Translations under genes and position numbers: made by a program
Part shown: piece by piece, positions 1 through 64,000 of the stretch
Layout: the number at the start of each line of letters is the position of its first letter
Position numbering within the stretch: the first letter of the stretch is position 1
Notes under the pieces: generated by a model
Told to the model about the DNA's origin: nothing
Database searches by the model: none
Seen by the model: only the letters and a program-made list of their open reading frames with translations
Assembly: GCA_000621985.1 (NCBI GenBank)
Contig: JHWW01000002.1
Coordinates: 372,001 to 436,000, forward strand
DNA: 64,000 nt
From: Lachnospiraceae bacterium V9D3004
Lineage (GTDB): Bacteria > Bacillota > Clostridia > Lachnospirales > Lachnospiraceae
Direction: 5' to 3'

Positions 1-1338
1 TCCGGTAAGTCAGATGTTACCGTAAGAAATTACGAGAAATCTCTTCCCGAAGAGGATATCATTCAGCGTTATCTTTTCATAGAATCGGATAACTATGTTG
101 ATATGGCAACAGCCTACAGAGAATATCTGATGAAGAAATATCCTACACTTGCCGACAAGACGGATGACAAGCTTCCGTTTGTATTGGAGATGATAGGATG
201 TGTTGACGGTAAGGAACATATACTCGGTATTCCCGTAACAAAGGATCTGCCGCTTACCAGATATGAAGATGCCGATACGATCGCTACAGAGCTTTCCGAC
301 AGCGGAATTAGCGATATGGCATTAAAATATACCGGATTCAGTAACGGCGGTGTTCATAATTCCACGATGAAGAGTGTTAATCTTTCGGGAAGACTCGGAA
401 GCAAAGGTACACTTCAGGACTTTGTGACTAACGCATTGGGAAAAGGCAATGATGTATATATGGATGCAAACTTCCAGTATGTATTCAGAAACAGCCTTCT
501 TGATAAATATATGGTAAACAGGGATACATGTAAATTTGTAAGCCGTGAGCTTTGCGAGCTTTCATATTACAGCCCGATATATTTTGCCGAACTTCCCGAA
601 GAATATGAGTATTATCTTGCCAGACCGGAATATGCGATGGAGACTGTCGATAATTTCTCGGAATATATTGATGAGGATCTCGGCACCAAGAGCATATCCA
701 TTGATGATATAAGTATGGAGCTTAGCGGTGATTATAACTATAAGCATCCCGTATCAAGAGAGAAGATGCTTAATATGATCTGCGATAAGTACAAAGAACT
801 TGCGGATAAAGGTTTCAAGGTTATGACGAATTCGGATTATTTCTATAATATTCCTTATTCGGATGTAGTGACCGGAATGGTATTGAACAATAAGAGTTTC
901 AATATTATAGATGAAACGATTCCGTTCTATCAGATCGCACTTCACGGTATAGTAAAATATACCGCCGAACCGCTTAACCTTTCACAGAATGCCGAAGATA
1001 CATTCCTTAAGTCGGCTGAATACGGTGCAGGACTTTATTACACGATAACAAAAGAGAATGCTGAAGTTCTTCAGGATTCCAAGTATACAGAGTTCTTTGC
1101 AACCGATTACAGCAAATGGAAAGATACGATAATTGATGAATACAATCGTTTCTCCAAAGACTTTAGCGGAACATATGATGATTATATTGTAAAACACGAG
1201 AAACTTGCTGAGAATGTCTACAGAACAGAATATGAGAGTGGACTTGCAGTGATCGTTAATTACAATTACAGTCCATATAACTACAAAGGAACCGAAGTTC
1301 CTGAAAGGGATTACATTGTGGAAGGAGGAGTTAAGTAA
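1..1338 (+). CDS. DUF5696-like protein, 5' end missing
   Basis: The reading frame is open from base 1 to the TAA at 1336-1338, so about 445 C-terminal residues are visible and the start lies upstream. An in-frame ATG at 103 is internal, because coding-like sequence continues before it. The sequence resembles DUF5696 proteins, which are often encoded beside sugar ABC transporters of gut and soil Firmicutes; this is recognition by eye. No membrane segment is visible in this part. The next gene starts inside the stop codon (TAATG overlap), so it is translationally coupled to the permease. A role in handling the transported glycan is inferred from position only. Biochemical function is unknown to me. 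Confidence 0.6.
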   Translation, partial: SGKSDVTVRNYEKSLPEEDIIQRYLFIESDNYVDMATAYREYLMKKYPTLADKTDDKLPFVLEMIGCVDGKEHILGIPVTKDLPLTRYEDADTIATELSDSGISDMALKYTGFSNGGVHNSTMKSVNLSGRLGSKGTLQDFVTNALGKGNDVYMDANFQYVFRNSLLDKYMVNRDTCKFVSRELCELSYYSPIYFAELPEEYEYYLARPEYAMETVDNFSEYIDEDLGTKSISIDDISMELSGDYNYKHPVSREKMLNMICDKYKELADKGFKVMTNSDYFYNIPYSDVVTGMVLNNKSFNIIDETIPFYQIALHGIVKYTAEPLNLSQNAEDTFLKSAEYGAGLYYTITKENAEVLQDSKYTEFFATDYSKWKDTIIDEYNRFSKDFSGTYDDYIVKHEKLAENVYRTEYESGLAVIVNYNYSPYNYKGTEVPERDYIVEGGVK

Positions 1339-2252
1339 TGGCTAAGAAGAAGCGTAAAGCTACTCTAGCAACCAAGAATGCGATTGCCGGATATTTATTT
1401 ATACTTCCATTCATTATCGGACTGCTTGTTTTCATGATCGTACCGCTTTTCCAGTCACTCAGAATGAGTTTCTCGGAAGTAACGGTTAATCCCGCAGCAG
1501 GTGGTATCACGATGGAATTCGCCGGTATCAAGAAGTTTAATGACGCAATTAATGTCGATCCGGAATTCAAGATCAAATTGATCGAGAATATTCAGAGAAT
1601 GCTTCTTGATCTGCCGAGTACACTGATATTCAGTTTCTTTGTTGCACTGTTACTCAATCAGACATTCAAAGGAAGAGGATTTGTAAGAGCCATCTTCTTC
1701 ATGCCTGTTATTCTTTCATCAGGTGTTATTGTCGGTCTTGAGTATAATAATGAATTGCTGGCGAGTATGAAAGACGTTATCGCTGATTCGTCAAATGCTT
1801 CCAGTATTACCTCTGTCCTACAGGATATGCTGGTCACGGAAGGGTCGGAGACGGAACAATTTTTTGGATATGTATTTGATATGATTGACCATGTATATGA
1901 CATAGCCATACAATCCGGTATACAGATAATAATATTCCTGTCCGGACTTCAGACTATATCTACCAGTATGTTTGAAGCAGCCAAGATAGAAGGCTGTACA
2001 GCATGGGAATGCTTCTGGAAGATTACGTTACCTATGGTCAGTTCATTAATTCTTGTTAATATCATATATACCATTATCGATTTCTTCTGCAGATCAGATA
2101 ATGAAGTAATGGATTATATCTCAGGCTTGATGATTAATGAGATGAATTATGATCTGAGCTCCGCCATGGCGTGGATATACTTTGTATGTTGTTTGGTGAT
2201 TATTGGAATCATCTCATTAATAATTTCGAAGAGGGTGTACTATTATGAGTAA
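1338..2252 (+). CDS. Sugar ABC transporter permease (LplB/MalF-like)
   Basis: A 304-residue inner-membrane permease of the carbohydrate-uptake-1 type. A basic N terminus is followed by a first helix at about residues 16-40. The EAA loop that contacts the ATPase is clear at about 212-232 (EAAKIEGC...LP). Between the third and fourth helices is an extended, Asn/Ser/Glu-rich loop of roughly 60 residues (about 135-195), longer than in MalF-like LplB proteins that I know. The start overlaps the previous stop by one base, with GGAGGAG just upstream, and the end overlaps the second permease by 8 bases. It should pair with the following permease and the lipoprotein at 3414. No ATPase gene is in this cluster; CUT1 systems of this kind usually share a general MsmK-type ATPase. 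Confidence 0.85.
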   Translation: MAKKKRKATLATKNAIAGYLFILPFIIGLLVFMIVPLFQSLRMSFSEVTVNPAAGGITMEFAGIKKFNDAINVDPEFKIKLIENIQRMLLDLPSTLIFSFFVALLLNQTFKGRGFVRAIFFMPVILSSGVIVGLEYNNELLASMKDVIADSSNASSITSVLQDMLVTEGSETEQFFGYVFDMIDHVYDIAIQSGIQIIIFLSGLQTISTSMFEAAKIEGCTAWECFWKITLPMVSSLILVNIIYTIIDFFCRSDNEVMDYISGLMINEMNYDLSSAMAWIYFVCCLVIIGIISLIISKRVYYYE

Positions 2253-3240
2253 GATTGGTGTAAAATGGAAGACCTTTAGGGAACGAAATAAAAAATCTAA
2301 TGGTTATCTGCTTCGTAAGACTATATTCAATATCGGTTATAAGATTATCAGGGCTGTGCTTTTGTTTGGCCTTTGCTTCCTGATCATTCAGCCGTTACTT
2401 AACAAGATTTCACTCAGTTTTATGGAACAGCAGGATCTTTATGATTCTACTATCGTAAGTATTCCGCGTCATTTTTCAACAGATAATTATAAATTATCTG
2501 CAGATCTTATGGATTACTGGAAGGCGCTCGGAACAACTACATATATAAGTCTTATCGTAAGTATACTTCAGGTTGCTGCGGCAACTCTTGTAGGATACGG
2601 ATTTGCTAGATATAAGTTCCCGTTAAAGAATCTGTGGTTCGTTATGGTTATTATCGTGATCATAGTTCCGCCTCAGACGATCATGACTTCGTTATATCTT
2701 AACTTTACGTACTTTGATCCGCTGGGATTGTTTTCTCTGATCACAGGCAAACCGCTTAATATGATCAATACGATCGTTCCGTACCTACTCATGTGTATCG
2801 GATGTATGGGACTTAAGAGCGGATTGTATATTTACCTTATCAGACAGTTCTTCAGAAATGTTCCGAAGGACATTGAAGAAGCAGCTTATGTTGACGGATG
2901 TGGTAAGTTCAAGACTTTCTGGCGTATCATGCTTCCGGATGCAAAACCGATCATTACTTCATGTTTCCTGTTTGCATTCGTATGGCAGTGGACAGATAAG
3001 TTCTATACTCAGATGTTCTTAAGAAAATTCACATTGCTTTCTACAAAGCTTAACGGATTGTCCGGAGCACTTGATGCATTTGTTAAGGCTGCCGGAATCG
3101 CAGAGAAAGCAGAGCAGGCTTATTCGGCAGCAATGGTCGCTACAGGAACGCTTATGACGATCATACCTCTTCTTGTGATCTATGTATTTGCACAGAAGGG
3201 ATTTGTTGAGTCACTGTCCCAGTCAGGTATAAAGATGTAA
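2245..3240 (+). CDS. Sugar ABC transporter permease (YtcP/MalG-like)
   Basis: A 331-residue membrane protein and second half of the CUT1 permease pair. A basic cytoplasmic N terminus of about 30 residues precedes the first helix at about 37-55. The EAA motif is at about 211-231 (EEAAYVDGC...MLP), and the protein ends in a helix plus a short tail (ESLSQSGIKM) typical of YtcP-like permeases. It overlaps the preceding gene by 8 bases and has a purine-rich ribosome site (AGAGGG) before the ATG. In the Paenibacillus aldouronate locus the equivalent trio is lplA-lplB-ytcP next to aguA, xynA2 and xynB. The same gene types occur here, which suggests glucuronoxylan oligosaccharides as the substrate (inference). 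Confidence 0.86.
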   Translation: MSKIGVKWKTFRERNKKSNGYLLRKTIFNIGYKIIRAVLLFGLCFLIIQPLLNKISLSFMEQQDLYDSTIVSIPRHFSTDNYKLSADLMDYWKALGTTTYISLIVSILQVAAATLVGYGFARYKFPLKNLWFVMVIIVIIVPPQTIMTSLYLNFTYFDPLGLFSLITGKPLNMINTIVPYLLMCIGCMGLKSGLYIYLIRQFFRNVPKDIEEAAYVDGCGKFKTFWRIMLPDAKPIITSCFLFAFVWQWTDKFYTQMFLRKFTLLSTKLNGLSGALDAFVKAAGIAEKAEQAYSAAMVATGTLMTIIPLLVIYVFAQKGFVESLSQSGIKM

Positions 3241-3283
3241 AGATATATGTAATTATTTAAAGATATGCAACACATTGGTATTT

Positions 3284-3366
3284 TAAATCGTTATATTTAT
3301 AAAAGATATTAAACTTGATTAATGTTTTGTTTTATGTTATAGTAATTTTAGTAAATCGTTATATTT
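3284..3366 (+). repeat. 15-bp direct repeat pair flanking a promoter
   Basis: TAAATCGTTATATTT occurs exactly at 3284-3298 and again at 3352-3366, 68 bases apart, on either side of the promoter at 3315-3343. The placement, one copy upstream of -35 and one just after the expected start, suits an operator pair. The binding protein is unknown. Confidence 0.6.
3315..3343 (+). promoter_or_regulatory. Sigma-A promoter of the solute-binding protein gene
   Basis: TTGATT (3315-3320), a 17-base spacer and TATAGT (3338-3343) lie about 70 bases before the lipoprotein start. The promoter would let the binding protein be made in excess over the permeases, which is common for such genes. The 173-base gap 3241-3413 is very A+T-rich, and I see no terminator for the permeases in it. 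Confidence 0.6.
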
Positions 3367-3413
3367 TTATATAATGTTTATAAATTATTTATATTAAAGG
3401 AGGATGATAAAAA

Positions 3414-4877
3414 GTGAAACGTAACAAGAAGTGGATTGCGTTATTCTTATCAACTGCACTTGCAGTAAGTGCATTAACAGGTTGTGCTGATTCTGATGAC
3501 AATTCCGGCAATTCCGGAGCAAATTCAGCAGATTCAGGTTCAGAGGATAACGGTTCTTCAGAGGATTCAGGTAACGAAGAAAGTGGCGAAGAAGGTGGCG
3601 AAGACAGTGGTTCAAGCACCAAGACAAGATTTGATGATCTTGGCGGCATGACTATTAAGATTGGTGACTGGTACTCGCCGGAGGAAGAGGATACAACTTC
3701 AACACAGTATGCTGAAGATAGATATAATTACAGACAGGATATATACAGTCAGTACAATTTCACGGTAGAGAGAAAGAATATCAGTTCATGGGTTGATATG
3801 CCTCAGAAGTTTACTACCGAAGTAATGAGTAACGACCCGTCTGTTGATATCTGGTATCTGTATCAGACAACCGTTGCAGAACCTCTTAAGAATAATCTTT
3901 TGTATGATCTCTCAACTGTTAAGTCTGTTGACTTCAGTGAGGAGAAGTGGAACAAGCAGGTTACCGAGCTTATGACATATAATGGAGGAATCTATGGTAT
4001 GTCTACAGAGATGGAACCTAGAGCAGGTCTGTTCTACAATAAGAGATTGTTTGAAGAAGCAGGAATTCCGAAGGACGAACCATACGAACTCCAGGAAAAA
4101 GGCGAGTGGACATGGGATAAGTTGGAAGAATATTGCAAGAAGCTTACACAGGATAAGGACAAGGACGGTACACCTGATGTATACGCAATGGCATCATTCA
4201 GTAAGGATTACTTCAAGATGCTTGCAGCTACAAACGGAGCACAGTTCGTATCAAGAGATGAGAATGGCAAGTATGTCAATGCAACCAAGACTCAGAACTT
4301 TATCGATGCTGCCAACTGGGGCGTTAGCCTTATAGAGAAAGGTTACATCATGCCTGATCCGGAAGGCGCTTCATGGGATTGGTTCATTACAGCATTCCGT
4401 GATGGTGACTGCGCTATGCAGACAGCCGAGGTATATACTGTAAGTTCCTTCGCAGATTCTATGGAGGATGACTTCGGATTCGTTATGTTCCCTGCAGGAC
4501 CTAACGGAAACATGGCTACAGTACCTCTTGACAACATTCTTGTAATTCCATATAACTATGATGCTGAGACTGTTGAGAAGATCATGTTTGGTTATGATCT
4601 TTATACAGAGCCTGCACCGGGTTACACCCTTGATGATGAGTGGAAGGCAACTTATAATGCACAGTTCCGTGATCCGGAGCTTTCAGTAGATGGAACTCTT
4701 GAGCTTATGAGACAGGAAGAGCACAGAATACTTGATTATCAGCCAATGATACCACGTACAGACTACGGCGATTTCACATACAGCGTATATGCTCGTGCCA
4801 AGACTCCTCAGGAACAGCTTGAAGAGATGACTCCGACATGGGATGCTCGTATTAAGGATGCCAACGAAGGTAAATAA
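3414..4877 (+). CDS. Sugar-binding lipoprotein of an ABC transporter
   Basis: A 487-residue extracellular solute-binding protein (family 1 type). The GTG start is supported by AAAGGAGG at 3396-3403, ten bases upstream. Residues 1-23 form a lipoprotein signal peptide with lipobox LTGC, so Cys24 should be lipidated. A Ser/Asp/Glu/Gly-rich linker of about 45 residues follows, then the two-lobed binding domain. It is not an LplA copy that I can identify by residue. Its location, between the two permeases and three xylan-oligosaccharide hydrolases, suggests it captures (glucurono)xylo-oligosaccharides (inference). It is followed by a strong hairpin terminator and has its own promoter with flanking direct repeats. 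Confidence 0.88.
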   Translation: MKRNKKWIALFLSTALAVSALTGCADSDDNSGNSGANSADSGSEDNGSSEDSGNEESGEEGGEDSGSSTKTRFDDLGGMTIKIGDWYSPEEEDTTSTQYAEDRYNYRQDIYSQYNFTVERKNISSWVDMPQKFTTEVMSNDPSVDIWYLYQTTVAEPLKNNLLYDLSTVKSVDFSEEKWNKQVTELMTYNGGIYGMSTEMEPRAGLFYNKRLFEEAGIPKDEPYELQEKGEWTWDKLEEYCKKLTQDKDKDGTPDVYAMASFSKDYFKMLAATNGAQFVSRDENGKYVNATKTQNFIDAANWGVSLIEKGYIMPDPEGASWDWFITAFRDGDCAMQTAEVYTVSSFADSMEDDFGFVMFPAGPNGNMATVPLDNILVIPYNYDAETVEKIMFGYDLYTEPAPGYTLDDEWKATYNAQFRDPELSVDGTLELMRQEEHRILDYQPMIPRTDYGDFTYSVYARAKTPQEQLEEMTPTWDARIKDANEGK

Positions 4878-4906
4878 TTACAATATTTTTGACGATTTTT
4901 AAAGAC

Positions 4907-4949
4907 AAAAAGGAGATTGCATGTTATGATTAATATGCAATCTCTTTTT
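4907..4949 (+). terminator. Rho-independent terminator after the binding protein
   Basis: The arms 4907-4922 (AAAAAGGAGATTGCAT) and 4935-4949 (ATGCAATCTCTTTTT) pair with a single bulged G around a 12-base loop, ending in five T. The A-tract/T-tract arms suggest it could also terminate in reverse. Expression of the xylanase then depends on read-through or an unseen promoter; none is clear in 4950-4992. Confidence 0.85.
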
Positions 4950-4992
4950 GGTTATTGCAGCTTAAAAATATTTTGTAGGGATGGTTAGGAAT

Positions 4993-5961
4993 ATGGATAT
5001 TTCATTGAAAGACAAGTATAAGGATTATTTTGATATCGGGGCAGCTATTAATAATATGACGGCAGTCGACGATGCAGAATTGATATTAAAGCATTTTAAT
5101 TCCGTGACCTGCGAGAATCAGATGAAATACGGTGTGATACGTAAATCTGACGGTGTATATGCAACAGATGATGCAGATCAGTTGTACAGGTTCGCAAAAG
5201 AGAACGGATTAAAAATGAGAGGACATAATCTTGTATGGCATAATCAGACAGCACTCAATATATTTGATGAAGATGAACAACATGTAATTGATGAATTATC
5301 CGGTCATATAAAATATATGAATGACAGATACGGTGATATTATAAGTTGCTGGGATGTTGTCAATGAAGCTATTGAAGATAAAACCTCAGAGTATTTGAGG
5401 AGTACTGTATGGCTTGACAAGCTTGGACCTGATTACGTTAAAAAAGTATTTAAGGTAGCATCAAAGATAATTCCGAAGGGTACTGGTTTATTCTATAATG
5501 ATTATAATGAATATATCCCCGAGAAAAAAGATAAGATAGTAAAACTTATCAAAAGCGTCAATTCTGATGAAAAGCTTATTGAAGGAATGGGGATGCAATG
5601 TCATGTGAATCTATATTATCCCACTATTGATCTAATGAAAGAAGCGATTGAAACTTACGCCGGACTCGGACTTCGCATTCATATCACAGAGATGGATCTT
5701 TCATTTTATAATTATGATGATAATTCAAAATTAGACAGTCCGCCTGTTGATCTCCTTAAAAAACAGGCTGACATATACGGTGAATATTTTGCACTCTTCA
5801 GGGAATACAGTGAATATATAGATAATGTCACATTATGGGGAGTGTCTGACAGTTATACATGGCTTCAGTATTTTCCTGTGTTTGACAGGAAAAACTGGCC
5901 GTTACTCTTTGACAAAGAAGGTAATCCAAAAGAGGCTTTTTATAAAATTACAGATTTTTGA
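4993..5961 (+). CDS. Intracellular GH10 endo-1,4-beta-xylanase
   Basis: A GH10 (beta/alpha)8 xylanase with no signal peptide and no binding module, so it should act in the cytoplasm on imported xylo-oligosaccharides. Counting from an in-frame ATG at 4981 (326 residues), the acid/base is Glu129 in WDVVNEA and the nucleophile is Glu237 in HITEMD. GHNLVWH (81-87) and WGVSD (286-290) are also typical. I prefer ATG 4993 (322 residues): the only ribosome-site-like run, GTAGGG at 4975-4980, lies 12 bases before it but directly abuts 4981. Length matches cytoplasmic XynA2-type enzymes. GH3 and GH67 genes follow in the same direction. Confidence 0.9.
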   Translation: MDISLKDKYKDYFDIGAAINNMTAVDDAELILKHFNSVTCENQMKYGVIRKSDGVYATDDADQLYRFAKENGLKMRGHNLVWHNQTALNIFDEDEQHVIDELSGHIKYMNDRYGDIISCWDVVNEAIEDKTSEYLRSTVWLDKLGPDYVKKVFKVASKIIPKGTGLFYNDYNEYIPEKKDKIVKLIKSVNSDEKLIEGMGMQCHVNLYYPTIDLMKEAIETYAGLGLRIHITEMDLSFYNYDDNSKLDSPPVDLLKKQADIYGEYFALFREYSEYIDNVTLWGVSDSYTWLQYFPVFDRKNWPLLFDKEGNPKEAFYKITDF

Positions 5962-6000
5962 GAGTTGAAGCAGATACTATAATATATCAGGAGGTTACTT

Positions 6001-8160
6001 ATGGATAAGTACAAAGACGAATCATTATCATTTGAGGAGAGAGCAAAAGATCTTGCATCAAGACTGACACTTGAGGAGAAAGTATATCAGACACTTCATG
6101 GTGCTCCGGCGATCGACAGACTTGGAATAAGAAGTTATAATTACTGGAATGAGGCTCTTCACGGTGTGGCAAGAGCCGGAGTTGCTACTGTTTTTCCACA
6201 GGCTATAGGTCTTGCAGCTTCTTTTGATGAAGATTTTATTGAAGAGATTGCTGACTGTATATCCACGGAAGGACGTGCCAAATTCAATATGCAACAGCAA
6301 TATGATGACACGGATATATATAAGGGACTTACATTCTGGTCACCGAATGTCAATATATTCAGAGACCCCAGATGGGGACGCGGTCATGAGACTTTCGGAG
6401 AAGATCCGTATCTGACATCAAGACTCGGTGTAAGATTTATCGAAGGAATCCAGGGACATGATGAAAGATATCTTAAGGCGGCCGCTTGTGCAAAGCATTT
6501 TGCGGTTCATTCGGGACCTGAAGATGAGAGACACAGTTTTGATGCGGTTGCATCCGCACAGGATATGAGAGAGACTTATCTGCCGGCATTCAAGGCTTGC
6601 GTCAAAGAGGCAGACGTTGAAGTTGTGATGGGTGCTTATAACAGGACGAACGGCGAGCCATGCTGCGGCAGCAAGACATTGCTTAAAGATATATTAAGAG
6701 ATGAATGGGAATTCAAGGGACATGTAACATCAGACTGTTGGGCGATCAAAGATTTCCATGAACATCATATGGTGACAGACGGACCGGTTGAATCGGTTGC
6801 ACTTGCAATGAACAACGGTTGCGATCTTAATTGCGGCAATATTAACGGTAACCTTATCCAGGCTGTAGAGAAAGGTCTTATTACCGAAGATACAATAGAA
6901 CAGTCGGTTGCCAGACTTTACACCACAAGAATGAAACTTGGTTTATTTGATGATCCGTCACATGTTCCGTTTAATGACATTCCATACAGCGTTGTTGATT
7001 GTGTTAAGCACAGAGCATTGAATCTTAAGGCATCCGAGAAGATTCTGTGCCTGCTTAAGAATGAGAATAATATTCTTCCCCTTGATAAGGGTAAGATAAA
7101 GACTATAGGAGTTATCGGACCGAATGCCGACAACAGACGTTCACTTGTCGGCAATTATGAAGGAACAGCATCAGAATATATAACTGTCCTTGAAGGAATA
7201 AGAGAATATGTAGGTGATGATATCAGGGTGATGTATTCCGAAGGATGTCATATCTGCAGAGACAGAATATCCGGACTTGCACATGATAATGACCGTACAG
7301 CAGAAGCAAAAGCAGTTGCTGCCGAATCCGATGTTGTTATTGCATGCTTTGGTCTTGATCCGAGTCTTGAAGGTGAAGAAGGAGATCAGGGTAATGAATT
7401 TGCAAGCGGTGACAAGCCTAATCTTGAACTGCCCGGAATACAGCTTGATGTCCTTAAAGCAATATATGCTTCCGGCAAACCGGTTATACTTGTATTGCTT
7501 TCCGGAAGTGCCTTGGCTGTAAGCTGGGCAGATGAGAATATTCCTGCCATTGTTCAGGGATGGTATCCGGGAGCTCAGGGCGGACGCGCCATTGCAAAAC
7601 TATTATTCGGAGATATCAATCCCGAAGGTAAGCTTCCGGTAACGTTTTACAGGACTTCTGAAGAACTTCCTGATTTCAGAGATTATTCAATGAAGGGCAG
7701 AACATACAGATACATGAAAAATGAGGCGTTGTATCCGTTCGGTTACGGACTCAGTTATTCGGATTATGACGTAACAAATGCCACCTGTGACAGAAATGCT
7801 CTTGATTGCAGCAATAACGTTAATATCAAAGCGACCATAAAAAACAACGGCAAAATTAGCGGTAATGAGACTGTACAGGTATATGTAAAGGTTAACAGAC
7901 CGGATGCACCGAATTATCAGTTGAAAGGAATAAAGAAAGTTCATCTTGAAGCCGGCGAGACAAAAGAGGTGGAGATTGCACTTAAACCGGAAGACTTCGG
8001 TCTTTATAATGAAGACGGTGTTAAGGTATTGTATAAGGGAGATTATGAAGTGTATGTGGGCACATGCCAGCCTGATACAAGGAGTATGAAGCTTACGAAA
8101 AAAACACCGGTCAGGATCGATCTTACATATGACGGAGAAGATACTATAATTGTAGAATGA
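6001..8160 (+). CDS. GH3 beta-xylosidase/beta-glucosidase, cytoplasmic
   Basis: A 719-residue glycoside hydrolase family 3 enzyme without a signal peptide. The nucleophile is Asp245 in HVTSDCW of the N-terminal barrel; FRDPRWGRGHETFGEDPY (about 120-137) and CAKHFAVHSGPE (about 163-174) are substrate-site blocks. Next comes the alpha/beta sandwich domain, with a fibronectin-III-like C-terminal domain from about residue 605. The barrel resembles GH3 beta-xylosidases rather than NagZ, and the neighbours (xylanase, alpha-glucuronidase) support xylo-oligosaccharides as substrate; beta-glucosidase or arabinofuranosidase activity cannot be excluded. AGGAGG sits just before the ATG, 39 bases after the xylanase. 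Confidence 0.88.
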   Translation: MDKYKDESLSFEERAKDLASRLTLEEKVYQTLHGAPAIDRLGIRSYNYWNEALHGVARAGVATVFPQAIGLAASFDEDFIEEIADCISTEGRAKFNMQQQYDDTDIYKGLTFWSPNVNIFRDPRWGRGHETFGEDPYLTSRLGVRFIEGIQGHDERYLKAAACAKHFAVHSGPEDERHSFDAVASAQDMRETYLPAFKACVKEADVEVVMGAYNRTNGEPCCGSKTLLKDILRDEWEFKGHVTSDCWAIKDFHEHHMVTDGPVESVALAMNNGCDLNCGNINGNLIQAVEKGLITEDTIEQSVARLYTTRMKLGLFDDPSHVPFNDIPYSVVDCVKHRALNLKASEKILCLLKNENNILPLDKGKIKTIGVIGPNADNRRSLVGNYEGTASEYITVLEGIREYVGDDIRVMYSEGCHICRDRISGLAHDNDRTAEAKAVAAESDVVIACFGLDPSLEGEEGDQGNEFASGDKPNLELPGIQLDVLKAIYASGKPVILVLLSGSALAVSWADENIPAIVQGWYPGAQGGRAIAKLLFGDINPEGKLPVTFYRTSEELPDFRDYSMKGRTYRYMKNEALYPFGYGLSYSDYDVTNATCDRNALDCSNNVNIKATIKNNGKISGNETVQVYVKVNRPDAPNYQLKGIKKVHLEAGETKEVEIALKPEDFGLYNEDGVKVLYKGDYEVYVGTCQPDTRSMKLTKKTPVRIDLTYDGEDTIIVE

Positions 8161-8180
8161 TAGGGAGGAGTTTAACGGTT

Positions 8181-10217
8181 ATGGCGGTTTTTGAGAAAGC
8201 ATGGCTGAATTACAGAGTATTAAAAGAGCTTGAAGGTTGCAGAAATGATATTAAAGTCATTTTCTCTGATGTCAAAGGGAAATGTATTGATAATGCAATT
8301 AATGAATTAAAACTTGCGGTAACGGATATTATTGGAGGTGATGAACCGGGAATATGCACCTGCGTAAGAATTGTATCTGAATTATCCGATGGTATATATC
8401 TGAAATTGTATAATGATGATGACAAAGAGCTTAACGATGGTTTTGAGCCGGGGGAAGAAGGATATGCGGTTTATTATGATGCGGATAACAGACTTACCGT
8501 CATTGCGGCGGATAATGACAGAGGGATATTATACGGTGTATTTGCATTCATAAGGAATCTGAGGAAAGGAATGCTTCCTTCGGATATCAGACTGACAGAG
8601 AAACCGGACATAACTTTCCGAATGCTCGACCATTGGGATAATATGTATGGTGATATTGAGAGAGGATATTCCGGCAATTCATTTTTCTATGACAATTACA
8701 GGATAATAATAGACGACAGAACCGAATTCTATGCAAGAATGATGGCTTCTATCGGGATCAATGCAATTGCGATCAATAACGTTAATGTGCATCAGGAAGA
8801 AACTCTTCTTATAACTGACAAATATCTGAATGAAGTGAAACGTATCAACGATATATTTGCTTCTTACGGTATAAAATTATATCTTAGCGTTAATTATGCT
8901 GCTCCAGTGGAGATGGTCGAACTTGAAGTGTCGGATCCTCTTGATGAAGGAGTTATTGAATGGTGGAAGAAGGCTTCGGCTCATTTATATGATGTGATCC
9001 CGGATTTTGGAGGTTATCTTGTAAAAGCAGATTCAGAAGGAAGACCCGGACCGTTCACGTATGGAAGAACACATGCTGACGGAGCCAATATGCTTGCCCG
9101 TACGATCGCACAGTACGGCGGCAATGTAATATGGAGATGTTTTGTATATAACTGCAGACAGGACTGGAGAGACCGTAAGACTGACAGAGCAAGGGCGGCT
9201 TATGATCATTTTATTGGGCTCGACGGGGAATTTGATGACAATGTTGTTCTTCAGATAAAGAACGGACCGGTTGATTTTCAGCCGAGAGAACCTGTTTCGC
9301 CATTATTCGGCGGTCTTAAGAAGACCAATATGTTCCTTGAGGTTCAGATTGCACAGGAATATACAGGACAGCAAAGACATGTGTGTTATCTTGTTCCGAT
9401 GTGGAAAGAGATACTTGATTTTAATACATATGCTTCCGATAAAGGAACGGTCAAAGAGATCGTATCCGGTGAAGCTTACGGTAACAGACTGTGCGGTATA
9501 GCCGGAGTTACCAATACAGGTAATGATATCAACTGGACAGGACATGACCTTGCGGGCGCCAATCTGTACGGCTATGGCAGAATGTGTTTTGATACTGCAC
9601 TGTCTGCGGAAGAGATCGCAAGAGAATGGATCACGCAGGAATTTGGTACGGATAAGTTTATTAATGATACCGTGTACGATATTATCGGTAATTCATGGCT
9701 TACATATGAAAAATACACACCGCCTCTCGGAGTGGGCTGGATGGTTAATCCAAGCAATCATTACGGTCCGAATGTTGATGGATATGAATATGACAGGTGG
9801 GGAACATATCATTTTGCGGATTGCAAGGGTGTCGGTGTTGACAGAACTGTAGCTACCGGTACCGGTTATGCTTCTCAATACAACAAGCCGTGGAGTGACA
9901 GGTATGAGAAGCCTGAGACAACTCCTGATGAACTTCTTCTTTTCTTCCATCATATGGATTATGATTATGTGCTGGATTCAGGTAAGACGATAATTCAACA
10001 TATATATGACACACATTTTGAAGGGGTTGAAGAAGTTGAGCGCATGATAGATAAATGGAAAAAACTGGAAGGCAAGATAAATCCTGTAATATATGAACGC
10101 ACATTGGATCGTCTTAATGAACAGCTTGAGAGCGCTAAAGAATGGCGTGACAGGATTAATACATATTTTTATCGCAAGTCGGGAACAGAGGATAAAAAAG
10201 GAAGAACAATTTATTGA
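8181..10217 (+). CDS. aguA: GH67 alpha-glucuronidase
   Basis: This enzyme removes (4-O-methyl)glucuronic acid from the non-reducing end of aldouronic acids. The frame opens at ATG 8157 inside the previous stop, but AGGGAGGAG at 8162-8170 is placed ten bases before ATG 8181. That start gives 678 residues, close to the 679 of Geobacillus AguA. With it the catalytic residues fall at Glu286 (KADSEGRPGP, general acid), Asp365 (GPVDFQPRE) and Glu393 (IAQEYTG), each one off the Geobacillus positions 285, 364 and 392. The family signature HWDN...ERGYSG is at about 151-164. No signal peptide, so it is cytoplasmic and works with the GH10 and GH3 enzymes upstream. Confidence 0.95.
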   Translation: MAVFEKAWLNYRVLKELEGCRNDIKVIFSDVKGKCIDNAINELKLAVTDIIGGDEPGICTCVRIVSELSDGIYLKLYNDDDKELNDGFEPGEEGYAVYYDADNRLTVIAADNDRGILYGVFAFIRNLRKGMLPSDIRLTEKPDITFRMLDHWDNMYGDIERGYSGNSFFYDNYRIIIDDRTEFYARMMASIGINAIAINNVNVHQEETLLITDKYLNEVKRINDIFASYGIKLYLSVNYAAPVEMVELEVSDPLDEGVIEWWKKASAHLYDVIPDFGGYLVKADSEGRPGPFTYGRTHADGANMLARTIAQYGGNVIWRCFVYNCRQDWRDRKTDRARAAYDHFIGLDGEFDDNVVLQIKNGPVDFQPREPVSPLFGGLKKTNMFLEVQIAQEYTGQQRHVCYLVPMWKEILDFNTYASDKGTVKEIVSGEAYGNRLCGIAGVTNTGNDINWTGHDLAGANLYGYGRMCFDTALSAEEIAREWITQEFGTDKFINDTVYDIIGNSWLTYEKYTPPLGVGWMVNPSNHYGPNVDGYEYDRWGTYHFADCKGVGVDRTVATGTGYASQYNKPWSDRYEKPETTPDELLLFFHHMDYDYVLDSGKTIIQHIYDTHFEGVEEVERMIDKWKKLEGKINPVIYERTLDRLNEQLESAKEWRDRINTYFYRKSGTEDKKGRTIY

Positions 10218-10224
10218 TATATGT

Positions 10225-10253
10225 TTTACTTTAAAATGAATTCATGATATAAT
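10225..10253 (+). promoter_or_regulatory. Sigma-A promoter upstream of nrdR
   Basis: TTTACT (10225-10230), a 17-base spacer and TATAAT (10248-10253) lie directly after the aguA stop and about 87 bases before nrdR. I did not find a convincing NrdR box in the leader. Confidence 0.6.
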
Positions 10254-10339
10254 TATTATTGTTCACATGTATATGGTGACTATGAAGCCAGTGTACTGAA
10301 CAATTATATATAATTATAATTATTCAAGGAGAGAAGTAT

Positions 10340-10792
10340 ATGAAGTGTCCATTTTGCGGAAAAGCAGATACTAAAGTTATCGATTCAAGACCGGCAGATG
10401 ATAACAGTTCGATCAGAAGAAGAAGACAATGCGATAAGTGCGGTAAGAGGTTCACTACATATGAAAAAGTTGAAACGATACCTCTTGTTGTCGTAAAGAA
10501 AGACATGACGCGTGAATTGTACGATCGTTCCAAGATTGAAAAGGGTGTATACAAATCGTGTCATAAGCTTCCGGTTCCGGTAGAAAAAATCGATGAGGTG
10601 ATAGACAGTATAGAGGCAGCTCTTTTTAACCTTGAGACAAAAGAGATACAGAGCAATGTCATCGGCGAGATGGTTATGGACAAATTAAAAGACCTGGATG
10701 CTGTTGCTTATGTGCGTTTTGCTTCCATTTACAGGGAGTTCAAGGATGTTAACACATTCATGGATGAGATAAAAAAGATATTAGACAGTTGA
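10340..10792 (+). CDS. nrdR: Transcriptional repressor NrdR
   Basis: A 150-residue regulator of ribonucleotide reductase genes that senses ATP/dATP. The N-terminal zinc ribbon has Cys3, Cys6, Cys31 and Cys34, with a basic RRRR stretch at about 26-29 used for DNA contact. The ATP-cone domain spans about 49-139 (IPLVVVKKDMTREL onward). Full family length. The ATG has AAGGAGAG upstream. It is a single-gene unit, with a promoter at 10225 and a terminator at 10819. No nrd genes are nearby, as is usual for this regulator. Confidence 0.97.
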   Translation: MKCPFCGKADTKVIDSRPADDNSSIRRRRQCDKCGKRFTTYEKVETIPLVVVKKDMTRELYDRSKIEKGVYKSCHKLPVPVEKIDEVIDSIEAALFNLETKEIQSNVIGEMVMDKLKDLDAVAYVRFASIYREFKDVNTFMDEIKKILDS

Positions 10793-10818
10793 AAATCAGT
10801 ATTACATATGTTATTATT

Positions 10819-10849
10819 AGGCCATCTGTATATCAGATGGTCTTTTTTC
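10819..10849 (+). terminator. Rho-independent terminator after nrdR
   Basis: A ten-pair stem (10819-10828 with 10834-10843, including one G-T pair) closes a TATAT loop and runs into TTTTTT. Confidence 0.88.
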
Positions 10850-10929
10850 GATTATATTTGTAACAGTTCAGCCCCTAAGTTCATGTGGTGCTGAACTTTC
10901 ATAAGGATACTGCGTGGAAGGGAGCTTAT

Positions 10930-12477
10930 ATGTTTTGTAAGTCTTTTTGCAGTGTCGTTATCGGTGTCAATGCGTGTATTATTCAGATTGAGGCAGATGT
11001 AAGTGAAGGAATGCCGGTATTTAATCTTGTAGGCATGCTGGGTTCTGAAGTTAAGGAAGCTAAAGAAAGGGTCAGAAGTGCGATAAGGAATCTTGGATTA
11101 AGGTTTCCGCCCAAAAGAATAACCCTTAATATGTCGCCGGCAGATATAAGGAAATCAGGTACGGCATTTGATCTTTCAATAGCATTTTCATTGATGGGTG
11201 CGTTCGGAAATGTTCCTACAAGTTTATTTGACAAGATACTTTTCATTGGCGAACTGAGTCTTGATGGACATATCAATAAAGTGAACGGTGTCCTTTCTAT
11301 GGTATTATCAGCAAAAGAAAGCGGATTCAGGTTTTGTATGGTGCCAGAAGAAAATGTTGCGGAAGCCGTGCTTGCCGGAGGTATCGGTATTATCGGTGCG
11401 GATACACTCGCCAGGGCAGTTGAGATCATAACGGATGGAGATCTTTTGAATTACACGTCTAAAGAAGCAACATGGAATCCCTGTATGGAATATCATGTGA
11501 CGAAAGATTATTCGGATGTGAGCGGACAACATGCAGTAAGAAGAGCCGCTGAGATTGCAGCAGCGGGAGGGCACAATCTTCTTATGATCGGCTCACCGGG
11601 GTCGGGTAAAACAATGATCGCGGAAAGAATGCCGGGAATACTTCCGCCCATGTCAAGAGACGAGAGTATTGAAGTTTCGAGAATATACAGTGTATGCGGT
11701 GAATTTGGAGGGAAGAACGGATATATGTATGAGAGACCGTTTCGTTCACCTCATCATTCGATTCCGAGAACCGGACTTGTCGGTGGCGGCAATTACCCGC
11801 TTCCGGGCGAGATAAGTCTTGCACACAACGGTGTACTGTTTCTTGATGAGCTTACGGAATTTCCGAGGAACATTATCGAACTGTTAAGACAACCTCTTGA
11901 GAATAAAACAATCATACATGCAAGAAGCAATATGACAATAAGATATCCATGTAACTTCGTGCTTGTGGCGGCGACCAATCCATGTCCATGCGGTTATTAT
12001 CCGGACAGAAAAAAATGTCGCTGCACAGACAGACAGATACAGAAATATCTCTCGAAGATCAGTCATGCATTTCTTGACAGGATCGATCTTGTGGTGGATG
12101 TAAGGCCGGTTGAATATAATATGTTCGACGATAATAACAGGAATGAAAGTTCGAAAGATATCAGAAAAAGAGTCGGAAGAGCTTATGACATTCAGCGTGA
12201 CAGATATAAGGATACAGAGTATTCGCGCAATTCGGAACTTGATATGGATGGAATAAAAAAATGGTGTCATATATCTGCCGAGGATAATGAATATCTGGAA
12301 ATGATATTCGGCAAACTTGAATTGTCGGCAAGGTCATATTACAGACTGATCAAAGTATCAAGAACGATCGCAGACATAGAGGGTTCGGATACGATTGAGA
12401 GAAAGCATCTCACTGAAGCTGTGTATTACCAGTCGCTTGATAAAAAATACAAGGCGATGGGTGGTGGCACGATATGA
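10930..12477 (+). CDS. YifB/ComM-family Mg-chelatase-like AAA ATPase
   Basis: The frame is open from ATG 10885, but the family begins at the residues encoded from ATG 10930 (MFCKSFCSVVIG), which has GGAAGGGAG five bases upstream; this gives 515 residues. An N-terminal Lon-protease-like fold (ChlI domain, about 1-170) precedes an AAA core with Walker A GSPGSGKT at 221-228 and Walker B VLFLDEL at 302-308. A Cys-rich stretch (CPCG...CRC) is at about 352-365. ComM in naturally competent proteobacteria is a helicase that aids branch migration during transformation. Here the gene is coupled to dprA (4-base overlap), a common Firmicutes pairing that fits DNA uptake or recombination. Magnesium chelation is not implied. 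Confidence 0.92.
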   Translation: MFCKSFCSVVIGVNACIIQIEADVSEGMPVFNLVGMLGSEVKEAKERVRSAIRNLGLRFPPKRITLNMSPADIRKSGTAFDLSIAFSLMGAFGNVPTSLFDKILFIGELSLDGHINKVNGVLSMVLSAKESGFRFCMVPEENVAEAVLAGGIGIIGADTLARAVEIITDGDLLNYTSKEATWNPCMEYHVTKDYSDVSGQHAVRRAAEIAAAGGHNLLMIGSPGSGKTMIAERMPGILPPMSRDESIEVSRIYSVCGEFGGKNGYMYERPFRSPHHSIPRTGLVGGGNYPLPGEISLAHNGVLFLDELTEFPRNIIELLRQPLENKTIIHARSNMTIRYPCNFVLVAATNPCPCGYYPDRKKCRCTDRQIQKYLSKISHAFLDRIDLVVDVRPVEYNMFDDNNRNESSKDIRKRVGRAYDIQRDRYKDTEYSRNSELDMDGIKKWCHISAEDNEYLEMIFGKLELSARSYYRLIKVSRTIADIEGSDTIERKHLTEAVYYQSLDKKYKAMGGGTI

Positions 12478-13592
12478 TGATGAACGAGGAGTTGTTGTGG
12501 CTCTGGCTGTTGAATCTTCAGGGAATTGGAAGAAAAAGCATCAAAAGACTGATTGATGTATTAAAAACACCGGAAGCAATATATAATGCTTCGGATAAGG
12601 TTATTGAATCGTTTGAATTTTTGAAAAAAAAGCAAAAAGAAAGACTAAAGGATAAAAATATTGATAGGATAAAGGTATTAAAAGATAAATTATACAAAAA
12701 AAACATACAATTCATTCATTTGAACGATCCGTTATATCCCACAAAGCTGAAAAATATACCGGATAAACCTTTTGGATTGTATGTGAAAACATATGACATT
12801 AAAAATGCAAGTATGTTTGACAGACCGTGTGTATCAATAATCGGCTCGAGAAATTGTACGGATTACGGCTACAATACGGCATATGATATCGCTGCACGCC
12901 TTGCGGCATGCGATATTACGATCATTAGCGGAATGGCAAAAGGAATTGACGCTGCCGCGCAAAAAGGTGCGTTATCACAAAAAGGAAAAACCTGTAGTGT
13001 ACTTGGATGCGGTGTTGATATATGTTATCCGCCCGATAATATAGAATTATATATGAATATATATGAAAACGGTATGTTGTTATCGGAATATGTGCCTGGA
13101 ACCGAGCCGTTAAAAGGACTGTTTCCGGAAAGAAACCGGATCATATCGGGCCTGAGCGAAATAGTGATAGTTGTTGAAGCGGGAAATAAAAGCGGCTCAC
13201 TTATAACAGCTGATATGGCACTGGAACAGGGGCGTGATGTATATGCGGTCCCCGGCAGACTGACAGATGCCATGAGTGAAGGTTGTAACAAGCTTATAAG
13301 GCACGGTGCGGGTATATTTACCGATATAAAAGATGTGCTTTTTGAACTGGGAATGGCAGAAGATGACAAAATATGTATATTAATACCAGATAATAAACCT
13401 CTTGCCATAGAGGAAAAAATAGTGTATGCTAGATTAAGTTTGGAACCGAAACACATCGAAAGCATTATAGACGAGACCGGAATGCCTTTTTCGCAGGTTA
13501 TGAGTATACTTGTGGGGCTTGAGATGAAGAAGCTCGTAAGGCAGTCTGCCGTGAATCAGTACGTGCTTGATGTAGGTTACTATAATACTTAA
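12474..13592 (+). CDS. dprA: DNA processing protein DprA (Smf)
   Basis: A 372-residue protein that loads RecA on incoming single-stranded DNA in transformation. An N-terminal helix-hairpin-helix/SAM-like region (about 1-65) is followed by a Rossmann-like core: GSRNCTDYG at 124-132, SGMAKGIDAAAQ at 152-163, FPERNRIISGLS at 217-228 and GSLITADMALEQ at 241-252. A winged-helix domain ends the protein from about residue 305. The start overlaps the stop of the previous gene (ATGATGATG), with GGGTGG eight bases upstream of the first ATG. It lies 20 bases before topA, an old Firmicutes arrangement. Confidence 0.96.
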   Translation: MMMNEELLWLWLLNLQGIGRKSIKRLIDVLKTPEAIYNASDKVIESFEFLKKKQKERLKDKNIDRIKVLKDKLYKKNIQFIHLNDPLYPTKLKNIPDKPFGLYVKTYDIKNASMFDRPCVSIIGSRNCTDYGYNTAYDIAARLAACDITIISGMAKGIDAAAQKGALSQKGKTCSVLGCGVDICYPPDNIELYMNIYENGMLLSEYVPGTEPLKGLFPERNRIISGLSEIVIVVEAGNKSGSLITADMALEQGRDVYAVPGRLTDAMSEGCNKLIRHGAGIFTDIKDVLFELGMAEDDKICILIPDNKPLAIEEKIVYARLSLEPKHIESIIDETGMPFSQVMSILVGLEMKKLVRQSAVNQYVLDVGYYNT

Positions 13593-13612
13593 TTCATTCA
13601 GGAGTGTATATA

Positions 13613-15667
13613 ATGGGTAAGAATCTTGTTATTGTTGAGTCACCTGCCAAAGCGGAGACTATCAAGAAGTTTCTAGGAAAAAACTATGAAGTACTTGCAT
13701 CTAACGGACATGTCAGGGATCTTCCGAAAAGCCAGTTGGGAATAGATGTTGATAATGATTACGAGCCGAAGTATATCACCATAAGAGGAAAGGGTGATCT
13801 GCTTGCAAAACTCAGAAAAGAAGCTAAGAAAGCTGATAAAGTATATCTCGCGACCGACCCGGACCGTGAAGGGGAGGCAATATCGTGGCATCTTCTCGAA
13901 GCGCTTAAGCTCGATGAGAAGAAGACAAGCAGGATCACATTTAACGAGATAACCAAGAACGCAGTCAAGCAGTCGATCAAACAGGCAAGAAATATAGATA
14001 TGAATCTTGTGGATTCACAGCAGGTCAGAAGAATGCTTGACCGCATGGTGGGTTACAAGATAAGTCCCGTTCTCTGGGAAAAGGTTAAGAGAGGTTTAAG
14101 TGCCGGAAGAGTACAGTCCGTTGCTTTAAGACTTATATGCGACAGAGATCGTGAGATCAATTCATTTATACCTAAGGAATATTGGAATCTTGATGCCAGT
14201 TTTGAAGTACCTGGCGAGAAGAAACCCCTTACGGCGCATTTCTACGGAACTGCAAAAGATAAGATGACAATTGACAGTAAGAAACAGGTTGAAGATATAA
14301 TCAATTCGGTCAAAGACAGACAATTCACGGTGAGTGATGTTAAGGTGTCCGAAAGAACAAGAAAGTCGCCGGTTCCGTTTACGACAAGTACACTTCAACA
14401 GGAAGCATCCAAGAATCTCAACTTCTCTACCCAGAAGACGATGAGGATAGCACAGCAGCTGTACGAAGGAGTATCCATAAAAGGACATGGAACCGTTGGT
14501 CTGATCACTTATCTGCGTACAGATTCTACACGTGTGTCCGAAGAGGCAAATGAGGCATGTATACAATATGTGACCGAAAACTTCGGAGAGAAATATGTTC
14601 AGAAAAATGAAAAGAAGAATACTTCTCAAGGAAAGATACAGGATGCTCATGAAGCGATAAGGCCGACATATATTGAATTCACGCCGGATATGGTTAAAGA
14701 CCAGCTTCAGAGAGATCAGTTCAGACTTTACCAGTTAATATGGAAGAGATTTGTTGCAAGCAGAATGCAGCCGGCAGTATATGAGACAAAAAGTGTACGT
14801 CTGGAATGTGAAGGTTACAGATTCAATGCGGCAGCATCAAAGATTGTATTTAACGGATATCTCAAAGTATATAAGAATGATGAAGATGAAGAAGAGTCCG
14901 ATGTAATATCCGCATCACTTGAAAAAGACATGCAACTTAATTGTGTGCAATTCGATAAGAGCCAGCATTTTACACAGCCTCCGGCTCATTACACAGAGGC
15001 GTCACTCGTCAAAACGTTAGAAGAACTCGGAATCGGAAGGCCGAGTACTTATGCACCGACAATTACAACAATAATCGCAAGAAGATATGTTGCAAAAGAA
15101 AAGAAGAACCTGTATGTTACCGAAATGGGCGAGATTGTTAACGAGATCATGATGAGAGCGTTTACTACAATTGTAGACGTGAATTTCACTGCTAATCTTG
15201 AAGCTCTTCTTGACTGCGTTGAGGACGGAACAGTTCAGTGGAAAACAGTAGTCAGGAACTTCTATCCGGACCTTGCGGAAGCAGTGTCCAATGCTGAAGA
15301 AAAACTTGAGAAGATAAAGATTGAAGACGAGACAACCGAAGAGGTGTGCGACAACTGCGGACGTAATATGGTTATCAAATACGGTCCTCACGGCAAATTC
15401 CTTGCCTGTCCTGGTTTCCCGGAATGCCGCAATACGAAGCCTTATTATGAAAAAATAGGTGTGAAATGTCCTGATTGCGACGGTGATATCGTAATTAAGA
15501 TCTCACAAAAAGGAAGAAGGTATTACGGCTGTACGAATAATCCCGAATGCGGATTTATGTCCTGGCAGAAACCTTCAGGTAAATTATGCCCGGAATGCGG
15601 TAAGATGCTGCTTGTTAAAGGAAACAAGCTTGCATGTATGGATGCCTCATGTGGTTATAAGGAATAA
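13613..15667 (+). CDS. topA: DNA topoisomerase I
   Basis: A type IA topoisomerase that relaxes negative supercoils. A GTG is open at 13604, but AGGAG at 13600-13604 fits ATG 13613, giving 684 residues. The TOPRIM domain carries IVESPAKAETI (7-17) and DPDREGEA (82-89). The active-site tyrosine is Tyr300 in ITYLRTDS. The C terminus has three zinc-ribbon repeats: CDNCG...CPGFPEC, CPDC...CTNNPEC and CPECG...CMDASC. It sits between dprA and codY; in Bacillus subtilis trmFO, codV and clpQY lie between topA and codY and are absent here. Confidence 0.97.
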   Translation: MGKNLVIVESPAKAETIKKFLGKNYEVLASNGHVRDLPKSQLGIDVDNDYEPKYITIRGKGDLLAKLRKEAKKADKVYLATDPDREGEAISWHLLEALKLDEKKTSRITFNEITKNAVKQSIKQARNIDMNLVDSQQVRRMLDRMVGYKISPVLWEKVKRGLSAGRVQSVALRLICDRDREINSFIPKEYWNLDASFEVPGEKKPLTAHFYGTAKDKMTIDSKKQVEDIINSVKDRQFTVSDVKVSERTRKSPVPFTTSTLQQEASKNLNFSTQKTMRIAQQLYEGVSIKGHGTVGLITYLRTDSTRVSEEANEACIQYVTENFGEKYVQKNEKKNTSQGKIQDAHEAIRPTYIEFTPDMVKDQLQRDQFRLYQLIWKRFVASRMQPAVYETKSVRLECEGYRFNAAASKIVFNGYLKVYKNDEDEEESDVISASLEKDMQLNCVQFDKSQHFTQPPAHYTEASLVKTLEELGIGRPSTYAPTITTIIARRYVAKEKKNLYVTEMGEIVNEIMMRAFTTIVDVNFTANLEALLDCVEDGTVQWKTVVRNFYPDLAEAVSNAEEKLEKIKIEDETTEEVCDNCGRNMVIKYGPHGKFLACPGFPECRNTKPYYEKIGVKCPDCDGDIVIKISQKGRRYYGCTNNPECGFMSWQKPSGKLCPECGKMLLVKGNKLACMDASCGYKE

Positions 15668-15684
15668 GAACACACATTATTTTG

Positions 15685-15713
15685 TTGAATTTTCTGAAAA
15701 TTCGTGATATAAT
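15685..15713 (+). promoter_or_regulatory. Sigma-A promoter of codY (and possibly the fla/che run)
   Basis: TTGAAT (15685-15690), a 17-base spacer and TATAAT (15708-15713) lie 32 bases before the codY start. There is no hairpin terminator between codY and flgB, so transcripts from here may continue into the flagellar genes. Confidence 0.8.
15688..15702 (+). promoter_or_regulatory. CodY box overlapping the codY promoter
   Basis: AATTTTCTGAAAATT matches all 15 positions of the CodY consensus AATTTTCWGAAAATT. It covers the end of the -35 element and most of the spacer, so bound CodY would block RNA polymerase. This indicates autorepression by GTP- and branched-chain-amino-acid-loaded CodY. Confidence 0.9.
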
Positions 15714-15745
15714 CCTTCTTATATAATTAAGACAGGAGTTTGGAT

Positions 15746-16519
15746 ATGAGTGTTCAGTTGTTGGACAAGACAAGAAAAATTAATAAACTGCTTCACAATA
15801 ATACCTCAAGTAAGTTTGTTTTCAACGATATTTGCGGTGTTCTTAGTGATGTTCTTGATTCTAACACTCTTGTCATAAGCAGGAAGGGCAAGGTGCTTGG
15901 CATTAAGATCTACAACAGCGAAGCTGTCATAGAAGAGCTTGTTGAGAATGAAGTGGGTAAGATGATCGACGAGAATCTTAATGAGAGGCTTCTTAATGTG
16001 TTGTCGACGATGGAGAATGCCAATCTGCTTACTTTTGGATTCGACGATACTCTTACAAAAGAATACCGTGCGGTGATTGCACCGATAGATATCGCCGGAG
16101 AACGTCTCGGAACGTTATTTATATACAGACCGGGTAATGCTTATGATATAGATGATATTATACTGAGCGAATACGGAACTACTGTTGTCGGTCTCGAGAT
16201 GCTTCGTTCTTTAAAGGAAGAAGATGCCGAGAACGCAAGAAAGAGACAGATCGTAAGATCTGCGATCAATACTCTTTCATATTCCGAAGTGGAAGCTATT
16301 ACTCATGTATTTGAAGAACTTGGCAACGAAGAAGGAATTCTTGTCGCCAGCAAGATAGCGGACAGAGTTGGGATCACAAGATCCGTTATTGTCAACGCGA
16401 TGCGTAAGTTTGAGAGTGCGGGAGTTATAGAATCACATTCATCCGGTATGAAAGGTACATATGTTAAAGTATTGAATGATGCTGTATTCAGCGAACTGGA
16501 TAAGTTAAAGAGAGCCTGA
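15746..16519 (+). CDS. codY: GTP-sensing global repressor CodY
   Basis: A 257-residue regulator that binds GTP and branched-chain amino acids and represses starvation, uptake and motility genes when nutrients are plentiful. A TTG is open at 15740, but CAGGAG at 15733-15738 fits ATG 15746 and the family N terminus (MSVQLLDKTRKIN). Residues 1 to about 155 are the GAF-type effector domain, followed by a linker helix and the winged helix-turn-helix at about 183-245, with the recognition helix around SRSV-like TRSVIVNAMRKFE (211-223). A CodY box lies in its own promoter. The flagellar run starts 95 bases downstream, as in Bacillus. Confidence 0.96.
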   Translation: MSVQLLDKTRKINKLLHNNTSSKFVFNDICGVLSDVLDSNTLVISRKGKVLGIKIYNSEAVIEELVENEVGKMIDENLNERLLNVLSTMENANLLTFGFDDTLTKEYRAVIAPIDIAGERLGTLFIYRPGNAYDIDDIILSEYGTTVVGLEMLRSLKEEDAENARKRQIVRSAINTLSYSEVEAITHVFEELGNEEGILVASKIADRVGITRSVIVNAMRKFESAGVIESHSSGMKGTYVKVLNDAVFSELDKLKRA

Positions 16520-16614
16520 AAGGATTCAGCGTATAGGATTATAAAAGGATTTATGAGGTATGGGAACTCATGAATCTTTTTGGTGTGAAAATTAAAATGG
16601 GAGGGATAACGGAT

Positions 16615-17004
16615 ATGATCAGTACAGATGCATATAATTATATCAATGTACTTCAGAAAACGGCTAATGCGGCGTGGTATCGAAACAGCATACTGGATAA
16701 TAACATTGCCAATGTCAGCACGCCTAATTATAAACGTAAGGATGTCCAGTTTGAGACATATCTTATGACATCCCTTGCAGGCGGCGATTCGCTTGATGCC
16801 AATATTTCCAATGTCGATCTTGATGAACTTCAACCAACTACATATGTAGACCAGTCTAATCTCAGTTACAGACTAGATGGCAATAATGTTGATATCAATA
16901 CAGAAGAAGCTGAGCTTGCAAAGAACCAGTTGAGATATTATTACCTTCTTGATTCGATGTCACAGGAATTCGGCAGGATTAAGTCGGCAATGTCCAGGAA
17001 TTAA
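16615..17004 (+). CDS. flgB: Flagellar rod protein FlgB
   Basis: Proximal rod subunit, exported through the flagellar type III apparatus. A frame is open from 16570, but GGGAGGG at 16599-16605 lies nine bases before ATG 16615, giving 129 residues, normal for FlgB. The rod motif NNIANVSTPNYKRKDV is near the N terminus, and the C-terminal helix (ELAKNQLRYYYLLDSMSQEFGRIKSAM) packs in the rod. First gene of the fla/che run. A weak ATGAG/CTCAT inverted repeat at about 16554-16572 is the only structure seen between it and codY. Confidence 0.94.
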   Translation: MISTDAYNYINVLQKTANAAWYRNSILDNNIANVSTPNYKRKDVQFETYLMTSLAGGDSLDANISNVDLDELQPTTYVDQSNLSYRLDGNNVDINTEEAELAKNQLRYYYLLDSMSQEFGRIKSAMSRN

Positions 17005-17018
17005 GCGGAGGTGTATTT

Positions 17019-17456
17019 ATGTCAGTATTTGGTACCATGAATATAAGCGCAACAGGTCTTACCGCGCAGCAGACAAGAATAGACACTATATCTCAGAATA
17101 TTGCCAATGTTAATACGACCAGGGATGCCGATGGCAATATTTACAAGAGGAAGACTGTTGTGTTCCAGGAGAAAGACCATGTGTCATTCAGTGATGTGCT
17201 TGGCGGCAATATGATAAATGTGGGAAAAGGTGTTAAAGTTGCAAAGATCGTCAGTGATAATGAGACTCCGGTACGTAAGGTGTATGATCCTTCGCATCCG
17301 GATGCTGATGAAGAAGGATATGTTATCTATCCCAACGTCAATACAGTGACCGAGATGACCAATATGATAGATGCAACACGTTCTTACGAAGCTAACATTA
17401 CGGCTTTTAATGCTTCCAAGGCAATGATTCAGAAAGCTTTGGATCTTGGTAAATAA
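17019..17456 (+). CDS. flgC: Flagellar rod protein FlgC
   Basis: A 145-residue rod subunit. The N terminus carries the flagellar rod/hook motif (ATGLTAQQTRIDTISQNIANV) and the C terminus the matching helix (NMIDATRSYEANITAFNASK). Both are coiled-coil parts of the rod. GCGGAGG precedes the ATG. It sits between flgB and fliE, the standard order. Confidence 0.96.
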   Translation: MSVFGTMNISATGLTAQQTRIDTISQNIANVNTTRDADGNIYKRKTVVFQEKDHVSFSDVLGGNMINVGKGVKVAKIVSDNETPVRKVYDPSHPDADEEGYVIYPNVNTVTEMTNMIDATRSYEANITAFNASKAMIQKALDLGK

Positions 17457-17481
17457 ATAAAGTGATAAGGGTGAAAAGTAA

Positions 17482-17799
17482 ATGAATGTTTATTCGATTA
17501 ATGGTATAGAGCCGGTAAGCAGATATGTTAACAGGCTCGAGAACCTTAATAACAACGAGAAGTCCGCTAACGTTTCTTTTGAATCGTTATTCCAGTCAGC
17601 AATGGGACTGATCAAGGAAACCGATAGTCTGACCAACAAGGCTGAGGAAGAGGAGATCAAGTTTGCAATGGGTGTGTCGGACAGTGTAGTAGATCTTCAG
17701 GCTGCGCAGCAGAAGGCTAACCTGTCATTGCAGTATACGGTTGCGGTTCGCAATACTGTACTTGATGCCTACAAAGAATTGATGAATCTGCAATTCTAA
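17482..17799 (+). CDS. fliE: Flagellar basal-body protein FliE
   Basis: A 105-residue protein that joins the MS ring to the rod. The C-terminal half is typical (VVDLQAAQQKANLSLQYTVAVRNTVLDAYKELMNLQF). A run of acidic residues (EEEEIKF) precedes it. AAGGGTG is upstream of the ATG. Lies between flgC and fliF as in other Firmicutes. Confidence 0.95.
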   Translation: MNVYSINGIEPVSRYVNRLENLNNNEKSANVSFESLFQSAMGLIKETDSLTNKAEEEEIKFAMGVSDSVVDLQAAQQKANLSLQYTVAVRNTVLDAYKELMNLQF

Positions 17800-17876
17800 T
17801 ATACAGCCGGTGAGTTGATCAGTTCGAATGAATAAGTCAGCACACAGGGATATATTTGCGTGGAGGAATGTACCTG

Positions 17877-19493
17877 ATGTCTGAGAGAATTAAGCAAATC
17901 AAAGACAAGTTGATTGAATTTTGGAATAAATATACCGTTAAACAGAAGGTTATTGTGTTTTCCCTTGTGGGAGTGATCGCAATTGCCCTTGTTGTGGTAT
18001 CTTATATTGTTACCAGACCTACTTATGTACAGCTGGCAAGAGTAGAGGATGCCAAGAGTGCAAATCAGATAATAGAAGCACTTGATGAAAATCAGATAGA
18101 TTACAGATATGAATCAAGAGATAATTATACAACGATAGAGGTTGTCGAAGAGAGTCTGTCGGAAGCCACATTGCTTATAGGAAGTAATGATGCTTTAAGC
18201 AGCGGTATGACATGGAGTGAAGCGCTTGATAACGATATGTCAACAACTACGGCTGAAAAACGTACCAAGACTACTCTGGCTCTTCAGACAACACTTAGAA
18301 AAGCACTTAAGCAGTATGAAGGAGTTCAGGATGCTGAAGTGCTTATATCTGTGCCCAAAGAGGATTATACGGTCCTTGCCGAGAATCAGCAGACTTCGGT
18401 GGCGGTAACGCTTACACTTGATCCCGAAAAGGGTGTGGATACGGGTGCTGCCAACGCAATGGCATTATTCCTTGCCAATGCTGTGGGAGACAGCAATACG
18501 GATAATATCGTAATTGTTGATACAGTCGGCAATAAGCTGTTTTCGGGAATGGATGACAGCGGACTTGGCGGTAATATTGAAAGTGCCGCTGAATACAAGC
18601 TCAAATTATCAAATCAGATCGCCAATGACGTTGAGACTGTGTTGCTCAAATGCGGTTATGATGACGTTGAGATAGGTTCAAGCAATATCGTATTCAATAT
18701 GGACAAGGTAACGGAACTGTATACGGAATATTCTGTTGCGGAAGGTATGGAACAGGGTTATTACAGTCATACGTACAATTACAAGTCCATAGGTAACCAG
18801 TCAAGCGGAGGAATACCCGGAACCGATTCGAATGATGATGATACCGACACCATGATACAGACAAGCGGTGATTCAAATACTCAGGTTACTCTTGATAAGG
18901 CCGATTATCTGCCCAATGAAAGACAGACCAACAGCGAATTTGAAGTGGGAGCCGTTAAGCCGGCTGAGTCTTCGATGGCAGTTGTCCTTACAAAATATAA
19001 TATAATTCATGAAGAAGCCCTTGAAGAGCAGGGACTTCTCGAAGAGATTTCATTTGAGGAATATTGTGAACAGAACAGCGAGAAGACACCTCTTGAAGTT
19101 GATGAGAATATTGTTGAACTTGTTCGTCAGACAACAGGTATAGCAGCAGCAAATATTCAGATATCAGCTTATACACAGTCGATGTTCCAGGCAAAGGAAC
19201 CTGCCGAGCCGGTATCTGTACAGAATATTCTTATGATCGTACTGGCAATTCTTATTGTAGGTCTGTTGGTATTCGTAATATTCAAAGGCACAGCTCCTGT
19301 TGAAGTTACAGAGCTTGAGCCGGAGCTGTCGGTTGAACAGCTTCTCGCAACTACCAAAGAAAATCAGAGCCTTGATGATATCGAGTTCAGCGATAAGTCT
19401 GAGGCCAGAACAATGATAGAGAAATTCGTTGATGAAAAGCCGGAGGCTGTTGCACAGCTGCTTAGAAACTGGCTTAACGAAGACTGGGGGTAA
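17877..19493 (+). CDS. fliF: Flagellar MS-ring protein FliF
   Basis: Forms the membrane ring on which export gate, C ring and rod are built. The frame is open from TTG 17856, but GGAGGA at 17862-17867 is nine bases before ATG 17877 and abuts an earlier ATG (17868), so 17877 is preferred (538 residues). First helix at about 24-45, YscJ/FliF ring-building domains at about 45-215, a Gly/Ser/Asp-rich stretch at about 300-330, second helix at about 440-461. The extreme C terminus (EKPEAVAQLLRNWLNEDWG) is the FliG-binding tail. Confidence 0.96.
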   Translation: MSERIKQIKDKLIEFWNKYTVKQKVIVFSLVGVIAIALVVVSYIVTRPTYVQLARVEDAKSANQIIEALDENQIDYRYESRDNYTTIEVVEESLSEATLLIGSNDALSSGMTWSEALDNDMSTTTAEKRTKTTLALQTTLRKALKQYEGVQDAEVLISVPKEDYTVLAENQQTSVAVTLTLDPEKGVDTGAANAMALFLANAVGDSNTDNIVIVDTVGNKLFSGMDDSGLGGNIESAAEYKLKLSNQIANDVETVLLKCGYDDVEIGSSNIVFNMDKVTELYTEYSVAEGMEQGYYSHTYNYKSIGNQSSGGIPGTDSNDDDTDTMIQTSGDSNTQVTLDKADYLPNERQTNSEFEVGAVKPAESSMAVVLTKYNIIHEEALEEQGLLEEISFEEYCEQNSEKTPLEVDENIVELVRQTTGIAAANIQISAYTQSMFQAKEPAEPVSVQNILMIVLAILIVGLLVFVIFKGTAPVEVTELEPELSVEQLLATTKENQSLDDIEFSDKSEARTMIEKFVDEKPEAVAQLLRNWLNEDWG

Positions 19494-19499
19494 TGTAAA

Positions 19500-20516
19500 G
19501 TGGCATCATCTAAGACACAGGATATCAGTGGAATACAGAAAGCTGCAATATTGTTGATAGTTTTGGGCCCGGAAAAGGCTGCATCTGTATTTAAGCATCT
19601 TAAGGAAGATGAGATTGAGATGCTTACGCTTGAGATTGCCAATATCAGGAGTATCTCTCCCCAGGTAAAAGATGATGTTGTAGATGAATTCTATGAAGTA
19701 TGTCTTGCACAGCAATACATCTCGGAAGGTGGTATCACATATGCCAAGGATCTTCTCGAGAAAGCTCTCGGTTCGGAGAAAGCAAGCGTTGTTATCGGAA
19801 AACTTACCGCTTCACTTCAGGTTCGTCCTTTCGAATTTGTAAGAAAGACCGATGCCAGCCAGCTTCTCAACTTCATTCAGGAGGAGCATCCACAGACTAT
19901 TGCACTTATTTTGTCGTATCTGTCGGCCAATCAGGCGGCTACGATCATCGGTGCACTTGCTCCAGATAAACAGACCGATGTTGCAAAACGTATTGCACAG
20001 ATGGACAGAACATCTCCGGATGTTATCAAGGAGGTCGAGAACGTATTGGAACAGAAGCTCGCATCGCTTGTTAACCAGGATTACACTATTGTCGGTGGTG
20101 TTGATTCTATCGTTGAGATACTTAACACCGTTGACCGTGGTACTGAGAAACATATTATGGAAACTCTTGAAATTGATGAACCCGAACTTGCTGATGAGAT
20201 CAGAAAGAAGATGTTCGTATTCGAGGATATCCTTTCTCTCGACGATCGTTCTATTCAGCGTGTGCTTAGAGAAGTTGATAACAATGAGCTTGCAGTTGCT
20301 CTTAAGGCATCCAATGAAGAAGTTAAGAATGCTATCTTCAACAACCTTTCCAAGCGTCTTGCTACTATGATCAAGGAAGATATGGACTTCATGGGTCCTG
20401 TACGTATGAAGGATGTTGAGGATGCTCAGCAGAAGATCGTTAATATTATCAGAAAACTTGAGGATGCAGGTGAGATCATTATCTCCAGAGGCGGAGGTGA
20501 CGAGTTAATTGTCTAA
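19500..20516 (+). CDS. fliG: Flagellar motor switch protein FliG
   Basis: A 338-residue C-ring protein that transmits torque from MotA. N-terminal FliF-binding helices, the EHPQTIA motif of the middle domain (EEHPQTIALILSYL, about 122-135) and the charged C-terminal torque helix (IQRVLREVDNNELAVALK, about 242-260) are all present. The GTG start lies 6 bases after the fliF stop with only a weak G-rich ribosome site. The gene overlaps fliH by 8 bases. Confidence 0.96.
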   Translation: MASSKTQDISGIQKAAILLIVLGPEKAASVFKHLKEDEIEMLTLEIANIRSISPQVKDDVVDEFYEVCLAQQYISEGGITYAKDLLEKALGSEKASVVIGKLTASLQVRPFEFVRKTDASQLLNFIQEEHPQTIALILSYLSANQAATIIGALAPDKQTDVAKRIAQMDRTSPDVIKEVENVLEQKLASLVNQDYTIVGGVDSIVEILNTVDRGTEKHIMETLEIDEPELADEIRKKMFVFEDILSLDDRSIQRVLREVDNNELAVALKASNEEVKNAIFNNLSKRLATMIKEDMDFMGPVRMKDVEDAQQKIVNIIRKLEDAGEIIISRGGGDELIV

Positions 20517-21282
20517 TCTTATTAAGTCAGTATATTTTAACGTTGATCGTCAGAATAAAGTTGTCATAGACAGCAATGATGCAATTAACAATATGCCGAT
20601 ATTTAAGCAGAAAGAGATGCCTGAAGACTTTGAATTCGTGCCGGGCATCAATGTGCTTAATATAGATGATATAATTGAAGAACAGAAAGAAGTTATTCAG
20701 GAAAACGCTGATAATCTTGTGAATGAGGCTCGTGCAAGTGCAGACCGGATAATCGCCGATGCCAGATCGGAGGCTGAACAGATCCGTGAGGAAGCCAGAC
20801 AGAACGGATATAATCAGGGTTATAATGAGGGAATGGCCGGCGCGCAGAATGAGATCGATGCAATTAAGCAGGATTATGAAAACAAGTGCGTATTGCTTCA
20901 GCAACAATTCGATCTTCTGGTTGAAGAGGCAGAACCTCAGATTGTTGAGCTTATTGGCAATATCGTAGAGAAGCTCACAAATATTGTTGTGAGTGATCAT
21001 AATGATGTGATCTTATATATTATAGAAAAAAATCTCAAAGAACTTCCACCTTCCGGAAAATACGTTCTACATGTGTCGACTGAAGACCTCGAAAATGTAC
21101 TTAATGCAAAAGGTGAACTTTTGCAGTGTGTAAAGGAAGATGTGGTGTTCGATATAATTGAGGATACAACCCTGACAGCCAACCAGTGTATGATAGAGAC
21201 AGACACTCATATTCTGGATTGCAGTCTGGATGTGCAGATTGATAATCTTAAGCAGGAACTTAAGTTACTGTCTGTTCTGTAG
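20509..21282 (+). CDS. fliH: Flagellar export apparatus protein FliH
   Basis: A 257-residue stator protein for the FliI ATPase. A rare TTG start is well supported: GGAGGTGA at 20493-20500 lies eight bases upstream, inside the end of fliG, so translation is coupled. The middle is a long helix with a Glu/Ala/Arg-rich repeat pattern (about 65-125), including a GYNQGYNEG stretch like the GxxxG repeats of FliH. The C-terminal half (FliH/V-ATPase E-like) binds FliI. Confidence 0.9.
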   Translation: MSNLIKSVYFNVDRQNKVVIDSNDAINNMPIFKQKEMPEDFEFVPGINVLNIDDIIEEQKEVIQENADNLVNEARASADRIIADARSEAEQIREEARQNGYNQGYNEGMAGAQNEIDAIKQDYENKCVLLQQQFDLLVEEAEPQIVELIGNIVEKLTNIVVSDHNDVILYIIEKNLKELPPSGKYVLHVSTEDLENVLNAKGELLQCVKEDVVFDIIEDTTLTANQCMIETDTHILDCSLDVQIDNLKQELKLLSVL

Positions 21283-21293
21283 AGGTGGATATA

Positions 21294-22604
21294 TTGAAAC
21301 AGTTATTTCCATACGATAAATATAAGGTAATTCTTAATAAGTCTTATGAAAAAAAGCTTGGTAAGGTTGTCAAAGTAGTTGGACTCACTGTTGAGTCTAT
21401 TGGACCGGCTGCCAAGCTTAATGATTTATGTCATATAATATCCGAAAACGGAAATGTGTCCGTTGACGCCGAAGTTGTCGGATTCCGTGATGACAGAGTG
21501 CTTCTCATGCCTTACGGTGTTACTACAGGTGTGGGACCGGGAAGCTACGTCGAGAATACCGGAGAACCGTTAAAAGTTGCGGTTGGTAAGAATCTTCTCG
21601 GACGTACTCTCGATGGTCTGGGTAATCCGATTGATGGTGAAGAGATTGAGTGTGAAGCTTATTATTCTGTTGAACATACACCGCCCGATCCGCTCGCAAG
21701 ACAGCTTATAGATTCGGTTCTTCCTCTTGGCGTAAAAGCGGTAGATGGTCTGATAACAGTCGGAAAAGGTCAGAGGATCGGGATATTTGCGGGAAGTGGT
21801 GTCGGTAAAAGTACTCTTATGGGTATGTTTGCAAGGAATACAAAAGCCGATATCAATGTAATTGCTCTTATAGGAGAGCGTGGAAGGGAAGTCAGAGAAT
21901 TTATAGAAAATGATCTGGGTGCTGAAGGTATGGCCCGTTCGGTAGTAGTTGTGGCTACCTCCGACAAACCGGCCCTTATCAGAAATAAAGCTGCAAAGAC
22001 GGCAACGGCAATAGCTGAATATTTCAGAGATCAGGGAATGGATGTATTGCTTATGATGGATAATCTGACAAGATTCTCGATGGCACAAAGAGAGATCGGA
22101 CTTGCATCCGGTGAACCTCCGGTATCGAGAGGATATCCGCCAAGCGTATATTCCGAGATGCCCATGCTTCTTGAACGTGCGGGTAACAGTGATGTGGGAT
22201 CCATCACCGGTCTATATGCAGTACTTGTTGACGGTGATGATTTTAATGAACCTATATCGGATACCGCAAGAGGTATCCTTGACGGTCATATAGTATTATC
22301 AAGAAAACTGGCTCAGAGAAATCATTATCCTGCGATCGATGTATTGCAGAGCATTTCCAGAGTCATGACAAGAGTGGCGTCCGAAGAACATAAGGCAGGT
22401 GCCGGTAAACTTAGGGAAGTGCTCGCCAATTACACGGATGCTGAGGATCTTATCAATATAGGAGCTTACAAGCCCGGTTCCAATCCGTCTATAGACTACG
22501 CTATCGACAGGATCGATCCGGTGAATGATTATCTGATGCAGACTACCGTGGAGAAGTTTGACTTTGAAGAAGAAGTAAAGGCGCTTGAGCAGATATTCGA
22601 ATAG
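21294..22604 (+). CDS. fliI: Flagellum-specific ATPase FliI
   Basis: Hexameric ATPase that feeds substrates to the export gate. A GTG is open at 21285, but AGAGGTGG at 21281-21288 sits five bases before TTG 21294, which I prefer (436 residues). Walker A GSGVGKST at 167-174, Walker B VLLMMDN at about 248-254, and the F1-beta-like signature PPSVYSEMPML (about 281-291). It follows fliH by 11 bases and precedes fliJ. Confidence 0.95.
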   Translation: MKQLFPYDKYKVILNKSYEKKLGKVVKVVGLTVESIGPAAKLNDLCHIISENGNVSVDAEVVGFRDDRVLLMPYGVTTGVGPGSYVENTGEPLKVAVGKNLLGRTLDGLGNPIDGEEIECEAYYSVEHTPPDPLARQLIDSVLPLGVKAVDGLITVGKGQRIGIFAGSGVGKSTLMGMFARNTKADINVIALIGERGREVREFIENDLGAEGMARSVVVVATSDKPALIRNKAAKTATAIAEYFRDQGMDVLLMMDNLTRFSMAQREIGLASGEPPVSRGYPPSVYSEMPMLLERAGNSDVGSITGLYAVLVDGDDFNEPISDTARGILDGHIVLSRKLAQRNHYPAIDVLQSISRVMTRVASEEHKAGAGKLREVLANYTDAEDLINIGAYKPGSNPSIDYAIDRIDPVNDYLMQTTVEKFDFEEEVKALEQIFE

Positions 22605-22617
22605 GGAGAGGATATCT

Positions 22618-23067
22618 ATGGCAAAATTCATATTCAAGCTTGAGAATATACTCCAGATCAAGTATAAGCTTGAGGAACAAAGAAAGATTGAATTCAGTAT
22701 TGCTATGGGACGTCTGAACGATGCCATTGACGAACTTGAGCAGTTGTATAACAGACGTTATTATTATGAAGAAGAATTAAGAGCGCTTACGCGTGAAGGA
22801 GCTAAGGCGATCGAACTGCGGGAAGCCTCTTATGCTGTTGAGATAATTAAGGTCAAAATAATCGATCAGACCGAGGTGGTTCGCATTGAGGAACACAATG
22901 TGGAGATCGCCAGAGAGAATCTTAATATATCAATGCAGGAGAGAAAGACATATGAGATTCTGAAAGAAAAAGAATTCGAAAGATTCAAGCAGGAAGTTAA
23001 TGCCACGGAAATGAAAGAAGTGGACGAGCTTGTCAGTTATAAATTCGGTGTTGCTGCCGAAGGCTGA
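22618..23067 (+). CDS. fliJ: Flagellar export chaperone FliJ
   Basis: A 149-residue, almost wholly helical coiled-coil protein starting MAKFIFKLENILQIKYKLEEQ, a typical FliJ opening. GGGAGAGG precedes ATG 22618. FliJ plugs the FliI hexamer like the gamma subunit of F1 and escorts chaperones to FlhA. Function rests on the N-terminal pattern, coiled-coil nature and position after fliI. Confidence 0.88.
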   Translation: MAKFIFKLENILQIKYKLEEQRKIEFSIAMGRLNDAIDELEQLYNRRYYYEEELRALTREGAKAIELREASYAVEIIKVKIIDQTEVVRIEEHNVEIARENLNISMQERKTYEILKEKEFERFKQEVNATEMKEVDELVSYKFGVAAEG

Positions 23068-23092
23068 GCAAAACATTTTGGAGGTGTGATTC

Positions 23093-23830
23093 ATGGCAAA
23101 GGATAAACCTGAGGGAAAAAAAGAAGGCGGAGGGAAGTTCTCCACTATTATAATAGTTCTTGTTATAATACTTGTCTGGCTTGCGGTGTTTGCAGTGCTT
23201 ATCAAGTTTGATGTCGGAGGTTTCGGAAGCGGAGTGTTGTATCCGGTGTTAAAAGATGTTCCCGTTGTTAATATGATCCTTCCCGAAAGTGATGAGGCGG
23301 TAGATCTTGATAAAGGAGAGAGCTATTCATCCATAGCACAGGCAGAGCAGAGGATCAAAGAGCTTGAGAAGAAGCTTGAAGCGTATGAGTCCGGCAATAC
23401 TGCCAATACCGATTATATTACAAAGCTTGAAAATGAAGTGAAAAATCTTAAAGTATATAAAGACACACAGGATGCATTTGAAAAGAGAGTTCTTGAATTT
23501 GACGAGAAAGTAGTGTTCGGAGACGAGGCTCCAAGCACTGAGGAATATAAGGCTTATTATGAACAGATCGCACCTGAAAATGCTGAAAAGATATATAAGC
23601 AGGTAGTTGAACAGCACAGATACAGTGAGAAGATCAAGAACCAGGCGGAAGCATATTCGAAGATGGAAGCTTCAAAAGCTGCTGCGATCCTTCAGGAGAT
23701 GACAGCCGGAGATCTTGATCTTGTGGCCGGTATATTAAGTGAGATGGGAACATCCAAGAGCTCAGCGATACTTGCAGAGATGGATGTGCAGACAGCTGCG
23801 CAGATAACTAAGAAAATGACTTCAAAGTGA
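23093..23830 (+). CDS. MotE/YlxF-like membrane protein
   Basis: A 245-residue protein with one membrane helix at about 16-38, a coiled coil (about 80-120 and beyond) and a C-terminal MgtE_N-like helical repeat (KAAAILQEM...SSAILAEM...AAQITKKM, about 192-243). Equivalent proteins (MotE or YlxF) lie between fliJ and fliK in other flagellar operons. In Helicobacter MotE is a periplasmic chaperone for the stator protein MotC; the same role here is only inference. GGAGGTGTG precedes the ATG. Confidence 0.75.
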   Translation: MAKDKPEGKKEGGGKFSTIIIVLVIILVWLAVFAVLIKFDVGGFGSGVLYPVLKDVPVVNMILPESDEAVDLDKGESYSSIAQAEQRIKELEKKLEAYESGNTANTDYITKLENEVKNLKVYKDTQDAFEKRVLEFDEKVVFGDEAPSTEEYKAYYEQIAPENAEKIYKQVVEQHRYSEKIKNQAEAYSKMEASKAAAILQEMTAGDLDLVAGILSEMGTSKSSAILAEMDVQTAAQITKKMTSK

Positions 23831-23839
23831 AAAATATAC

Positions 23840-23867
23840 TAATGTAATCATATCATACGTCCGATAT
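23840..23867 (+). promoter_or_regulatory. Possible sigma-28 (SigD) promoter before fliK
   Basis: TAAT (23840-23843), a 16-base spacer and TCCGATAT (23860-23867) resemble the flagellar sigma consensus TAAA-N15-GCCGATAT. It lies 53 bases before the fliK start. The -10-like block is good and the -35-like block is 3 of 4. Confidence 0.45.
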
Positions 23868-23919
23868 ATAAAACGTCAGGATAAAAGAATGACAAAATTG
23901 AAGAAAGGAGGTATGATAC

Positions 23920-25452
23920 ATGACAATGCAGAAAGTTGCTTTTACTTTCGGAACAGGAAATGCCGGTGTGAGAGCTTCAGGTTCTGCAAAAGGAAAAGAT
24001 GTTAAATCGGGATTTGATAACATTATCAACATTAAGTCATCATCAGGTGATAATAATGTAAAATCCGATTCTAACCAGATCAACACTATCACCGCAAAAG
24101 GTAATAACGCTAATGATAAGACAGCCGCAAAAGGCAATGTAAATGTTATTAATAACGGTTCATCAGTTAACAAAGATATCGCATCAATGGATGGCAAGAC
24201 AGATGATTTCAATGCATTGTGTTATGAAGTCGTAGACGGACAGCTTAAGGTTAGTCTGGCAGAAGGAACTGCTGTTGATAAAACCTTTAATGTTGACATT
24301 GACGCACTTATGGAAGATATCAGACAGGTAGTAAAGGATGTACTTGGCGTTACTGATGAAGATATTGAAGAATCTCTTGCAGAGAATGGAATCGTAATGC
24401 TGGATTTGCTCGATGTTACCATATTGCAGGAGTTTTTTGTTGTCATTCAGGACATTGACGAATTCTCGGATATACTTATTGATGACAATGCCAATCAGGT
24501 ATGGACTCAATTGTTCGAAGAGATATCAGATATACAGATAGAGATATTTGATGACGTATTCGTCGATCCCAAGCAGTTTACGGAGATGATCGAACAGATC
24601 ATGAACAGTAGTGAAGAGACAACAGTCGGTGAAGAAGAGATAATTCCTAATGCAGAAGAAGAAACCGAAACATTACAGACAGAGGAGGTAGTCGTTCAAG
24701 CTAGAACTTATGTCGAAGCTGATGCAGGCAGACAGCAGACAGATGTTCAGGTTGATGAACAGGTTGCTTCCGACAATGAACCGGTTGTGATAATCAATAC
24801 CGAAAATGCTTCGACAGCTGATAACGGCAGCGAAGACACCGGTACCGGAAGACAGGATGTTATGTCAGAAGGACAGACTGATATAAGAACCGATGAAAGA
24901 GTGGAGACAACAGAAAAAACAGATGTTCATGCCGGAGAATCATTATTTTCACAATTCATGAACCGCGTTGAAGCGAGTGCTTTGCAGGAAGTATCATACA
25001 GTACGGAAAACGTACAGCAGTTAAGAGAGATCGCCAATCAGGTAATAGAGGCGATAAAAGTTAATGTAAGACCGGATTCGACAGGTCTTGAGATTCAGCT
25101 TAATCCGGAACATCTCGGAAGAGTTAATGTAACGATCGAGATGAGAGACGGAGTAGCGGTTGCCAATTTCATAGTAAGAAACGAGATGGCAAGAATGGCA
25201 CTTGAGAATCAGATGCAGACACTTAAAGAAACATTTGAGGATCAGGGACTTAAAGTTGAATCGGTTGAAGTAACGGTATCGGATTTCTCATTTGAACAGA
25301 GCACAAATGAATGGGCTGACCAGAATGAAGGTCAGGGCCGGGGAAGAAGATTCCGAAGTGACGAAGAGATTGAAGGAACCGGAAACTTTGCAATGAATCA
25401 GACTGAAGAAGATCCGCTTGCAGAGGAAGGAAGTATTAATATAAGAGCTTAA
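23920..25452 (+). CDS. fliK: Flagellar hook-length control protein FliK
   Basis: A 510-residue secreted molecular ruler. The N-terminal three quarters is Asn/Ser/Asp/Thr-rich and weakly conserved, as expected for the ruler part. The Flg_hook domain at about 385-445 is recognisable (LEIQLNPEHLGRVNVTIEM, then MARMALENQMQTLKETFEDQGL). Strong AAAGGAGGT seven bases before the ATG. A possible sigma-28 promoter precedes it. Confidence 0.9.
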   Translation: MTMQKVAFTFGTGNAGVRASGSAKGKDVKSGFDNIINIKSSSGDNNVKSDSNQINTITAKGNNANDKTAAKGNVNVINNGSSVNKDIASMDGKTDDFNALCYEVVDGQLKVSLAEGTAVDKTFNVDIDALMEDIRQVVKDVLGVTDEDIEESLAENGIVMLDLLDVTILQEFFVVIQDIDEFSDILIDDNANQVWTQLFEEISDIQIEIFDDVFVDPKQFTEMIEQIMNSSEETTVGEEEIIPNAEEETETLQTEEVVVQARTYVEADAGRQQTDVQVDEQVASDNEPVVIINTENASTADNGSEDTGTGRQDVMSEGQTDIRTDERVETTEKTDVHAGESLFSQFMNRVEASALQEVSYSTENVQQLREIANQVIEAIKVNVRPDSTGLEIQLNPEHLGRVNVTIEMRDGVAVANFIVRNEMARMALENQMQTLKETFEDQGLKVESVEVTVSDFSFEQSTNEWADQNEGQGRGRRFRSDEEIEGTGNFAMNQTEEDPLAEEGSINIRA

Positions 25453-25466
25453 AAGGAGGTGTAACA

Positions 25467-26225
25467 ATGGATATAAACCCTTCAGATATTAATTCGGTTG
25501 TTGACGGTGTGTATAAAGACACAAGCAACAAATCAGAGAGCAGTAAGACAAACAATAATAACAACACACTTGGAAAAGAAGCATTTCTTCAATTGCTTGT
25601 TACACAGATGCAGTATCAGGATCCGCTTAATCCGCAGGATGATACACAGTTTATATCACAGCTTGCACAGTTCTCGTCACTTGAGCAGATGCAGAACCTG
25701 AATGAAGCATTCTCGAACTCATCGGCGCTCGGACTTGTAGGCAGAACAGTTAAGGTAACAACTTCTGATAATGCAGGATCGACACGTGATCTTACAGGTG
25801 TGGTTGATTATGTGACAAGAGACAGCAAGGGTAAATCATATGTTACAATTAACGGAAACTCTTATTCGGCAGATGATGTAAGTGAAGTATATGATGAAGG
25901 ATACATGATATCCCTGAAACTTCCTACAGTTGAAGAATCACAGAAGGTATTCGATCATTCGGCACCGGAAGACATCGCCATCAAGCTTACACTCGGTAAA
26001 GAAGAGTACGCAGCATCGGGAGTTGCGGTAATGGTCGGAGATACACAGATAGACGGTAGTTATCTTGATTATGAAGATGGCACGCTTACTATCAGTAAAG
26101 AAGCATTCAAAGACTTCGGTGCAGGTACATACGGAACAGCATTTGTATTCTCGAACGAACCGTATACAACCATCACGGATAAGGTTAACATTACTATAAA
26201 AGGAATCAGTAACGATCAGGCATGA
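25467..26225 (+). CDS. flgD: Flagellar hook cap protein FlgD
   Basis: A 252-residue scaffold for hook assembly. The diagnostic N-terminal block (EAFLQLLVTQMQYQDPLNPQ, then FSSLEQMQNL) lies at about 36-78, followed by a beta-rich FlgD Tudor/Ig-like region. AAGGAGGTGT precedes the ATG, 14 bases after fliK. Confidence 0.95.
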   Translation: MDINPSDINSVVDGVYKDTSNKSESSKTNNNNNTLGKEAFLQLLVTQMQYQDPLNPQDDTQFISQLAQFSSLEQMQNLNEAFSNSSALGLVGRTVKVTTSDNAGSTRDLTGVVDYVTRDSKGKSYVTINGNSYSADDVSEVYDEGYMISLKLPTVEESQKVFDHSAPEDIAIKLTLGKEEYAASGVAVMVGDTQIDGSYLDYEDGTLTISKEAFKDFGAGTYGTAFVFSNEPYTTITDKVNITIKGISNDQA

Positions 26226-26249
26226 CGGTGAGACAGGGAGGTCGATGTT

Positions 26250-26633
26250 ATGAATATTTCGAATAATATGTTAACATCAATTGAAAGCATGTCAGCCAGA
26301 CTTAAGAACCAGCAAGTCAAAAGTAATAATACTACGACAGTAGAACAAAAGCCGGGTATTTCGTTTGGTGAATGCATGAACAACGCTTCAGTCAAGTTCT
26401 CCAAACATGCAAATGAGAGACTTAACACAAGGAACATCAACCTTGACGATACTCAGATGGAGAGGCTTGAGAAGGGCATGAGCAAGGCCAGGGAAAAAGG
26501 AATGAGAGACCCGCTTGTAATGGTTGATAACATAGCTTTTATAGTTAACATTAAGAGTAACACGGTTGTAACAGCTGTTAATGATGTGAATGATGCAGTA
26601 TTTACCAACATTGACGGTGCAGTAATCAGTTAA
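26250..26633 (+). CDS. Flagellar operon protein, TIGR02530 family
   Basis: A 127-residue soluble protein with a conserved core (VKFSKHANERLNTRNI, then VMVDNIAFIVNIKSNTVVTAV) that I recognise as the TIGR02530 flagellar-operon family found between flgD and flgE in Firmicutes. Biochemical role unknown. The first 45 residues are low complexity. GGGAGG precedes the ATG; the next gene is the hook protein 143 bases on. Confidence 0.8.
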   Translation: MNISNNMLTSIESMSARLKNQQVKSNNTTTVEQKPGISFGECMNNASVKFSKHANERLNTRNINLDDTQMERLEKGMSKAREKGMRDPLVMVDNIAFIVNIKSNTVVTAVNDVNDAVFTNIDGAVIS

Positions 26634-26776
26634 AAGATCATAAAAACATTAATTTGATATTCATTGACGGTTAATGACATGTGCCGGACCTTAAAGGAGG
26701 TACTTCATTCCCGACTGACAGAAGGAATGATGAAACGGTTGATGAATATCCTTAAAGATAAGGAGGATGATTCATT

Positions 26777-28237
26777 ATGATGAGATCACTTTATTCTGGC
26801 GTATCAGGTATTAAAGTACACCAGACAAAAATGGACGTTATTGGTAACAATATTGCTAACGTTAATACAATCGGTTTCAAGTCGAGTTCAGTTAACTTTG
26901 CGGATGTTTACTATCAGACATCATCAAGCGCAACAGGTGCCAATGCAGAGACCGGAGCAGCCGGTACCAATGCTAAGCAGATCGGTCTCGGTTCCGATGT
27001 TGCAGCTATATCAGTAAATATCTCAACTAACGGTGGTACACAGAGAACAGACCGTAACCTTGATCTTATGATCAACGGTAATGCATTCTTTATCGTGGAT
27101 TCAGGCGGACAGAAGCTTTTCACAAGATCCGGTGCTCTCGGTGTTGACGTTAACGGTACACTTTATAACACATCAAACGGCGGCACAATACTCGGCTGGC
27201 AGGTTGATGCAAACGGTAACGTAATGAAAGATACGGTTTCAGCGTTGTCTGTTATGTCTGTTGACAGAATGTCATCCGAACCTACAGCAACAACCAAGGC
27301 GCTTCTTTCGGGTAATATCGATCAGAATGATGAGCAGGTTCAGTTCAATGATACAGCTGACGGCTTCCCGGTTACCCTCAGTTTTTACGATAATCTCGGT
27401 AACAGCTTTATGGCTAAGATGTTTATAATGCAGACAGCATCAGATGTTAAGAATGTATACACTGTTGCAATGGGTGATCTTCTTAATTCAAAGGGTGAGT
27501 CGGCATTGTATAATGTGACATATGATGATATGGGTAATAAAGTGTATACATCTACCGAACAGTATGTATCACTCGGCGGAGAGCAGTATACATATACGGT
27601 TGATGCTGCAACAGGTGAGATCACATGGACACCTGAGACTTCTGCAACACAGCTTGCATTCAACGGTTCAAACGGAGCTTTCTCATACGTGCTTGACAGT
27701 GGTGAACAGGGTGATTCCGTAACATTGATATTCAATGACGGAGCTACCGAGAACAATCCGTTCCCGCCACAGGGTATCAAGATAGATTTCCATAATCTTA
27801 CAATGTATTCGTCAGGCGGAACATCAAAGGTTAATGCTGTACGTGGTGATGCAGACGGATACGGTTCGGGTAATACCGCAGGTAACCTTTCGGGATTCAC
27901 GATCCAGTCAGACGGTAAGATATACGGTGTATATAACAATGGTGATAAGATGTTATTCGGTCAGATCGCACTTGCAACATTTGCAAATCCTGCAGGTCTT
28001 GAGTCGGTTGGTAACAGCCTTTATGCAGCATCACTCAACTCAGGTGAGTTTGACGGAATAGGTGTTGATCCTTCAAGTGTTGACGGATTCACAACCGGAG
28101 CTCTTGAGATGTCCAATGTAGACCTTGCAACAGAGTTCACAACAATGATCACTACGCAGAGAGGTTTCCAGGCCAATTCAAGAATAATCACCACTTCCGA
28201 TTCACTTCTTGAAGAGATTGTTAATCTTAAGAGATAA
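26777..28237 (+). CDS. flgE: Flagellar hook protein FlgE
   Basis: A 486-residue hook subunit. Conserved D0 helices are at both ends: N-terminal LYSGVSGIKVHQTKMDVIGNNIANVNTIGFKS and C-terminal NVDLATEFTTMITTQRGFQANSRIITTSD. The middle has beta-rich variable domains. Two ATGs (26777, 26780) share AAGGAGG; the family usually starts MMRSL, as here. No flgF/flgG-like paralog is in the window. The upstream gap 26634-26776 holds a 7-bp TCATTCC/GGAATGA hairpin and an orphan AAAGGAGGT followed only by a three-codon frame. Confidence 0.96.
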   Translation: MMRSLYSGVSGIKVHQTKMDVIGNNIANVNTIGFKSSSVNFADVYYQTSSSATGANAETGAAGTNAKQIGLGSDVAAISVNISTNGGTQRTDRNLDLMINGNAFFIVDSGGQKLFTRSGALGVDVNGTLYNTSNGGTILGWQVDANGNVMKDTVSALSVMSVDRMSSEPTATTKALLSGNIDQNDEQVQFNDTADGFPVTLSFYDNLGNSFMAKMFIMQTASDVKNVYTVAMGDLLNSKGESALYNVTYDDMGNKVYTSTEQYVSLGGEQYTYTVDAATGEITWTPETSATQLAFNGSNGAFSYVLDSGEQGDSVTLIFNDGATENNPFPPQGIKIDFHNLTMYSSGGTSKVNAVRGDADGYGSGNTAGNLSGFTIQSDGKIYGVYNNGDKMLFGQIALATFANPAGLESVGNSLYAASLNSGEFDGIGVDPSSVDGFTTGALEMSNVDLATEFTTMITTQRGFQANSRIITTSDSLLEEIVNLKR

Positions 28238-28287
28238 TATATTGGCTTTTGTGGCCTGATAATTAAGGCTATAATATAAGATATTTA

Positions 28288-28334
28288 ACAGGACGGGGGT
28301 TTTTGTCACAACAGACAGAGAATCTCCGTCCTGT
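28288..28334 (+). other. Long stem-loop between flgE and flbD
   Basis: Arms 28288-28301 and 28321-28334 form 14 pairs, nine of them a perfect ACAGGACGG/CCGTCCTGT and two G-T, around a 19-base loop. No T-run follows, so it is not a classical terminator. It may protect or process the transcript. Confidence 0.65.
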
Positions 28335-28383
28335 ATGGTGTGTATTTACGTAACAAAATTTTAATCTTTTTTTGATATCTGAT

Positions 28384-28412
28384 TTGCTTATTTTGTAAGT
28401 ATATGATATACT
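28384..28412 (+). promoter_or_regulatory. Possible sigma-A promoter before flbD/motA
   Basis: TTGCTT (28384-28389), a 17-base spacer and TATACT (28407-28412) lie 42 bases before flbD. It would give stator genes their own start. Confidence 0.5.
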
Positions 28413-28413
28413 T
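28397..28413 (+). promoter_or_regulatory. Perfect palindrome over the -10 element
   Basis: AAGTATATGATATACTT is an 8+1+8 perfect inverted repeat that includes the whole TATACT. It looks like an operator; the regulator is unknown. Confidence 0.5.
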
Positions 28414-28454
28414 AATAAATGATGTGTGCATTAATGTATAAAAGGTGGTATAAT

Positions 28455-28640
28455 ATGATCAATGTTACGAGAATGAATGACACTTCATATACTTTAAATG
28501 CTGAATTGATCGAGATGATAGAAGAGACTCCGGATACGGTGATCACGCTTGTTTCAGGCAAGAAGTTCATTGTAAAGGAGACCAGGGAACAGATTATCAG
28601 ACTCGTTGAAGAATATAAAAGACATATTTTTATCAGATAA
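28455..28640 (+). CDS. flbD: FlbD/SwrD family protein
   Basis: A 61-residue protein (MINVTRMNDTSYTLNAELIE...LVSGKKFIVKET) of the FlbD family; in Bacillus the homolog SwrD raises flagellar torque, apparently through the stators. Position directly before motA agrees. A frame is open from ATG 28419, but AAAGGTGG at 28441-28448 and family similarity place the start at ATG 28455. Confidence 0.9.
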   Translation: MINVTRMNDTSYTLNAELIEMIEETPDTVITLVSGKKFIVKETREQIIRLVEEYKRHIFIR

Positions 28641-28653
28641 GGCGGTGGAGTAA

Positions 28654-29448
28654 TTGGATCTTGCGTCATTAATAGGTATTGGAGGATGTTTTGGTCTTGT
28701 TCTGTTTGGTATCATGCAGGCTGACCCGAGCGCTATTTTCAACTTTATCGATGCAACTTCGGTAATCATTACAGTCGGCGGTACATTGCTTTGTATGCTG
28801 GCCATGTCGGAGACTATAGGAGGGTATGTAGGTTGCCTGAAGTCTTTCCTTCTTGTTATCAAGACCAGCGCATATAATGAAGCCGAGATGATTTCTAAGA
28901 TCATAGATTTGTCTAATGTTGCCAGAAAGGAAGGTCTGCTTGCACTTGAGGAAGCAGCTTCCGATATCGAGGATGATTTCCTTAAGAAAGGTATTCTATT
29001 AATAGTTGACGGTACTGATCCCGAACTGGTCCGGGACATTCTGGAGACGGAGCTTGTCTGTATTAACGGGCGACATAAGGGTAAGATAGGTTTCTGGGAG
29101 AACATGGCTGCCATGGGTCCTGCATGGGGTATGATCGGTACTCTTATCGGACTTATCAACATGCTTAAGAACCTGTCTGACTTCGCAACGATCGGTCCTA
29201 ACATGTCCGTTGCTCTTATTACAACATTGTATGGTTCCCTCCTTGCAAACTGGCTTTGTACACCTGTAGCTACCAAGCTCAAGGATAAAGATGCTTCGGA
29301 GACTATGCAGAAGGAAGTTATGATTGAAGGTCTTCTGTCAATTCAGGCGGGTGAGAACCCACGAGTTATAGAGGAGAAGCTGAAGTCATTCCTGCCTCCG
29401 AATCTGCGTAAATCTTCAGAAGAGAATGCAGAAGGCGGTGAAGAATAA
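28654..29448 (+). CDS. motA: Flagellar stator protein MotA
   Basis: A 264-residue proton-channel stator with four membrane helices and a large cytoplasmic loop that contacts FliG. The TTG start (MDLASLIGIGGCFGL) follows GGCGGTGGAG. The conserved WGMIGTLIGLINML block lies at about 151-164. Its stop overlaps the motB start by one base, so the pair is translated together. The ion (H+ or Na+) cannot be fixed from the sequence alone. Confidence 0.95.
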   Translation: MDLASLIGIGGCFGLVLFGIMQADPSAIFNFIDATSVIITVGGTLLCMLAMSETIGGYVGCLKSFLLVIKTSAYNEAEMISKIIDLSNVARKEGLLALEEAASDIEDDFLKKGILLIVDGTDPELVRDILETELVCINGRHKGKIGFWENMAAMGPAWGMIGTLIGLINMLKNLSDFATIGPNMSVALITTLYGSLLANWLCTPVATKLKDKDASETMQKEVMIEGLLSIQAGENPRVIEEKLKSFLPPNLRKSSEENAEGGEE

Positions 29449-30272
29449 TGGCTAAGAAACAAAAGCAGGAAGAAGCTCCGAAAGGGTCGCCGGCATGGAT
29501 GGCAACTTTCTCGGATTTGATGAACCTGTTGCTGTGTTTCTTCGTATTACTGTTCTCAATGTCAAGTATCGATGCCAACAAATTTGAAGCCATTCTTGCA
29601 TCTCTGACAGGTAATTTCAGTGTTTTCAAGTCGGGAAGCAGCATGGTTGGTGAAGATATATATGTTGCAAGCGGCGCAACACAGATGGTAGAGATCGCCC
29701 AGTATTTTGAAACCAAGGAAGACAGTGGTGGAAAAGACGGGATGAAAGAACTTGACGATGTCAATGACTATGAAGCTCAGATGAAAGAAGAGCAGGAAGA
29801 AAAGACGGAAGCAATGTATGAAGAGATTGCCGAGAAGTCTGAGAAGGAACAGCTTGATAATCAGATCGATGTTGTTGCGGATACTGAGAATAACTGCGTT
29901 AAAATAACTATCGGAGGTGCAGTGCTTTTTAATTCCGGTCAGGCCGAATTGAAAAAAGAGGCGTTGCCGATAATGTCAAGAGTCAGCGATATACTTAAGT
30001 CGTATAAAAACCATATTATTAAGATAGAAGGACATACCGATAATGTTCAACCCGTATCAACGAGCAGATATAAGACCAATATGTCATTGTCTATGGCCAG
30101 AGCCGAAAGTGTTTTCTACTATCTGCATGATGTCAAGAATTTTGATGCGGCTTATCTGGAACCGTCCGGTAAAGGAGAATTTTCTCCTATAGCCGATAAC
30201 AATACGGCTGAGGGAAGAGCCAGAAACAGAAGGGTTGAATTCAGAATTTATACAGAGGCTGCGGGGGAATAG
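29448..30272 (+). CDS. motB: Flagellar stator protein MotB
   Basis: A 274-residue partner of MotA. The single helix (about 20-40) carries the ion-binding Asp23 in ATFSDLMNLLL. A Glu/Lys-rich linker follows, then an OmpA-like peptidoglycan-binding domain at about 155-270 with IKIEGHTDNVQP and the ARAESV helix. It anchors the stator to the cell wall. Confidence 0.96.
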   Translation: MAKKQKQEEAPKGSPAWMATFSDLMNLLLCFFVLLFSMSSIDANKFEAILASLTGNFSVFKSGSSMVGEDIYVASGATQMVEIAQYFETKEDSGGKDGMKELDDVNDYEAQMKEEQEEKTEAMYEEIAEKSEKEQLDNQIDVVADTENNCVKITIGGAVLFNSGQAELKKEALPIMSRVSDILKSYKNHIIKIEGHTDNVQPVSTSRYKTNMSLSMARAESVFYYLHDVKNFDAAYLEPSGKGEFSPIADNNTAEGRARNRRVEFRIYTEAAGE

Positions 30273-30397
30273 CTGTATATCCGCAGACGTGAATCATTCC
30301 GGATGCCCGGATGTTCGCAAACTCCGGACGATAATGAACCCGAGTGTTGAACAATCGCATTATTATACAAAAAATATTTATCTGAGGTGATAATCTG

Positions 30398-30922
30398 ATG
30401 AAGAAGAACATGTTAACAATTATTGTAATTGCAGTTTGTGTGATCAACCTTGTGCTTACTTCAATAATGATGTTTGTTATGATGCCTGCGTTTTCCAATA
30501 TGAACAATATCATATCACAGGTAGCATCGATCCTTAATCTTGAGCTCGAGAGCGAGAATTCTGACGAGCCTTCATATTCAATTAAAGATATCGAAGTAAG
30601 AACTGTTAATTTTGATGAAGATGCCAAGTCTCAAACAATCAATCTTGCTCCGTCGGGTGACGGCCAGTCGCACTTCGGAATACTGACAGGTGTTAAGTTT
30701 GAGCTTAATACTACAGCTGAAGATTACAGTGATGTTGTTGAGATACTTGATACCAAACCTTCAATATTGCTTGATGTTGTTAAGGATGTTATTGCTTCAT
30801 TCAAGTCGGAAGAGATATCCGAAGCAGCCGTTAAGGAACAGGCACTTACAAGGATCAATGACAAACTCGGCGGTTCAAAATGTATTGTTAATATTACGCT
30901 TGATGGATTTATGCATCAGTAA
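30398..30922 (+). CDS. fliL: Flagellar basal-body-associated protein FliL
   Basis: A 174-residue single-pass protein: helix at about 5-28 (MLTIIVIAVCVINLVLT...), then an extracytoplasmic stomatin/SPFH-like FliL domain ending in LGGSKCIVNITLDGFMHQ. FliL rings surround and stabilise stators. AGGTGATAATCTG precedes the ATG. The gap before it (30273-30397) holds only a short CCGGATG repeat. Confidence 0.85.
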   Translation: MKKNMLTIIVIAVCVINLVLTSIMMFVMMPAFSNMNNIISQVASILNLELESENSDEPSYSIKDIEVRTVNFDEDAKSQTINLAPSGDGQSHFGILTGVKFELNTTAEDYSDVVEILDTKPSILLDVVKDVIASFKSEEISEAAVKEQALTRINDKLGGSKCIVNITLDGFMHQ

Positions 30923-31016
30923 AATTTAAAAATTACTTTATTATTTCTACAAAATATGGTATTATATATTTTAGTAATCGTATTATGCGTTTTTGTGCAA
31001 TTTGTATAAATTGTTA

Positions 31017-31045
31017 TTGCATTATTTGTGCAAAGAATATATAAT
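31017..31045 (+). promoter_or_regulatory. Possible sigma-A promoter before fliM
   Basis: TTGCAT (31017-31022), a 17-base spacer and TATAAT (31040-31045) lie 37 bases before fliM in a very A+T-rich gap. TTTGTGCAA occurs at 30992-31000 and 31025-31033, 33 bases apart. Confidence 0.5.
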
Positions 31046-31082
31046 TTCATAATGAGGTTATTGCGATAGTGAGGTGAGAATT

Positions 31083-32060
31083 ATGGGTGACGTACTGTCA
31101 CAGAGCGAGATTGATAATTTGTTATCACAGCTGAGTGCCGGTGAATTTGATCCGGATGGCAGTGTTGATACAGCTGAAAAGTCTGTCAAAGAATATGATT
31201 TCGCAAGGCCATCCAAATTCTCTAAAGAGCATTTAAGAACGTTAGTGTTCATATTTGAACATTATGCAAGATTACTTGCCACTAATCTTCCGGTTTATTT
31301 GAGGAAGAATGTACAGGTTGAAGTGCTTCATTCCGAGGCGACTACATATTCGGAATTTGCGAACGCATTGTCAAATCCTGTAATTTTAGGTATAATCAGT
31401 GCAGATCCGCTTAACGGAAACTTCATTATTGAAGTTGCTGACAGTATCGGATTTGCAATGCTTGACAGAATGCTCGGAGGAGGAGGTAATCCTCTGGAAA
31501 AGAGCAGGGATTTTACGGATATCGAGCTTTCCATATTGGAAAAGATATTAATGATATGTACAGAACATTTGATCGAACCGTGGCAGAGCGTTGTTGATAT
31601 TTCACCACGGCTTGAACAGATTGAGACAAACTCGCAGTTTGCGCAGTTTATATCTCCCAATGAGATGACTTCGATCATTACGATGAATATTAAGATCGGC
31701 TCGGTTGAAGGTTTGATGAATGTGTGTATTCCATTTACATGTCTTGAAGATGTTATAGATAAGCTTAATACAAAGTATTGGTATGCTACATTGCAGTCCA
31801 GTAGTGATAATATATACAGGGATGCTATTGAATCTGCAATATCCAAGGCTTCAATACCTGTTCGGGCACTTCTCGGACACAGCATGATATCGGTTAATGA
31901 TTTTGTTAACCTGTCGCCCGGAGATATTATTAAGCTTGATACCAAAGTGGATGATGAACTTGAAGTATATGTCGGCAATCTTAAGAAGTTTTATGCGTTG
32001 CCGGGTGCTTCATCCGAATCATATGCCATGAGAATAACATCAGTAATAAGAGAGGAGTAG
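31083..32060 (+). CDS. fliM: Flagellar motor switch protein FliM
   Basis: A 325-residue C-ring protein. The N terminus holds the CheY-phosphate-binding motif (VLSQSEIDNLLSQL, about 4-17). The middle is CheC-like and the C terminus is a SpoA/FliN-like domain. GAGGTGAG at 31070-31077 fits ATG 31083; a GTG at 31074 is also open. Followed 7 bases later by fliY. Confidence 0.95.
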   Translation: MGDVLSQSEIDNLLSQLSAGEFDPDGSVDTAEKSVKEYDFARPSKFSKEHLRTLVFIFEHYARLLATNLPVYLRKNVQVEVLHSEATTYSEFANALSNPVILGIISADPLNGNFIIEVADSIGFAMLDRMLGGGGNPLEKSRDFTDIELSILEKILMICTEHLIEPWQSVVDISPRLEQIETNSQFAQFISPNEMTSIITMNIKIGSVEGLMNVCIPFTCLEDVIDKLNTKYWYATLQSSSDNIYRDAIESAISKASIPVRALLGHSMISVNDFVNLSPGDIIKLDTKVDDELEVYVGNLKKFYALPGASSESYAMRITSVIREE

Positions 32061-32067
32061 AGAGTCG

Positions 32068-33210
32068 ATGGATGGTATGCTGTCACAGGAAGAGATCAAT
32101 GCATTGCTTGGTGAGATGACATCCGGCGATACGGAAGCACCTGCCGCAGAAGCCAATGCTGATGGCGAGATGCTGACAGATATTGAAAAAGACGCTGTCG
32201 GTGAGATATCCAATATCAGCATGGGGACAGCAGCGACAACTCTTTCTTTGCTGGTTAATGATGTTGTTGATATAACAACTCCTATGGTTTCATACTCTAC
32301 GATAGAAGATGTTGCCAATAGTTATGACAGACCATGTGTTTATATTCACATTTCATATATTGATGGATTAGACGGCAGTAACGTCTTATTATTAAGGGAT
32401 GAAGATGTTAAAATAATTGCTGATTTAATGATGGGTGGAGACGGTACGAATATTAGTGATGAACTTAACGAGATGCATCTGAGTGCCATTGCTGAGGCCA
32501 TGAACCAGATGATGGGTTCGGCTGCTACATCGCTTTCATCCATGTTAAATAAAAAGGTGGACATCAGTCCTCCGGTTGCTAACCAGTTCGATGTGAATGC
32601 CGATATTTTATCGGACGAGATGAAAAAACTTACGGATGAGGTACTTGTTAAAGTCTCGTTCAACATGAAGATCGGATCGTTGGTTAACAGTGAGATTATG
32701 CAGATGTTTCCGCTTTCATTTGCGAGAGAGATGTATGAATGCTATAAGCAGGTTGTTGCAAATGATGTGTCAGGAAGCGATGCAGGATCTGATGCTGGAG
32801 CAGCTTCTACGGCACCACCGACACCTGAACCGGCACCAATGCCGGCACAGACGCCGCCATCGGCCGATATGAATGGAGGTATGGCAATGCCGGGATATCA
32901 ACAGGCACCGATGCCGAACGTGCAGCCGGCTGCATTCCAGAATTTTGCACCCATGGGAGGTGTTCCGCAGCCGCAGAATTATGACATGATAATGGATGTG
33001 CCGTTAGAAGTCACTGTTGAGCTGGGAAGGGCTAACAAGTCCATTAAAGAGATACTTGATTTCTCACCGGGTACGATAATTGAGTTAAACAAGCTTGCAG
33101 GTGAACCGGTAGATGTACTTGTTAACGGTAAGCTTGTTGCCAAGGGTGAAGTAGTAGTCATTGAAGAAAGCTTTGGTATTCGTATAACAGAGCTTGTAAG
33201 GGGTTTGTAG
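32068..33210 (+). CDS. fliY: Motor switch phosphatase FliY (CheC-FliN fusion)
   Basis: A 380-residue C-ring protein that dephosphorylates CheY. An N-terminal FliM-like peptide (MLSQEEINALLGEM) is followed by a CheC-like domain with two intact phosphatase motifs: Asp42-x3-Glu46-x2-Asn49-x22-Pro72, and a second Ser-x3-Glu-x2-Asn-x22-Pro at about 148-178. A Pro/Ala/Gln/Met-rich linker at about 230-300 precedes the C-terminal FliN domain (VPLEVTVELGRANKSIKEIL to the end). This form is typical of Bacillus, Thermotoga and Lachnospiraceae. Confidence 0.94.
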   Translation: MDGMLSQEEINALLGEMTSGDTEAPAAEANADGEMLTDIEKDAVGEISNISMGTAATTLSLLVNDVVDITTPMVSYSTIEDVANSYDRPCVYIHISYIDGLDGSNVLLLRDEDVKIIADLMMGGDGTNISDELNEMHLSAIAEAMNQMMGSAATSLSSMLNKKVDISPPVANQFDVNADILSDEMKKLTDEVLVKVSFNMKIGSLVNSEIMQMFPLSFAREMYECYKQVVANDVSGSDAGSDAGAASTAPPTPEPAPMPAQTPPSADMNGGMAMPGYQQAPMPNVQPAAFQNFAPMGGVPQPQNYDMIMDVPLEVTVELGRANKSIKEILDFSPGTIIELNKLAGEPVDVLVNGKLVAKGEVVVIEESFGIRITELVRGL

Positions 33211-33274
33211 CCTTTATTGATGTGTTTTAAAACTCATTGATACGATAATATTATTGAATAGGAGAGATAATGAT

Positions 33275-33637
33275 ATGGCTAAAAGGGTTTTAATTTGTGA
33301 TGATGCAGCATTCATGAGGATGATGATTAAGGACATCCTTACAAAGAATGGATATGAGATTGCTGCTGAGGCTGAAAATGGAGTTAAAGCTGTTGAGAAG
33401 TACAATGAAACCAAGCCTGATCTGGTTATGATGGATATTACCATGCCGGAGATGGATGGTATTCAGGCCCTTAAAAAGATTAAAGAGTCTGACGCAAGCG
33501 CTAATATTATAATGTGTTCAGCAATGGGCCAGCAGGCAATGGTTATTGAGTCTATTCAGTCCGGTGCCAGAGACTTCATAGTTAAGCCATTTAACCAGGA
33601 TCGTGTCTTGGAAGCTGTTAAAAAAGCTGTAGGATGA
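33275..33637 (+). CDS. cheY: Chemotaxis response regulator CheY
   Basis: A 120-residue receiver domain only. Asp9-Asp10 bind magnesium, Asp54 is the phosphoacceptor, Ser82 and Lys104 complete the active site. GGAGAG precedes ATG 33275; a TTG at 33254 is open but lacks support. As in Bacillus it lies between fliY and fliO. It is phosphorylated by CheA and binds FliM and FliY. Confidence 0.95.
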   Translation: MAKRVLICDDAAFMRMMIKDILTKNGYEIAAEAENGVKAVEKYNETKPDLVMMDITMPEMDGIQALKKIKESDASANIIMCSAMGQQAMVIESIQSGARDFIVKPFNQDRVLEAVKKAVG

Positions 33638-33643
33638 TGTCAG

Positions 33644-34012
33644 ATGCTTAATGTTACTGTTACGGGTTCGACTTTTGAGAACGTATTGCAATTGCTTGGG
33701 CTTGTTGTTGTTTTTGTCCTGATATTGTTTGCGACTTATTATTGTACGCGCTTAATAGGTAAGTATGCTTATAATAACAAGTCTATGTCAAATAATATCG
33801 AAGTCATAGAAACATTCAGTTTGTCACAGGCAAAATATGTTCAGATAATCAGAGTTGGTAAGAACAAGTATGTTGCTATCGCTGTCTGCAAAGATTCTGT
33901 TGAATTTCTGGCTGAACTCAGTGAGGATGAATTGGAGTTTGCAGAAGTAAAGAATACTCAGAATGGTAATATTAAGTTTGCTGATGTATTAAAAAAAATA
34001 AGAAAAAAATAA
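33644..34012 (+). CDS. fliO: Flagellar export protein FliO (FliZ)
   Basis: A 122-residue single-pass membrane protein: helix at about 15-37 (QLLGLVVVFVLILFATYYC), then a small cytoplasmic FliO domain (IEVIETFSLSQAKYVQIIRVGKNKYVAI). FliO helps assemble FliP into the export gate. Starts 6 bases after cheY. Confidence 0.88.
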   Translation: MLNVTVTGSTFENVLQLLGLVVVFVLILFATYYCTRLIGKYAYNNKSMSNNIEVIETFSLSQAKYVQIIRVGKNKYVAIAVCKDSVEFLAELSEDELEFAEVKNTQNGNIKFADVLKKIRKK

Positions 34013-34030
34013 TGTAAAGGTTGGTAAATC

Positions 34031-34867
34031 ATGGATATTCATAATGTAAGACTTAAAAAGATATTAGCTGTCTTTGGTCTTATGTTAATGGTTGGTTCAT
34101 TAACCTTTTTTTGTAGTGTTATTAATTATACACATGCATCCGCAACAACAACGGAAGCTGATGAGATAGGTGAGAGTGAGATTCCGCCGGATGACGGAGA
34201 GTTTCATCTGGATATTGCAACTAATTCAGGCAGTACATCTTTATCTTCAACATTAAAGATCCTGCTTGTTATTACCGTACTTACGATAGCACCGTCAATC
34301 ATTTTGATGGTTACTTCATTTACAAGAATAATAGTGGTCCTTCATTTTACAAGAACCGCAATGGGTCTGCAGAGCTCGCCGCCTAATCAGGTATTGATAG
34401 GCCTGGCTCTGTTTTTGACGTTTTTTATAATGTCACCTACGATAACGGAGATCAACAATAATGCAGTCCAACCGTTTGAAAGAGGAGAGATAACACAGGA
34501 AGAAGCGATTGAAAAGGGAATCGAACCGGTAAGACAGTTTATGTTTTCACAGACAAACAGAAAAGACATTCAGCTGTTTCTTGATATATCAGGTAATTCA
34601 GAGCAGATTGAGAACTATCAGGAGATACCGACAAGTACACTGATACCCGCATTTATGATCAGTGAGCTTAGAAAAGCAATGATCATGGGCTTTTTGATAT
34701 ATCTGCCTTTTATAGTAATGGATATGATAGTTGCTTCAACTCTTATGTCGATGGGTATGATGATGCTGCCGCCCACAACCATATCCATGCCTTTCAAGAT
34801 TCTGTTGTTCGTTCTTGCAGACGGATGGAATCTTGTTATAGGACAGGTTGTAAAGACGTTTTATTAG
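34031..34867 (+). CDS. fliP: Flagellar export gate protein FliP
   Basis: A 278-residue membrane protein of the export channel. An N-terminal signal-like helix (about 10-33) and a short extracellular acidic segment precede the FliP core: LVITVLTIAPSIILMVTSFTRIIVV and MGLQSSPPNQVLIGLALFLTFF blocks, and the C-terminal MDMIVASTLMSMGMMMLPP helix. Confidence 0.96.
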   Translation: MDIHNVRLKKILAVFGLMLMVGSLTFFCSVINYTHASATTTEADEIGESEIPPDDGEFHLDIATNSGSTSLSSTLKILLVITVLTIAPSIILMVTSFTRIIVVLHFTRTAMGLQSSPPNQVLIGLALFLTFFIMSPTITEINNNAVQPFERGEITQEEAIEKGIEPVRQFMFSQTNRKDIQLFLDISGNSEQIENYQEIPTSTLIPAFMISELRKAMIMGFLIYLPFIVMDMIVASTLMSMGMMMLPPTTISMPFKILLFVLADGWNLVIGQVVKTFY

Positions 34868-34898
34868 CTAAGCATCAGCTACCCGGGGGTGATAATGT

Positions 34899-35171
34899 AT
34901 GATAAATGAAGACATTGTTGTTGATATCGCCAGAGAAGTATTGTGGTGTATTATTAAATGTTCCGCACCTATGCTTCTTGTTTCGCTTATTATCGGTCTT
35001 GTTATCAGTGTATTTCAGACCGTTACTTCCATACAGGAACAGACGCTTACATTTGTTCCCAAGTTGCTTGGTATATTTATTGTATTGATTTTAACGGGGG
35101 GATGGATTGCCAATAATGTTGTGGAATTATTCCAAAATCTGTGTGCAATGTTCCCGGAATACGTAGGATAG
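34899..35171 (+). CDS. fliQ: Flagellar export gate protein FliQ
   Basis: A 90-residue protein with two membrane helices and the conserved VFQTVTSIQEQTLTFVPK loop. Full family length. Part of the FliPQR helical gate. Confidence 0.95.
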   Translation: MINEDIVVDIAREVLWCIIKCSAPMLLVSLIIGLVISVFQTVTSIQEQTLTFVPKLLGIFIVLILTGGWIANNVVELFQNLCAMFPEYVG

Positions 35172-35183
35172 ATGTGATGATTT

Positions 35184-35954
35184 ATGACAATATCAGTTGA
35201 GAATGTTGAGAGCTTTTTGCTTATAATAGTCAGGTTAAGTGCTTTCTTTTTTGCAGCACCGATTACGTCAGCCAGACAGATACCGAGAAAGGTAAAAGTC
35301 GGATTGGCTGTATTTGTTTCTTTTATGGTATATAATTCCATAGAAGTCAACATGCCTGCGTATACTGATATTTTATCTTTTTCTATCATTATAATGGAGG
35401 AAGTCATTACAGGTGTAATATTGGGATTTATTACAAGTGCCTGTTTATATATAGTCAATTTTTCGGGCCGGTTAATTGATATGGAGATTGGTCTGTCGAT
35501 GGCCAATATGATGGATCCGTCCACTAGGCTTCAGACTTCACTTACCGGTTCGTTTTATACACAGATGGTCACAATACTATTGCTTGTATCCAATATGCAT
35601 TATTATCTGATTCGTGCCATCGTTGATTCGTTCAGGCTTGTTCCGCTTGGAGGCGCTGTATTCAAGGCCGGACTGTATGAGATATTTACATCATTTGTTG
35701 TTGATTTTTTCATAATCGGTTTCAGGATCGTGCTTCCGATATTTGCGGCCATGCTGATAATAAATGTAGTCCTTGGTGTTCTTGCAAGGATAGCACCGCA
35801 GATGAATATGTTCGTCATCGGTATGCAGCTAAAGGTTTTTGGCGGGTTGATCATATTGTCGTTTATTGTATCGACGTTACCTATGGTCGCGGATTTTATA
35901 TTTGATGAGATGAAAAAATATCTCGATCTGATGATGAGGGCTATAACTCCTTGA
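35184..35954 (+). CDS. fliR: Flagellar export gate protein FliR
   Basis: A 256-residue polytopic membrane protein. Blocks typical of FliR are visible: [23 protein letters not shown] and [14 protein letters not shown]. The downstream flhB frame begins near the end of this gene. Confidence 0.94.
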
Positions 35955-35971
35955 CGGTTGGGGGATATCAT

Positions 35972-37102
35972 ATGTATTTGGAATATGAGTTGCCGGGTAA
36001 TAATCTGTTAAGATATAATCTTCAGTTTTTTGCTAATGACGAAGGCGGGGAAAAGACTGAAGAAGCGACACCGAAAAAGCTTGAAAAAGCAAGAGAAGAC
36101 GGAAAGGTCGCCAATAGTAAAGATATACCGATAGCGTTAACTTTGCTTATATTTTTTATATATTTAAAATTCGGTGTTGGATATCTTGGATCGGCATTGC
36201 TTAATCTGTATGCCGAGTGTATTGGCATGATGGCTGATTTAACCAATGAAGAGTTTACTCATAATACTGCACTCGAGATCATTCAATATACTTTTACCAA
36301 TATTGTTGTTATTGCTGGTCCGGTGATGGTCGTAGTACTTGTTGTGGCATTTTTGTCCAATTCGCTACAGATCAAATGGAAGATCACCGGAAAACCTATG
36401 CAGCCCAAATTCAGCAAGATCAATCCCGTAAGCGGATTCAAACGCTTATTTTCGAAAGATAAATTATTCGAACTGATAAAATCCGTTGTGAAAGTCGGGA
36501 TATTATCATATGTCGTATATGATGGATTGTATGGGGAATGGGCAATATTATATGAAGTATACAGAGTCGATCTTATATCGGCCATTGGTATTATCGGTGA
36601 TCTGATAATATCGCTTGGAATTAAAATAAGTGTGATCTTTATATTTATCGCTGTTGTTGATTTTATATATCAGAAATTAAAGTTCAAGAAGGACATGAAA
36701 ATGTCCAAGCAGGAAGTTAAAGATGAATATAAGCAGTCTGAAGGTGATCCGCAGGTTAAGGGACAGATAAAACAGAGAATGAGACAGGCTTCCCAGCGTA
36801 GAATGATGCAGAAGATACCGGAAGCGGACGTTGTTATCACTAACCCTACCCACCTTGCTGTTGCACTTCGTTATGACAGAGACAGAGATGATGCTCCTGT
36901 TGTAGTTGCTAAGGGGGCCGATTATCTTGCAGAAAAGATCAAGGAAAGAGCAAAGATCTATAATATTGAGATTGTTGAAAACAAACCGCTTGCAAGAATG
37001 CTGTATTACAATGTTGAGCTTGATTCGCAGATACCGCCGGAACTTTATCAGATGGTGGCTGAGGTTCTTGCATTTGTATTTGGACTGAAAGGGACTGCTT
37101 GA
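35972..37102 (+). CDS. flhB: Flagellar export switch protein FlhB
   Basis: A 376-residue membrane protein that changes export specificity from hook to filament. The start at ATG 35972 is chosen because GGTTGGGGG lies just upstream; a TTG at 35951 overlapping fliR is also open. Family motif [20 protein letters not shown] at about 27-46, four membrane helices, and the autocleavage site NPTH at 291-294 (between Asn291 and Pro292), followed by LAVALRY. The N-terminal 25 residues before the motif are a little longer than in Bacillus FlhB. Confidence 0.95.
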
Positions 37103-37153
37103 ATTTTGCAGGTGTGTTTTTACTAATACGTAACTATTGAAAGAGGATGCTAT

Positions 37154-39196
37154 ATGAAAAAACAGGATTCACTTATAGGTGTTTTTGTATTATGTCCTAT
37201 ATTGTTTCTTATAATTCCGATGCACCCGACAGTACTTGACTTTTTGATCGCCATTAATATGTCACTGGCGATGATAGTGCTGTTCAATTCGCTTTTTGCA
37301 AAAGAAGCAATCAGTATGTCGGTATTCCCGACTTTACTGTTATTGACCACATTATTTCGTTTGTCGCTTAATGTAAGTTCGACAAGAAATATTCTTCTTA
37401 ACGGATATGCGGGTAATGTTGTACAGGTATTCGGACAGTTTGTCGGCGGTTCCAATCTGGTCGTCGGTGGAATCATATTCATTGTGCTTATTATAGTGCA
37501 GTTTATGGTTATCAATAAAGGTTCCGAGAGAGTATCGGAAGTAACAGCCAGATTCACTCTTGATGCGATGCCCGGTAAACAGATGGCTATTGATGCAGAT
37601 CTTAATACCGGAGCGATAACGGACGAAGAAGCAAAGGCCCGAAGACAGAAGATTCAGGACGAAGCTGCATTCTTTGGTGCCATGGACGGTGCGACCAAGT
37701 ATGTAAAGGGAGATGCCATTGCAGGTCTTATTATCACGGCACTGAATTTTGTTGGTGGTATTGCTCTTGAGATGATCAATAACGGCGGAACCGTTAATGA
37801 TGCACTCGAGAAATATTCACTTCTTACAATCGGTGACGGTCTTGTAAGTCAGATGCCTTCACTTATGATATCCTTGGCTACCGGTCTTCTTGTGACCAAG
37901 GCTTCAAAAGAGGCTGATATAAGTGATATTATGCTCGGACAGCTTTTTGCAACTCCGAAAGTAATGTATATTGTCGGATTCAGTTTGATTGGACTTGGAT
38001 TATTTACGCCTTTACAGTGGTATATTTTCGTATTATATGGTACAATATTCCTAATTGTAGGAAACAGAATTGCCGCAAGTATGGCAGTGTCCGATATTGA
38101 AACCGAGATAAGTGAAGAAGAGGCTTCGGCTGATGAGATACGACGGCCGGAGAATGTCACGTCGCTTTTGCAGGTTGATTCAATTGAGCTTGAATTCGGT
38201 TATGGTATCATTCCACTTGCCGATGTCAATCAGGGCGGTGATTTGTTAGACCGTGTTGTTATGATCAGAAGACAGATAGCTCTTGAACTGGGATGCGTAG
38301 TTCCGATGATCCGTCTGCGTGATAACATACAGCTTAATCCGAATCAGTATGTTATTAAGATCAAGGGCGTTCCGATAAGTGACGGAGAGATATTGTTTGA
38401 TCATTACATGGCAATGAGTCCGGGATATGTAGAGGAAGAGATATCGGGTATACCTACATTTGAACCTTCATTTCATCTGCCGGCACTCTGGATCACAGAG
38501 AGTCAGAGGGAGAGAGCGGAATCACTCGGTTATACAGTTGTAGACCCGCCGTCGATTATTGCGACACATCTTACCGAAGTGATAAGAAGTCATCTTGGAG
38601 AGCTTCTTACAAGACAGGACGTTCAGAATCTTATCAACAACGTACAGGAAGCGAATCCGACACTTATATCGGAGCTTGTGCCTAAGAGCCTTAACGTTGG
38701 TGAGATACAGAAGATATTACAGAATCTCCTTAATGAAGGTGTATCGATAAGAGATCTTGTAACGATATTTGAGACTATTGCGGATTATGCTGCTACGACA
38801 AGAGACACCGATGTACTTACAGAATATGCAAGACAGAGTCTGAAGCGTGCGATATCCAATAAGTTTTTTGCAAAAAATGAGATGACCAGTGTTATCACAC
38901 TTGATCCAAAGATCGAGCAGAAGATAATGGATTCTGTTAAGCAGACGGAACAGGGATCTTATCTTGCAATTGATCCCGAACTTACCAAGAGAATATTCGA
39001 ATCACTCAGAACCGAACTCGGTAAGCTTGAAGACCTTGGCAAGAATCCGATCATAATCACTTCTCCTATAGTGAGAATGTATTTCAGAAAATTAACCGAA
39101 GAGCAATTCAGGGATATGATAATAATATCATATAACGAGATTGAATCGGATGTTGAACTTCAGTCTGTAGGTATGGTTACAGCTGATGTTGAGTAA
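37154..39196 (+). CDS. flhA: Flagellar export protein FlhA
   Basis: A 680-residue gate protein: about eight membrane helices in residues 15-310, with the FHIPEP-type signature in RLSLNVSSTRNILLNGYAG (about 74-92), then a soluble domain (about 340-680) that docks chaperone-substrate complexes and FliJ. Full length. AGAGGA precedes the ATG. Confidence 0.97.
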   Translation: MKKQDSLIGVFVLCPILFLIIPMHPTVLDFLIAINMSLAMIVLFNSLFAKEAISMSVFPTLLLLTTLFRLSLNVSSTRNILLNGYAGNVVQVFGQFVGGSNLVVGGIIFIVLIIVQFMVINKGSERVSEVTARFTLDAMPGKQMAIDADLNTGAITDEEAKARRQKIQDEAAFFGAMDGATKYVKGDAIAGLIITALNFVGGIALEMINNGGTVNDALEKYSLLTIGDGLVSQMPSLMISLATGLLVTKASKEADISDIMLGQLFATPKVMYIVGFSLIGLGLFTPLQWYIFVLYGTIFLIVGNRIAASMAVSDIETEISEEEASADEIRRPENVTSLLQVDSIELEFGYGIIPLADVNQGGDLLDRVVMIRRQIALELGCVVPMIRLRDNIQLNPNQYVIKIKGVPISDGEILFDHYMAMSPGYVEEEISGIPTFEPSFHLPALWITESQRERAESLGYTVVDPPSIIATHLTEVIRSHLGELLTRQDVQNLINNVQEANPTLISELVPKSLNVGEIQKILQNLLNEGVSIRDLVTIFETIADYAATTRDTDVLTEYARQSLKRAISNKFFAKNEMTSVITLDPKIEQKIMDSVKQTEQGSYLAIDPELTKRIFESLRTELGKLEDLGKNPIIITSPIVRMYFRKLTEEQFRDMIIISYNEIESDVELQSVGMVTADVE

Positions 39197-39227
39197 CATA
39201 TAAGAGCATAATTGGAGGAATATGACA

Positions 39228-40628
39228 ATGGTAATTAAGAAGTATCAGGCAGATACAGAACAGGCTGCGATAATACTGGCCAAGGAAGATCTTGGAAGCA
39301 GCGCTATTGTTATGAACATAAAGAAGGTACAGCCCAGAGGAATATTCAGATTTCTTATGAAGGGTAAGGTTGAGGTTACTGCAGCTGTAGACGATAATGT
39401 GACTCAGCCTGTTCAGTTCTCTCCCGACTCTACAGCTGTAGACAAAACTAAACCTGAAGAACCTGTGTCATTAAAACCAAACAGTAAAACTCTTGATGCA
39501 CTTGAGCAGGCGATGCGCAACGGTGAGCTTGACGGTAATCCAAAGAAAGATGCAGATAATAACAGGGTAACAAAAAAGAGTACGGCCGATAATAACGAAA
39601 ACAGGAATGAGAGAAAAGATTCCGTTAAAACTTCATCTAAAAAAGATGAAAGTGTAAAAGATGAAGTTGATATACTTGAAAAGAAACTTAATAATATTCA
39701 GGATGATCTTAAAAGCCTTATAGATGAACGTATACGTGACATTTCTGACAAAAAGGATGGTTCTGAAAAGAAAGAAACTGACGGAAAGACGACTGCTTCC
39801 GATGAAAAAACACAGCGTGCAAAAGTTTACAAAGATCTGATCTTTGAACAGCTTGTTAGTTCAGAGATGGCTCCGGAGTATGCAAAGGAGATAATCGATG
39901 AGATTCAGGAAATAATCGTTGCCGATGCTGCGATCGATCAGATACTGTCTGTAGTATATCAGAAGATCATTCTTAAACTCGGACAGCCTAAGATACTTAA
40001 TACCGAAGAAGACGGTACGATGCATTGTTCAATATTTGTTGGACCGACCGGGGTGGGTAAGACTACTACGATAGCAAAGATCGCTTCATTTTTAAAATTA
40101 AACCATAAGAGAAAAGTTGCTCTTATCACAGCAGATACGTACAGGATCGCTGCTGTCGAGCAGCTTAAAACATATGCTTCGATCCTTGATATCCCGCTCA
40201 GCGTTGTATATACACCGGAAGAGATGAAAGAGACTATAGAATTATACAAGGATTATGATCATGTCCTTGTTGATACTGCCGGAAGATCTCATCACAATGA
40301 TGAGCAGCTTAATGATCTTAAGGAATTGATCGATTCGGTTGATGAGAAAGAAGTGTATCTCGCATTAAGTATAACAACAAAATATCAGGATTTGCTTGAA
40401 GTTGCCGAATATTACAAGACTATTACGGATTATAATATGATATTCACAAAGCTTGACGAAACAGGTGGAATAGGTAATCTGTATAACTTAAGAAGAGTAA
40501 CGGGAGCACCATTATCTTATGTAACCTTTGGACAGAATGTCCCGGATGATTTCTCCGGACTTGATACCCAGTATATAGCTAAGAAGCTGTTAGGAGGTAA
40601 GGTCAATGGATCAGGCAGAAAATCTTAG
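39228..40628 (+). CDS. flhF: SRP-like GTPase FlhF
   Basis: A 466-residue GTPase that sets flagellar position or number. GGAGGA at 39214-39219 is spaced eight bases from ATG 39228 and only two from ATG 39222, and family members start M-x-I-K-K. N-terminal B domain (about 1-55), a long Lys/Asp/Ser-rich linker (about 60-195), then the NG domain: P-loop GPTGVGKTT at about 272-280, DTYR at about 303-306, DTAGR and TKLDET. The gene overlaps flhG by 23 bases. Confidence 0.95.
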   Translation: MVIKKYQADTEQAAIILAKEDLGSSAIVMNIKKVQPRGIFRFLMKGKVEVTAAVDDNVTQPVQFSPDSTAVDKTKPEEPVSLKPNSKTLDALEQAMRNGELDGNPKKDADNNRVTKKSTADNNENRNERKDSVKTSSKKDESVKDEVDILEKKLNNIQDDLKSLIDERIRDISDKKDGSEKKETDGKTTASDEKTQRAKVYKDLIFEQLVSSEMAPEYAKEIIDEIQEIIVADAAIDQILSVVYQKIILKLGQPKILNTEEDGTMHCSIFVGPTGVGKTTTIAKIASFLKLNHKRKVALITADTYRIAAVEQLKTYASILDIPLSVVYTPEEMKETIELYKDYDHVLVDTAGRSHHNDEQLNDLKELIDSVDEKEVYLALSITTKYQDLLEVAEYYKTITDYNMIFTKLDETGGIGNLYNLRRVTGAPLSYVTFGQNVPDDFSGLDTQYIAKKLLGGKVNGSGRKS

Positions 40629-41490
40629 AAATATAATTAAGAAAAAGACCGTGATACATGAAAACCTTGCCCGTGTGATAACAGTTACCAGTGGAAAAGG
40701 CGGGGTTGGAAAAACAAGTTTTTCCGTTAATCTTGCTATTCAGTTCGCAAAACAGGGTAAGCGGGTTATTATTCTTGACGCTGATTTCGGACTTGCGAAT
40801 ATAGAAGTCATGCTTGGAATAAGACCTCAGTTTACACTTGCGGATGTAATGCTCGGAAGAAAGACTTTAAAAGAAGTGATCACATATGGACCTGAGAATA
40901 TAGGCTTTTTGTCCGGAGGTTCGGGAATACGTGAATTTGCCAACATGAATAACGGACAGATATCTTCGTTTGTGGGAAGATTATATGAACTTGATGAAAT
41001 GGCTGATGTGATAATAATTGATACCGGTTCGGGAATATCGGATACTGTTATGGAATTTGTTGTGGCCAGTTCCGAGGTAATGGTTGTTGTTACGCCTGAA
41101 CCAACTTCAATAACAGATGCATATTCGTTGTTGAAGACTTTGAAAAGAAAAGTAAACTTTAACCAGCAGGATACTACGATACGTATTGTCGGCAACAGAG
41201 TAAGGAAACGTTCCGAAGGGTTAGAGTTATTTGACAAATTAAACGTAGTCGTTAAAAAGTTTCTGGGGATTGAACTTGAACTTATAGGACTTATACCTTA
41301 TGATGATAAGTGTCAGTTATCGATCATGAAACAGTCACCGGTTTCGATCGAATATCCGAATGCTCCGTCTTCAAGAGCTTTCGGTGAGATCGCGATGCTG
41401 TTATCTTATGAGAACGGAGAAGTAAAAATGCCTAAGAATGATGGAATAAGGGCATTATTTTCAAGTATAATAAGACTTAAAACTAAGTAA
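40606..41490 (+). CDS. flhG: MinD-like ATPase FlhG (YlxH)
   Basis: A 294-residue ParA/MinD-family ATPase that works with FlhF in flagellar number control. Deviant Walker A KGGVGKTS at 31-38, DADFGLANIE at about 58-67 and IIDTGSGI at about 134-141. The N-terminal DQAENLRN peptide resembles the DQAxxLR motif by which FlhG stimulates FlhF GTPase. Overlaps flhF. Confidence 0.95.
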   Translation: MDQAENLRNIIKKKTVIHENLARVITVTSGKGGVGKTSFSVNLAIQFAKQGKRVIILDADFGLANIEVMLGIRPQFTLADVMLGRKTLKEVITYGPENIGFLSGGSGIREFANMNNGQISSFVGRLYELDEMADVIIIDTGSGISDTVMEFVVASSEVMVVVTPEPTSITDAYSLLKTLKRKVNFNQQDTTIRIVGNRVRKRSEGLELFDKLNVVVKKFLGIELELIGLIPYDDKCQLSIMKQSPVSIEYPNAPSSRAFGEIAMLLSYENGEVKMPKNDGIRALFSSIIRLKTK

Positions 41491-41506
41491 GTACCGGGGG
41501 GGTATT

Positions 41507-42265
41507 ATGGAGTATAAAGAACTTGGTATCGGTAATAAGATTAACATGCTCAGGGTCAAAGATGCTGAAGGAAACAGAACTCAGTCAAAGCAGTATATCA
41601 GTCAGATGCTTGATCTTGATGCGGTTCATAAGATCGCCAAGATTGCAATGCCGATCGAGAATAAAGTTATCGTACCACTTGAGATTGGGGATATATACAG
41701 GATAATCATATACACATCAAACGGTTTGTTTCAGTGTATGTGTAAGATCATGAAAAGATATAAAGAAGAGGGCCTATATGTTCTGGATGTAAGCCTTATG
41801 GGAAAGCTTGAGAAGTTCCAGAGAAGACAGTATTTCAGGCTTTTATGCGATATTACTCTTGTACACAGATTGGAGACGGATGAAGAAGTAACACTTAAAA
41901 AACTGATTGAAGAAGATGATTTTGAAAATGACAGAATGAAGAGGTTGTGTATTGAAGAATATAATAATCTCAAATTCGAGTGGATGGACGGAGAAGTCGT
42001 GGATCTAAGCGGCGGTGGTATCCGTTTTAAGTGTTCAATGGAGTATCAGCCGGAAAGCATCGTTGTTGTTAAAATGCCTGTTATATATGATGATACGGGA
42101 AGTCTTGTCCCTGTCAGAACCCGTATAATACGAAGCAGCAGGGATTTTGGGGGATCATATACACAATATGACGTCAGAGGCGAATTTGTGGGGCTTAACA
42201 GTAAAACCCGTGAAAAGCTTGTCAGATATATATTTGATGAACAAAGACGCAGAATGAAACGGTGA
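41507..42265 (+). CDS. PilZ-domain flagellar brake protein (YcgR/DgrA-like)
   Basis: A 252-residue cyclic di-GMP receptor. An N-terminal YcgR-type beta domain (about 5-100) is followed by a PilZ domain with the RxxxR motif (Arg107-QYF-Arg111) and DLSGGG (166-171), the two nucleotide-binding elements. In Bacillus the homolog DgrA/YpfA slows the motor by acting on MotA when cyclic di-GMP rises. About 45 residues between the two motifs is longer than usual (Glu/Asp/Lys-rich insert at about 125-155). GGGGGGG precedes the ATG. Confidence 0.88.
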   Translation: MEYKELGIGNKINMLRVKDAEGNRTQSKQYISQMLDLDAVHKIAKIAMPIENKVIVPLEIGDIYRIIIYTSNGLFQCMCKIMKRYKEEGLYVLDVSLMGKLEKFQRRQYFRLLCDITLVHRLETDEEVTLKKLIEEDDFENDRMKRLCIEEYNNLKFEWMDGEVVDLSGGGIRFKCSMEYQPESIVVVKMPVIYDDTGSLVPVRTRIIRSSRDFGGSYTQYDVRGEFVGLNSKTREKLVRYIFDEQRRRMKR

Positions 42266-42284
42266 GGAGGTACAAAAGAAGTAT

Positions 42285-43370
42285 ATGAAAAAAAATATTT
42301 TAATAGTAGATGACTCTGCACTCATGAGAAGGGTGTTGTCTGATATAATTAATTCTGATGATGAATTACAATCTGTCGATTTTGCATTCAACGGGATAAT
42401 GGCGTTGGAGATGGTTCAGAAGAATACTTATGATTGTATTGTTCTTGATATTCAGATGCCTAAGATGAACGGTGTTGAATTCATGCGTCAGATCAATGAG
42501 AAGAATATTGATCTGAATGTTGTACTTGTGAGTTCAGTGGCATCCGAAAGTGGTGAGGAAACTATCCAGTGTCTCGGGTACGGAGCTTTTGACTTCGTAA
42601 AGAAGCCGGCAAGTCTGACCGATATCAAGGGAGCTTCTTTCAGCAAGACAATACTTGATCTTATTCATCTGTCAATTGATTCGGCAAAACCGAAAGCAAT
42701 GACCAAGAAACTTCCAACCCAGGCGGAGATAGTAAAAAAACGTGAGATCATCAGTACCAAATCCGTTAAATCAGGTGTTTCGCTTAAGGGCAGCAAGTTA
42801 ATAGCTCTTGCCTGTTCAACGGGCGGCCCAAAGGCTTTACAGGAAGTGATCCCTCTCCTGCCTGATAACCTTGATGCACCGATGGTGATTGTACAGCATA
42901 TGCCGGAAGGCTTCACCAAATCACTTGCCGAGCGACTTGACGCAGTAAGTAAGGTCAAGGTCAGGGAAGCCGAAGAAGGTGATGTTTTAACCAAAGGCAA
43001 CGTTTATATTGCGAAAGGAGGATGTCATCTTAAAGTTAACAACAAGCCGGGAGGCGGTGGAGTATTATCTCTTTCAAATGAACCGCCACGCGGAGGCTTG
43101 AGACCATGTGCTGATATTATGTATGAATCGCTTGTCGATTCTTCATATGATCAGATTATATGTGTTGTACTAACAGGTATGGGTGCTGACGGCACCAGCG
43201 GAATTAATTATTTGAAAAACAAAAAAAAATTATATGTTATCTCACAGGACAAGGATTCATGCACCGTTTACGGTATGCCTAAGATGATATATGAATCCGG
43301 GGTAACCGATGAGGTAAGACCTTTGTCGGATATAGCAAGTGCGATAACAAGTATTACGGGGGTGCGATAG
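42285..43370 (+). CDS. cheB: Chemotaxis methylesterase CheB
   Basis: A 361-residue receiver-plus-methylesterase that demethylates and deamidates chemoreceptors. Receiver: Asp9-Asp10, phosphoacceptor Asp55. Linker at about 135-165. Esterase triad Ser178 (ACSTGG), His205 (QHMPEGF) and Asp302 (GMGADG). GAGGAGG is upstream of the ATG. No cheR is in the window. Confidence 0.96.
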   Translation: MKKNILIVDDSALMRRVLSDIINSDDELQSVDFAFNGIMALEMVQKNTYDCIVLDIQMPKMNGVEFMRQINEKNIDLNVVLVSSVASESGEETIQCLGYGAFDFVKKPASLTDIKGASFSKTILDLIHLSIDSAKPKAMTKKLPTQAEIVKKREIISTKSVKSGVSLKGSKLIALACSTGGPKALQEVIPLLPDNLDAPMVIVQHMPEGFTKSLAERLDAVSKVKVREAEEGDVLTKGNVYIAKGGCHLKVNNKPGGGGVLSLSNEPPRGGLRPCADIMYESLVDSSYDQIICVVLTGMGADGTSGINYLKNKKKLYVISQDKDSCTVYGMPKMIYESGVTDEVRPLSDIASAITSITGVR

Positions 43371-43372
43371 TT

Positions 43373-45475
43373 ATGGATACCAGTCAATATTTAGACATAT
43401 TTATCGATGAAACAAAAGAACATCTTCAAAGTCTTAATGAGCATCTGTTGGTCCTTGAAAAAGAACCGGACAACAAAGATACCATTAATGAGATCTTCCG
43501 TGCAGCTCATTCACTTAAGGGAATGGCCGGTACTATGGGCTTTGAGAAGATGAAAAGACTTACTCATGATATGGAGAATGTATTCCAGGAGATACGTAAT
43601 GACAACATGAAGGTATCTTCAAAGCTTGTTGATATTCTCTTTAGGGGTCTTGATGATCTGGAAGGTTATCTTAAGTCTGTACAGGACACTTCTACAGAGG
43701 GTGACCTTGACAGTGAGGATATCATTAAGGGACTTAAAGAATTCCTTGAGGACGGCGGAGAAGGCGCTGATGATGAGGCTCCGGCCCAAGAGAGTGCTGC
43801 ACCTGCTGATAATGCTGAGGCTGCACCTGTTTCTGAAGGCGGAGGCTTCACCAAAGTTGTTCTTGCCGATGAAGAGAAGGCTCAGGTTGACAAAGCAAGG
43901 GAAGAAGGCAAGAAGATTTACGGTATTACCGTTCAGCTGATGGAAACATGTATTCTTAAATCAGCCAGAGCATTTCTTGTATTCAAGTCTCTTGAAGGAA
44001 AGGGTGACCTGATCAAGTCTGCACCGACTATCGACGAGATCGAAGATGAAGAATTTGAATTTGAATTCAGCATGATCGTTGCTACTGAACTTCCTCCGGA
44101 AGAGATTAAGAGTCTTATCATGAGCGTTTCCGAGATCAAAGAAGCATCGGTTGAGTTATACAATGAACCTGCAGGGGCAGGCGCCGCTGAGACTGAAAAA
44201 GAAGCAAAGACCGAAGAAAAGGCCGATAAAAAACCTGAAAAGAAGGCAAAAGAAGCTCCTAAAGCTGCAAGTCAGCAGTCTAATGCAAAACAGCAGCCTG
44301 CAAAGAGCGGTTCTAAGCATACAGTAAGATCTGTCAGAGTTGATATTGAAAAACTCGATGTCCTGATGAATCTTGTAAGCGAGCTTATCATTGCAAAGAA
44401 CGGACTCGTATCCATCAGTTCTATCGGTGATGCAGGTGACGATGCCGGATTCAAGGAACAGATCGAATATCTTGAAAGAGTAACGACCAATCTTCATGAA
44501 TCGGTTATGAAGGTTCGAATGGTTCCTATCGAGAGTGTTGTTAACAGATTCCCGAGAATGATCCGTGATATAAGCAAGAAGCTTGATAAGAAGATGGAAC
44601 TGTATATGACAGGTGAAGAGACAGAACTTGATCGTACGGTTATTGATGAGATAGGCGATCCTCTTATGCATCTTCTCAGAAATTCTGCCGATCATGGTCT
44701 TGAGAGCAACGAAGAAAGAGTTAAGTCCGGTAAGCCGGAAGTAGGTTCCATTTTCCTCGACGCTTATCAGGATGGTAATAACGTTGTGATCGAAGTAAGA
44801 GATGACGGTGCCGGAATCAATGTTGAGAAAGTTAAGGCAAAGGCTGTTGAAAAGGGTCATATTACCCGTGAACAGGCTGAAAAGATGAATGATAAGGATG
44901 CTATTGAATTACTGTTCCGTCCAAGTTTCTCGACCGCTGAGCAGATATCTGAACTTTCCGGTCGAGGCGTTGGTCTTGACGTTGTACGTACTAACGTTGA
45001 GTCACTCGGCGGTAGTATCGAGGCAAGAACCGAACTTGGTGTCGGAAGTACATTTACTATCAGACTTCCGCTTACACTTGCTATCATTCAGGCTCTTATG
45101 TCTGAGGTTGGCAACGAAAAATATGCTATCCCGCTCGGAAGCATTCAGACAATTGAGGATGTTGCTTCAGAAGATATCAAGTTTGTACAGGGGAAAGAAG
45201 TAATCAGCCTCAGAGGCAATGTTATTCCTATTATCAGACTTCGTGATGTGCTTAATATTCATCTTGAAGGTGAAGAACCTGCAAGTTATACAATAGTAAT
45301 CGTTAATAAGGGAGATAAGCAGGCTGGTCTTGTTATTGATAACCTTATCGGACAGCAGGAAATTGTTATTAAGTCCATTGGACATTATATTAATAACGAC
45401 AAGATGATCGGTGGAGCTACCATCCTAGGTGATGGCGAGGTTGCGCTGATACTTGATGTTAACGCATTAGTATAG
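43373..45475 (+). CDS. cheA: Chemotaxis histidine kinase CheA
   Basis: A 700-residue kinase. P1 Hpt domain with phosphorylated His46 (AAHSLKG), Ala/Glu/Pro-rich linkers at about 130-165 and 265-315, P2 CheY-binding domain (about 180-265), P3 dimer helices (about 320-385), P4 ATPase (N box Asn437 in LLRNSADHG, then DDGAGI and GRGVGLDVV) and P5 CheW-like domain (about 565-700). The Lys/Glu/Ala linker at 270-315 is highly charged. Confidence 0.97.
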   Translation: MDTSQYLDIFIDETKEHLQSLNEHLLVLEKEPDNKDTINEIFRAAHSLKGMAGTMGFEKMKRLTHDMENVFQEIRNDNMKVSSKLVDILFRGLDDLEGYLKSVQDTSTEGDLDSEDIIKGLKEFLEDGGEGADDEAPAQESAAPADNAEAAPVSEGGGFTKVVLADEEKAQVDKAREEGKKIYGITVQLMETCILKSARAFLVFKSLEGKGDLIKSAPTIDEIEDEEFEFEFSMIVATELPPEEIKSLIMSVSEIKEASVELYNEPAGAGAAETEKEAKTEEKADKKPEKKAKEAPKAASQQSNAKQQPAKSGSKHTVRSVRVDIEKLDVLMNLVSELIIAKNGLVSISSIGDAGDDAGFKEQIEYLERVTTNLHESVMKVRMVPIESVVNRFPRMIRDISKKLDKKMELYMTGEETELDRTVIDEIGDPLMHLLRNSADHGLESNEERVKSGKPEVGSIFLDAYQDGNNVVIEVRDDGAGINVEKVKAKAVEKGHITREQAEKMNDKDAIELLFRPSFSTAEQISELSGRGVGLDVVRTNVESLGGSIEARTELGVGSTFTIRLPLTLAIIQALMSEVGNEKYAIPLGSIQTIEDVASEDIKFVQGKEVISLRGNVIPIIRLRDVLNIHLEGEEPASYTIVIVNKGDKQAGLVIDNLIGQQEIVIKSIGHYINNDKMIGGATILGDGEVALILDVNALV

Positions 45476-45489
45476 GAGGTGTGTTGTAG

Positions 45490-45975
45490 ATGGATAATCA
45501 GGAATTGGAACGTTTGGAAGCTCTTGGCTCAAAGGTTACGGAAGGAAAACAATATGTAGTGATCAAGCTCGGAAGTGAGCAGTTTGGTATAGATATTGAT
45601 TATGTAGATAATATTGTCAGAATGCAGAGGATAACACGTGTTCCGAAGTCACAGACATATTACAAAGGTGTTATCAATCTTCGTGGTGATGTTGTTCCTG
45701 TTATGAGTATGAGGATTAAGATGGGAATGACTCCTGACGAATATACCAATTCAACAAGAATTATTATTGCAAAATTTGAGAATAATGCGTATGTAGGGTT
45801 TATAGTGGATGAGGTTCTGCAGATTGTTAATATTGATAATAACACTCTTGAAAAACCGACATTCAGGAAACACAACGAATATGATAATTATCTTCAAGGC
45901 GTTGCCAAGGAGAATAATACGTTGATTTCTGTACTTGACCTGAACATAGTCGTTGACGAGGGTGAAAACCAGTAG
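45490..45975 (+). CDS. cheW: Chemotaxis coupling protein CheW
   Basis: A 161-residue scaffold linking receptors to CheA. Typical blocks: YVVIKLGSEQFGIDIDYV, RITRVPKSQTYYKGVINLRGDVVPV and IIVGFIVDEV-like VGFIVDEVLQI. AGGAGGTGTG precedes the ATG. Confidence 0.95.
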   Translation: MDNQELERLEALGSKVTEGKQYVVIKLGSEQFGIDIDYVDNIVRMQRITRVPKSQTYYKGVINLRGDVVPVMSMRIKMGMTPDEYTNSTRIIIAKFENNAYVGFIVDEVLQIVNIDNNTLEKPTFRKHNEYDNYLQGVAKENNTLISVLDLNIVVDEGENQ

Positions 45976-45985
45976 GAGGTTTCAC

Positions 45986-46597
45986 ATGGTAGATATTAGC
46001 CGTATTGATGCGATTCATTTGGATGCTTTGAAGGAAGTGTTCAATATTGGTGCAGGTAATGCTGCAACGCGTTTATCTCAGATATTGAGCAGAAAAGTCG
46101 AAATGAAAGTTCCGAATACCAAGCTTGTCGGATTCAATGATCTTCTTACAGCATTTGGTAAGGAAGATACAGTTGTTCTCGGGGTCATGCTTTTACTTGA
46201 AGGTGATCTCGACGGTTCAATGATATTTATTCTTCCGAAAGCCTCTGCCGGGATCATGTTATCGCCGTTGCTTGGAAAACAGTATACGGAAGATACTGTT
46301 TTTGATGAAATGGATTTTTCAGCCGCTAAAGAGATCGGTAATATAATTGTCAGTGCTTACGTAGGTTCACTGTCAGCAATGACGAGTTATAACATACGAG
46401 TATCGGAGCCGTTTGCAACTATTGATATGACGGCGTCAATATTAAGTGTGCCGGTAATTGAACTTGGACAGTTCAGTGATAATGTTATACTGATGGAATC
46501 TTATATAGCATGTGACGGAATTGAACTTGGAGGTCATTTTATGATGTTGCCTTCGTTGAATTCCTATGAGAAAATCATGAAAGCGTTTGGAATGTAA
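45986..46597 (+). CDS. cheC: CheY-phosphate phosphatase CheC
   Basis: A 203-residue phosphatase with both active sites intact: DALKEVFN-x22-P near the N terminus and SAAKEIGN-x22-P in the second half. AGGAGGTTT fits ATG 45986; a GTG at 45953 inside cheW is open but unsupported. CheC binds CheD, encoded next, to tune adaptation. Confidence 0.95.
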   Translation: MVDISRIDAIHLDALKEVFNIGAGNAATRLSQILSRKVEMKVPNTKLVGFNDLLTAFGKEDTVVLGVMLLLEGDLDGSMIFILPKASAGIMLSPLLGKQYTEDTVFDEMDFSAAKEIGNIIVSAYVGSLSAMTSYNIRVSEPFATIDMTASILSVPVIELGQFSDNVILMESYIACDGIELGGHFMMLPSLNSYEKIMKAFGM

Positions 46598-46625
46598 TAA
46601 TATGTTATAAGTTATGGAGGCTATG

Positions 46626-47111
46626 ATGCAGAAAATCATAAAAGTAGGAATTGCAGATATGAATTATTGTCAGGCACCGGATCTTATAACAACAATTGGA
46701 CTTGGATCATGCGTTGGTGTTGTTTTGTTCGATTCTTCATCGAAGAAGTGCGGTATGGTACACGTTATGCTGCCTGACAGCACGAAGATAATCAATAACA
46801 CCAATGCGGCCAAGTTTGCGGATACAGGTATTCAGGCGCTTTATAATGGATTTGTAAAGATGGGAATCAATAAGATGCGTCTTCAGGCAAAGATTGCCGG
46901 AGGTGCACAGATGTTTGCATTTGGAAGTAAGAATAATATGATGCGTGTCGGTGATAACAATGTAATTGCTGTAAGGAAAAAATTAAGCGAACTTAGAATT
47001 CCTATTGTTGCTGCCGATACGGGAAGTAATTACGGACGTACGATAGTTTTTGACCCTGAGACATGTAAACTCAAAGTCAAGGTCGTAGGTATGGAAGAAA
47101 AAGAAATATAA
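46626..47111 (+). CDS. cheD: Chemoreceptor glutamine deamidase CheD
   Basis: A 161-residue deamidase. Catalytic Cys29 (GLGSCVG) and His46 (MVHVMLPDS), with Thr23 in the position of the third residue; these agree with Thermotoga CheD (Cys27, His44, Thr21). Three ATGs are in frame; GGAGG at 46616-46620 best fits ATG 46626. Pairs with CheC. Confidence 0.95.
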   Translation: MQKIIKVGIADMNYCQAPDLITTIGLGSCVGVVLFDSSSKKCGMVHVMLPDSTKIINNTNAAKFADTGIQALYNGFVKMGINKMRLQAKIAGGAQMFAFGSKNNMMRVGDNNVIAVRKKLSELRIPIVAADTGSNYGRTIVFDPETCKLKVKVVGMEEKEI

Positions 47112-47136
47112 TAATTTCTTGATTGGATAGATATAT

Positions 47137-47433
47137 ATGGATGAAAAATATATTATACCGTTTGTGACGCTGCTTGGATCAGCGTTTACAAGCGTTATAC
47201 TCGCGGTTAGGGTATTAAACAATCAGACTGATATTGTTCGCGCACTTGTAATATTACTTATTGTAATAATTGTTTTCTTTATAATCGGTAAGATAATACA
47301 TAAGATGTTCATGAAATTCAGGATCGAACTGGAAGAAAAAGAACGGGAAGAAAGCGAAGCTGAATTTGCAAATCCTGATACGGAAAAAACGGATGAGGAT
47401 CAGGAAGAATCTGAGGATGAAAATGTCAACTAA
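47137..47433 (+). CDS. Small two-helix membrane protein with acidic tail
   Basis: A 98-residue protein of unknown function. Two membrane helices (about 7-27 and 33-55) are followed by a charged helix and a Glu/Asp-rich tail (about 65-98). It lies between cheD and the sigma factor, with a poor ribosome site (GGATAGATATAT). I do not recognise a family; its position suggests a flagellar or chemotaxis accessory. Confidence 0.7.
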   Translation: MDEKYIIPFVTLLGSAFTSVILAVRVLNNQTDIVRALVILLIVIIVFFIIGKIIHKMFMKFRIELEEKEREESEAEFANPDTEKTDEDQEESEDENVN

Positions 47434-47454
47434 GTTTGAGAGTGGGTGTAATAT

Positions 47455-48225
47455 TTGAAGGAATCAGAGAGAGAAAAATTATGGCAGCAATATAGTGTAA
47501 AAAGAAGCCAGGATATTCGAGAAACACTGATTTTGGAATATGCGGGTCTTGTCAAGCTGGTTGCGGGACGACTTAATATGTACCTTGGTTATGCTGTAGA
47601 GTTTGATGACCTGGTTGGTTATGGTGTGTTTGGATTAATAGATGCCATTGACAAATTTGATTACGATAAAGGTATCAAATTCGAAACATATGCAAGTCTC
47701 AGAATAAGAGGCGCCATACTTGATCAGATCAGAAAGATGGACTGGATTCCAAGGACGCTCAGACAGAAGCAGAAGAGGCTTGAAAACGCGATCTCGGTAT
47801 TGGAGCTAAAGAACGGCAGGACACCTGATGACAAAGAGCTCGCAGCAGAACTTGAGATCACTGTTGAAGAACTTGAAAACTGGCAGCAACAGTCTAATTA
47901 TGCCAATGTTGTTTCTCTTGATGATTTTATGGAACAGGGCGTTGAGGTAAAAGTTGATAATACTGTCAGACCTGTATTTGAGAATCCGGAAGCCGGAGTA
48001 GCTAAGGAAGAATTGAAGGAGATGCTTTTAGAAGCACTGGAAGCATTGACCGAGAATGAGAAGAAGGTTATTTTGTTATATTATTATGAGGAATTAACAT
48101 TAAAAGAGATAAGTCTTGTTTTGGAAGTATCGGAATCAAGAGTATCTCAGTTACACACAAAAGCTCTGGTTAAGATGAAGAAAAGTCTTGGATCAGACGT
48201 AGAATTACTCAGTATTTTTTCATAA
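47455..48225 (+). CDS. fliA: Flagellar sigma factor (SigD/FliA)
   Basis: A 256-residue sigma-28 that reads late flagellar and chemotaxis promoters. TTG start after GGGTGTAATA. Region 2 (YAGLVKLVAGRL, then FDDLVGYGVFGLIDAIDKFD and FETYASLRIRGAILDQIRKMDW), region 3 and region 4 (LTENEKKVILLYYYEELTLKEIS...VSESRVSQLHTKAL) are complete. Partner anti-sigma FlgM is not in the window. Matches the sigD position at the end of the Bacillus operon. Confidence 0.96.
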   Translation: MKESEREKLWQQYSVKRSQDIRETLILEYAGLVKLVAGRLNMYLGYAVEFDDLVGYGVFGLIDAIDKFDYDKGIKFETYASLRIRGAILDQIRKMDWIPRTLRQKQKRLENAISVLELKNGRTPDDKELAAELEITVEELENWQQQSNYANVVSLDDFMEQGVEVKVDNTVRPVFENPEAGVAKEELKEMLLEALEALTENEKKVILLYYYEELTLKEISLVLEVSESRVSQLHTKALVKMKKSLGSDVELLSIFS

Positions 48226-48248
48226 TATGATATGGGGGATATGACGGT

Positions 48249-49850
48249 ATGGATAGAAACGGTTATTTTTCAATGATAAATAAAGATGATGGTACGTACA
48301 TTAAGTGTGTTGCGCCTATCAATAAAGGTGCACCGGTTGATATTAATGATGTTACATATTATCTTGATAAAAAACAGGTAAGGGATTATAATCCCAAAGA
48401 TATTAAGAATTATCTTATGGCCGGTGATTATTCGGGAGAATTAAAAGTGTCTTCCGAAAAGAATTACAGGCAGAATGAGCATGTAAAACTGACTATAGAT
48501 AAGACCGGTTTAAAGGTTATCGGAAGATTTTTCCCACCGACCAATGACGGTGAGAAGATGACAAAGGAAGACATAATCAATGAACTTAAGCATAACAATG
48601 TAGTATTTGGATATGTTATGAAGAATATAGACATATTTGTCAAGGCGCGTCTGTACTGCACTGATATTCTTCTTGCAAAAGCTGAAGCGCCTGTTCATGG
48701 TCATGATGCAAAGATTGATTATTTCTTCAAGACGGATGTTGTTGCAAAACCGAAGCTGAATGATGACGGCTCGGTTGATTTTCATGATCTGGACAATATT
48801 TCACATGTTGAAAAAGGTGACAAACTGGCTCACCTTACACCGGCAGATCTTGGTAAACCGGGAACCAATGTATTCGGAAAACCGCTTCCTGCCAAGAAGG
48901 TTGACAGAAAAGTATTAAAACACGGAATCAATATATCGGTATCGGAAGATGGACTTGATATGTTCTCCAACGTATCGGGTCATGCTACGCTTGTCGGTAA
49001 TACCGTGCATGTATCTAATGTATATGAGGTGCCTGCCAATGTTGATACATCCACCGGAGATATTCAGTACTCCGGTAATGTAAATGTCAGAGGAAATGTA
49101 ATTACAGGCTTTACAGTTAAGGCTTCAGGTGATATTATTGTCAGCGGTGTTGTTGAAGGGGCAAACCTTGAGGCAGGCGGAGATATTGTTATAGGACTGG
49201 GTGTTCAGGGTATATTCAAAGCAAGACTTAAGGCAGGCGGAAATATAGTATCCAAATTCTTCGAGAACTGTGAAGATGTATATGCCGAAGGAAAGATCAC
49301 AACCGATGCTATAATGCATAGCAATGTTAAGGCTAAAGAGGAGATTTCCGTTCAGGGTAAGAGAGGACTGATCACAGGCGGTTCGGTTATATCAAGTAAA
49401 GCTATTAAAGCCAAGACTGTCGGTTCCACAATGGGAACCGCTACGTCCCTTGAGATAGGAATTGATCCTGAGAGAATGGAATTATATCATAAGCTTGAGA
49501 AGGATAATGAATTCAAATCCGAAGAGATAGAAGAACTTAAGCAGATTGTGTCAAAATTCCAGAAGAGAATCAAGAACAGAGAAAAACTTGAGCCTGATCA
49601 GATGAGAAAGCTTAAGGATTCAACTGCACAGATGCAGCAATATGCCAAAGAGATATCAGAGAACAAGGTTAAGATCGATGAGATACTTGAGGAACTTGAA
49701 GTATGTAAAAAAGGAAAGATATATGTATCAGGTGATACTTATGCGGGAGTTTCGATCAATATTGCCGGAACTAAAAAGAAGATCACGGATGAAGCAATTC
49801 ATACATGTTTTGTTAAAGAGGGAGCAGATATCAGGTTGTCTTCTTTCTAA
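48249..49850 (+). CDS. fapA: DUF342/FapA-family protein
   Basis: A 533-residue FapA (DUF342) protein. A poorly conserved N-terminal part (about 1-170) is followed by a right-handed beta-helix (repeats such as VNVRGNVITGFTVKASGDIIVSGVVEGANLEAGGDI, about 275-395) and a coiled coil at about 415-490. DUF342 proteins are common after sigD in Firmicutes; roles in polar localisation or cell-envelope sensing have been proposed in other species. Function here is not known. Confidence 0.85.
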   Translation: MDRNGYFSMINKDDGTYIKCVAPINKGAPVDINDVTYYLDKKQVRDYNPKDIKNYLMAGDYSGELKVSSEKNYRQNEHVKLTIDKTGLKVIGRFFPPTNDGEKMTKEDIINELKHNNVVFGYVMKNIDIFVKARLYCTDILLAKAEAPVHGHDAKIDYFFKTDVVAKPKLNDDGSVDFHDLDNISHVEKGDKLAHLTPADLGKPGTNVFGKPLPAKKVDRKVLKHGINISVSEDGLDMFSNVSGHATLVGNTVHVSNVYEVPANVDTSTGDIQYSGNVNVRGNVITGFTVKASGDIIVSGVVEGANLEAGGDIVIGLGVQGIFKARLKAGGNIVSKFFENCEDVYAEGKITTDAIMHSNVKAKEEISVQGKRGLITGGSVISSKAIKAKTVGSTMGTATSLEIGIDPERMELYHKLEKDNEFKSEEIEELKQIVSKFQKRIKNREKLEPDQMRKLKDSTAQMQQYAKEISENKVKIDEILEELEVCKKGKIYVSGDTYAGVSINIAGTKKKITDEAIHTCFVKEGADIRLSSF

Positions 49851-49862
49851 AGGAGTGGTATT

Positions 49863-50189
49863 ATGTCTATCAGACCTATTGATATAGTTACTATTGCGCC
49901 GAAATCACAGGAAGCATCGCAGATGCATTACAATGATCTTCGCGGGCGTACGCATGCAGAGAATGCCGCAAGCCAGAATTTTCAGCGTGCAGAGGCGCAT
50001 GACAGTCATCGAACCGTAGAAACAGCTAAGAGTGATACCAAAGAATATAAGTTCGATGCAAAGGAAGGCAGTGGAAACAGTTATTCCGGCGGAGGACATA
50101 AGAAGAAAAAGTCCTCCGATTCTCATGATGAAAAAGAGAAGAAAAGATCAGACAGCCCGTTTTCAAGCGGCTTTGATATTACTGTTTGA
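49863..50189 (+). CDS. Conserved small hydrophilic protein of the fla/che tail
   Basis: A 108-residue protein without membrane helix. N-terminal IRPIDIVTIAPKSQEASQ block looks conserved, then a His/Lys/Ser/Gly-rich disordered part and a short SPFSSGFDITV end. AAAGGAGTGG precedes the ATG, and it is tightly placed between fapA and the next gene. The RPIDIV...Q opening resembles short proteins found at this position in other Lachnospiraceae; no function is known to me. Confidence 0.7.
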   Translation: MSIRPIDIVTIAPKSQEASQMHYNDLRGRTHAENAASQNFQRAEAHDSHRTVETAKSDTKEYKFDAKEGSGNSYSGGGHKKKKSSDSHDEKEKKRSDSPFSSGFDITV

Positions 50190-50204
50190 GGAAGGTAAGA
50201 ACAA

Positions 50205-51737
50205 ATGACCATAATGGATATTGTACTTATATTGATTGGATGTTTTTTGGTTGTTTTCAGTTTTGTGATCACTGAAAGAGTGTCCGACGCAAAGGAAAAG
50301 ACCTCCGGAGGAGGAGTAACGCAGGTCTGGGGCGAGAAAGAAGAATTTTCGATAAAATCAAGAGTTAAGGATATAGTGTCAGATAAATCTGAAGAGGTTA
50401 TCGTTTCTGTTGAAGACAGATTATGTCATCTATCTAATGAGAAGATAATGGAATTTAAAGAATACTCTGATGAAGTAATGGAGAGTATTAAAGAAGAACA
50501 TAAGCAGGCAGTATTTCTGTATAATATGCTTAATGAGAAAGAGAACGAGACAAAAGTTCTTCTTAACAGCCTTGATAAGAAATATGCTTTATTATCCGAT
50601 AAAGTCAATAAACTTATTCTTAAGCTTACAGAGAAGTCCGAAACTTCAGCAAAAAAACAGGTCAATTCTCAAAGTGATATCAGTACAAATATGAATCATA
50701 CCGCAATGCAGTACGATATTGCATCAGGTCCTATCGTAGACAATTCTAAGCAGGGAGCTGCTCTTCAGGAAGCAGTATTACTTAGAAACGGTGGCGGCAA
50801 TGTTGCGACACAGCAATCAGAAGATGGTGTTGTCCAAACTGTCATCGATTCTTCCGATGATCTTGCAGCAGGCAGTGAAGTTATGCCTGAACCGGAGCCT
50901 GAAGTTAAGGAACCTGTTCCCGAAAAGAAAAAAACAATATCCGATAAGATCAATGAATTAAATACGAGACTCGGAATAAAGAATACCGGCAAAAATAATA
51001 AGCCTAAAGAGACAGTACAAAAAAAGATTAATACGGAAACCGTTTCTTCCGAAGATATTGACAATATACTGGAAGAAGTTGCCGATGCAAATGTCGAAGA
51101 AGACATTGATTCTCAGTCTGATCTGTCAATACAGGCTGATATGATTCTTGAACAGGCTGGAATTACAGATGATGTATTTTCAAGTGTTGAGATATCTGAA
51201 ATTCCTGCAGAACCTGTAATACCTGAAGTATCCGATACTCCTGAAGTGCCGGATATCCCGGAAGTGGCAGAAGATCTTGACACATCTGAAAGTTCAATGA
51301 TGTCTGATGTTATTGAGATGTCTGACATTCCTGTAGAACCTGTAATGCCTGAAATGCCCGATACTCCTGAAGTGCCGGATATCCCGGAAGTGGCAGAAGA
51401 TCTTGACACATCTGAAAGTTCTATGGTGCCTGATGTTGCTGAGACATCTGACGAAGACGGCAAAGTTGATACCGCAGAGATTGACAACATACTTGAAGAT
51501 ATTGAAAAGCCTGAAAAACCATCTTCGTTGTTGGATGAACTTAATGCTAACAGTGTTGAGATTCCCGAATATAAGACCAAAAATGAAAGTGTAAGACCAA
51601 AATCGCAAGGAATGAGCAGGAACGAGAAGATTCTTGCCATGCATAATGAAGGGAAATCAGTAATAGACATATCAAGACAGCTCGGTATCGGACAAGGTGA
51701 AGTAAAGCTGGTCATTGATCTATTCAAAGGGGCATGA
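50205..51737 (+). CDS. SwrB-like protein with C-terminal DUF6115 helix
   Basis: A 510-residue single-pass protein. Membrane helix at about 4-22, coiled coil (about 60-150), a long acidic, Pro/Glu/Val-rich region with a 42-residue tandem duplication (about 329-412), and a C-terminal helix-turn-helix-like module NEKILAMHNEGKSVIDISRQ...KLVIDLFKGA of the DUF6115 type. Architecture and position after sigD match Bacillus SwrB, which promotes flagellar export-gate maturation; equivalence is inferred. The final codons overlap an ATG of the next frame. Confidence 0.65.
   Translation: MTIMDIVLILIGCFLVVFSFVITERVSDAKEKTSGGGVTQVWGEKEEFSIKSRVKDIVSDKSEEVIVSVEDRLCHLSNEKIMEFKEYSDEVMESIKEEHKQAVFLYNMLNEKENETKVLLNSLDKKYALLSDKVNKLILKLTEKSETSAKKQVNSQSDISTNMNHTAMQYDIASGPIVDNSKQGAALQEAVLLRNGGGNVATQQSEDGVVQTVIDSSDDLAAGSEVMPEPEPEVKEPVPEKKKTISDKINELNTRLGIKNTGKNNKPKETVQKKINTETVSSEDIDNILEEVADANVEEDIDSQSDLSIQADMILEQAGITDDVFSSVEISEIPAEPVIPEVSDTPEVPDIPEVAEDLDTSESSMMSDVIEMSDIPVEPVMPEMPDTPEVPDIPEVAEDLDTSESSMVPDVAETSDEDGKVDTAEIDNILEDIEKPEKPSSLLDELNANSVEIPEYKTKNESVRPKSQGMSRNEKILAMHNEGKSVIDISRQLGIGQGEVKLVIDLFKGA
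51190..51441 (+). repeat. 126-bp in-frame tandem duplication
   Basis: Two 126-base units lie back to back inside the SwrB-like gene. The longest exact stretch is 64 bases (51232-51295 equals 51358-51421). It encodes the VPDIPEVAEDLDTSESSM unit twice, so it is probably recent. Confidence 0.9.
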
Positions 51738-51739
51738 AC

Positions 51740-52411
51740 ATGAAAATAAAATACTTCTTAAGAGGAGTCGGAATCGGCATCATCATAACAACGATACTTC
51801 TTGGAATATCTTACAGGTCTAAGATGTCTGATGAAGCCGTGATATCCAAGGCAAAGAAATTAGGTATGGTGTTTGAAGAAACATCAGATGATAAGAATGA
51901 AGAAAGTGATGTAAATAACAGTCCTGCACCTTCAGATGCCGGGAATGAGAATGAACAGAATGCATCAGATGCCGGTAATGAGAATGAACAGAATGCGACT
52001 GATGCCGTACAGTCTAATGATACAACAGGTGACGGTGATACAGAATCTGATGATACTAATACTCAGACAGATAATGTCGGACAAACGGACGCAGCTGCTT
52101 CTGATATTCCGGTGTCAACTCCTGAAACTAATGAGAATCAGAATATGCAGGAGACTGCTTCGACTACAGATTCAGCTGATGTGACACAAACAGGAGAATC
52201 AGGCAGTAATGCGGTTACACTTGTGATCAACAGAGGTGACTGGTCGTTAAAGGTATCAGAGAATCTAAAGGAACTCGGGATTATAGATAATCCTGAAGAA
52301 TTTGATGAGTTCCTTGTTAATGAAAGATATGCCGACAGAATAAAAGTAGGCAGTTTTGAGATTGAAGCCGGTGCTTCGTATGAGGAGATTGCAAGAGCGA
52401 TTACGGATTAA
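51740..52411 (+). CDS. Membrane-anchored protein with MltG/YceG-like C-terminal domain
   Basis: A 223-residue protein. AAGGGG at 51727-51732 fits ATG 51740 better than ATG 51734, which overlaps the previous stop. A helix at about 5-24, a long Asn/Asp/Gln/Thr-rich extracytoplasmic linker (about 45-155) with an 11-residue tandem repeat, then a compact domain (VTLVINRGDWSLKVSENLKELGIID...) resembling the LysM-like N-terminal domain of MltG. The lytic transglycosylase catalytic part is missing. Last gene before the operon terminator. Confidence 0.6.
   Translation: MKIKYFLRGVGIGIIITTILLGISYRSKMSDEAVISKAKKLGMVFEETSDDKNEESDVNNSPAPSDAGNENEQNASDAGNENEQNATDAVQSNDTTGDGDTESDDTNTQTDNVGQTDAAASDIPVSTPETNENQNMQETASTTDSADVTQTGESGSNAVTLVINRGDWSLKVSENLKELGIIDNPEEFDEFLVNERYADRIKVGSFEIEAGASYEEIARAITD
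51933..51998 (+). repeat. 33-bp tandem repeat in the linker
   Basis: Two near-identical 33-base units encode SDAGNENEQNA twice. Short, coding, probably slippage-prone. Confidence 0.8.
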
Positions 52412-52415
52412 AAAT

Positions 52416-52455
52416 GAGCCAAACTGAAGACGATGTTCTTCAAGATGGCTCTTTT
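52416..52455 (+). terminator. Terminator at the end of the fla/che run
   Basis: GAGCCA (52416-52421) pairs with TGGCTC (52446-52451), with an inner GAAGA/TCTTC helix, followed by TTTT. It is the first clear hairpin terminator after codY. Confidence 0.78.
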
Positions 52456-52494
52456 GTATCTTATATATATGAATCAGCCCGATAAGGAGAAACA

Positions 52495-53514
52495 ATGATT
52501 AAATCCAGATATAACAAATTGCTCGAGGTATTGATCTATACTGTAATCATTATTTTGGTAATCATTACTGTGATTAATCTTGTTGTGTTCAATTACAGTA
52601 TAAGTGATTCGGATAATAATGAAAAGAAAGTATATCATTCATACAAGTATCATTTTGGAATGGTATATTCCAATTCGTCCGGGAACAAATGGAAAGAGAT
52701 CTATAATGCCGCGAATGAGTATGCCATGCAGAATGATGCTTATGTTGAAATAATCGGAGAAAATATCAAACAGAATTATTCCAAAGAAGATCTGTTTCGT
52801 ATTGCCATGCTGTCAGGTGTAGACGGGATCATTGTAGAAGGTGACGAAAAAAGCGATGAACTTAACATTCTGATCAATGAAGCATACGAAAGTGACATAC
52901 CTGTTGTGACGGTTATGACTGATGCTTCGGAAAGTAAAAGAAGCAGTTTTGTCGGACTTGGAAGTTATGATGTCGGTAAACAGCTTGGCGGACAGATGAT
53001 AAATCTTAGCAAAAAGAATGATGAAACGCATGTTATGGTTCTTATGAACAGCACAAACGGTTATCAGGAACAGCATACTATGTATCAGGCTATCGCAGAG
53101 AGTATTTCAGCGAAAGACAATATACTTGTTGATACATGGCTTGTAAGTAATGATAATGAATTCGGAGTAGATGAGGAAGTTAGGGATATTATACTTAACC
53201 TTCGTGAAGAACCGGATATCATGATATGTCTTTCGGATAATATCACAGAAAGCGCTTATCAACAGGTTGTAGAATATAATAAGGTCTCAAGTATTGATAT
53301 TATAGGTCTTGCATCTTCGGAGATCGTATATGATGCAATTAATAAAAATCTGATAGACGGTGTTGTTTCATTTGACAAAAAAATGATGGGAAACAATATC
53401 GTTGATGCGCTGTTGGAATATAAGAATAACGGATATGTAAATGAATATTACATGGTTGATACCAACCTTGTCACAAAAAGTAATGTGGGGAGGTATCTGA
53501 ATAATGAAGAGTAG
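52495..53514 (+). CDS. Membrane-anchored sugar-binding sensor protein
   Basis: A 339-residue periplasmic-binding-protein fold (Peripla_BP_4/ribose-type) tethered by an uncleaved-looking N-terminal helix (about 9-31); there is no lipobox. Typical blocks: HFGMVYSNSSGNKWKEIYNAA, GVDGIIVEG, IPVVTVMTDA and VGLGSYDVGKQLGGQM. It overlaps the kinase gene by 11 bases, so it is best seen as the ligand-binding partner of that kinase, as XylFII is for LytS in Clostridium beijerinckii. The ligand is unknown. GGAGAAACA precedes the ATG. Confidence 0.8.
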   Translation: MIKSRYNKLLEVLIYTVIIILVIITVINLVVFNYSISDSDNNEKKVYHSYKYHFGMVYSNSSGNKWKEIYNAANEYAMQNDAYVEIIGENIKQNYSKEDLFRIAMLSGVDGIIVEGDEKSDELNILINEAYESDIPVVTVMTDASESKRSSFVGLGSYDVGKQLGGQMINLSKKNDETHVMVLMNSTNGYQEQHTMYQAIAESISAKDNILVDTWLVSNDNEFGVDEEVRDIILNLREEPDIMICLSDNITESAYQQVVEYNKVSSIDIIGLASSEIVYDAINKNLIDGVVSFDKKMMGNNIVDALLEYKNNGYVNEYYMVDTNLVTKSNVGRYLNNEE

Positions 53515-54994
53515 AAGAAATTTTTATAATTCGATCAGCTTCAGGCTTGTTACAATATTCACATCAGTAATGTTCATTATTATGATCGTAAATATATATA
53601 TCTACCTTAATGTTAATCGAATAGTCGATAATATGAACACTGTGTATGACAAGAACTTTGTGCTTAACAATATGTATCAGGAATTACAGCAGATACAGGG
53701 AAGAATGACCGAATATCTTGAAAATAAGAATACCGATGTCATGGAGGAATATTATAAACATGCCCAGAACTATGAGCAGTACCTTGATGAATTGAATCAG
53801 GAAACCGTTGATGATAAGAATCTGCTCATGGAAAAGAATATATATAATATTTCGTTGGAATACCTCAAGGTGACCGAAAACAGCATTGATTATAAACGAG
53901 GAAGGAATATTGTAAAATACAGAATATCCTATGACCGGACGACGGTTTTGTGCGGATATCTTCTTGATTATATAGATCAGCTTAATAATTCTCTGTTTAT
54001 ATCAAGTTCTACGGACTATCAGACATTAATGGATGTCCTCAGGCAGACTCAGAGATTGTCTGTAGGGTTATTGCTGATAGCGATAATACTTACGATAATG
54101 CTTATTATGTTTGCAACCAATAAAATTACAAGTCCTTTGAAAAAGCTAGCGAAGTTTGCCAATGAGATCGCAGGAGGTAATCTTGACATCGAACCGGTTG
54201 AGATAAGTACAAAAGATGAAGTAGGTATTGTTACCAATGCTTTCAATAAAATGTTGAGCAGTATCAGAGAATATATTGAACAGATAAAAGAGAATATGGA
54301 AAGAGAGAGAGTTCTTAAGGAGAAGGAGCTTCTTATGGACACCCATCTTAAAGAGGCAAGGTTAAATTATCTTCGTGCTCAGGTTGATCCGCATTTCTTA
54401 TTTAATACACTTAATGCCGGAGCTCAGCTTGCAATGATGGAAGATGCGGACAGAACATATAATTATATACAGAATGTTGCTCAGTTCTACAGATATAACG
54501 TTAGAAATAATAAGGCGGTATCTTTAAAAGAAGAGATTAATCTAGTAGACAATTATATGTATATTATAGGCGTGCGTTATTCCGGAGACATTCATTATTC
54601 AAAGAGGATCGAGGAAGGACTTGACAGTGTGACCGTACCTCCGATGATATTACAGCCGATCGTGGAGAATTCCGTAAAACATGGAGTAATGGATACCGAC
54701 TGGCAAAAAGAGATATCTGTATCGGTATGGTTAAAAGAAGACAATGTATATATCAAAGTACATGATAACGGCGTAGGAATAAGTGAAGACGTAATAGAAA
54801 GTATCTTTTCTTCGGAAAGTGCAGTGACAAGTACCGAAGAAGATTCCAACGGAGTCGGACTGAAGAATGTGTTGAACAGACTTCGTTTGTTCTATGGCAA
54901 AGACGATGTTATGGATATTATCAGCGAAGGGCCTGACAAGGGAACGGATATTATCCTGATAATCCCATATGATGACGGAGGTAGCGATGTATAA
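53504..54994 (+). CDS. YesM-type sensor histidine kinase
   Basis: A 496-residue membrane kinase. Helices at about 13-35 and 184-205 frame a helical extracellular domain (about 36-183), then HAMP (about 206-258), coiled coil, and the LytS/YesM-type dimer-phosphotransfer part with His297 in QVDPHFLFNTLN. ATPase: N box Asn389 (PIVENSVKHG), DNGVG 421-425 and NGVGLKNV. Starts inside the previous gene and ends over the response regulator start, so the three are coupled. The small extracellular part suits sensing through a partner binding protein. Confidence 0.93.
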   Translation: MKSRRNFYNSISFRLVTIFTSVMFIIMIVNIYIYLNVNRIVDNMNTVYDKNFVLNNMYQELQQIQGRMTEYLENKNTDVMEEYYKHAQNYEQYLDELNQETVDDKNLLMEKNIYNISLEYLKVTENSIDYKRGRNIVKYRISYDRTTVLCGYLLDYIDQLNNSLFISSSTDYQTLMDVLRQTQRLSVGLLLIAIILTIMLIMFATNKITSPLKKLAKFANEIAGGNLDIEPVEISTKDEVGIVTNAFNKMLSSIREYIEQIKENMERERVLKEKELLMDTHLKEARLNYLRAQVDPHFLFNTLNAGAQLAMMEDADRTYNYIQNVAQFYRYNVRNNKAVSLKEEINLVDNYMYIIGVRYSGDIHYSKRIEEGLDSVTVPPMILQPIVENSVKHGVMDTDWQKEISVSVWLKEDNVYIKVHDNGVGISEDVIESIFSSESAVTSTEEDSNGVGLKNVLNRLRLFYGKDDVMDIISEGPDKGTDIILIIPYDDGGSDV

Positions 54995-56585
54995 GATATT
55001 GATTGCAGACGATGAGGGTATTACCGTAGATGCGCTTAAATTTATAATCGAGAAGTATTATGAGGGACAGTGTATAGTTGAAGCGGCAAAGTCCGGAAGA
55101 GAAGTGATAATGCTTGCCGAATCTTTCAGACCGGATATAGCATTTATGGATATTCATATGCCGGGTATCAATGGTATCGAAGCAATAAAGGAGATCAAAA
55201 AATCACAGCCGGGAATTCAGTTCATAATAATAAGCGCTTATGATAAGTTCAGTTATGCAAAGACAGCAATAGAACTCGGCGTATTAAAATACATCAACAA
55301 ACCTTTTGAACAAAAGCAGATCGTTGATGTTCTTCAGTATGCTATCGACCAGCTGGATGTTGAACGTAAGAAGAAAGACGAAGATCTTTTGATACGTGAA
55401 AAGCTCGAGAATGTCATACCGATAATCCAGAACGGTTTTATATACGATCTTTTGTTCAAAGAGCATTTTGAAGAAGATATAGAAGTGTTCAAAAAGCTCC
55501 TCGGGATAGAAAAGGATTACGGATTTATCATTGTCGGAGTATTTGGTGAGAGTCAGGAAGGCAATCATATGACAAATGCATCCGGAGCTTCGGTATATCT
55601 GCAGAAAAATTACAATGATCTAAGGGCACAGATCGAGAATTATTACGGCGACTGTATAGTAAGCAATAATATGGCCAACAAGATCGTTATATTCATTCCA
55701 TATGATGACAATACACTTGATTATACAATAAGATCGGAATATGTTAATAAGTCGCTTGATCTTATACAATCGATCAATAACCGGTTTGAAATACGTGTAA
55801 GGATCGGACTGGGCGGAGTATATAAGATCAATAATATGGCTGAGTCATATAAAGAGGCACTTAATTCATTGATCCAGTCAAACAGAAGAGTGGTACATGC
55901 CAATGATGTGTCTGTAAATGTGGAATATGAAAAGAACTATCCGATCGATATGGAAAGGGATATGTTTAATGCGGTAAAACGCGGGGATCTGAATGAGAGT
56001 ACAAGATGTGCAAGAAATTTCTATGAATGGATGCTTTCGGAATCCGGCGGTGAAGAAGGCGACATAAGGCTGAAAGTAATAGAATTCATACTGTGGGCAG
56101 AGAGGATAGCCTACGAATCCTCCGGAATGAATTACATTTTCAAATCAAGAAGCAATTATCTTGAAACACTTAACAGGCTTGATATGAATTACGAACTGAA
56201 AGACTGGTTTGTTGAATGTATAAGACAGGCCGCTCTTAACGTTGCTGACAAGAAAAAAGATAAATCCGGTAATATAATAAGTAAAGCCATAAAATATATC
56301 GAAACTAATTACACATCAGACATCTCACTTGACGGTGTATCAAGAGAGGTTGATGTGACACCGTACTACTTCAGTCGTTTGTTTAAAGAAGAAACCGGTG
56401 TGAATTTTGTGGAATATGTCACTAATATGCGTGTGGAAAAAGCAAAGGAATTATTAAAGAACACAAATTACAGTGTAAAGGAAGTATGTCTTGAAGTTGG
56501 ATATTCGGATCCAAACTACTTTAGTAGAACATTTAAAAAACACGAGGGTGTAACGCCGTCGGAATATAAGGAGGGACTGACCTGA
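54987..56585 (+). CDS. YesN-type AraC-family response regulator
   Basis: A 532-residue regulator. GGAGG at 54977-54981 fits ATG 54987. Receiver domain (about 1-120) with Asp8-Asp9 and phosphoacceptor Asp55, a long middle region (about 150-410) and an AraC double helix-turn-helix at the C terminus (SLDGVSREVDVTPYYFSRLFKEETG, then VKEVCLEVGYSDPNYFSRTFKK). Likely activates the downstream sugar-transport promoter (inference). Stop overlaps the next start. Confidence 0.93.
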   Translation: MYKILIADDEGITVDALKFIIEKYYEGQCIVEAAKSGREVIMLAESFRPDIAFMDIHMPGINGIEAIKEIKKSQPGIQFIIISAYDKFSYAKTAIELGVLKYINKPFEQKQIVDVLQYAIDQLDVERKKKDEDLLIREKLENVIPIIQNGFIYDLLFKEHFEEDIEVFKKLLGIEKDYGFIIVGVFGESQEGNHMTNASGASVYLQKNYNDLRAQIENYYGDCIVSNNMANKIVIFIPYDDNTLDYTIRSEYVNKSLDLIQSINNRFEIRVRIGLGGVYKINNMAESYKEALNSLIQSNRRVVHANDVSVNVEYEKNYPIDMERDMFNAVKRGDLNESTRCARNFYEWMLSESGGEEGDIRLKVIEFILWAERIAYESSGMNYIFKSRSNYLETLNRLDMNYELKDWFVECIRQAALNVADKKKDKSGNIISKAIKYIETNYTSDISLDGVSREVDVTPYYFSRLFKEETGVNFVEYVTNMRVEKAKELLKNTNYSVKEVCLEVGYSDPNYFSRTFKKHEGVTPSEYKEGLT

Positions 56586-57643
56586 TGATGAGAAGATGCT
56601 TGTTATTATCTGTCCTGATTTTGATCTTCGGAATATTTGGGGGATGCGGGCACGCAGAAGAGCAATCAACCGTTAATAAAGAAAAAGATGATAAGATTCA
56701 GATAGGAATGAGTTTTGATTCATTCGTTATAGAAAGATGGAACCGTGAAAAAGAGATATTTGTTGCCACTGCTTCCGAACAGGGAGCTGAAGTTAATGTC
56801 CAGAATGCCGGCGGCGATCTTGATACACAGCGTGAGCAGATAAAATATCTTATAAACAAAGGTATGGATGTTATCGTTATTATCGCTGTTGATTCAAACG
56901 GATTATCTGATATTGTAAAAGAAGCCGTTGACAGTGGGATCAAAGTGATTGCCTATGACAGACTGATCAATGATGCAGAGATAGATCTGTATATATCATT
57001 TGATAACAGACAGGTAGGTGTTCTGATGGCTAAAGCTTTGATGAATGCAACAGGCAATACCGGAAAATATCTTATGCTCAGCGGACCAACAACGGACAAT
57101 AATGTAAATATGATCGAAGACGGATTCAGAGCCACCGTAAAAAAATATGAATCCGGTATCAACATAATCGGGTATATGAATGCCGTAAACTGGAAAGCGG
57201 AATATGTATATGAATATCTCGAAAGAAATATTGATACATTAAATGAAGTAGACGGTATTATGTGCGGTAATGATAATCTTGCAACGCAGGCAATAAGGTT
57301 TCTTGCGGAAAAGGGACTTGCGGGCGAGATTCCCGTTGTCGGACAGGATGCCGATCTGGAAGCATGCCAGCATGTTGTTGAAGGTACCCAGCTTATGACA
57401 GTATATAAACCTGTGGAAAAACTGGCGCAAAAGGCAGTGGAATGTTCCATTAAACTTGCAAATGGTGATGCAGGCGTTACTTTAACAGGCAATACAATGC
57501 CAAACGGCAGATATAACTGCCCTTATATTAATCTTGACCCGGTTGCCGTTGATAAGAATAATATGGATGATGTCGTCATCGCTGACGGATTTCACCTGAA
57601 AGAAGAAGTATATTTGAATATTTCCGACAAAAAACATGATTAG
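56585..57643 (+). CDS. Sugar-binding lipoprotein (XylF-like)
   Basis: A 352-residue binding protein with a signal peptide ending in GGC (Cys21 lipidated). XylF-like blocks: IGMSFDSFVIERWNREKEIF, INKGMDVIVIIAVD, VIAYDRLI and MCGNDNLATQAIRFLAEKG. It lies last in the sensor operon, 4-base coupled to the regulator, and separate from the transporter by a promoter. So it may serve the sensor system, the transporter, or both. AAGGAGGG precedes the ATG. Confidence 0.87.
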   Translation: MMRRCLLLSVLILIFGIFGGCGHAEEQSTVNKEKDDKIQIGMSFDSFVIERWNREKEIFVATASEQGAEVNVQNAGGDLDTQREQIKYLINKGMDVIVIIAVDSNGLSDIVKEAVDSGIKVIAYDRLINDAEIDLYISFDNRQVGVLMAKALMNATGNTGKYLMLSGPTTDNNVNMIEDGFRATVKKYESGINIIGYMNAVNWKAEYVYEYLERNIDTLNEVDGIMCGNDNLATQAIRFLAEKGLAGEIPVVGQDADLEACQHVVEGTQLMTVYKPVEKLAQKAVECSIKLANGDAGVTLTGNTMPNGRYNCPYINLDPVAVDKNNMDDVVIADGFHLKEEVYLNISDKKHD

Positions 57644-57650
57644 TAGCACA

Positions 57651-57667
57651 ATTTTGCTGTGCAAAAT
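57651..57667 (+). repeat. Inverted repeat after the sensor operon
   Basis: ATTTTGCTGTGCAAAAT is a perfect 7-bp inverted repeat with a 3-base loop, eight bases after the stop. There is no clean T-run, so it could be a weak terminator or a protein site. Confidence 0.45.
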
Positions 57668-57682
57668 GCAAAAAGCAAAAAC

Positions 57683-57769
57683 ATGCTATATTGTTGTGCG
57701 AATGATTCTTCGAAACTGTAAAAAATTATAGAATGTTGCAAGTAAATGCTATACATAGTGTGATATTAT
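57683..57769 (+). promoter_or_regulatory. Activator-type promoter region of the chvE-ggu operon
   Basis: An extended -10 (TGATATTAT, 57761-57769) has no good -35 at the right distance (AGTAAA at 57741-57746). ATGCTATA occurs at 57683-57690 and 57746-57753, 63 bases apart. The pattern fits a promoter that needs an activator such as the AraC-type regulator encoded just upstream. Confidence 0.5.
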
Positions 57770-57783
57770 AGCCACTGTAGGGA

Positions 57784-57800
57784 GTGTGTGTATCACACAC
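57784..57800 (+). promoter_or_regulatory. Palindrome in the chvE leader
   Basis: GTGTGTGTATCACACAC, a perfect 7+3+7 inverted repeat, lies shortly after the expected transcription start and 35 bases before the coding start. Operator or mRNA hairpin. Confidence 0.55.
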
Positions 57801-57835
57801 GACTATAATTATAATAATGAGGAGGAGAACAAAAA

Positions 57836-59038
57836 ATGAGAAGAAAGTTATTAGGTGTAGTTCTTAGCGTTGCTATGGTAGCTACTCTGCTTACCGGATG
57901 TGGTAAGAAGGAAGAGACTCCGGCACCTGCAGCAGACGACACAAAGCAGGAGGCAACTGATGACAAGGCTGATGATGCAGCAGCTGATGATGCAGCAGCT
58001 GATGACGCAGCAACTGATGAGAAGGCTGATGATGCAGCTGATTCAGGAAGTTCAGAAGGCGGACTTGTTGGTGTTGCAATGCCTACAAAAGATCTTCAGA
58101 GATGGAATCAGGACGGTTCCAACATGGAAGAGAAACTTAAGGCTGCAGGATACGATGTAGATCTTCAGTATGCTAGTAATGATGTTGCTACTCAGGTATC
58201 CCAGATTGAGAACATGATCGCTAACGGATGTAAGGTTCTTGTAATCGCATCTATTGAAGGTGATTCACTTGGAACAGTTCTTGAGCAGGCTCAGGAAAAA
58301 GATATCAAGGTTATCGCTTATGACAGACTTATCATGAATTCACCTGCTGTATCTTATTATGCAACATTTGATAACAATCTTGTAGGTAAGAAACAGGGCG
58401 AGTACATCAGAGATCAGCTTGATCTTGACAATGCAGGCGACAAGAAATTCAACATTGAGTTCATAACCGGTGACCCGGGTGACAACAATGTAAACTTCTT
58501 CTTCGGCGGTGCTATGGAAGTTCTTCAGCCATATCTTGACAGTGGCGTGCTTGTTTGCCCATCAGGACAGACATCTAAGGATGATTGTGCTACACCTGAA
58601 TGGTCTTCAGAGAAGGCTCAGACAAGATTTGAGAACATTCTTTCATCTTACTATGCAGACGGAACTCAGCTTGACGCAGTTCTTGCATCAAACGATTCTA
58701 CTGCACAGGGTGTTGCAGCAGCACTTGAAGCTAACTATGATGGCAAATATCCGATACTTACCGGACAGGATTGTGATATCGTAAGCGTTAAGAACATGAT
58801 CGATGGCAAGCAGTCAATGTCTATCTTCAAGGATACACGTACTCTTGCAGAGAAGGTTGTTGGAATGGTTGATGCTATCATGAAGGGTTCAGAACCTGAG
58901 ATCAATGATACAGAGACTTATGACAATGGTGATCATGTAGTTCCTTCATATCTTTGCGAGCCTGAATTTGCTGATATCAATAACTACAAAGAACTTCTTA
59001 TTGATTCAGGATATTATTCAGAGGATGATCTCAAATAA
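57836..59038 (+). CDS. chvE: ChvE-like multiple-sugar-binding lipoprotein
   Basis: A 400-residue binding lipoprotein, signal peptide with lipobox LTGC (Cys22), then an Asp/Ala-rich linker of about 45 residues. The binding domain resembles ChvE, the partner of GguA/GguB: VGVAMPTKDLQRWNQDG, VIAYDRLI, ITGDPGDNNV and LASNDSTAQG. Substrate could be xylose, arabinose, galactose or glucose. GAGGAGGAG precedes the ATG. First gene of the transporter operon; an intercistronic hairpin follows. Confidence 0.88.
   Translation: MRRKLLGVVLSVAMVATLLTGCGKKEETPAPAADDTKQEATDDKADDAAADDAAADDAATDEKADDAADSGSSEGGLVGVAMPTKDLQRWNQDGSNMEEKLKAAGYDVDLQYASNDVATQVSQIENMIANGCKVLVIASIEGDSLGTVLEQAQEKDIKVIAYDRLIMNSPAVSYYATFDNNLVGKKQGEYIRDQLDLDNAGDKKFNIEFITGDPGDNNVNFFFGGAMEVLQPYLDSGVLVCPSGQTSKDDCATPEWSSEKAQTRFENILSSYYADGTQLDAVLASNDSTAQGVAAALEANYDGKYPILTGQDCDIVSVKNMIDGKQSMSIFKDTRTLAEKVVGMVDAIMKGSEPEINDTETYDNGDHVVPSYLCEPEFADINNYKELLIDSGYYSEDDLK
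57971..58015 (+). repeat. 15-bp repeats coding the Asp-Ala linker
   Basis: Three consecutive 15-base units (GATGATGCAGCAGCT twice, then GATGACGCAGCAACT) encode ADDAA-type repeats in the lipoprotein linker. Likely variable in length. Confidence 0.85.
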
Positions 59039-59093
59039 TTGAGGGTCTGATCTCAAATATCTTAAAGATTTGATTACAATAAGGTAATATTGA

Positions 59094-59118
59094 AGGCGGG
59101 TAGTCTGACTGCCCGCCT
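59094..59118 (+). other. Intercistronic hairpin chvE-gguA
   Basis: AGGCGGGTAGT pairs with ACTGCCCGCCT (one T-G pair) around a CTG loop: a very stable 11-pair stem followed by TGTTTATT. It probably stabilises the binding-protein mRNA or partly terminates, giving more binding protein than transporter. Confidence 0.75.
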
Positions 59119-59159
59119 GTTTATTAAGAAACAAGGCAGAAAGGTTAGGAGGAATAATA

Positions 59160-60695
59160 TTGGCAAAGATTATCCTGGAAATGAAAAATATAACAAAAAC
59201 CTTTCCTGGCGTAAAAGCGCTTGACAATGTTAATCTCAAGGTTGAAGAAGGAGAGATTCATGCACTCGTTGGGGAGAATGGTGCCGGAAAATCAACATTG
59301 ATGAATGTACTAAGTGGTACTTATCCTTATGGTTCTTATGAGGGTGATATCATATATAATGGTAAGGTTTGCAAGTTTAATAATATCAAAGACAGTGAAA
59401 GTAAAGGAATAGTTATAATCCATCAGGAATTAGCTCTTATTCCTTATATGACTATTGGAGAGAATCTTTTCCTTGGTAATGAGCGAGGAAAGAAATATGC
59501 TATCGACTGGGATGAAACTTACGGTGAAGCCGATAAATATCTGAAAACAGTCGGATTAAAGGAATCGTCCGAAGTATTGATAAAGGATATCGGTGTCGGT
59601 AAACAGCAGCTCGTTGAGATTGCAAAGGCACTGGCCAAGAATGCGAAGCTTCTTATATTGGACGAACCCACATCTTCTTTGAATGAAGCTGATTCACAGG
59701 CATTGCTTGATCTGCTTCTTAAGTTTAAAAAAGAAGGCTTGACTTCGATTATTATATCTCATAAGTTGAACGAAGTTGCATATGTTGCTGACCATATTAC
59801 GGTTATTCGAGACGGTGCAACCATTGAAACTTTAGATAATGAAAATAGAAAGATTGATGAAGGAAGAATTATTCAGGGAATGGTTGGACGAGAGATATCT
59901 GACAGATTCCCGCCCAGACTGGAAGGAACCAAGATTGGTGATGTTTGCTTTGAAGTAAAAGACTGGTCAGTATATCATCCTTTATATACTGAGAGAAAAG
60001 TTGTTGATAATGTATCTATAAATGTCAGAAAAGGTGAAGTGGTCGGAATATCAGGTCTTATGGGAGCTGGTAGAACCGAGCTTGCAATGAGTGTGTTCGG
60101 AAGAAGTTACGGAACCAATATAAGCGGGTCTTTGCTCATTAACGGTAAAAAAGTCAAATTGAAGACTTCAAGAGAAGCAATCGATCATGGACTTGCTTAT
60201 GTTACAGAAGACAGGAAAGGTAATGGACTTATACTTGAATCAACTATTCGAGAGAATACATCTCTTGCTAATATGAAAGCTGTAAGTAAGAATTCAATTA
60301 TCGATCATGATAAAGAATATGCCGTGGCAGAGGAATACAGAGTTAAGCTTAATACGAAGACTCCTTCTGTTGAACAGCTTGTCGGTAATCTTAGTGGTGG
60401 TAACCAGCAAAAAGTGCTTCTGGCAAAATGGATGTTTGCAGAGCCTGACATATTGATACTTGATGAACCAACAAGAGGTATTGATGTGGGCGCCAAATAC
60501 GAGATATATTGTATTATCAATCAGCTTGTTGCGGAAGGTAAGTCGGTAATTATGATATCTTCAGAGCTTCCAGAGGTTCTTGGTATGTCTGACAGAATAT
60601 ATGTCATGAATGAAGGAAAGATCGTTGGTGAGCTCGATGCAAAAGAAGCTACCCAGGAGAAAATCATGGGAATGATCGTAAGTACAGGAAAGTAA
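59160..60695 (+). CDS. mmsA: Multiple-monosaccharide ABC transporter ATPase (GguA/MmsA)
   Basis: A 511-residue double ATPase of the CUT2 class. TTG start after TAGGAGGA. First cassette: Walker [10 protein letters not shown] (about 38-46) and Walker [12 protein letters not shown]; second cassette: [10 protein letters not shown] in place of a full Walker [15 protein letters not shown] signature and [13 protein letters not shown]. The [10 protein letters not shown] and [14 protein letters not shown] segments match GguA/MmsA rather than RbsA or XylG. Drives uptake with the permease that follows. Confidence 0.92.
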
Positions 60696-60744
60696 ACTGG
60701 GGTGCTGAAATATTATATAATAAAAAATTATTTGGAGGTTAATC

Positions 60745-61938
60745 ATGAATAAGGCGAAAGTAATGGATTATGTCAAAAAATATACAATGATATTAGCATT
60801 AATTCTTGTGATCATATTCTTCTCAATATCGACCGGTGGAAAACTGCTTCTTCCACAGAATATTGCTAATCTTATTGCTCAGAACGCATATGTGTTCGTT
60901 CTTGCAACCGGTATGTTGTTAGCAATTCTTACCGGTGGTAACATCGATCTTTCGGTTGGATCGGTAGTATGTTTTGTAGGTACGATAGGTGCAGTTGCAA
61001 TGACAAGCTGGGGAATACCAACAATTCCGGCTGCTTTGCTTGTGCTTGCTGTAGGTCTTGCTATAGGTGCTTTCCAGGCATATTGGATAGCTTATGTCAG
61101 GGTTCCACCGTTCATCGTAACACTTGCAGGAATGCTCATGTTCAGGGGATTGTCCAACGTAGTGCTTGAAGGTAAATCAATATCATTAAAAGACAACAAG
61201 TTATTCCTTCAGGTATTTGGTGGTGGTGCTGATTGCTATATCCCGGATATAACAGTTGATATCAATATGTTCGGTATAACAAAGATATATGTTATATGCT
61301 GTCTTGTTGGTGTTGTTGCTGCTGCAATATATATATTTACAGTATTAAGAAGCAGAGCCAATAAGATATCCAAAGGTTATAAGGTTAAGCCTTTTATATC
61401 AGATCTTGCCAGCATGATTATAATAAGTGCTGTTCTTATCGTAGTAAGCTTCATGCTTGCTCAATATAAAGGTATACCGACAGTGCTTGTATGGGTACTT
61501 TTGGTAGTTCTTGCCTATGGTTATCTTACATCCAAGACTACAACAGGTAGATATTTCTATGCAGTTGGTGGTAATGAAAAAGCTACAAAACTTTCAGGTA
61601 TAAATACCAATAAGATTTATTTCATAGCATATGCAAACTTAGGTTTTCTGTCAGGTCTTGCCGGACTTCTTGTTGTAGCACGTATGACATCTGCACAGCC
61701 TACGGCCGGACAGAACTACGAGATGGATGCTATCGGATCGTGTTTCATCGGTGGCGCATCTGCATACGGTGGAGTTGGTACTGTTCCCGGAGTTATCATT
61801 GGTGCAACTTTGATGGGTATCATCAACCAGGGTATGAGTATCATGGGTGTAGATGCAAACTGGCAGAAAGTTGTTAAAGGTGTAGTTCTTCTTGTAGCTG
61901 TTATCTTCGACGTAGTATCAAAGAGACAGAAGGATTGA
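60745..61938 (+). CDS. mmsB: Multiple-monosaccharide ABC transporter permease (GguB/MmsB)
   Basis: A 397-residue polytopic permease of the CUT2 class with about ten helices. The signature GGNIDLSVGSVVCFVGTIGA lies near residues 54-73, then YWIAYVRVPPFIVTLAGMLMFRG, and C-terminal GGASAYGGVGTVPGVIIGATLMGIINQGMSIMG. Length and blocks match GguB/MmsB rather than the shorter RbsC. TTTGGAGG precedes the ATG. Last gene before a strong terminator. Confidence 0.92.
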   Translation: MNKAKVMDYVKKYTMILALILVIIFFSISTGGKLLLPQNIANLIAQNAYVFVLATGMLLAILTGGNIDLSVGSVVCFVGTIGAVAMTSWGIPTIPAALLVLAVGLAIGAFQAYWIAYVRVPPFIVTLAGMLMFRGLSNVVLEGKSISLKDNKLFLQVFGGGADCYIPDITVDINMFGITKIYVICCLVGVVAAAIYIFTVLRSRANKISKGYKVKPFISDLASMIIISAVLIVVSFMLAQYKGIPTVLVWVLLVVLAYGYLTSKTTTGRYFYAVGGNEKATKLSGINTNKIYFIAYANLGFLSGLAGLLVVARMTSAQPTAGQNYEMDAIGSCFIGGASAYGGVGTVPGVIIGATLMGIINQGMSIMGVDANWQKVVKGVVLLVAVIFDVVSKRQKD

Positions 61939-61972
61939 TGAACAGCTATGTTAACATAATATGTGAGATATG

Positions 61973-62017
61973 AACTCCGGTATGAACGTTAATTGCGATT
62001 TCATACCGGAGTTTTTA
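61973..62017 (+). terminator. Terminator after mmsB
   Basis: AACTCCGGTATGAA (61973-61986) pairs over 14 bases with TTCATACCGGAGTT (62000-62013), then TTT. The loop is 13 bases. Confidence 0.9.
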
Positions 62018-62047
62018 ATCTGCGATATCATACCGGAGTTTTAATCT
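61995..62047 (+). repeat. Duplicated terminator arm
   Basis: GCGATTTCATACCGGAG... (61995-62021) is repeated directly as GCGATATCATACCGGAG... (62022-62047), differing by one base and one T. The single left arm could pair with either copy. Confidence 0.85.
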
Positions 62048-62075
62048 TGTACACTCAAATAAAATATGATAGAAT
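62047..62075 (+). promoter_or_regulatory. Possible promoter before the acidic membrane protein and folD
   Basis: TTGTAC (62047-62052), a 17-base spacer and TAGAAT (62070-62075), 55 bases before the start. It begins exactly where the duplicated terminator arm ends. Confidence 0.5.
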
Positions 62076-62130
62076 AAGCACGATATGTTGAAATAACTAT
62101 AAAGATATATTATAAATTTGGAGAATGTAT

Positions 62131-62625
62131 ATGAAGAATAGTGAAGGGCTTAGCAACTATGCCAATATGAATGTTAATGATTTTGATGGTACAAAAGACT
62201 ATGATAATGATATCGACGGTACAGTTGATACTGAATCAGCTGATGATGAAGAATATATCGATACAAACGATCAGGATTTAAAAACATATGATGTCGATAT
62301 TGAAGATGATAACAGTCGATATGAAGTGATTGACAATGAAGATATGAATAAAACCTCTTTTGAGAATGAAGAAAAAAAACCGTCAAAATATAAAGTGACA
62401 CAGGTAATGCTTTTGTTAAGAACGATAATTGGCGGTTATCTGCTATATACTGTATATCAGCTTGTGGGTTATTATGTTGATGGTACCGGACTTTCACTGC
62501 CTCTGCTTCTTGTATGTTCAACAATATTCGGAATTACCGGACTGCTTCTTGTAGGATTCTCATTAAAGTCTTTTATTATGGGAGAATATATAGGCGGTAA
62601 GGCAGATAAAGACGGTGATGAATGA
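62131..62625 (+). CDS. Acidic two-helix membrane protein of unknown function
   Basis: A 164-residue protein. TTTGGAG at 62117-62123 fits ATG 62131 better than ATG 62125. The first 80 residues are very rich in Asp, Asn, Glu and Tyr and look disordered; two membrane helices follow (about 89-110 and 120-142), with a short charged tail. I do not recognise a family. It is 24 bases before folD and probably co-transcribed. Confidence 0.75.
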   Translation: MKNSEGLSNYANMNVNDFDGTKDYDNDIDGTVDTESADDEEYIDTNDQDLKTYDVDIEDDNSRYEVIDNEDMNKTSFENEEKKPSKYKVTQVMLLLRTIIGGYLLYTVYQLVGYYVDGTGLSLPLLLVCSTIFGITGLLLVGFSLKSFIMGEYIGGKADKDGDE

Positions 62626-62649
62626 TATTATAATACGGAGGAATATATA

Positions 62650-63504
62650 ATGGCTAAGATTATTGATGGTAAGAAAATATCTGCGCAGATCAAAGATGAG
62701 CTTAAAGAAGAAGTTGCAAAGCTTAAGGAAGAGGGAACAGAGATTACTCTTGCGGTAATTCAGGTAGGTAATGATCCTGCTTCCACGGTATATGTTAGAA
62801 ATAAGAAAAAAGCATGTGAATATATCGGAATCAGGTCTGTTTCTTATGAACTTGAAGAAAGTACGACTGAGGAAGAACTTATAGAATTGATTGAAGAGCT
62901 TAATAACAGGGATGATGTTAACGGTATTCTCGTACAGCTTCCTGTTCCAAAACATATTAATGAAGATGCAGTCATCAAGGCAATATCACCGCTTAAAGAT
63001 GTGGACGGATTCCATCCCCAGAGTGTAGGAGCGTTAAGCATCGGACAGAAAGGATATGTATCCTGTACACCTGCCGGAATCATACAACTCTTAAAGAGGT
63101 CGGATATTGATATCGAAGGAAAAGAATGTGTAATTATCGGAAGAAGCAATATCGTAGGTAAACCGATGGCACTTCTTATGCTTAGAGAGAATGCTACAGT
63201 GACAATATGCCATTCAAGAACAAAGGATCTTAAAGAAGTAACAAAACGAGCTGATATACTTATTGCGGCCGTTGGTAAACCTAAGATGATAACAAAAGAC
63301 TACGTAAAAGAAGGAGCAGTAGTGATCGATGTGGGAATCCACAGACTTGAAGAAGGATTGTGCGGAGATGTGGATTTTGATGATGTTGAGCCTGTATGTT
63401 CAGCAATAACACCGGTCCCGGGCGGAGTCGGACCGATGACTATTGCGATGCTTATGTATAATTGTGTTAATTCCCGGAAAATTAACGAGACTGAATTGAA
63501 GTAA
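62650..63504 (+). CDS. folD: Bifunctional methylene-THF dehydrogenase/cyclohydrolase FolD
   Basis: A 284-residue cytoplasmic enzyme interconverting 5,10-methylene-, methenyl- and formyl-tetrahydrofolate with NADP. Blocks: YVRNKKKAC (catalytic Lys), NGILVQLPVPKHI, DVDGFHPQSVGAL, the GRSNIVGKPMA dinucleotide motif and the C-terminal PVPGGVGPMTIAML signature. AACGGAGGAA precedes the ATG. Its last 23 bases overlap a convergent gene. Confidence 0.97.
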   Translation: MAKIIDGKKISAQIKDELKEEVAKLKEEGTEITLAVIQVGNDPASTVYVRNKKKACEYIGIRSVSYELEESTTEEELIELIEELNNRDDVNGILVQLPVPKHINEDAVIKAISPLKDVDGFHPQSVGALSIGQKGYVSCTPAGIIQLLKRSDIDIEGKECVIIGRSNIVGKPMALLMLRENATVTICHSRTKDLKEVTKRADILIAAVGKPKMITKDYVKEGAVVIDVGIHRLEEGLCGDVDFDDVEPVCSAITPVPGGVGPMTIAMLMYNCVNSRKINETELK

Positions 63505-64000
63505 CGATATTGATTTTATCATTTTCAATGTATTCTACTGTGATAGAATCGCCGGCTTTGTATCTAACTATATCTATGATATTGGCAACGTTAATATCAT
63601 AGATAGCATCGTCCCCGGTAAATGTTATATAGAAGTGAGAGTTACCTTCTATTACAGCCTGGGCTATATTGGATATAATGCCGGTCTTTTTACTTGTGCC
63701 GGCGGGGACTTCGCCTTCTTCCAGATTGATATTGTTATCAGCAAGTAATTCTTTGTAGTTCTTTTCACATTCTTCCACAGAACCGGCTGTTGCAACAAGC
63801 GTATATTTTTTGATGTTGACCATTGCATACATTTTCACGAGGCCGGCACTGTCCTTTAAGGACATGAAATAAGTCGGTTCTCCGGCAATGTTAAGGAATA
63901 ATGGGAAAGTAGCGATATAACCAAGATTCTGAACTTTTCCTTCGGCGGAACTCATCGCTGAATATTCCTCAGCTCCGGGAATCTGATAATACCTGGTCAG
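63482..64000 (-). CDS. 3' part of an unrecognised gene, convergent with folD
   Basis: Read on the minus strand, the frame is open from the window edge to the TAA at 63484-63482, so at least 172 C-terminal residues are coding and the start lies to the right. The first visible methionine (codon at 63955-63953) is internal, since the frame upstream stays open and coding-like (TRYYQIPGAEEYS). A mixed alpha/beta part (YFMSLKDSAGLVKMYAMVNI) is followed by a small beta-rich C terminus (HFYITFTGDDAIYDINVANII...GDSITVEYI). No membrane helix is visible here. The only minus-strand gene in the window; function unknown to me. Confidence 0.75.
   Translation of the reverse strand: MTRYYQIPGAEEYSAMSSAEGKVQNLGYIATFPLFLNIAGEPTYFMSLKDSAGLVKMYAMVNIKKYTLVATAGSVEECEKNYKELLADNNINLEEGEVPAGTSKKTGIISNIAQAVIEGNSHFYITFTGDDAIYDINVANIIDIVRYKAGDSITVEYIENDKINIVTSIQSR

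Follow-up and report, generated by a model that had tools for sequence, protein, structure and literature searches.

Sensor kinases that read sugars by means of binding proteins are usually viewed as the pairing of one receptor with one kinase. AraPST and GanPST of Geobacillus stearothermophilus each comprise a sensor binding protein, a kinase and a regulator, with one sugar-binding sensor protein per system; the PDB entries of GanP were solved with glucose and galactose. Neither of them is known to have a second dedicated binding protein. The XylFII-LytS/YesN system of C. beijerinckii (5XSJ, 5XSS, 5XSD) also employs a single binding protein, XylFII, which is described as binding helices 3 and 4 in the LytS complex (PMC9769921).

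In CuaDSR of Ruminiclostridium cellulolyticum, the lipidated CuaD, distinct from the transport protein, binds the kinase ectodomain and has the disaccharide cellobiose as its ligand, the general scheme, CuaDSR included, being one signalling binding protein per sensor (PMC10384115). In the ChvE-VirA pair of Agrobacterium, a sugar-binding protein of the XylF/ChvE type acts on the sensor kinase, and a Parageobacillus locus has been described in which a YesM-YesN pair is accompanied by two binding proteins, one a ChvE-type lipoprotein and the other not a lipoprotein, the question of which one signals being left open (PMC13068155). No description of a four-component sensor with a pocket-less partner was found in a literature search that reached a minority of the subscription journals.

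The window analysed here, a stretch of 64,000 nucleotides from Lachnospiraceae bacterium V9D3004, includes four genes designated A, B, C and D. They resemble the XylFII-LytS/YesN system by the order A-B-C, by the fold of A, by a kinase ectodomain with the LytSN fold and by a YesN regulator adjoining a sugar ABC transporter. They differ from it in that A lacks four coordinating residues, among them the pocket Asp that is altered in 5XSD, in that the sensor operon adds a fourth component, D, to the single binding protein, and in the Lys-Arg tip of the kinase; the transporter is ChvE-GguAB. Structurally, A stands as near to GanP (6GQ0) and AraP (6SW4) as to XylFII. CuaDSR shares with the window a lipidated binding protein, dedicated in CuaDSR to signalling, but has this one signalling binding protein and no anchored pocket-less partner. 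Whereas ChvE of the ChvE-VirA pair doubles as a transport binding protein, the window has a separate ChvE and, in D, an apparently dedicated paralogue. What is new, as these data suggest, is a four-component version of the known XylFII-LytS/YesN sensor, with a partner lacking the sugar pocket.

Gene layout and downstream transporter

The ORFs of the window that constitute A-B-C-D extend over 52495-57643, all on the + strand, each overlapping the next one (Table 1). As listed, the overlaps amount to 11 bases for A/B, 26 for B/C and 1 for C/D, the size of the B/C overlap hinging on the choice of ATG for C. According to the domain search, the YesN-type regulator C is encoded next to the kinase B, as in XylFII-LytS/YesN systems. 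Both ORFs and domains agree with the sequence-only reading of this locus, which had announced four overlapping genes for an anchored binding protein, a kinase, an AraC-type regulator and a lipidated XylF-like protein.

Table 1. Features of the sensor and transporter genes, in positions of the window
Feature	Coordinates	Strand	Size or score	Description
Gene A	52495..53514	+	339 aa	N-terminal membrane helix, Peripla_BP_4; XylFII-like, degenerate sugar pocket
Gene B	53504..54994	+	496 aa	4HB_MCP-like ectodomain, HAMP, His_kinase, HATPase_c; YesM/LytS-type histidine kinase
Lys-Arg-Gly-Arg tip, codons 131-134 of B	53894..53905	+		Helix 3/4 turn of the modelled ectodomain; marks D-containing systems
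Gene C	54969..56585	+	538 aa	Response_reg receiver and AraC-type HTH_18; YesN-type response regulator
Gene D	56585..57643	+	352 aa	Lipobox Cys21, Peripla_BP_4; XylF-family lipoprotein, XylF pocket complete
Intergenic gap	57644..57835	+	192 bases	Between sensor operon and transporter operon
Promoter/operator motif	57717..57766	+	50 bp	Candidate YesN site; ends in extended -10-like sequence
chvE	57836..59038	+	464 bits vs cut-off 460 (NF040907)	Multiple-monosaccharide transport binding protein
Terminator-like hairpin	59094..59118	+	11 bp stem	Between chvE and gguA
gguA	59160..60695	+	844 bits vs cut-off 810 (NF040905)	Sugar ABC transporter ATPase
gguB	60745..61938	+	468 bits vs cut-off 450 (NF040906)	Sugar ABC transporter permease

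Downstream of D and of the gap that follows it come chvE, gguA and gguB, in this order, and all three exceed the NCBI curated cut-offs, which identifies the transporter as ChvE-GguA-GguB. Terminator-like hairpins number 7 in the region for 4.4 expected, which is not significant for them as a class, and a promoter scan gave no excess over shuffled sequences.

The motif nested in the gap between D and chvE is common to 42 loci, with an EM log-likelihood of 626 vs 137-147 for shuffled sequences. In the 300 bases upstream of A, no match comparable to it is present. Run against the whole genome, the motif model returns the site of the window as the sole strong one (E=4e-9), no further target lying below 0.15 and the next site having E=0.16. 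As this sole strong site precedes chvE, the motif points to no further targets and brings no clue to the ligand. The motif qualifies as a good candidate for the operator through which YesN would control the transporter operon. Its location between D and chvE leaves D on the sensor side.

The two binding proteins and the kinase tip

The best PDB sequence match of A is XylFII of C. beijerinckii (phmmer, 5XSD, E=5e-12). The AlphaFold2 model of A (pLDDT 92.8) displays an N-terminal helix at residues 2-41 and matches the solved folds of XylFII (Z 28.7), AraP (Z 29.1) and GanP (Z 29.4), a resemblance that is non-specific since many sugar-binding proteins give similar Z scores. The pocket was read residue by residue, at the positions equivalent to Asp89, Arg141, Asp215 and Gln235 of the E. 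coli ribose-binding protein. None of the four is kept in the A protein of the window, in which Met141, Ala273 and Phe293 replace Asp, Asp and Gln of XylFII. The Asp replaced by Met141 is the one by which the sequences of 5XSD and 5XSJ differ, 5XSD being entitled 'XylFII-LytSN complex mutant - D103A'.

Throughout the A proteins of the family, all four equivalent positions are lost and variable, with Leu, Met or Tyr at one of them, Tyr, Ala or Ser at another, and no conserved set of replacements; the nearest relatives of the window are unlike the remaining members at these positions. In XylFII-type systems without D, found outside the family, A keeps the four pocket residues in 8/8 cases, these being either xylFII-lytS-yesN-xylFGH loci like that of C. 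beijerinckii or loci with ChvE directly after YesN. Across Bacillota, the A proteins of D-containing systems (n=78) retain none of the pocket residues in 67 cases, a single one in 7 and two in 4; one or two are still found in the A protein of certain D-containing systems outside the family. Two loci, L150 and L151 (genomes G169 and G189), lack D although A-B-C is present and its A is degenerate. A degenerate A can thus occur on its own, D having perhaps been lost from these loci after the degeneration of A.

The best PDB match of D is E. coli XylF (3M9W, E=9e-72), to which it corresponds in fold and at every pocket residue tested. Indeed, the set R51, W52, D125, R126, N173, W203, N229, Q254, D255 and K275 is identical to that of E. 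coli XylF and is invariant in the alignment of 50/50 family members. Unlike E. coli XylF, D of the window has no adjoining XylGH, belongs to a separate clade and stays below the XylF equivalog cut-offs (269 bits vs 389.6 and 282 vs 504; TIGR02634 / PRK10355). When 31 D proteins of the cassette were placed in a tree with 15 transport XylFs, they constituted a single clade (support 100/99), and an earlier tree sample had separated them from transport XylFs in the same way (support 99/100). The clade excludes even the transport XylFs sharing a locus with D, and five loci (L169, L177, L226, L237, L239) do combine D with a distinct transport XylF accompanied by XylGH. The lipobox cysteine of D is present in 50/50 aligned family members, whereas D of about 15/24 loci from other families is equipped with a membrane helix and lacks that cysteine; a lipobox is found in most transport XylFs. 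A scan of the genome contigs using D alone found one distant relative.

The sequence-only reading had envisaged two working receptors that broaden the ligands or compete for the kinase, a proposal that fits poorly with a pocket lost and variable in A and invariant in D. This difference would rather indicate a division of labour between an adaptor, A, and a sugar binder, D. A related explanation is a two-input sensor, one kinase being served by two functional receptors, of which D would take a pentose or hexose and A, in a remodelled pocket, some other ligand. The well-modelled fold of A and its few invariant residues, including D143 and R149, speak for it, but D143 is the same residue at the equivalent place of XylFII, the pocket positions of A vary widely with no new conserved set, and the closest relatives of the window differ there from the rest of the family. 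This two-input reading is considered improbable.

The ectodomain of B was modelled with a pLDDT of 90, and its top structural match is LytSN of the XylFII-LytSN complex (5XSJ_L; Z 17.8, 2.0 A, 121 residues). At positions 131-132, Lys-Arg is found in 66/70 scored kinases of D-containing systems, the others having Arg-Arg (two), Lys-Gln (one) and Lys-Leu (one), and in 0/8 LytS kinases of D-less systems. The L150 and L151 kinases carry a Lys-Lys tip, which fits a secondary loss of D. The tip stands where helix 3 of the modelled ectodomain turns into helix 4, so that the kinase surface that receives binding proteins, be it A or D, seems to have changed as D arrived and the pocket of A decayed. On trees, only one or two changes suffice for each of the three traits (state of the pocket, tip of the kinase, D present or absent), so that their association amounts to few evolutionary events and is phylogenetically nested.

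Distribution and the unit to which D belongs

Other loci of the same family with A, B, C and D number 49, of which 48 have them in order, and A-B-C-D was recovered in 24 loci of other Bacillota families. Such a recurrence excludes a chance arrangement: A-B-C-D is a widespread module of Bacillota and no peculiarity of the window. Most of the weaker XylFII-like matches (many of L179-L216, L234-L235, L238, L240-L244) were left out, being binding proteins of other ABC loci with no cassette. In the family, the cassette precedes ChvE-GguAB or a divergent ChvE-like transporter; in other families, it also precedes XylF-XylGH, or no transporter in the stretch read. An identification of the alternative downstream transporter as MglBAC was ruled out, its binding protein being divergent ChvE-like (about 260 bits).

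The gap between C and D is close to 0 or replaced by an overlap in most of the 49 loci, and wherever the first transporter gene comes after D, the distance between the two is, almost without exception, 141-300 bp. Co-occurrence was counted over 200 genomes that represent the family by one genome per genus: A and D are both present in 51, D only in 1 and A only in 3 (totals of 52 for D and 54 for A; Fisher p about 1e-42). Two of the unpaired cases lie at contig ends (G137 with D only, G015 with A only), and G169 and G189 are genuinely without D. In the same genomes, D and ChvE are both present in 43, D only in 9 and ChvE only in 17, a looser link than that between D and A. By spacing, promoter motif, co-occurrence with A and separate clade, D is assigned to the sensor and not to the transporter.

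Membership of D in the transporter operon was also considered as such, and is ruled out by spacing, promoter motif and co-occurrence. The comparative data, by putting the second binding protein in the sensor, bear out the initial view of a XylFII-LytS/YesN-like sugar sensor that has two binding proteins. The suggested link to transporter saturation is not retained, as D occurs with different transporters or with none adjacent and a conserved promoter lies between.

The main rival to a sensory role is that D is a constitutive transport binding protein ensuring a basal feed to the ABC transporter, with sensing performed by A and the kinase only; D would then sit in the sensor operon to allow some uptake before induction. 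This explanation accounts for the full XylF pocket of D and for its lipidation, here as in transport binding proteins, and it finds support in one locus, L102, in which A-B-C is inverted relative to D and D heads the transporter operon. It is nevertheless rated as unlikely, because D tracks A rather than the transporter, is found alongside several transporter types and even together with a distinct, XylGH-linked transport XylF, branches separately from the transport XylFs and has a membrane-helix anchor in many relatives, and because the pocket of A is lost where D is present.

Proposed mechanism and significance

The preferred reading, considered probable, regards A-B-C-D as a sugar sensor of four components that derives from XylFII-LytS/YesN, the sensing function having passed from A to D and A having been turned into an adaptor. 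A wider statement is favoured a little more cautiously: heteromeric sensors, in which a single LytS-type kinase responds to a 'pseudo-receptor', ligand-blind and serving as adaptor, together with a XylF paralogue that holds the ligand site, would be widespread in Bacillota and would have arisen from the three-component XylFII system when sugar binding passed from one protein to the other.

In such a sensor, A, a protein of the XylFII type having lost its sugar pocket, would stay next to the kinase, held by its anchor, and serve there as adaptor or scaffold. D, a XylF paralogue tethered outside the membrane, by a lipid here and by a membrane helix in some relatives, would bind the sugar by its invariant pocket, most likely D-xylose or a similar monosaccharide given the XylF character of that pocket. 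Monosaccharides carried by ChvE-type transporters are other possible ligands of D. Sugar-loaded D would act on the complex of A and the kinase, probably at the altered face near the helix 3/4 turn. Kinase B would then phosphorylate the YesN protein C, which may activate the promoter just upstream of chvE, where the conserved operator-like motif stands, and so switch on the ChvE-GguAB transporter.

The sign of this action could in principle be the reverse, D being a negative element (decoy or competitor) that silences the kinase until sugar releases it, with the kinase or A signalling by default. The gene neighbourhood, the co-occurrence and the kinase tip data are all compatible with such a role, and there are published cases of a binding protein touching its sensor whether or not ligand is present (PMC6321045). 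The role described for the known relatives, XylFII and CuaD, is however to promote ligand-dependent induction (PMC10384115), and a silencing D is regarded as very improbable.

If the transfer of sensing from A to D is true, these systems would represent a natural experiment in swapping the ligand-binding step of a sensor without rebuilding its kinase. Roughly one in four of the 200 family genomes sampled contains the module, and a rule of annotation follows from it, as such XylF-like genes probably encode sensors rather than transport proteins.

Candidate docking-surface positions of the lipoprotein

Four residues of the XylF-like lipoprotein encoded at the end of the sensor cassette (D) differ consistently between cassette proteins and transport XylF, with Tyr for Asn at position 88, Met for Gln at 148, Phe or Tyr for Gln at 181, and Glu for Ala at 242. 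These positions are candidates for an altered docking surface.

Coordinates of the features discussed
Feature	Positions	Strand
Flagellar-type sigma factor gene	47455-48225	
DUF6115 gene	50205-51737	
Cassette lipoprotein (D)	56585-57643	+
ChvE	57836-59038	

Transporter and neighboring genes

The window carries only one gguB-like permease gene, whereas many relatives carry two. gguA precedes a tandem pair in L069, L071, L073, L078, L079, L086, L093, and L096, which suggests a heterodimeric permease in relatives carrying both genes. In ChvE, a long low-complexity Asp/Ala-rich linker (residues ~28-72) connects the lipobox to the binding domain. Slightly downstream of the flagellar-type sigma factor gene, the DUF6115 protein, unrelated to the sensor, includes a repeated Pro/Glu-rich segment.

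Variant cassettes

Besides a standard cassette, genome G108 includes a second, highly divergent one (L098; identity of ~23% for the anchored binding protein, A), followed by the divergent transporter type. At L109, an additional YesN-like regulator gene follows the cassette in place of the transporter.

The Bacillus-type locus of Mesobacillus subterraneus (L030) combines A, the kinase, and the regulator with a XylF belonging to the transport clade; its A keeps three of the four pocket residues, and its kinase is devoid of the Lys-Arg tip that marks D-containing systems. In two Lachnospiraceae genomes (L150 in G169 and L151 in G189), the first three genes are immediately followed by a divergent ChvE-like transporter, and D is absent. 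There, degeneration of the A pocket is further advanced, the pocket Trp being lost as well, and the absence of D is possibly a secondary loss.
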